IMG/VR virus record: IMGVR_UViG_3300042476_000047
Coordinates: 1 to 22,846 of that record
Origin: a virus
Direction: 5' to 3' (one strand)
Length of the DNA stretch: 22,846 nt
The notes beneath the pieces are model-generated. The model saw only the letters and a program-made list of their open reading frames with translations. It did no database searches and was not told the DNA's origin. Positions 1-22,846 of this stretch are shown here, piece by piece. How positions within the stretch are numbered: the stretch's first letter is position 1; each line of letters begins with the position of its first letter. The translations under genes were made by a program, and so were the position numbers.

Positions 1-861
1 CACCGCAGTGATCGGCGTTCTGGATTCAACGCTCATGGCAATTTCGCCAGCGATGTAAGAGCCAGCCAACTCGCTCTCAACACCCAAGGCATTGAATGAA
101 TCGGATGCAAGGACGGTCGCACCACCAGTCAGCGAACGGGCGCGGGTGCTGGTCGAACTTCGTGCCTCAAGATTGAAAAGCTCAGTGCCACCAGCATTGC
201 ACAAAGATGCAAATATGCGTGCATTGGTGCCTGTGATGCTGTTGACCACCGCGCCTTCAGCGTAGAGCGTGCCCTGCGTTGCGTTGAACCAGCTTGTGAA
301 GTTGGAGCCAGTCAGCTTGGCAACGTCGATGTTGCGCGTCTTTGTCGTGGCGTCGGTCGGGATGAATGAGGTGGCAAACGCTCCGGCCTCAAGGTTGGCA
401 AACTGCACCGTGCCGCTGACAGTCAACGTCAAGGAGCCTGCCGCTGGCGTGAAAGTCAATGTCGTACGGGTTGGGTATGCGCCAGTACCGTTCACCGTTG
501 CAGAGTGAGCGCCAGACAGCGTGACAGTTCCCGTGCCATAGAACGACAGTGTGTGCGCCACTGCGGTGACTGTGACCGACTGCGTTGCCAGACTTGTGCC
601 ATCAATCAGGCTGTTGAGCAGCAAGTTTGTGCGTTGCTCTTCGATCAGCAGACCTTCGCAGACCAGCGTTGTCGGGTTGTAGTCGAAGCGTGGCAGGTCA
701 GCATTGATCGCCGTGATGACGCCAGACGAGTTGATGACCGTAGCCGTGTTGCCAGATCGAGTGAACGTCACTCGCGGATCAAGCGCAGCCGTGGTGAAGT
801 CCAGCGCCAGCTTGGGCAGGACTCGTTCTGTTGCAGTCAGTGAGTAAGAAGGCGTAATCAT
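1..861 (-). CDS. Lectin-like phage tail/adsorption protein, 3' end missing
   Basis: The frame is open from the ATG at 861 to the window edge, giving 287 visible residues with no stop, so the C-terminus lies outside. The start overlaps the stop of the preceding 28-residue gene (ATGA). The N-terminus (LDFTTAALDPRVTFTR, then PRFDYNPTTL and GLLIEEQRTNLLL) resembles N-terminal segments common in phage tail proteins with concanavalin/LamG-like or carbohydrate-binding modules. Further on, LEAGAFATSFIPTDATTKTR followed by SWFNATQGTLYAEG is the usual linker into a LamG-like beta-sandwich. The likely role is binding a surface glycan, as an accessory adsorption protein or depolymerase downstream of the tailspike. 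Function is inferred from this sequence style and the position. Any catalytic domain would be beyond the edge. Confidence 0.8.
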   Translation of the reverse strand, partial: MITPSYSLTATERVLPKLALDFTTAALDPRVTFTRSGNTATVINSSGVITAINADLPRFDYNPTTLVCEGLLIEEQRTNLLLNSLIDGTSLATQSVTVTAVAHTLSFYGTGTVTLSGAHSATVNGTGAYPTRTTLTFTPAAGSLTLTVSGTVQFANLEAGAFATSFIPTDATTKTRNIDVAKLTGSNFTSWFNATQGTLYAEGAVVNSITGTNARIFASLCNAGGTELFNLEARSSTSTRARSLTGGATVLASDSFNALGVESELAGSYIAGEIAMSVESRTPITAV

Positions 862-944
862 TTGGGTTTCACCCAGCCTTCCTGCTCATCGTGCTTATTT
901 GGGAAATCAGCAGGCCAGCGCATTGGCATAGGTTGATTGCTCAT
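858..944 (-). CDS. 28-residue mini-gene between tailspike and lectin-like gene
   Basis: A short frame fills exactly the space between two tail genes. Its ATG (944-942) overlaps the tailspike TGA (943-941), and its own TGA (860-858) overlaps the next ATG (861-859), both as ATGA. An AAGGGG purine run lies about 10 bases before the ATG. The product is polar and Trp/Pro/Met-rich (starts MSNQPMPMRWPADFPNKHDE, ends GWVKPK), with no membrane span or signal peptide. It may be a genuine micro-protein or only a leader whose translation delivers ribosomes to the next gene. I do not recognise a family. Confidence 0.55.
   Translation of the reverse strand: MSNQPMPMRWPADFPNKHDEQEGWVKPK
863..875 (-). promoter_or_regulatory. 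Small hairpin overlapping the ribosome-binding region of the lectin-like gene
   Basis: On the transcript, TGGGT-GAA-ACCCA can fold into a 5-bp stem one base before the ATG at 861. The only nearby Shine-Dalgarno-like run (GGGTGA) lies in the stem. Translation of the 28-residue mini-gene would melt it, which would couple the two genes. This is a fold prediction by eye. Confidence 0.3.
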
Positions 945-2797
945 CGGAAAATCACCCCTTCGCTTGTTAAAGTGTTGATGGTCTGACTGACACCGCCAGT
1001 CGCGCCAGCAGCGTTGATAAACGACCCATTCTCAACCACAATATCGGTGACTGACGTTGTACCACCGCGCTGAAAATTGCTGCTTTGCGCGTTGATTGTT
1101 GAACCACTGGCAGCAAACACACCCTCGTTGGTTGCGCCAGTTCCGGTGCAAGATGATGCGTTTATAATTGATGCGCCCGCAGCATAAACAGACCTATTGC
1201 CAGCCCCAGTAATTGTGCTGCCAGTGCAATTGATTGTTGATCCTGATTCGCAACGAATAACGATGCCGGAACATCCGGTTGCGGTCAAACTTTCAACGTT
1301 GATGCGCGATGCCGCGTCTGCAAATGCCGCTGCGTCATTTGTTCCTGTGCCGCAATTATTGGCTGTGCTAGATGCTGCGCTAATTGTTGAACCACCAGAT
1401 GCAAAATATCCGTAAGTGCCAGCGCCACTTACATCGGTTTCGGTAGCATCAACCGTAGAACATGGGCTTGCGTAAACGCCGTTTTCGCCGCAGTCGGTAA
1501 GCGTTGCACCTCGCGCATGAATAGTGCATCCGTTACTTGCCAAAACACCCGAATGCTTGGCGTTTGTGGCCAACGCATCACGGGCCGCAATCCATGAACC
1601 ATTAAACGCATAAATGCCATATCCAGCAGCCGCTGCGTCAGGGTAAGGCAAGTTTGTACCAGGGGCGCACCCAGCATAGTTTGATGTTACGCCATCGGCG
1701 CTCATCCAACCAGCATCGGTTGCGCGAAGGTTGTATCGGAAACAGTTGTTTGCAGTACCGTTGTCAATTACCAGAATGCCGCCGTGGGCTGCTTGAGCGC
1801 CGTAATACATTGAGTTGCTGACATCTGCGCCTGATGCAAATACAGTGCTTCCCCATGAAACAATGCCTGATCCAGTTGTATTATTTTTAGCACACCCCGT
1901 CCAAATAGTGTCAAAGGCGTAGATGGTGCTGCCACCGTATGCGCGGCAACCATCACCCCAAGTATTTTTAACGCCACAATTTGCCTCAACATAACCGACA
2001 GATGCACCCCACGCAGCGTAGCCATAATTTGCTTTGGAGTTGGCATCCACAAGGCAAGCCAAGCGCGGAAGTTTGGCGTTTAAACCGTAGATGAAATTTG
2101 CAGACGTTCCGAAAGACGGAGACAGCACGACCTCTGCATCGGTCGAGGTGATGCGGAATTGTGAGTAATCACCATTCGCCACGGTGCATCCGCTTTGCGG
2201 CGAATGGCCAGACTCGATGTTGAGCGTGATGGTGATCTGCGGATTGTTCGGTGCCAAGCAGTCCACAGCCGTCTGCAAGTTTGCAGCATCGGTCGGAATG
2301 CGCACGGTCAGGTTGTCATTGACCAGCAACTTGAATGAGCCGGTGGCCGCTGTAATGGCGTCTGCCAGCGTAGCAAAGTCGCTGATGAAGTGCTCTAGTT
2401 CGAGTTGGTCTTGAACAGTAGTTGCAACAGCACCAAAGCCTGGAGGCTGGTAAACGACCTGATCTGCGTCAATCGTTCCTGTGAAAACAACATCACTGAA
2501 TCGCTCAGTCGCAGCCGGTGCGCTGTATACCACGCTGCCGTTTTTGTTCTGCACCTGAATGCTGTAGTCGCTATTGACGTACAGACGTGCAGGAGTTCCA
2601 TTGCGAGACGGATAACCGTTCAATGTGCGGATTGGCTGTGGTGCTGCAATGGTTAGCGCAGCATCCCAATAGACGTTGATTGGGTTGGTCTGTGGATCAA
2701 GATTGGCCGTGCCGATCCAGATGTAGCCGTTCTCCAACGGCAACCCGTCCGTCTCTGTGAAGATCGGGTAGGTGGGTTGAATGGAAAGTGCGCTCAT
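941..2797 (-). CDS. Tailspike with P22-type head-binding domain and parallel beta-helix
   Basis: A 618-residue protein. Residues about 10-95 match the style of the P22 tailspike head-binding domain: FTETDGLPLENGYIWIGT, then NPINVYWD, RTLNGYPSRNGTPARLYV and a YSIQVQNKNGS strand. From about residue 180 the protein becomes a ladder of short Gly/Ser/Thr/Ala-rich rungs (repeats such as SGSTIN, GGSTISA, ASGSTINA), typical of a right-handed parallel beta-helix that binds and often cleaves surface polysaccharide. It is close in length to P22 gp9 (about 667). The helix carries many Cys residues, unusual for such spikes. AGGAG lies eight bases before the ATG, and the start overlaps the stop of the ejection gene (ATGA). 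The catalytic residues cannot be assigned by eye. Confidence 0.85.
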   Translation of the reverse strand: MSALSIQPTYPIFTETDGLPLENGYIWIGTANLDPQTNPINVYWDAALTIAAPQPIRTLNGYPSRNGTPARLYVNSDYSIQVQNKNGSVVYSAPAATERFSDVVFTGTIDADQVVYQPPGFGAVATTVQDQLELEHFISDFATLADAITAATGSFKLLVNDNLTVRIPTDAANLQTAVDCLAPNNPQITITLNIESGHSPQSGCTVANGDYSQFRITSTDAEVVLSPSFGTSANFIYGLNAKLPRLACLVDANSKANYGYAAWGASVGYVEANCGVKNTWGDGCRAYGGSTIYAFDTIWTGCAKNNTTGSGIVSWGSTVFASGADVSNSMYYGAQAAHGGILVIDNGTANNCFRYNLRATDAGWMSADGVTSNYAGCAPGTNLPYPDAAAAGYGIYAFNGSWIAARDALATNAKHSGVLASNGCTIHARGATLTDCGENGVYASPCSTVDATETDVSGAGTYGYFASGGSTISAASSTANNCGTGTNDAAAFADAASRINVESLTATGCSGIVIRCESGSTINCTGSTITGAGNRSVYAAGASIINASSCTGTGATNEGVFAASGSTINAQSSNFQRGGTTSVTDIVVENGSFINAAGATGGVSQTINTLTSEGVIFR

Positions 2798-5700
2798 CGT
2801 TGGTTCTCCTGATCGAATTGTCCTGCAGCTTGCATGGATTGCACAAGCCAGCGCTCGCGCCAGCTCAGCTCTCGCGGCATCTTGGCTGCGTCAGCAAAGC
2901 GCCGGAAGGCGGCAGAAAGTGCCACGCTGCGGATCGTGGACTGGCTTGGGGTCGTCTTGGTCGCGCCTTCCACGGCCAGACGTTGAAACTCGGGTGACGA
3001 GATCAGCTCGTCGGCAGCCTTGAGCACCTCGGGCTTGACGCCCTTGGTCAATGCTGCCGTCAGGCCAGATGCGATGCCTGCACCAGGCAAGCCCACAGCC
3101 GTCGTGGCGGCCTCAGCCGGGATACCGACTGCTGCACGCTTGGCCACGTTGAAGATGTTCGACAGCAGCGTGTCAGCGCCTTGCAGCTCCTGCTGGACGG
3201 CCTGAATCCGGCCTGTGGTGATGCGCTCGCGGGTGGCCTTGCGCACGTTGTTCGAGACCCGATACAGGTCCGACAGTGCCTTCCTGGCCGGCTGCGGCAG
3301 GTTGTTCATCAAGGCCGCATAGGCCTGCTTGTTCTGCAGCAGACCTTCGTACCAGTTGGCGTAGGTGTTGAAATTCAGCGCGCCGTTCTGCGTGGCCTTG
3401 CCGAAGGCCGTGTTCAGGGCCGAGGCTGCCACCATCTGGCGCATGTCCTCTGGGATGGCTTGCAGCACCTTGATCAACTTGTCGGCGTCGCCCTTAGACA
3501 GCGCCGTGGTGGCCGTGGACAGCTTGGTGACCAGACTCTGGTCCAGCTCGCGCCCGAACAGCGAGATCATGTCGTCCTCGATGCCCTTGCGCATGGACAC
3601 CAGGCTTTTGGCCAGGCGGTACTGCTCGCCTCGGCCAGCGGCCTCAGCCAGCGCGAACTGGTCGTCGTCGATCAGCGCATACAAGCGCTTCGCCAGGCCG
3701 GTGTCGGCGTCCTTGAATGCGCCTTGCTGGCGTGCTGCAGCACCGATGTCGCGCCGCACGTCATCGATCAGCGCATAGGTAGGCTGGCGCATGCCGATCA
3801 CATTGCCTGCATCGTCTTTGATCTCCTTCGGAGACAGCTTGCTGCGCACCGCCTTCTCCAGCGGAGAGAGGTTTTTCGGACCGTCCAAGTCCAGCGCACG
3901 CTGCTCGACGAAGGCCAGCACGTTGTCGGCTGGGCCACGAGTCTGGGCCGGGATGTTCTGGCGCAGGTCGTCGTAGGCTGTGTTGGCTCTGCGCTCCAGG
4001 TTGGCCACCGTCTGCGACAGGTTGGTGCGCACGGCCTGGTTCATGCGGCTGAGGTCGGTCATGCCGCCGATCTGGGTGATCAGGTCGTCTGCCTGCTTGC
4101 CCACGGCTTCCAGGCCAGTCAGCTCGGCTGCACGCGCCTGGCTGCCAGGGATCGACTTCACGGCCTGCGCCAGCTCGCGGTAGGCCTGGTTCGAGGTCAG
4201 GTGATCCGGCTGCAGGTAGCCCTCGATCTTGAGCCGACGCGCGGCCTCCAAGACCTTGGGATCGGGTGCAGCCTGGGTGGCCAGCACTTCGGTGGCTCGG
4301 CCAGCGCCCATGCCGCCGCCTGTGGCCGTCCTGGCGGTCTGCGCCAGCTCGGTGGTGGTCATCGGTGCGGCTGCAGCAGGTCTTGGCGGAACTGGAAATG
4401 TCACAGCACCACTTGGTTGAATACCAGCAGGCATGACGCTAGGGGCTGGAGGAGCTGCCAGTGGCACCTCTGGGCCGACAGCGCCGGTCGGAGAAATTTC
4501 GCGCACGGTGCCGGTCGGAGGCATGATTGGTGCAGCGACCTGCTCGCCTGCTGCAGGTGCAACAGGAGGAGCCTCGCCGCCGCGCACAGCGCGCACCATC
4601 TGCGGAATGCGGGTCACAGCCTGGCCAGCGCCGCCCATTGCTCCGGCCAGCGCCACCTCGCCAGTGTCGAATCGGCCACCAGTGGCGGCCTGGGTGGTCT
4701 CGATGGCTGCCTGAGTTGCCGCACCGCCAGCAATGGCAGTGGGAATGGTGGCAGCACGGCCGGCAGGCGTGAAGGCTGCAATCGCACCGGCAGCTCGCGG
4801 GATGTCGCTGACCTGGAAGCCAGGCTTGATGGCGTACATTTGGCCGTCGATGGACGACTGCAGCACGAAGTTGCCCTTCTCGTCCTGGCTGACTTTCACG
4901 CCAGGGAAGTTGGCTTGGATGACCTGCACAGTCTCCTGCGGATTGGTCATCATCGTGCCCAGGGCCGACTTGAAGCTGGCCATGCTGAAGGTGTTCAGCT
5001 CAGGCATGCTGGCCCAGTCGGGCAGCGCTTGGGTTGTCGGCGTGGCGCGCTCGGTGCCGGTGACAGCCTCACGAATGCCACCCAGCACGCCCATCGGCTC
5101 GGTCTTCTGGAGTTGGAAGCCAGTCGGCACCTTGGCCATGCCGCTGGAGACGTCGCGCTCCAGCTCCATCATCTCCTCGCGTGTCATGCGTCCGGTGCTG
5201 TAGGCCTGCAGCACAGCCGCAGGCAGCTCTGGCGTGGTTGGTCTGGCACCTTGGGGCTGCTCGCCACGCAAGGCCGCGCCACGGGGTAGCATGAGGGTGC
5301 CGCCGCGAACGTCGGCCTCAAACTCTGCCGACTCTTCAGGCGTCATTTGTCCGGAGCTGTAGGCTTGGTAGACCCTCGCAATCGCATCCGGCGGTACAGC
5401 AGCCATGCTGCTGGCACCAAGAGCACGCTGAAAGGTGCTGGTCGTGCCGCCCTCCGCAATAGTTGGTGCCTGCGCAGGGGCACGCTGTGGGCTGAGGTCG
5501 CGCACGCCTTGCGAGACGCGATCGATGTATGCCCTGGTGCGTGGTCCCCAGTTGGCCGGGTTGGTACCGCCGTGGTACTCAGCAGCCGCCAGTTTGATGT
5601 CGCCCTTGTTGCGGTCCAGCGACTCCTTGAGCAGCAGGCCAGCGGCCTCGGCTGAGTTCTCTGGGCTGAGGTAGGCGTCCACGCCGTACTTCTTGAGCAC

Positions 5701-5898
5701 CGCCTGGCGGGTGGCCGGGATGATCTGGAATGGGGTTTTTGCGCCTGCCTCAGACACCTGGTCGGCATTGCTGCGCTCGCCTCGTGTGAGAACCGAGACC
5801 AGCAAGCCCTGCGGCAGCCCGAGCTTTTGCTCGGTGCCAGCGGCCAGGTCAGACCAAAACGGGTCTTTGTAGCTGGTGGGGGTTTGTTGCGTTGCCAT
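2794..5898 (-). CDS. Ejection protein with N-terminal lytic transglycosylase (SLT) domain, gp16-like position
   Basis: A 1034-residue internal virion protein. Residues about 15-130 form an SLT-type domain: GERS with the presumed catalytic Glu41, AGAKTPFQIIPATR (the usual 'GxxQxxPxT' motif), and AAAEYHGG in place of AAYNGG. It would open peptidoglycan locally during DNA entry, as the N-terminal domain of T7 gp16 does. Residues 171-208 and 226-262 are an internal repeat (YQAYSSGQMTPEE / LQAYSTGRMTREE). A Gly/Ala-rich hydrophobic stretch lies at about 369-428, then a Pro-rich linker, then a long helical C-terminal half. I chose the ATG at 5898, one base after the previous stop, because the 13 residues in front of it overlap the upstream gene. 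The position matches P22 gene 16, but P22 gp16 has no such domain. Confidence 0.85.
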   Translation of the reverse strand: MATQQTPTSYKDPFWSDLAAGTEQKLGLPQGLLVSVLTRGERSNADQVSEAGAKTPFQIIPATRQAVLKKYGVDAYLSPENSAEAAGLLLKESLDRNKGDIKLAAAEYHGGTNPANWGPRTRAYIDRVSQGVRDLSPQRAPAQAPTIAEGGTTSTFQRALGASSMAAVPPDAIARVYQAYSSGQMTPEESAEFEADVRGGTLMLPRGAALRGEQPQGARPTTPELPAAVLQAYSTGRMTREEMMELERDVSSGMAKVPTGFQLQKTEPMGVLGGIREAVTGTERATPTTQALPDWASMPELNTFSMASFKSALGTMMTNPQETVQVIQANFPGVKVSQDEKGNFVLQSSIDGQMYAIKPGFQVSDIPRAAGAIAAFTPAGRAATIPTAIAGGAATQAAIETTQAATGGRFDTGEVALAGAMGGAGQAVTRIPQMVRAVRGGEAPPVAPAAGEQVAAPIMPPTGTVREISPTGAVGPEVPLAAPPAPSVMPAGIQPSGAVTFPVPPRPAAAAPMTTTELAQTARTATGGGMGAGRATEVLATQAAPDPKVLEAARRLKIEGYLQPDHLTSNQAYRELAQAVKSIPGSQARAAELTGLEAVGKQADDLITQIGGMTDLSRMNQAVRTNLSQTVANLERRANTAYDDLRQNIPAQTRGPADNVLAFVEQRALDLDGPKNLSPLEKAVRSKLSPKEIKDDAGNVIGMRQPTYALIDDVRRDIGAAARQQGAFKDADTGLAKRLYALIDDDQFALAEAAGRGEQYRLAKSLVSMRKGIEDDMISLFGRELDQSLVTKLSTATTALSKGDADKLIKVLQAIPEDMRQMVAASALNTAFGKATQNGALNFNTYANWYEGLLQNKQAYAALMNNLPQPARKALSDLYRVSNNVRKATRERITTGRIQAVQQELQGADTLLSNIFNVAKRAAVGIPAEAATTAVGLPGAGIASGLTAALTKGVKPEVLKAADELISSPEFQRLAVEGATKTTPSQSTIRSVALSAAFRRFADAAKMPRELSWRERWLVQSMQAAGQFDQENQR

Positions 5899-5899
5899 C

Positions 5900-7381
5900 T
5901 TATGGTGCGCCTGTGAACGGGCTTGGCACAGTGACACCGCCTCCGAATGGCGGTGGGTTCACTGGCGTCGTGGGCAGTGGCGATAGATTTTGAGCAGGTG
6001 CTGCACCAGGCACAGCGCCTGTTTCAGGGTTGGCAAAGCGCATGTAGCTACGGCCAGACACCGCACGGCCAGCTTGAGCTGCTGCCAAGTCCTGCGCACG
6101 CTGGTCCATGAACTGGCGTGCAAAGTCCACGTAGGTGGTGCCTTTAGGCACTTGGATGCCGCCGATGTCGATGTCTTTGTTGGCACGGCCAAGGGTGCCG
6201 TTTGAGTTCACCCACTCAGACTTGGCGCTTTCGGCCACCGCCTCGTACTGCGCCATCTTGGCCATGCCGCGCAGGAATGATGCGAGCACGGCTGCATCAG
6301 CCGTCTCTGGGGGCAAGCCCTTGAGCGCCAGCTCGATGTCCTTGTCTGTGGCCACGCCTGGTGGCAACGACTTGATGGCCTGCGTGTTGCGCAGCCGGGT
6401 GTACTCGTTGCGCAGTTGCGTGAAGCCATCCTGATTGCCGGTGAGGTTTTTCACCTTCTCAGAGAACGATGTCCCTGCGCCCCTACCGCCGCCAGCTGAC
6501 TCCATGCGGCTGGCCAGATCGAGCATGCGGCCTGCGGCCTGCTCAGAGCCGACGGCAGCCACTGCTGCATCGTTGACGATCTTGGCTGCGTTGGCATCGA
6601 GCGTGGTGCCCTTTTGGTTCAGCTCGAAGAGCTTGAGTTCAACGTCAGACTGCAACTTGTCGCGGTCTAATTTCAGCTTGTCTTGATCAAGCACCAGCCT
6701 GTTGGAGCGTTCCACGATCTGGCTGTCCAAGTTGCGGATGTTGGCCGCCGTCTGCGTGTTCTCCAGCGCCAGGCGGGTCGGCGTGTTGGCCGTGATCAGC
6801 TCTTCCTTGGTCGCGCCAGCCTCGCCAGCACGAATCTCAGCCGGTGCCTTGAGCGCTTGGATGGACGATGTCAGCACCTTGTCGCCGCCAGGCACACCTG
6901 CCAGCATGATGCCGATGGTCTTCTGGGCGCTCTGTGGGCTGACCTCGGCCATCTGTGCCCAGGTTTCGTATGCCTTGGCCTGGCCTTCGCGGCCGGCATT
7001 GCGTTCTGCCGTGGCGCGCTCGCGCAGGAGCTGGATGCCGATCTGCGGCTGGTTGGCGCTGAATGCCGAGATGACTTGACCACCAAAGCGCAACTGGTTC
7101 TGCTGCTGCTCTTTGGACAGCGTCTCAAAGTTGGCGCGCATGCTGGCTGCTTCTTTTTCAGGCAGCAGCATGGCCACGTTGATGAAGTCTCGCGCAGTCG
7201 GGTTGGGATTTTGAATCAGTGCATTGACCTGCGTTTGCAAGTTCTGCTTGCGCACCAGCTCCTGCTCCTGCAGTTGACGCTGAGCACCGATGTCGGCAAT
7301 CGTTGCGCCGATCTTGAAGCCGCCCAAAGCAGCCTCAAAAGGACTCTGGACGTTGAGTGAATAGTTGATTGGTTGGACCAT
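5900..7381 (-). CDS. P22 gp20-like DNA ejection (injection) protein
   Basis: A 493-residue, Gln/Ala-rich, mostly helical protein lying between the gp7-like and gp16-like genes, the place of P22 gene 20. The middle (KLKLDRDKLQSDVELKL and its surroundings) is a strongly charged coiled-coil. The N-terminus (PFEAALGGFKIGATIADIGA) is Gly/Ala-rich, and the C-terminal tail is Pro/Gly-rich and probably disordered. P22-type ejection proteins are packed in the capsid and released into the cell envelope to help DNA entry. A longer start 15 codons upstream exists, but the ATG at 7381 has a perfect AAGGAG seven bases upstream and lies beyond the previous stop, so I use it. Assignment rests on context and composition, since these proteins diverge quickly. 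Confidence 0.7.
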   Translation of the reverse strand: MVQPINYSLNVQSPFEAALGGFKIGATIADIGAQRQLQEQELVRKQNLQTQVNALIQNPNPTARDFINVAMLLPEKEAASMRANFETLSKEQQQNQLRFGGQVISAFSANQPQIGIQLLRERATAERNAGREGQAKAYETWAQMAEVSPQSAQKTIGIMLAGVPGGDKVLTSSIQALKAPAEIRAGEAGATKEELITANTPTRLALENTQTAANIRNLDSQIVERSNRLVLDQDKLKLDRDKLQSDVELKLFELNQKGTTLDANAAKIVNDAAVAAVGSEQAAGRMLDLASRMESAGGGRGAGTSFSEKVKNLTGNQDGFTQLRNEYTRLRNTQAIKSLPPGVATDKDIELALKGLPPETADAAVLASFLRGMAKMAQYEAVAESAKSEWVNSNGTLGRANKDIDIGGIQVPKGTTYVDFARQFMDQRAQDLAAAQAGRAVSGRSYMRFANPETGAVPGAAPAQNLSPLPTTPVNPPPFGGGVTVPSPFTGAP

Positions 7382-7387
7382 TTGTGG

Positions 7388-7393
7388 CTCCTT
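7388..7393 (-). promoter_or_regulatory. Ribosome binding site that fixes the start at 7381
   Basis: AAGGAG on the transcript, ending seven bases before the ATG at 7381. It favours this start over the in-frame upstream one at 7426. Confidence 0.7.
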
Positions 7394-8327
7394 ATACCTT
7401 GCTGTAGTCCACGGTGAGATAGCCACCGGACTGGCCCACAGCGTCAGGATAGATGCCCAGCACCTCTTGCGCCATCAGACCGATCTGACGACCGCCGCCC
7501 CAGGTGTATTCAAACTCGTAGACGCCCAGGCCATCTGACCGGGTGCCGATGCGTTGGATGTTCTTTTTCAGCCGGATGTCGCTGAAGATGTTGCGCAGAC
7601 CTGGCGTCATTGCTGTGCCAGCCTTGCCTGCGGTCGCACCGTACTGCGCGCCCAAGAACTGAGCAGGCAGGTTCAGGACGTTGGCAAAGGCTTGGCCCTG
7701 CGCCAGCTCTGCGCCAGCGCGTGCAGCACCTTGCTGCCCCATCAATCCTGCGATGTCTGCACCGGTTCTCAGGCCAGCCGTGGCCGTGCCTGCAGCCGAT
7801 GCCTGGCCCATTTGTGCCAAGTTCTGGCTGGTGAGCTGGCCCAGTGATGTCAGGCCGCCAAGGCGACCGTACTGGGTTGCGATTTCTTGCTGCAGCATTT
7901 GTGGCCTGAACTGTGCCAATGCGGCTTGGATGTTGCCACCGCGCAGGCCACCAGTGGCCGATGCACGCTGCAGCAGCGCCTCCTCTCCCTGCCGGACTTG
8001 AGCCTGAAAGCCTGCGCCCTGCTCAATGCCTGCAATGGCTGCTTGCTGAGCCTCTGGGCCGCGCAGGCCAAGCAATGCCTGCTGCTGCTCCAGTGCAGGC
8101 GCTCCGGCTGCAGCGTAAGGCTGCAGGCCACCGATGGCAGTGGTGCCTGCGGTGACGTAGGGCTTGAGGATTTCTTGCACCGCCTCAAACTGGCGACGCT
8201 GCTCATCGATGCCAGCCTGTGCAGCTTGCGTTTGTGCGCCTGCCGCTTGACTGGCTGCTCTGCTTTGCACCATGCCGCCGACAACTTGGGTGCCTCCGAC
8301 AACTAGGGCTGTTACTGGATCAGGCAT
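7392..8327 (-). CDS. P22 gp7-like ejection protein with C-terminal peptidase S74 auto-chaperone domain
   Basis: A 311-residue protein. Residues 1-240 are Ala/Gly/Gln-rich and helical, with the GLRGGNIQAALAQF segment (about 127-140) typical of gp7-like DNA transfer proteins of P22-type phages. Residues about 248-311 are an S74 domain (intramolecular chaperone of endosialidase type): FSDIRLKKNIQRIG, YEFEYTWGGGRQIG, LMAQEVLGIYPDAV, and YLTVDYSKV at the end. The Ser249-Asp250 pair and Lys254 keep the Ser/Lys (+5) catalytic arrangement, so self-cleavage at that site is plausible. S74 domains normally mature trimeric tailspikes and fibres. Here one sits on a capsid-interior protein and may prevent premature membrane insertion or enforce oligomer folding; that part is inference. 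It overlaps the previous gene by eight bases. Confidence 0.8.
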   Translation of the reverse strand: MPDPVTALVVGGTQVVGGMVQSRAASQAAGAQTQAAQAGIDEQRRQFEAVQEILKPYVTAGTTAIGGLQPYAAAGAPALEQQQALLGLRGPEAQQAAIAGIEQGAGFQAQVRQGEEALLQRASATGGLRGGNIQAALAQFRPQMLQQEIATQYGRLGGLTSLGQLTSQNLAQMGQASAAGTATAGLRTGADIAGLMGQQGAARAGAELAQGQAFANVLNLPAQFLGAQYGATAGKAGTAMTPGLRNIFSDIRLKKNIQRIGTRSDGLGVYEFEYTWGGGRQIGLMAQEVLGIYPDAVGQSGGYLTVDYSKV

Positions 8328-8769
8328 TGCCGAACTCTTTCATGTAATCTTCAAGCGTCTCGCCGTACAGCTCCATGACTTGTTGCGCCGTTTCAGTGGC
8401 GCGCTGAGTGCCGTGGCACAGCGCCACCGTCATCAGCACCACGTCATAGTAGCCTGCACGCCAGACAAACGAGCGTGCATCTGCCTTGCCACTGCGTTCG
8501 GCCTGGTCAGATGCTTGCCACTTTAAAATCATCGACGCCACGACAGGCGTCAGGGTTTGCGAGTTTGCAATCCAGAATGTGTTTTGGCTCATGCCGACCA
8601 GGGTGTTCCAGATCGCAGCGTTCAGGTCATCACGTTCGACAGCATCACCGTCGGCCACGTCATCAAAGACCTGAATCGCTCCATAGAGCATGAGCAGCCA
8701 CTCGATGGCTGGCGCAGGTAGCGCAAGAACCCTTTGCAGGTTCAGTCTCAGCCAATCGACACCAGTCAT
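8320..8769 (-). CDS. Hypothetical protein next to the ejection genes
   Basis: A 149-residue protein, mostly helical, with hydrophobic helices near residues 8-30 (LRLNLQRVLALPAPAIEWLL) and 60-85. It includes MILKWQASDQAERSGKADAR and WRAGYYDVVLMTVALC segments. There is no signal peptide, and I do not recognise a family. It lies between the needle/tail block and the ejection block, roughly where P22 has gene 14, so a virion-assembly role is possible but unproven. I chose the ATG at 8769 because GAAAGG lies six bases upstream; a TTG two codons earlier is too close to that site. Its end overlaps the start of the gp7-like gene, suggesting coupling. Confidence 0.65.
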   Translation of the reverse strand: MTGVDWLRLNLQRVLALPAPAIEWLLMLYGAIQVFDDVADGDAVERDDLNAAIWNTLVGMSQNTFWIANSQTLTPVVASMILKWQASDQAERSGKADARSFVWRAGYYDVVLMTVALCHGTQRATETAQQVMELYGETLEDYMKEFGNA

Positions 8770-8775
8770 GCGCAA

Positions 8776-8781
8776 CCTTTC
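8776..8781 (-). promoter_or_regulatory. Ribosome binding site that fixes the start at 8769
   Basis: GAAAGG on the transcript six bases before the ATG. It is the only good purine run in the 81-base gap 8770-8850. The rest of that gap holds a weak inverted repeat around GAGCCGCTAGCAGCTC, with no T-run and no clear promoter. Confidence 0.5.
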
Positions 8782-8850
8782 AATGGTCGGATGAGCTGCT
8801 AGCGGCTCGATAAGCTTAGCCCTTGCATTTTCTCACAATTTGACATTTGG

Positions 8851-9258
8851 TCAATCCTCGTCTTCTTCCCGGTCTTCCCAGGCTTGGCAGACGCGCATGT
8901 CGTTGCAGATGAAGTTCAGCTTCTCGCAGTGGCCACGAAAGCCTGCGCCCTTGTCGTAGGCTGCCATCGGGATGCGCTCGATGCGCACCTGTGCCATCAG
9001 GCTGTTGTCGTAGTAGCCGCAGTTGGAGCAGTGCTTGCGCCGTGCGTCCTTCTCGTCGCATTGCATGGCCTCGGCCAGCCCTGCATAGAACTCCTTGTTT
9101 GCGCCTGGCTCGTTGGTTGGCACCTCGGGGCCGTAGTTCCAGTCCTGCACCGCAATGACGTAGTTCTTTTTGTTCTCTGCGTTGGTCAGCATCGGCTCGC
9201 CCATAGGGATGCCGCCGAACCCGGCAATCATCATTTTTGGCATTTTTGCGTAGTCCAT
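8851..9258 (-). CDS. Small Cys-rich protein, putative metal-binding
   Basis: A 135-residue protein. The N-terminal half (MPKMMIAGFGGIPMGEP) is unremarkable. The C-terminal half has an ordered Cys set: Cys77-x2-Cys80 (HCSNCGYYD), Cys111 (FRGHCEKL), Cys118 and Cys124 (VCQAWE), with Cys67 in front. This looks like a small zinc or iron-sulfur knuckle of the 'CxxCxYY...C...C..W' kind seen in several phage proteins. A very acidic tail follows (EDREEDED). AAGGAG stands six bases before the ATG, overlapping the previous stop. No function is assigned; it lies in the tail-assembly block, so it may be a virion or assembly factor. Confidence 0.7.
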   Translation of the reverse strand: MDYAKMPKMMIAGFGGIPMGEPMLTNAENKKNYVIAVQDWNYGPEVPTNEPGANKEFYAGLAEAMQCDEKDARRKHCSNCGYYDNSLMAQVRIERIPMAAYDKGAGFRGHCEKLNFICNDMRVCQAWEDREEDED

Positions 9259-9268
9259 GTGGTGCTCC

Positions 9269-9604
9269 TTATGTAATCTCGCGGCCAGACACGCGCAGCG
9301 TCAGTGCTGTGGCGTTGCTGGCGATGGTGCTGATAAATGCACCGGCATCCAGCTCTTGGCCGACCAGCTCGGGGCACAGGTAGGTCTCGCCTGGCACCAC
9401 GGTGCGGTCGTCAATGATCAGGTTGGAATTACCTGCGCTGCCGCCCACTTGCACCAGGTTGACGCTGAACGTGCGGTTCACCGTGTCGGTGTTGGTGACG
9501 GTGGCCTTGTCGATCAGCGCCTTGGCGGCCGTGGCCGTGTATTGCGTGGTCTGGGTGGCCTCCATCTGCTTGGGAGGCACGAGGGTTTTTACGGTGACGG
9601 TCAT
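9269..9604 (-). CDS. Small beta-rich putative virion protein
   Basis: A 111-residue protein made almost wholly of short Thr/Val-rich strands: MTVTVKTLVPPKQMEATQTT, IDKATVTNTDTVNRTFSVNL, VVPGETYLCPELVG, ending in LTLRVSGREIT. The spacing of strands suggests a beta-sandwich. I recall similar small proteins next to needle/fibre genes in other podoviruses, but no function is established that I can name. The ATG abuts the stop of the previous gene. No signal peptide or membrane span. Confidence 0.65.
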   Translation of the reverse strand: MTVTVKTLVPPKQMEATQTTQYTATAAKALIDKATVTNTDTVNRTFSVNLVQVGGSAGNSNLIIDDRTVVPGETYLCPELVGQELDAGAFISTIASNATALTLRVSGREIT

Positions 9605-10474
9605 TTACTGGACTCCTTGGATGTTGTTGGCGACTGTGAGAATAACGGACGGGATGCCTGGATGCGGGGCCACTGCGCCAGAGGCCAAAAGTTGCACGCC
9701 AAGGTTGCTGACCGAGTACATCAGCTCAACATAGTCGCCAGCTTTGAGATTGAAAAAGAAGTTCAGCGCCACAAACACTTCGGCATTGTTGCCTTGAACA
9801 CGCAACTGGCTCGCCGAATTAGTGACATCCACTCCATTGAGTCTGAACCACAAATAGAAATTTTCTGCAGTAGCAACTGATGAATCAAGTTGAATGCTGG
9901 TCTGAAAATTGTAGATTCCATCGGTGTCAACATAGACGCGAGATGTCGGCGTTCCTAAATAGACGCCATTGCTCAAGTCGGTGGTGTTGAAGGTGATGGC
10001 GGTTGCTGTGTTTATGACCAGTGCCGCCTGCGTGGTGGTGTCGTAAAACGAGCCGTACCGCGCACGCTTGAACTCTCTGGCTGGTGGTGTCATCTGCAGC
10101 CCTTCGACGGCTGAGGTCAGTTGAGCCAGCAGTGCCATCACCTGGTTGACCTTGTTCTCCGTTGACGCGATGCTGACCGCAGCGTTTTGGGCCAGTGATG
10201 CGATCTGGTCCAAGGCCAGCGTGGCGTTGCCATCGATCACGGCAGAGCTGACAGCGGCCTCCTGCGCCAGCGCAGCAATCATGCCCAGCGCCTGCACAGC
10301 AGTTGCCTGGGCAGTGCCTGCAGCGATGTTGATCTCCAGCACCACATCAGGCGCAATGGCGTCGACCGTTGCGAACAACAGCTCGAACTGCCTGATCTGC
10401 TGCTGGTCGGTCAGGAACTGCGCGAGCTGGTCGCGGGTCAGGTTTAGCTTGCGGGAGACGGGTGCGGTGGCCAT
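9605..10474 (-). CDS. Candidate tail needle with TNF/C1q-like C-terminal knob
   Basis: A 289-residue protein in three parts. Residues 1-50 (RKLNLTRDQLAQFL and following) are helical. Residues about 55-128 are an Ala/Leu-rich helical stalk with a 25-residue repeat (MIAALAQEAAVS at 65-76, QIASLAQNAAVS at 90-101). Residues about 138-284 look like a jelly roll of TNF/C1q type: YGSFYDTTTQ, AITFNTTDLSNGVYLG, SRVYVDTDGIYNFQTS, FYLWFRLNGVDV, LKAGDYVELMYSV. It directly follows the gp10-like gene, as needle gene 26 does in P22, and the Sf6 needle ends in a TNF-like trimeric knob. The needle would plug the tail tube and contact the host. A short side fibre is the alternative. Its start overlaps the previous stop by one base (TGATG). 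Confidence 0.6.
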   Translation of the reverse strand: MATAPVSRKLNLTRDQLAQFLTDQQQIRQFELLFATVDAIAPDVVLEINIAAGTAQATAVQALGMIAALAQEAAVSSAVIDGNATLALDQIASLAQNAAVSIASTENKVNQVMALLAQLTSAVEGLQMTPPAREFKRARYGSFYDTTTQAALVINTATAITFNTTDLSNGVYLGTPTSRVYVDTDGIYNFQTSIQLDSSVATAENFYLWFRLNGVDVTNSASQLRVQGNNAEVFVALNFFFNLKAGDYVELMYSVSNLGVQLLASGAVAPHPGIPSVILTVANNIQGVQ

Positions 10475-11877
10475 CAGTACAGCAACCCTTCGATCTGCAT
10501 CTCAAGTCGTGCAAATGCAATATGTGAATCGCTGTCACCACGGAAACGCTGGATGCGCCAGTTGCGCATGTGGCCCTGCTGGAACCATGCCAGGCGCTTG
10601 GAGGTGTTGCCGATGGTGCCCACGTAGATGTAGCGGTCCTGGCTGTAGGACAGGCCGTCCAGTGAGTAGCTGGTGCTGATCTGCGGGTTGGTGCCCAGCG
10701 CCACTCGTCCGGTCAGGCTCACCAGCTCCATCTTTTGGAATAGTGCGCCCTTGCCCTCGTTGTAGGCAATGATGGTGCCAAACTCCCAGCGCACCTGCTG
10801 CCCCCAGTGGCTGCCGATGTCGTCCACCAGATAGCCGATGGTGCTGGACTGCGGGTCGCCCACCAGCCACTTGTCGTATGCCCAGACGAGGTTGCGTGCT
10901 CGGTACTGCGCAAAGCCCACCACCGTGGTGGTCAGGGTAAACCACACCTGATCGCCCAGCGCCTCGGATGCGGCTGCGTCATAGACGATGGTGCGGTCTG
11001 GCAGGTGCACATACAGGTGCTCGTGCGCCTTATCGTTGCGTGCCTCCATCTTCACCACAGCCAATTGCACCTCAGTGTAGGTCTGCAACAGCTCGTCGAT
11101 TTCCTGTGTGCTTATTTTTGTTGCAGTCGCGTTTGCGCCGAGGTAGATGCCTGGGGCTTCGTTGCGGCCGCTGCCCAAAAAGGCGATGCGGTCGATGTAG
11201 ACGCAGCAGGAAAAGGTGCCGACCACGCCCTTTTGGATTTGAGCGCCATCGATGCGTGCGAACGGAAACAGCTCGCCGCCAGTGTTGTCGAACACCTCGA
11301 TGGTGTTGCGGTTGAGAGCGTAGACCTCGTTGCGCAGCTTGAGCAGCGCGACCACGGGGTCGGGGTCGACCTCGGAGCTGCCGTACTTTAGCGGGTTGAC
11401 ATCCAGCGGATTGGACAGCTCGGTGACGATCAGGAACTCGCCGTCGGTGGTCATGAAGTAGCCGTCCACCCAAACAACATCAAGCACGACGCCAAGGTCT
11501 GGATCGGTCACTTGAGTAAGTGCGCCGTTCCAGTAGTACAAGCGCCCACCGGATGCAATGGCCAGGCGGTCGAAGCTGTAGTCCATGGTCACCAGAGTGT
11601 TGACGGGGCCGCCAACGTCACCGAGCACTGTCACAGCGCCATTGCTGGCCACGGTCACGAGCTTTGTACCCATGACGCGGTAGCAGACGCCGTTCCAGTT
11701 GATGCCGCCACGGTCGATGCCTGGGCCGCTGCCGTTAGCCACGAGGCCATCGCCTGGTCGCAGGTAGCCGGTGCTGATGCCGCTGTTCTTGGGCACCGGC
11801 ACCATGTTGACCGGGTAGGACGTGCGAAAGTCCGGTCCGTTGTCCGTGTAGATGCCGTTGAGAATTGAGATTTGCAT
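10474..11877 (-). CDS. P22 gp10-like packaged-DNA stabilisation / tail hub protein
   Basis: A 467-residue protein, close to P22 gp10 (472). It starts MQISILNGIYTDNGPDFRTS, followed by YPVNMVPVPKNSGISTGYL, the N-terminal form typical of the phage stabilisation family. Blade-like repeats follow (RGGINWNGVCYRVMGTKLV, RLAIASGGRLYYWN, FMTTDGEFLIVT, YALNRNTIEVFDNTGG), consistent with the beta-propeller-like core of gp10. In P22 six copies assemble on the gp4 ring beneath the portal, close the channel after packaging, and carry the tailspikes and needle. The gp4-like gene is upstream, with a fibre gene and three tiny genes between, and the needle candidate follows immediately. Confidence 0.9.
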   Translation of the reverse strand: MQISILNGIYTDNGPDFRTSYPVNMVPVPKNSGISTGYLRPGDGLVANGSGPGIDRGGINWNGVCYRVMGTKLVTVASNGAVTVLGDVGGPVNTLVTMDYSFDRLAIASGGRLYYWNGALTQVTDPDLGVVLDVVWVDGYFMTTDGEFLIVTELSNPLDVNPLKYGSSEVDPDPVVALLKLRNEVYALNRNTIEVFDNTGGELFPFARIDGAQIQKGVVGTFSCCVYIDRIAFLGSGRNEAPGIYLGANATATKISTQEIDELLQTYTEVQLAVVKMEARNDKAHEHLYVHLPDRTIVYDAAASEALGDQVWFTLTTTVVGFAQYRARNLVWAYDKWLVGDPQSSTIGYLVDDIGSHWGQQVRWEFGTIIAYNEGKGALFQKMELVSLTGRVALGTNPQISTSYSLDGLSYSQDRYIYVGTIGNTSKRLAWFQQGHMRNWRIQRFRGDSDSHIAFARLEMQIEGLLY

Positions 11878-11879
11878 GG

Positions 11880-12176
11880 TTACTTCTTAGCCTTGTTTCG
11901 GGCCGAGATTTTCTTGGCCTTGGCCTGTGCGTCAGCTTTGCTTGACGCGCCCCAGGCTTTCAGACTGAGCAGCAACCTGGTCGGCTCGCCGTCTTTGTAC
12001 TCAGGGCCGGGGTTGTTTCCCATGCGTGCCAAGAACGACGCCCTGCGTGGGTTGTCGCCGGACTTGACAGGCGGCTTGATGTTCTGGCCTGCAGCCTTTA
12101 GGCTGGCGCGCCCAGCAGCGTTCAAGCCGCCCTTGGGGTTCTGCCCCTCCTTGCGCTGCCATGCCGGTGTTTTCAT
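11880..12176 (-). CDS. Small basic protein, DUF6321-like
   Basis: A 98-residue, strongly basic protein. The opening AWQRKEGQNPKGGLNAAGR, then NIKPPVKSGDNPRRASFLARM, matches what I recall as the DUF6321 family, found in many phage structural regions and without known function. The C-terminus is a Lys/Ala helix (KADAQAKAKKISARNKAKK). It is third in a run of three tiny genes joined by ATGA overlaps (start at 12176 over the stop at 12173) and ends two bases before gp10. The charge suggests nucleic-acid binding or packaging with DNA, but this is inference. The DUF number is from memory. Confidence 0.75.
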   Translation of the reverse strand: MKTPAWQRKEGQNPKGGLNAAGRASLKAAGQNIKPPVKSGDNPRRASFLARMGNNPGPEYKDGEPTRLLLSLKAWGASSKADAQAKAKKISARNKAKK

Positions 12177-12406
12177 CGGAACCTCGCAACCTTGGCAGCC
12201 ACCTTCTTGGGCTGCTTGACAAATTGCTTGCCTGCCTTGGTGCCCTCGCGCTTGGCCTTGGTGGTGGCAGCATACTCAGCCGACGACAAAGCCTTGATGG
12301 CTTTTTCGGGCAGGTAGCGCTCACCGGTCTCGCTCGACGGCTTGCCGGACTTGGTGCGCCACTTTTGCGCGCCCCAGTCCTTCAGGCTTTTTTGCGGGGC
12401 TTTCAT
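12173..12406 (-). CDS. Small basic protein, DUF5872-like
   Basis: A 77-residue Lys-rich protein with the segments SLKDWGAQKWRTKSGKPSSE, TGERYLPEKAIKALSSAEYA and KAGKQFVKQPKKVA, which I recall as the DUF5872 family (function unknown; number from memory). The ATG at 12406 overlaps the upstream TGA (12405-12403). A longer in-frame version starting at 12472 exists, but it would run far into the preceding gene. The overlap pattern shared by all its neighbours favours the shorter start. No membrane span or signal. Confidence 0.75.
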   Translation of the reverse strand: MKAPQKSLKDWGAQKWRTKSGKPSSETGERYLPEKAIKALSSAEYAATTKAKREGTKAGKQFVKQPKKVAAKVARFR

Positions 12407-12591
12407 GACTTGTAGCCTCCGCCCTTTGCCTTGTACTCCTTGGCCAACAATTGCGCCTTGCGTGCAGACCACTCACCGGCAGCAGTGCCCTGCACCGATG
12501 CGCCTTTGATCTGCTCAAACAAACGCTTGCGCATCGTCGGCTTGGTGTAGACCCCAGCCTTGTTGACGGAGGACTTGGGCTTGGTGGCCAT
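12403..12591 (-). CDS. Small basic protein of the structural region
   Basis: A 62-residue protein starting MATKPKSSVNKAGVYTKPTM, then RKRLFEQIKGAS, and ending GEWSARKAQLLAKEYKAKGG plus a short tail. I recall this WSARKAQ..AK.YK..GGGYK ending from other phages, where the protein is unnamed. It is highly basic and soluble-looking. The ATG overlaps the stop of the fibre gene by one base (TAATG), and the stop overlaps the next ATG, so translation probably depends on coupling. The role is unknown. Its steady companionship with two other basic mini-proteins suggests a joint job in the virion or in assembly. Confidence 0.75.
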   Translation of the reverse strand: MATKPKSSVNKAGVYTKPTMRKRLFEQIKGASVQGTAAGEWSARKAQLLAKEYKAKGGGYKS

Positions 12592-13799
12592 TACGCGGCC
12601 ACGCCTTTGATGACTGCGAAGTTAAACACAGGCTGCTCAGTGGTCGTGCCGCCAGTGGTGCGAAATGTGATGTTGAAACTGCCAGCCGCCACCGCAGTGA
12701 CCATCAAGTCGTACAGGTCTGTCCCTGATTTTTGACTCAAGACGATGACATCCGTTGCCGCCACAGTGCTATTGGTCACAGTAAAAGTTGTCGCACTGGT
12801 TGTGCCTGCTGCGCTGAACAGGGTTATCGCACCAGTTGTTTTATCAAGCGTCACACCTGTGGTTCGGCTTGTGCCTTGGGTGACTGCACCGCCTGCGCCT
12901 GTCGCATAGCCAATGCCTGCGGTGCCAGATGAAGTGACTGCACCAGTGGCCGCCAGACTTGTGCCTGTGGCCGCACCGATGTTTGGGGTGACCAGTGTTG
13001 GTGTGTTTGCAAATACGTTCGCACCTGTGCCAGTCTCATCGGTCAATGCTGCTGCGAGGTTCGCCGATGTGAATGAACCCAAGGATGTGGCGTTGCCGAC
13101 TGAAGTTACAGCGCCAGTAAGGTTTGCGTTTGTGGTGACATTCCCTGCTGTAAGTCCAGCCGCAGTGCCTGTGATGTTTGTTCCAACAAGTGCAGATGGT
13201 GTGCCGAGTGCGGGGGTTACCAAGGTCGGGCTTGTGTTAAACACCAACAGACCTGTGCCGGTCTCATCTGTCATTGCCGCCCGTAGATTGGCACTGGTTG
13301 GGTTGGTCAACCATGCAGCAATACCTGCAGCCAAAACTGTCTCAGCATTGATGTTGTACCAAGAATTTGTCGGCTGGTAAAAGCGATAAACAGCCGCGCA
13401 CCCTGCGCCCAAAGCTGTGACTGCACCATAAATGGCAGATGCGCCGTTCAAGGCAATGGTCAGCGAGCTGATCTCTTGCGTTGAGGTGATGAGCACCGTA
13501 GTGCCATCAGGCACGCCAGTGTTAAGGGGCAGGGTAATCGTTCCTGATGCTAGCGTTCCAGCGGGTTGCAACAGCATCCACTGTTGCTGGCTGACTGGTG
13601 TCGGGACGGTGATGTTGAACCCGCTGCCAGGCACATAGAGATTTACTGCCAGCGTGGGGCTGGCAAAGGTCTGCTGAAAATACTGCAGCAGCGCATTGAT
13701 CGACATGCGCCGAGCGTCGCCGTTGTTCGGGGTATAGACGGGAATCTGATCGCCAGGTGAGACCTGGCCGATGACGGGTAGTTGATTGATGGATGGCAT
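12591..13799 (-). CDS. Head or tail fibre-like protein with repeats
   Basis: A 402-residue protein. The N-terminus (INQLPVIGQVSPGDQIPVYT, then NNGDARRMSINALLQYFQQ) is a common attachment segment of podovirus fibre or collar proteins. The centre has a 77-residue-spaced repeat: SANLRAAMTDETGTG...PTLVTP at about 169-205 and SANLAAALTDETGTG...PTLVTP at about 246-282, typical of fibre shafts. The C-terminal ~95 residues (VTQGTSRTTGVTLDKTTGAI to FNFAVIKG) are a beta domain often found at the ends of phage decoration and fibre proteins. It probably projects from the head-tail junction or capsid. It is inserted between the gp4- and gp10-like genes, where P22 has none. AAGGA precedes the ATG. Confidence 0.75.
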   Translation of the reverse strand: MPSINQLPVIGQVSPGDQIPVYTPNNGDARRMSINALLQYFQQTFASPTLAVNLYVPGSGFNITVPTPVSQQQWMLLQPAGTLASGTITLPLNTGVPDGTTVLITSTQEISSLTIALNGASAIYGAVTALGAGCAAVYRFYQPTNSWYNINAETVLAAGIAAWLTNPTSANLRAAMTDETGTGLLVFNTSPTLVTPALGTPSALVGTNITGTAAGLTAGNVTTNANLTGAVTSVGNATSLGSFTSANLAAALTDETGTGANVFANTPTLVTPNIGAATGTSLAATGAVTSSGTAGIGYATGAGGAVTQGTSRTTGVTLDKTTGAITLFSAAGTTSATTFTVTNSTVAATDVIVLSQKSGTDLYDLMVTAVAAGSFNITFRTTGGTTTEQPVFNFAVIKGVAA

Positions 13800-13807
13800 G
13801 ATGGTCC

Positions 13808-14290
13808 TTAGTTGTATGTCAGTGGCCCATCAGGGCCAGCGTCCACTGGGTTGTAAGGCGGTCTGATGAACGGGTTGTCGTAGACGCGCCAGGGCTTGTT
13901 GCCTGCGCCTGCTGGCATGGTGGCTGGCAGTTGCTGCTCCAGCGGGAACGTGGCGCGCTGCAGCAGGGTGTCGTAGCCTTGCTTGCCGGTGGCCTTGGTC
14001 TCGGGCATCACCACCTTGCCATAGCTCGGGGCCAGGCGCACAGCCAAGTTGCAGATGATGGCCTCATAGGCCGAGTCGGGGACGTTGGTTTCCTCATCGA
14101 TGCCGCCGTCTTGGGGGCTGGACGGGATCGGGTAGCCCAGCCGGATGCCCTTGCCGTTCCAGTCGGCCATCATGGCATCGAGCCTGCGCCTGGCAGTCTC
14201 AAGCTGCTCAGGCTGAAGATCAAAGGCATAGGACGCAAGGCCGATCTCTTCGAACGCTGCGCTGATAAATTGGCGCTTGCTGTAACCCAT
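13808..14290 (-). CDS. P22 gp4-like tail accessory factor (head-completion protein)
   Basis: A 160-residue protein, near P22 gp4 (166). Features seen: the N-terminal helix (YSKRQFISAAFEEIGLASYA), then QLETARRRLDAMMADWNGKG, AIICNLAVRLAPSYGK, and a Pro-rich tail with RPPYNPVDAGPDGP. In P22, gp4 is monomeric until it binds the portal, forms the 12-mer ring that extends the portal channel, and has peptidoglycan-hydrolysing activity. Whether that enzyme activity is kept here cannot be judged by eye, and this phage also carries an SLT domain elsewhere. AAGGAG lies seven bases before the ATG. Confidence 0.85.
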   Translation of the reverse strand: MGYSKRQFISAAFEEIGLASYAFDLQPEQLETARRRLDAMMADWNGKGIRLGYPIPSSPQDGGIDEETNVPDSAYEAIICNLAVRLAPSYGKVVMPETKATGKQGYDTLLQRATFPLEQQLPATMPAGAGNKPWRVYDNPFIRPPYNPVDAGPDGPLTYN

Positions 14291-14291
14291 G

Positions 14292-14591
14292 CTAGGCTCC
14301 TTGTGCCAGTGCTGTGGCGATTAAGCCACTTAGCTTTTTGTCTGTGGTGCGACCGTTGAACGGGATGCCCAGATCGGTGGCCTTGGCCTGCAGCTCGTCG
14401 CGTGTCGGTGGTGCATCGTCCTGTGGTGCATTTTGCACCTCAATGGTCGGGGCATTCATAGGCGATGGAAAGCAGACCTTTGAGGCTTTGCGCTCAATGG
14501 CCTGCTGCTTTTTAAAGCGTCGTTTTTGCAGCCGCAACTCTTTCCACGGGGCAAGAGTCTTGTCTTTTATGATAGCGGCTGACTTGATCAT
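14292..14591 (-). CDS. Small protein with C-terminal HeH/SAP-like helical domain
   Basis: A 99-residue protein. The first half is very basic (KELRLQKRRFKKQQAIERKA). The last ~35 residues (TRDELQAKATDLGIPFNGRT, then DKKLSGLIATAL) have the pattern of HeH/LEM/SAP-like motifs ('..eL...a..lgIpf.gr.t...L...I'), which often bind nucleic acid or act as adaptors in phage head-completion proteins. The ATG overlaps the TGA of the preceding gene (ATGA). An internal ATG at 14459 would give a shorter product but has no good binding site. The role is inferred; it lies just before the gp4-like gene. Confidence 0.7.
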   Translation of the reverse strand: MIKSAAIIKDKTLAPWKELRLQKRRFKKQQAIERKASKVCFPSPMNAPTIEVQNAPQDDAPPTRDELQAKATDLGIPFNGRTTDKKLSGLIATALAQGA

Positions 14592-14758
14592 TTCATCTTC
14601 TTCATCGGTGCTTTGCTGGGCTTGCCTGCGGCTTTCGCTGCCTTGCTTGCCACGTTCAAAGACATTGCCACGGCTTGCTTTTGGGGCTTGCCGGACTTCA
14701 TCTCCATTGCAATATTTTTACCGATGGTCTTTTTTGAGTAACCTTTGGTCATTGGCAT
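14588..14758 (-). CDS. Tiny Lys-rich protein, DUF6496-like
   Basis: A 56-residue protein starting MPMTKGYSKKTIGKNIAMEM. The middle (GKPQKQAVAMSLNVASKAAK) is the 'GKP.KQAVAIAL..A.KA' helix I recall from DUF6496-type phage proteins (number from memory), and the tail is Lys/Ala/Pro-rich. An AGGAG lies eight bases before the ATG at 14758. The TGA (14590-14588) overlaps the next ATG. It is the first gene after the hairpin that follows the coat block. High positive charge and small size suggest DNA or RNA contact, but no function is known to me. Confidence 0.7.
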   Translation of the reverse strand: MPMTKGYSKKTIGKNIAMEMKSGKPQKQAVAMSLNVASKAAKAAGKPSKAPMKKMK

Positions 14759-14775
14759 GATTCGCTCCTAAGTGA

Positions 14776-14803
14776 GACAGGCCAACATTTCTGCTGGCCT
14801 GTC
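14776..14803 (-). terminator. Strong hairpin with GAAA tetraloop between coat block and head-completion block
   Basis: On the transcript, GACAGGCCAGCA pairs with TGTTGGCCTGTC around a GAAA loop: 12 bp with a single G-U pair. It begins nine bases after the stop at 14812 and ends 17 bases before the next ATG. No T-run follows (TCACTTAGG), so it is not a textbook intrinsic terminator. It could be an attenuating terminator, a 3'-end stabiliser, or an RNase processing point that separates abundant coat mRNA from the next genes. The structure is seen in the sequence; its role is inferred. Confidence 0.55.
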
Positions 14804-14811
14804 GGGGTTTA

Positions 14812-15423
14812 TCAACCGATACGATAGACGACGAAGGTGTCAGCCGCAGTCTTGCGGCAACGGAAGCGTGCAGATGCACCAGACGTTGCAGCAGTTGCGG
14901 CAGCACCCACGATGGTCACGTTTGTGTTGACCGTGAGGGTCAAAGCAAATGCAGCCAAAGTGATGACGCTGAAGTCAAACGAATCACCAATCGCCCACTC
15001 AGTTGCCAGATCAAGGTTTGCACCTGTTGGCAGTTGAATGTCGCGTGATGCGGTTGGGGTAGCGGTAATGATGCCAGTCAACACGTTAGCGGCAGTTGCC
15101 GCCATCGAGCCACCGTCAGCAATGTTGGCTGGCGCATCTTGAGGTTGCCAGTTGCCATTGTTGGTGATGGTAGGCGCAACACCCACTGCATAGTACGCAC
15201 CCGATGCACCAGCTTGAATTGTCACGCTGGTGGCATTGGTGAATGCGCTCGACACATAGGTGGTGTTTTCAACCGTAGTCAGCAAATCCTGTGAATCAGG
15301 AAAGTTGGGGAAACCAACTTCTTGAAACACAAGTGCTGGTGAATACGCCTGCACAGCGATTTTCTCGCCAGCAGGCACAGTGACGGTGGCCGTGCCTTGG
15401 GTAAAAATTACGTTATAGCTCAT
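14812..15423 (-). CDS. Putative capsid decoration or head-fibre protein
   Basis: A 203-residue beta-rich protein directly after the coat gene. The first ~85 residues (MSYNVIFTQGTATVTVPAGE, ATSVTIQAGASGAYYAVG) resemble an Ig-like or beta-sandwich domain. The last ~95 (GIITATPTASRDIQLPTGAN, WAIGDSFDFSVITLAAFALT, ending FRCRKTAADTFVVYRIG) form a C-terminal domain that I recall from many environmental phage decoration and fibre proteins. AAGGAG lies seven bases before the ATG, a strong site suited to a protein made in bulk. Position after coat favours an accessory capsid protein; P22 itself lacks one here, though its relative L carries a decoration protein. Confidence 0.65.
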   Translation of the reverse strand: MSYNVIFTQGTATVTVPAGEKIAVQAYSPALVFQEVGFPNFPDSQDLLTTVENTTYVSSAFTNATSVTIQAGASGAYYAVGVAPTITNNGNWQPQDAPANIADGGSMAATAANVLTGIITATPTASRDIQLPTGANLDLATEWAIGDSFDFSVITLAAFALTLTVNTNVTIVGAAATAATSGASARFRCRKTAADTFVVYRIG

Positions 15424-15433
15424 GATTCACTCC

Positions 15434-16717
15434 TTACTGACCGAACAGCAAAATGCCAGACATTTCTGGCTGCTTATTGACCACGCCGAACAAGGTATCG
15501 AGACGATACTTGGTCTTCATCGTGTTCACATCGTACTGCTTTTGCATCACCAGCTCGATGCCCTGGTCGGTGCTTGCACGCATCACTGCGACACCAGCGT
15601 TTGAAGGCACTGCGTAACGGCCAGGCAGGATTTCCAGCGCATCTTTCTGCCAGAAGCAGTTGATGGGTGCTGCGTTGACGTTCAAGCGTGTGATGGTGCG
15701 GCCAGCGGCTGCAGTCACGATACAGTTTTGATACTGCAACTCAGCGTCAGTGCCACCCTGTGCCGAGATGATCGGAGGGGTGATCACGCAGGTCGTAGCA
15801 TTGGTCACGCTCACCACACGGAAGGTCTTGGAGAAACCAGTGCCCTGTTTGGTGATGTGATGCACAGCCTCAACGCCTTGAATCTGGATTGGCGTGCCTG
15901 CTGGCAGGTCAGTGGTGCTGGAGACCGTGATGGTCTGGAAGCGGTTGTCCACGTTCTGGGTTTCGCCAGTGATAGCGGTCTGGGTTGCTTGTGGCACGTA
16001 GTAGTTGCCAGCCGCAGCCAAGGTGCTCATCGTTGGGTCTGCACCAGTGCGAGCCGCGATGCGGTTTGCGTAGTCCAGCTTGTAGGTGTCAAAGCCTGCA
16101 ACCATGCCGACGTACGAGCGCTCGAAAGCGTTGTTCGACTTGCTGCCTGCGAAGCTGCGAGACACGGATGCGCCACCAGCTCCACCAGCGATATTGCCAG
16201 CGATGCCGTTGTAGTCGCGTGAGGACAGGGCCATGTAACGGTCAAAGGCTTGGACGCCCTGCTCGTTCATGATCGAGTCGCACAGTGCGATGTCGTCGTA
16301 GTCACCAGCAGCGGTGTTCACGGTCACGACCAGCGAGCCTTGGGCTGCGGCCACGTTCATGATAGCGATGTTGATGTCGGAGGCCAGCTTTTGCTTTGCA
16401 GCTTCGCCCAGGCGACCTTCTTGCAAGGCATCACGCAACTCAAGTGCGTCCAAGATGAACGGCACAGACTTTTGAAAGCCGAGCGTTGCAGGGACGGAGA
16501 GCTGGGTGTAAGCCGTGAAGTTGCCGGTCTGGTCCATGCCATCGTACGACTGTGCGATGTAGGGCTGGGGACGGTAGATCACGTTGTTGGTGCGTTCCAT
16601 CATCGAGCCGTCGGTGTTGTAGACGGACACGTTGCGGGACAGTACCAGCGCGTCGTTGAAGCCTTCGAGGATGTCCTCGAACGCGACGCGCTCTTCTTTG
16701 GAAAATGCATTAGACAT
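15434..16717 (-). CDS. P22-type major coat protein
   Basis: A 427-residue protein, near P22 gp5 (430). The N-terminal half has the HK97-fold helix region (ALELRDALQEGRLGEAAKQK, then LASDINIAIMNVAAAQGSLV). The stretch NVDNRFQTITVSSTTDLPAG, followed by a beta-rich insert and NCFWQKDALEILPGR, corresponds closely to the P22 coat I-domain and its exit (P22 has VDNRFATVTLSATTG and NVFWADDAIRIV). This protein forms the icosahedral shell around the scaffold. An AGGAAA site precedes the ATG. The scaffold gene is 22 bases upstream, as in P22. Confidence 0.93.
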   Translation of the reverse strand: MSNAFSKEERVAFEDILEGFNDALVLSRNVSVYNTDGSMMERTNNVIYRPQPYIAQSYDGMDQTGNFTAYTQLSVPATLGFQKSVPFILDALELRDALQEGRLGEAAKQKLASDINIAIMNVAAAQGSLVVTVNTAAGDYDDIALCDSIMNEQGVQAFDRYMALSSRDYNGIAGNIAGGAGGASVSRSFAGSKSNNAFERSYVGMVAGFDTYKLDYANRIAARTGADPTMSTLAAAGNYYVPQATQTAITGETQNVDNRFQTITVSSTTDLPAGTPIQIQGVEAVHHITKQGTGFSKTFRVVSVTNATTCVITPPIISAQGGTDAELQYQNCIVTAAAGRTITRLNVNAAPINCFWQKDALEILPGRYAVPSNAGVAVMRASTDQGIELVMQKQYDVNTMKTKYRLDTLFGVVNKQPEMSGILLFGQ

Positions 16718-16739
16718 TTTGGTTTCCTATTCAAAAAAA

Positions 16740-17633
16740 TTATTTGGAAGCTGATCGTTTCTGCGCTTTGTACTGGATGACTTTCGTCATGTTTCCAGTC
16801 CTTGCTGCTTCTTCTCTCAGCCGATCAAGGGTTGAGTCCACCGCGCCAGATGATCGTCCAGTTCCCGAGACAATACGCTCCGGTGCGGGTGCTGCCCTGC
16901 GGTTTGTAACTTTCAATTCTTTCTCCAGTTTCGCTACCGCAAAGGCAAACTTCACGGGGTCGGTTAATGTTGCGAGTTCCGCTGCCTTTTTCGGGTTCTT
17001 GCCGAGTGCATAAATCACCAGGGCCGGATTGTCCGAGCCTTGCAGGACGATGCCTTGCTGGGTGACGTTCAAGACCTGCTGGACAGTTTCCTCAGCATCC
17101 TCGTAGTCACGCACCTTCAGCTCGGCTTTCGCCTTGCCGTAGGACTCCAGCTTGCTTTGCCAGGCTTGCTGCTGCGCTTGCTCGGCCTGTCGAACCTTGT
17201 CGGTCTCTAGGTCGTGCTGGCGCTTGCGGTCATGCCAGGCGTCCATTGCTTGCTCGTATCGATCCGCATCGTAGTCGTGGTCCTCCAGCTTCGGCTTCGG
17301 TCCCAACGTCACGACCGGCTTTTTCTCAGTCGTTGTGGCCGTCAGCTTGGCTTCGAGTTCACGAATCCGGCGCTCTTTTTCCCTGTTCGCTTTACGCAGC
17401 TCGCGCACCCATTCCGGCGCACGGACTTCCTTTTCGGCGGGGGGCGCTTCCTCGCCAATGGAGACGACAACCTCGTCCGACTCCTCCTCCTGCGTTTGCG
17501 TCTCGCCGTCGTTCAGTTGGTCGCTGGTGGCATTGTTCTCACCAGTTTCAATCTCAACTTCCTGCGGCTCGTCCTCAATCGCTACGGTTTCGTCGACTTG
17601 GCTCTCATCAACAATCACTGCCCTTTTGTTCAT
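16740..17633 (-). CDS. P22-type scaffolding protein
   Basis: A 297-residue protein, near P22 gp8 (303), and extremely charged. The N-terminal ~70 residues are acidic (EDEPQEVEIETGEN, QTQEEESDEVVVS), and a long coiled-coil follows (WVRELRKANREKERRIRELE; ERYEQAM-like and RQHDLETDKVRQAEQAQQQ segments). The C-terminus is basic and helical (RLREEAARTGNMTKVIQYKA, then QKRSASK), matching the coat-binding helix-turn-helix of P22 scaffold. It directs procapsid assembly and leaves before DNA packaging. It sits between portal and coat. The start lacks a clear AGGAG; only GGGG lies upstream, so it may rely on coupling across the 74-base gap to the portal gene. Confidence 0.88.
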   Translation of the reverse strand: MNKRAVIVDESQVDETVAIEDEPQEVEIETGENNATSDQLNDGETQTQEEESDEVVVSIGEEAPPAEKEVRAPEWVRELRKANREKERRIRELEAKLTATTTEKKPVVTLGPKPKLEDHDYDADRYEQAMDAWHDRKRQHDLETDKVRQAEQAQQQAWQSKLESYGKAKAELKVRDYEDAEETVQQVLNVTQQGIVLQGSDNPALVIYALGKNPKKAAELATLTDPVKFAFAVAKLEKELKVTNRRAAPAPERIVSGTGRSSGAVDSTLDRLREEAARTGNMTKVIQYKAQKRSASK

Positions 17634-17707
17634 CGGTTGACCCCATCAAACTCACCCATTGGTACGGCTGGGTGGATACCGTTTCCCACATTCTCACCCA
17701 TTTGCCA

Positions 17708-19762
17708 TCATCTGACAACGGGTTGAATTTCTTGGCCCATGACAGCTTGCTGCGCTGCCTCGATTTCGGTCAGCACTAGGTTCTGCTGCTCCAGGCTGGT
17801 CTTGGCCAGCGTCTCGGCCGTCTTGGCACGAGACAGGCCGGCGTCGGCCACGGTCTTGATTGTGCTGGCGCGCGCCTGGGCTGCCTTTGCGATGGCCTCC
17901 TCGGCCGCAGCCTGCAGGAAAACAGCATTCGGGTCTTGGGGCTGGCCCTGCAGCTCGATCATCATCTGCTCGGCCTCTTGCTCGGTCGGCTTGACCACGC
18001 CCATGCGCAGCAGTTTCTTGCGGAAGAAGTCGCGCACGTCACCGATGCCCTCGCCCTCCATGTTCAGCATGGCCATCGCCTGCAGCACCTGCTTGGTCTC
18101 TGGGTCGTCGCTGATGGCCATCATGCCGGTCAGCGCCCGGACGGTCGCCTGTCGCTTGCTTGAGCTGGACGGGCCGACATCGACGATCACGTCAAACTTG
18201 GCCTGGCTCAGATCGTTTTGCATGACCACCTCGCCGGTCTCGCTCACCATTGGCTGCATCAGCTCGACCGTTTCCACGTCCTCGGTCCTGCCGATCACCT
18301 TCATGCGTCTGCCCTCTTCGACGTAGATGTCCTTGGCCATGCTGAGCCAGATTTCGCCGCAGCGCTTCATGCCCTTGGCAAAGTTGCTCATGTAGATGTA
18401 GGTCTGCATGTCCACGCGGGTCTGGATCATCTCGACGGCCTTGCCGGAGATGTTGCTCACCATCTTGTCGGCCTGCTGCGAGCTGCCCAGGATGTCCTGC
18501 ATGTCCTGTTCGGTGATCTGCAGCAGGGCTGCCATCGCTGGTGGTATCTGTGCGCTGCGGGTGTAGGCCACCGGGCCGCTGACAGTCTGGCTGCCGTCGG
18601 GTGCCGTGATCGGGTTCACCAGCAGGTAGGGGAAGTTGCGCAGGTTGTCGTCTGCCCACATGAGCTGGTGGCCAGAGACCTGCTCAGGCGTGAGGATGGG
18701 CTTCTCGACGCTGGACAGCGCGCTGATCTCGCCCAGCTTGCTGAGCTGCATGTTCTTGAGACGCTGTGCATCCTTGGCCAGGCGCACGTGGCCCATGCAG
18801 CGCTCGATGTTGTCGACAAACCAGCGCTTGCCGTAGACCGGGACGATGGGGATGCAGTTGCCTGCAATGTAGCCTGCGTCTTCGAGCACCTTGCCGCCGG
18901 ACATGATGTATTTATGCACGCGCTTACGCTTGATCTTGCGTCGTCGCACTTCGCGGCTGCCGATGGCGTTCAGGGTTTCTTCGAGGTTCTCGTCCTTGTC
19001 GAAGTCGATCTGGCGGTAGCGCTCCTCGGTGCCGTCGATGGCTCGGAAGATGCGGATGGTCTCGTTGACCTCCTCGACCTTGTAATACTCAGCGATAAAC
19101 ACCACGTCAGGCGTGGCCCAGTCGAACTCGTACTGGTGGATGATCTTGGGCCAGTCGGTCGGGTCGTCGCCCCATTCCTCTTTGTAGCTGGCCCTGGTCA
19201 TCGAGGTGACCACGAAGCAGGACTTGGCGTCCGACTTGTCTTGGCGCTTGCTGTTGAGGTCAAAGAACACCGAGCTGTCGGCATCGAAGATCGGCTCCAT
19301 GCGGATGCGCTGATACTCGTTTTCCTCGTCCTCATCGTCCTCGTAGACGGTGCGCAGACGCCAGGCACCAAAGCCGCCGCCCACTGCCTCCTCGAAGGCG
19401 TTGTCGTAGGCCTCGTCGGCCACGCTGTCCTGCTCGTCGGCACGGTATAGGCCGTCGCAGGTGTCGGCCAGCTTGTCGTTCTCGCCGTCCTTGCTGACGT
19501 AGTCAACGGTGATGCGGTTGTTGCGGTACTCGTTGACGATGCGGATCACCGACAACATGATCTTGTTAACCTCGAACTTGGGCTTGTTCTCGTATTGGTC
19601 CCAGAGTGGCCCTTCCCACTGCGCACCGCACAGGCTGTAGAAGCGCCGGTCTTGCAGGCACTGCAGGCGCTCATCGCGCAGGGCAGTCTGGATGTCGTTA
19701 AATTGCTTTAGCGCATCGTCGTGCAGCGTGCTTAGGAATTGCTCTTTTGAAATGCGCGCCAT
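17708..19762 (-). CDS. P22-type portal protein
   Basis: A 684-residue protein, near P22 gp1 (725). Landmarks: the N-terminal RFYSLCGAQWEGPLWDQYEN, then EVNKIMLSVIRIVNEYRNNR, a GGGFGAWRLRTVYEDDED segment, DADSSVFFDLNSKRQDKSDA (a hallmark of this family), and YIAGNCIPIVPVYGKRWFVD. The C-terminal ~80 residues are a continuous Ala/Gln-rich helix (AIAKAAQARASTIKTVADAG onward), comparable to the P22 portal barrel. Twelve copies form the DNA channel and nucleate the procapsid. It follows the large terminase gene after 27 bases, with an AAGGGC site eight bases before the ATG. Confidence 0.92.
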   Translation of the reverse strand: MARISKEQFLSTLHDDALKQFNDIQTALRDERLQCLQDRRFYSLCGAQWEGPLWDQYENKPKFEVNKIMLSVIRIVNEYRNNRITVDYVSKDGENDKLADTCDGLYRADEQDSVADEAYDNAFEEAVGGGFGAWRLRTVYEDDEDEENEYQRIRMEPIFDADSSVFFDLNSKRQDKSDAKSCFVVTSMTRASYKEEWGDDPTDWPKIIHQYEFDWATPDVVFIAEYYKVEEVNETIRIFRAIDGTEERYRQIDFDKDENLEETLNAIGSREVRRRKIKRKRVHKYIMSGGKVLEDAGYIAGNCIPIVPVYGKRWFVDNIERCMGHVRLAKDAQRLKNMQLSKLGEISALSSVEKPILTPEQVSGHQLMWADDNLRNFPYLLVNPITAPDGSQTVSGPVAYTRSAQIPPAMAALLQITEQDMQDILGSSQQADKMVSNISGKAVEMIQTRVDMQTYIYMSNFAKGMKRCGEIWLSMAKDIYVEEGRRMKVIGRTEDVETVELMQPMVSETGEVVMQNDLSQAKFDVIVDVGPSSSSKRQATVRALTGMMAISDDPETKQVLQAMAMLNMEGEGIGDVRDFFRKKLLRMGVVKPTEQEAEQMMIELQGQPQDPNAVFLQAAAEEAIAKAAQARASTIKTVADAGLSRAKTAETLAKTSLEQQNLVLTEIEAAQQAVMGQEIQPVVR

Positions 19763-19789
19763 ATTTTCGCCCTTGTTTCAAGTATTTTC

Positions 19790-21016
19790 TCACCATTTGC
19801 TGTTCACTGGCAATGGCGTGAAGTTTATGGACCGTGTAATGGGTACCGCCCTGCGCACGCCCTCGCAAGCATATCGCAGCGCATCGATGACGTGATTCTT
19901 CTTGTCCTGGAGCACTGGCAGCACCTTGCCGGTCAGCGGGTCGGTCTTGTAGCTGTAGAACGTCAGCTCGTCGATGGTGTGCGTGCAGCGTGGGTGCACC
20001 ACGATGTCGTAGGACTTGAGCCACTCGACGCCCTCCTCGACCGACTTGGCACCTTTGACCGCGCCCATGATCTTGGGGAAGCCGTGCTTGCGCATGTGGC
20101 TGATCGTCTCGGGCCTGGAGCTGTCGGCCACGATGGGCCACTTCTCGGCCTCGGGCACTTGCATGAACAGCTCGGGTGTGTTGATGATTTCGCAGCCGAC
20201 CATGTAGGCCTCTTCGTCGATGTAGAGCGTGCGGCCAATGATGTGGCAGCGCACCAGGACGGTCGGATCGGTGGCAAAGCCCCAGTCTGCGCCAAGCCGG
20301 TGGATGGCGTCCTTGGGTGCCTCGAACTCCTCGACGCGCCAGTTGCGGAAGACGCGAGCGCTGCTGTTCTGCAGGTAGCCACCACGCCAGACGTGTGCGT
20401 ACTTGTCCGGGTCGCGCGCCAGGTCGTACTCCATCTCGGCGCGCAGCACATCGGGGAACCAGGGGTTGTCGTCGAAGTTGACATCGATCACCGTGGCGTC
20501 TGGTGGAGGCTTGTCGCCACGCAGCAGGTGATCGACTGGGTCGCTGGCCTGGCTCGGGTTCCAGGTGAACCACAGCTCGGAGCCTGGCTTGCGAATGGTT
20601 GGCCGCAGCAGGTCCAGGCTGCGCTGGGACAGCGACTGCGCCTCCTCGACCCAGGCTCGGTCGTAGCCTTCGAGTGACTTGATCGAGTCGGCCGTGTGGT
20701 TCTGCATGCCCTGGAAGATGATCAGACCGTCGCCCTTCTTGGACTTGATGACGGCCTCCTGTACCTCGAAGTACGCGCCAGCGTTCATCTGCTCGATCTT
20801 GAGTTCGAGCAGGCGCTTGACGGACTGGGCCAGTGATTTCTGGACCTCGCGCACGCAGACGCTGCGGCTGGTCTGGTCCATGATGTGGGCCTCGATCATC
20901 ATCTCGGCAAAGGCGTGGGACTTGCCCGAGCCACGGCCGCCGTGTGCGCCCTTGTAGCGCGCCGGCTGCAGCAGCGGCAGCGCCCATTCTGGTGTCTCGA
21001 TGCGCAGGGTCGTCAC
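19790..21016 (-). CDS. terL: Terminase large subunit (packaging ATPase/nuclease)
   Basis: A 408-residue protein when started at GTG 21016. That GTG overlaps the TGA of the small-subunit gene (GTGA), and the 37 residues in front of it in the longer frame read out of frame through that gene. ATPase motifs: Walker A GGRGSGKS (26-33), Walker B with catalytic Glu (AWVEEAQ, about 121-127), coupling motif WFTWNP (149-154). RNase H-like nuclease acids: Asp244 (GADWGF), Asp298 (IVADSS), Asp378 (NHVIDALRYA). The arrangement resembles Sf6/PBSX-type TerL. It drives headful-type DNA packaging with the small subunit at the portal. Confidence 0.95.
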   Translation of the reverse strand: MTTLRIETPEWALPLLQPARYKGAHGGRGSGKSHAFAEMMIEAHIMDQTSRSVCVREVQKSLAQSVKRLLELKIEQMNAGAYFEVQEAVIKSKKGDGLIIFQGMQNHTADSIKSLEGYDRAWVEEAQSLSQRSLDLLRPTIRKPGSELWFTWNPSQASDPVDHLLRGDKPPPDATVIDVNFDDNPWFPDVLRAEMEYDLARDPDKYAHVWRGGYLQNSSARVFRNWRVEEFEAPKDAIHRLGADWGFATDPTVLVRCHIIGRTLYIDEEAYMVGCEIINTPELFMQVPEAEKWPIVADSSRPETISHMRKHGFPKIMGAVKGAKSVEEGVEWLKSYDIVVHPRCTHTIDELTFYSYKTDPLTGKVLPVLQDKKNHVIDALRYACEGVRRAVPITRSINFTPLPVNSKW

Positions 21017-21480
21017 TTCTTGACCACCACGCGCTCGATCTTCTGGATCGCCAGTGGCCGATCTGGATCGCCAGTCAGCTCCAGTTTGTCGCCGAACTTC
21101 TTCGGGGCCAGCTTGGACAGCAGCCACTTGCGGGTGTCCACCTGCAGCTTGGCGCGCTGCACATCCATCGGCACCTTCTTTTTCACCACCACCGGCTTGC
21201 CATCTTTGCCGACTACCTGCTCCTCGATCTCCTCGAATGCCTGGTCAGCGATGGCCATCGTCTCGTTGGCCAGCAGCTCGATCAAGTCCTCGCGCGCGCG
21301 CGCGTACTCTGCAGCAAGATCGGCGTCCTGATTCAACCACAGGTTGAACGTGCTTTGATTCACGCCAGCGACCTGGCAGGCCTTGAAGGCGCTCATGCCG
21401 CTGCGCATCCCAGCGAGCACCAGGTCGGCGACCTTGCGCCGGTCTGGACTTCCTGCCGTGGTTTTTTTCTTGGTCACCAT
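21013..21480 (-). CDS. terS: Terminase small subunit, Sf6-like
   Basis: A 155-residue protein. Residues about 28-52 (GMSAFKACQVAGVNQSTFNL and following) are a helix-turn-helix for recognising the packaging site. Helices for ring assembly follow (YARAREDLIELLANETMAIA, then DQAFEEIEEQ). The segment DVQRAKLQVDTRKWLLSKLA plus PKKFGDKLELTG (106-137) is highly typical of Sf6-type small terminases. The C-terminus is Lys/Val-rich. A GAGGTG site lies six bases before the ATG. Packaging starts (pac) in P22-like phages often lie inside this gene, but I cannot identify one here. Confidence 0.9.
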   Translation of the reverse strand: MVTKKKTTAGSPDRRKVADLVLAGMRSGMSAFKACQVAGVNQSTFNLWLNQDADLAAEYARAREDLIELLANETMAIADQAFEEIEEQVVGKDGKPVVVKKKVPMDVQRAKLQVDTRKWLLSKLAPKKFGDKLELTGDPDRPLAIQKIERVVVKK

Positions 21481-21508
21481 GTCACCACCTCGTCCAGAGT
21501 AGGAACGC

Positions 21509-21601
21509 CTAGATCGCCAAGACGCCGATCCACCAGCCTGCTGCGACGAACAGGACGGTGGCCAAAACCCAGAGCAGTGTTTCGTGTGATTTCGTGGTCA
21601 T
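21509..21601 (-). CDS. 30-residue single-span membrane protein
   Basis: A very short frame whose ATG (21601-21599) overlaps the TGA of the DUF3310 gene (ATGA) and which ends in TAG at 21509, 28 bases before the terminase gene. A polar N-terminus (MTTKSHE) is followed by one 22-residue hydrophobic helix (LLWVLATVLFVAAGWW, then IGVLAI), running to the last residue. It would lie in the inner membrane. In P22 the holin and lysis genes sit just upstream of the small terminase, so a lysis or membrane-stress role is possible, but it is shorter than known holins. No family is recognised. Confidence 0.55.
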   Translation of the reverse strand: MTTKSHETLLWVLATVLFVAAGWWIGVLAI

Positions 21602-21834
21602 GCTGCATTCTCCTCCAGTTCGATCAGCTTGTCCAAGTAGTGCCTGGCTTTGCGCAGGTCGTCCAGGCCTCCCTTGTCACGCCATCGGCTGACGTACTTG
21701 ACGATGTTGCCCTCGAAGTACCCGAGGCCGTTGGCCGCGATGTAGTCCCAGGGCTGGATGGTCTTGGCCTTGTAGTGCTGGCCGCCGACCTGGGTGTCGT
21801 TGGCCGAACTGATCACTGCCATCGCATCACGCAT
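21598..21834 (-). CDS. DUF3310 protein (T7 gp1.7-like family)
   Basis: A 78-residue protein with the full DUF3310 pattern: DTQVGGQHYK, IQPWDYIAANGLGYFEGNIV, KYVSRWRDKGGLDDLRKARH, YLDKLIELEE. The family includes T7 gp1.7, reported as a nucleoside-monophosphate kinase, but most members are uncharacterised and lack a classical P-loop; none is visible here. It suggests an early or nucleotide-metabolism role, oddly placed next to the late genes. The start is uncertain: ATG 21834 has no Shine-Dalgarno, ATG 21822 and GTG 21816 are alternatives. GTG 21816 overlaps a TGA (GTGA) of a possible 19-codon leader, the same style as other junctions here. Confidence 0.85.
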   Translation of the reverse strand: MRDAMAVISSANDTQVGGQHYKAKTIQPWDYIAANGLGYFEGNIVKYVSRWRDKGGLDDLRKARHYLDKLIELEENAA

Positions 21835-21888
21835 GTCGTCAACGGCCTGGCGCAGTCGTTGCGAATCACCATTTCATCGGATCTCCGC

Positions 21889-22158
21889 TCACTCCTCGCG
21901 CTCCGCCGGATGCGTCGCCGGCTCGGCGAAATACTCGGCGATCTGGGCGCGGAGGCGGGCGTTTTCGGCGCGCAGCCGCTCGACCTCGGCCCGCAGCCAC
22001 TTAATCTCCTCGACGCCATCTCGGATCGCCAAGCCGCACGACGGTGGGTGTATGGCGTCCCCCTTGGGGGAAACCCTCAGCATCTCGTCTGCGCCGCGAC
22101 ACAGGCCTTCTGAGATCGACAGCAATAAAGGCAGTTGAGCTTCCCTTGGACGGGTCAT
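21889..22158 (-). CDS. Small coiled-coil protein, duplicate of the gene at 22382
   Basis: An 89-residue protein. The ATG at 22158 overlaps the preceding TGA (ATGA); a further start at 22185 would overlap the upstream gene more. The N-terminal half (REAQLPLLLSISEGLCRGAD, then DAIHPPSCGLAIRDG) has no recognised family. The C-terminal half is a Leu/Glu/Arg heptad coil (EEIKWLRAEVERLRAENARL and RAQIAEYFAEPATHP), almost the same as the end of the protein encoded at 22382-22543. The underlying DNA is also about 85% identical, so the segment is a recent duplication. Role unknown. The following 54 bases (21835-21888) may hold a leader ORF. Confidence 0.65.
   Translation of the reverse strand: MTRPREAQLPLLLSISEGLCRGADEMLRVSPKGDAIHPPSCGLAIRDGVEEIKWLRAEVERLRAENARLRAQIAEYFAEPATHPAEREE
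21904..21994. repeat. 91-bp direct repeat, copy A (coiled-coil segment)
   Basis: Aligned without gaps to 22397-22487 with about 13 mismatches by eye. It encodes the LRAQIAEYF..EPATHP coil end of two neighbouring genes in the same frame. Confidence 0.8.
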
Positions 22159-22385
22159 GGCTTGTCCCTTTCGTAGAAGTGGCAATCCGCGACAGGAAAG
22201 TTGTTCTTGCGGTAGATGTCACCGCCTCGCACCCTGATACCGCCAATCGCGTGCCACCATTTCGCCGCTGGCAATTTGGGCAACTCAGGATCTGGCGCCT
22301 CGCAAAATCCGACCCCTGTTAACCGGCCACTCTCATGTCGCCGCCAAGCCGCATGCCGGCACGACAGGCATAGATGCTTGCTCAT
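22155..22385 (-). CDS. Small Cys-containing protein, putative zinc-binding
   Basis: A 76-residue protein starting MSKHLCLSCRHAAWRRHESG, with Cys6-x2-Cys9 near the N-terminus, Cys28 (GVGFCEAP) and Cys68 (VADCHFY): a CxxC...C...C set that could hold one zinc. A Trp/Gly-rich middle (KWWHAIGGIRVRGGDIYRK) follows. The ATG at 22385 overlaps the preceding TGA, and its own TGA overlaps the next ATG. A much longer in-frame version exists, but its extra 98 residues are Arg-rich shadow sequence opposite or out of frame with the neighbouring genes. The function is unknown; small treble-clef-like proteins of this kind are common in phage accessory regions. Confidence 0.7.
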   Translation of the reverse strand: MSKHLCLSCRHAAWRRHESGRLTGVGFCEAPDPELPKLPAAKWWHAIGGIRVRGGDIYRKNNFPVADCHFYERDKP

Positions 22386-22543
22386 CGTCCATCCTCCACC
22401 GGATGCGTCGCCGGCTCGCGGAAATATTCGGCGATCTGGGCGCGCAGGCGGGCGTTCCAGGCGCGCAGTTTCTCGACCTCGATCCGCGCCTCGTCGCGCT
22501 CGCGGGTCAGCCGCTCGACCTCGGCGTCGATGCGGCGGGTCAT
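22382..22543 (-). CDS. 53-residue coiled-coil protein
   Basis: A short gene fitted between two others with ATGA overlaps at both ends (22543-22540 and 22385-22382). The whole product is a charged heptad coil (MTRRIDAEVERLTRERDEAR, then IEVEKLRAWNARLRAQIAEY, ending FREPATHPVEDGR). The last ~30 residues match the end of the protein at 21889-22158, and the RERDEAR segment matches the protein at 22540. It looks like a product of segmental duplication. It may form homo- or hetero-coils with its two relatives. No function is assigned. Confidence 0.65.
   Translation of the reverse strand: MTRRIDAEVERLTRERDEARIEVEKLRAWNARLRAQIAEYFREPATHPVEDGR
22397..22487. repeat. 91-bp direct repeat, copy B
   Basis: Partner of 21904-21994; same orientation and reading frame. 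A further 22-bp exact match links 22484-22505, just beyond it, with 22777-22798. Confidence 0.8.
22484..22505. repeat. 22-bp exact direct repeat, copy 1
   Basis: Identical to 22777-22798 and in the same coding frame (RERDEAR part of two coiled-coil genes). It supports a shared origin of the genes at 22382 and 22540. Confidence 0.75.
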
Positions 22544-22846
22544 GACGACTTCTTGAGCGGCTCGTGCAGCCGCTCCAACCCCGCAGGTCGAGGCCCCTCA
22601 CGGTCAAAGACGAGACTGTCGAGCCGTTGCATCGCCTGCCGGACGAAGTGCGCCATCTCGGCAGATCCTCCCATCTCAAACTTGCCAGACTTCATCGCGC
22701 CGCCGAGCGTTTCCAAGTATTCGCGGGCCGCGGCTCGTAGCGCATCGCGCTCCGCGCGCACCCTCTCGATTTCGGCCCGCGCCTCGTCGCGCTCGCGGAC
22801 CACCGCATCGAGTGCGGTCTGAAGCTGCTTGAGCGCTCCTCGCAGC
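22540..22846 (-). CDS. Coiled-coil protein, 5' end missing
   Basis: The frame is open to the right window edge (101 visible residues), so the true start is probably outside; a GTG at 22803 is the first candidate inside. The visible N-terminal part is a charged coil (LKQLQTALDAVVRERDEARA, then EIERVRAERDALRAAAREYL). A helical segment (GGSAEMAHFVRQAMQRLDSL) and a polar tail (HEPLKKSS) follow. The RERDEAR coil resembles the next gene downstream in both protein and DNA. The TGA overlaps the next ATG. GC content here is visibly higher than in the structural genes. Role unknown. Confidence 0.65.
   Translation of the reverse strand, partial: LRGALKQLQTALDAVVRERDEARAEIERVRAERDALRAAAREYLETLGGAMKSGKFEMGGSAEMAHFVRQAMQRLDSLVFDREGPRPAGLERLHEPLKKSS
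22777..22798. repeat. 22-bp exact direct repeat, copy 2
   Basis: Identical to 22484-22505, inside the partial coiled-coil gene at the right edge. Confidence 0.75.

Follow-up and report, generated by a model that had tools for sequence, protein, structure and literature searches.

Ejection proteins have to be harmless inside the phage head and form a channel across the cell envelope later, and the control of this behavior is poorly understood. The locus described here raises the question of why a protein of this type should end in an S74 domain. It lies in a virus record of 22.8 kb, which was analyzed over its whole length and is called the window below. An ORF on the minus strand (8327–7392; ATG at 8327, TAA at 7394–7392) encodes a protein of 311 aa, in which a gp7-type part is followed by a linker and a C-terminal S74 domain.

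The N-terminal part (residues 1–230; 7638–8327, minus strand) is predicted to be mostly helical. The PHROG_598 family, annotated as DNA ejection, matches residues 8–165 (E = 3.5e-31, 109.7 bits), and gp7 of phage P22 was assigned to the same family (320 bits). A profile built from 173 relatives matches P22 gp7 directly (44.5 bits, P22 residues 26–200). These two matches bear out the first-pass annotation, which had described the product as a gp7-like DNA ejection protein. The Pfam model P22_gp7 (PF25688) remained below its cut-off on the window protein (14.3 vs. 28 bits). In the VIA list for the full-length model, residues 90–155 weakly matched a virion chain of phage DEV (9zdw, Z 5.5); this Z was equaled by unrelated chains, and the likeness was not used. 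By homology, the protein would be located inside the capsid and ejected from it.

The genetic neighborhood is a P22-type module, in which genes for coat, portal, terminase, a gp4-like tail factor and a gp10-like protein precede the S74-bearing gene. It is followed by an ejection protein gene in the gp20 position (5900–7381, minus strand; the likely start is the ATG at 7381, after GGAG), by a gp16-position gene whose product has an SLT transglycosylase domain (2794–5937, minus strand), and by a tailspike gene with a weak head-binding match. The order running from the gp7 position to the gp20- and gp16-position genes is shared with P22. A small ORF with a DUF6321 match (11880–12176, minus strand; 66.7 bits) is also located inside the head-tail module.

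While the ejection part of P22 gp7 is homologous to that of the window protein, P22 gp7 has no S74 domain and its known processing is N-terminal: the host protease OpdA trims its leader, deletion of which has little effect (PMC8402733). Residues 21–154 of P22 gp7 suffice for procapsid entry (PMC8402733), so the C-terminus is free to carry an extra domain. In virion maps, the P22 ejection proteins are without clear density (PMC8402733).

The S74 core and its conservation

The S74 (ICA) core comprises residues 249–311 (7395–7583, minus strand). Ser249, Asp250, Lys254 (codon at 7566–7568, minus strand) and the LMAQEV and VDYSKV motifs are all present in the translation, as described in the first-pass annotation. 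The Pfam S74 model (PF13884) scores 33.5 bits (cut-off, 22) over residues 249–297 and is covered from position 1 to 57 of 58. In a profile alignment of the family with remote members, Ser249 and Lys254 fall on S587 and K592 of MyRF (7dc3, an S587A mutant), and the same alignment places them on fiber S74 chains, including the long tail fiber 6f45. The profile search succeeded where a phmmer search of PDB sequences with the single window protein gave no match.

In the AlphaFold model of the full-length protein, residues 4–217 are helical, 219–246 are disordered and 250–311 are modeled with pLDDT 92–98; no beta-helix precedes the S74 core. The isolated S74 model superposed on the MyRF ICA domain (7dc3) at 1.9 Å over 49 residues with 29% identity, which was the best result by rmsd and identity, with a Z of only 3.3, tied with unrelated rows. 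Foldseek revealed no significant match in the PDB for either the full-length or the isolated-domain model. The chain ends with Val311, which aligns with MyRF position 674, and no helix follows the last strand of the core, which means that the catalytic core is present while the trimer helix is absent. Thus, the earlier description of the S74 domain as complete holds for the Pfam core and fails for the C-terminal trimer helix of the solved S74 domains.

The missing element is of importance in the known systems. MyRF has a self-cutting S74 and resembles the present case in being a non-fiber protein. Its trimer is described as driven mainly by the alpha4 coiled coil (670–705), and only the trimer is said to undergo cleavage (PMC8326128); the window protein ends at the position corresponding to MyRF 674. 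A triple coiled coil also forms the end of T5 pb1 (PMC4690869). Endosialidase NF (3GW6), T5 pb1 and phi29 gp12 (3GUD) have the S74/ICA core and the SDxxxK motif in common with the window protein, but in T5 pb1 and endosialidase NF a coiled-coil helix ends the chain after a beta-rich trimeric shaft, and both the helix and the shaft are lacking here. The window domain probably works like S74, but it is not a full member of the group, since it lacks both alpha4 and the upstream stalk.

The bond that is cut in T5 pb1 (T1263–S1264) and in MyRF (P586–S587) precedes the serine. We therefore predict Phe248|Ser249 (7581–7586, minus strand) as the scissile bond of the window protein, one bond upstream of the Ser249/Asp250 site that had been proposed before.

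Among 85 distinct orthologues, F248, S249, D250, R252, L253 and K254 are invariant while their codons vary. The mean dN/dS is 0.125 for S74 and 0.112 for the gp7 core (residues 40–153), vs. 0.32 for the linker. The linker (residues 231–248; 7584–7637, minus strand), predicted to be disordered, has one invariant residue among 18 and contains neither an upstream beta-helix nor the conserved Arg sensor.

Presence and absence of S74 among relatives

The existence of gp7-like proteins with S74 ends, which the first-pass annotation had suggested searching for, was confirmed in the close family and beyond it (see below). S74 is present in 87 of the 173 distinct relatives, while the other 86 have a natural stop ahead of it, often in GMGFGF or a similar sequence; the relatives were collected with several queries, and the 87:86 split reflects these queries and not the natural frequency. 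S74-less orthologues stop in the linker, with the next gene intact, and an ORF in the gp20 position follows the gp7-type gene in relatives of both kinds. The nearest pair, L299 with S74 and L289 without it, shares 99.1% identity over the gp7 part; in their DNA alignment, S74 stands out as a cleanly bounded cassette that lies after the linker and ahead of the start codon of the following gene. The tree of the gp7 part requires at least nine changes of S74 state, seven of them forced by well-supported branches. A coupling of S74 to a certain type of gp20-like partner was rejected, as the tree of the gp20-like proteins needs 15 changes and the gp7 tree nine.

In another pair, L412 with S74 and L413/L414 without it, divergence also extends to the genes past the gp7/gp20 junction, and the swap there may belong to a larger exchange. 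In one orthologue (L072:5001–5783), an unrelated short tail (GGIFSTPTVTPSSGGYEYSHIFS) takes the place of S74, which marks the C-terminus as a variable slot. Among 25 S74-less virus records, some of which may be fragments, 23 had no S74 anywhere and two had it elsewhere.

Judged from these sequences, S74 looks like an optional, exchangeable attachment on the gp7-type ejection protein, which does not depend on it for folding. It had been proposed that S74 is needed for oligomerization or for the timing of membrane activity; this is not supported, given its absence from half of the sampled relatives, one of them 99.1% identical elsewhere. An oligomer-enforcing role is further disfavored, as the protein lacks two features of known S74 domains, the trimer helix and the beta-helix that precedes the core.

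S74 cores in other phage proteins

The distribution of the core was surveyed in bacterial genomes with patterns taken from parts of the domain other than SDxxxK; a mixed S74 alignment for the collection scan was dropped as too diverse. Of the 68 loci found, 67 keep SDxxxK, the exception being a broken ORF of 79 aa. Over these very diverged contexts only about 13 core positions are invariant, and the dyad is retained with exactly the same spacing. Where the end of the protein is clear, 55 loci code for no more than 33 residues past the last strand, which indicates that the short form is a class and not an accident of the window phage; such an end point recurs in most proteobacterial members. 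Longer tails were found at ten loci, several of them from Bacteroidota, and nine of these tails read like the alpha4 helix (e.g., PILLEAIKEQQ). The short form is not exclusive to ejection proteins: the tailspike of a related phage (L412:10617–12860) carries a second S74 with a longer spacing, which ends early after the last strand (RYEQMFAFIIGAM).

The combination of an ejection protein with S74 is already visible in databases. Pseudoalteromonas virus vB_PspP-H6/1 gp17, annotated as 'putative ejection protein; pfam13884', Pseudomonas phage PAE2_13 and a protein of Vibrio phage PVA1 are gp7-type proteins with a terminal alpha4-less S74, although they are only distantly similar in sequence to the window protein. 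The PVA1 open frame (L411:3647–4480) is unannotated in the deposited record. The PAE2 protein, used as a query in genome contigs, revealed no relative.

A short terminal S74 in the ejection-gene position was also found in Sinorhizobium phage phiM5 gp27 and Sulfitobacter phage phiGT1_17, but their N-terminal parts are unlike that of the window protein and they are annotated as tailspike or structural protein. The phiM5 gp27 record notes its detection in the phage particle. It should be mentioned that phiM5 gp27 (L410:2834–4240) and another ejection-position protein (L082:4131–5234), called tailspike or 'tail fiber domain-containing protein', are likely misnamed, as these names are due to S74.

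Two PHROGs v4 families, PHROG_4287 ('DNA ejection protein') and PHROG_6121 ('virion structural protein'), have profiles that end in the same S74 core, with core matches running to about position 384–391 of 392; their entries state no S74 mechanism. The window protein matches PHROG_6121 and gave no PHROG_4287 match at E up to 0.01, while its N-terminal part belongs to PHROG_598. Our search of the open-access literature for ejection or injection proteins joined with S74, cleavage included, found no study.

In a further group of large virion proteins (L083:4179–7736, L105:5167–9066 and L415–L490), an ejection-type N-terminal part is followed by a middle S74 core and a long C-terminal part. The search for long proteins started from two of them, L083 and L105, and revealed 38 complete ORFs that extend 150 aa or more past the core, in addition to cases truncated at the end of a contig. 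Most of the complete ORFs are about 1,000–2,000 aa long, and in about 40 related ORFs the C-terminal part behind the core has 650–1,420 aa. SDxxxK is kept in all 108 S74 matches of this search, some patterns of which held part of the motif. In all 27 scanned ORFs, S74 was found together with a PHROG of ejection or virion proteins (4287, 6121), and a minority contain a Pfam peptidoglycan hydrolase domain (SLT in five, Phage_lysozyme2 in two, GH108 in one); in the window, ejection and hydrolase functions are in separate genes. The position of the core between the ejection part and the C-terminal part is as would be expected of a processing hinge. If the core does cut, the long proteins would be ejection polyproteins with a self-processing hinge, and that they are self-cleaving polyproteins is possible.

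Proposed self-removal and the alternatives

To which of several readings do these data point? The one that we prefer, giving it an even chance of being right, is that the window protein is a gp7-type ejection protein with an accessory, self-removing S74 reduced to its catalytic part. The gp7 part would most likely be what brings the chain into the particle. Once copies have come together, Lys254 would activate Ser249 to cut Phe248|Ser249 and free a piece of 63 residues, leaving the equivalent of the S74-less orthologues. With the alpha4 coiled coil absent, either the gp7 part or the S74 core itself would have to provide the trimer contact, and the benefit would be an accessory quality or timing step and not an essential one. 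We infer the occurrence of cleavage, its timing and its purpose. Self-cleavage appears plausible given a real S74 core, an invariant Ser-Lys dyad and purifying selection, and self-removal after copies meet would account for the conservation of the dyad as well as for the easy gain and loss of the domain. Self-cleavage is disfavored by the absence of alpha4, which mainly holds the trimers needed for MyRF cleavage (PMC8326128), and by the absence of the upstream beta-helix and the conserved Arg sensor.

The same absences, together with the trimer requirement of known S74 cleavage, favor a reading that we regard as somewhat doubtful but the strongest competitor and not far behind, namely that the short S74 stays uncut and serves the protein as a small domain for structure or docking. 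Conservation of Ser, Asp and Lys could reflect a requirement of the fold alone, and the core is predicted as folded in the full-length model. The noted detection of phiM5 gp27 in the virion proteome, be it with or without its S74 part, would point the same way and speaks against self-removal. However, the exact dyad and spacing survive though so few core positions are invariant, and the clean S74-less orthologues rule out an essential docking role. The fuller model of the first-pass annotation, in which S74 folds and trimerizes the ejection protein and the timing of membrane activity is set by the removal of S74, has a precedent in what S74 does in tail spikes and MyRF, but we consider it improbable: the S74-less orthologues and the repeated changes of state are difficult to reconcile with an indispensable chaperone, neither a trimer helix nor a beta-helix that needs folding is present, and P22 gp7 functions without S74.

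The two other explanations seem very improbable. Databases often use 'tail fiber domain-containing protein' for such products, and the window protein might accordingly be a tail fiber with a misleading gp7 match, but this is opposed by the PHROG_598 and direct P22 gp7 matches, by a helical prediction without a beta shaft, by the location ahead of the gp20- and gp16-position genes and by the separate tailspike in the window. Slightly less credible still is a decaying remnant of a tail-fiber S74, left by a chance fusion, which the missing alpha4 could resemble as a truncation; the low dN/dS, the dyad unchanged in 85 sequences and the end point shared by most proteobacterial members contradict it.

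Beyond the window protein, and more tentatively than for its self-removal, the alpha4-less S74 may be a self-cutting hinge of podovirus ejection proteins, carried on a mobile cassette, which removes itself in the gp7-type proteins and splits the long ones. The near-identical pairs with and without the cassette are ready-made controls. If true, a self-cutting domain on ejection proteins would put S74 in a location, and perhaps in a role, that is new for it, and S74 may then function without its trimer helix.
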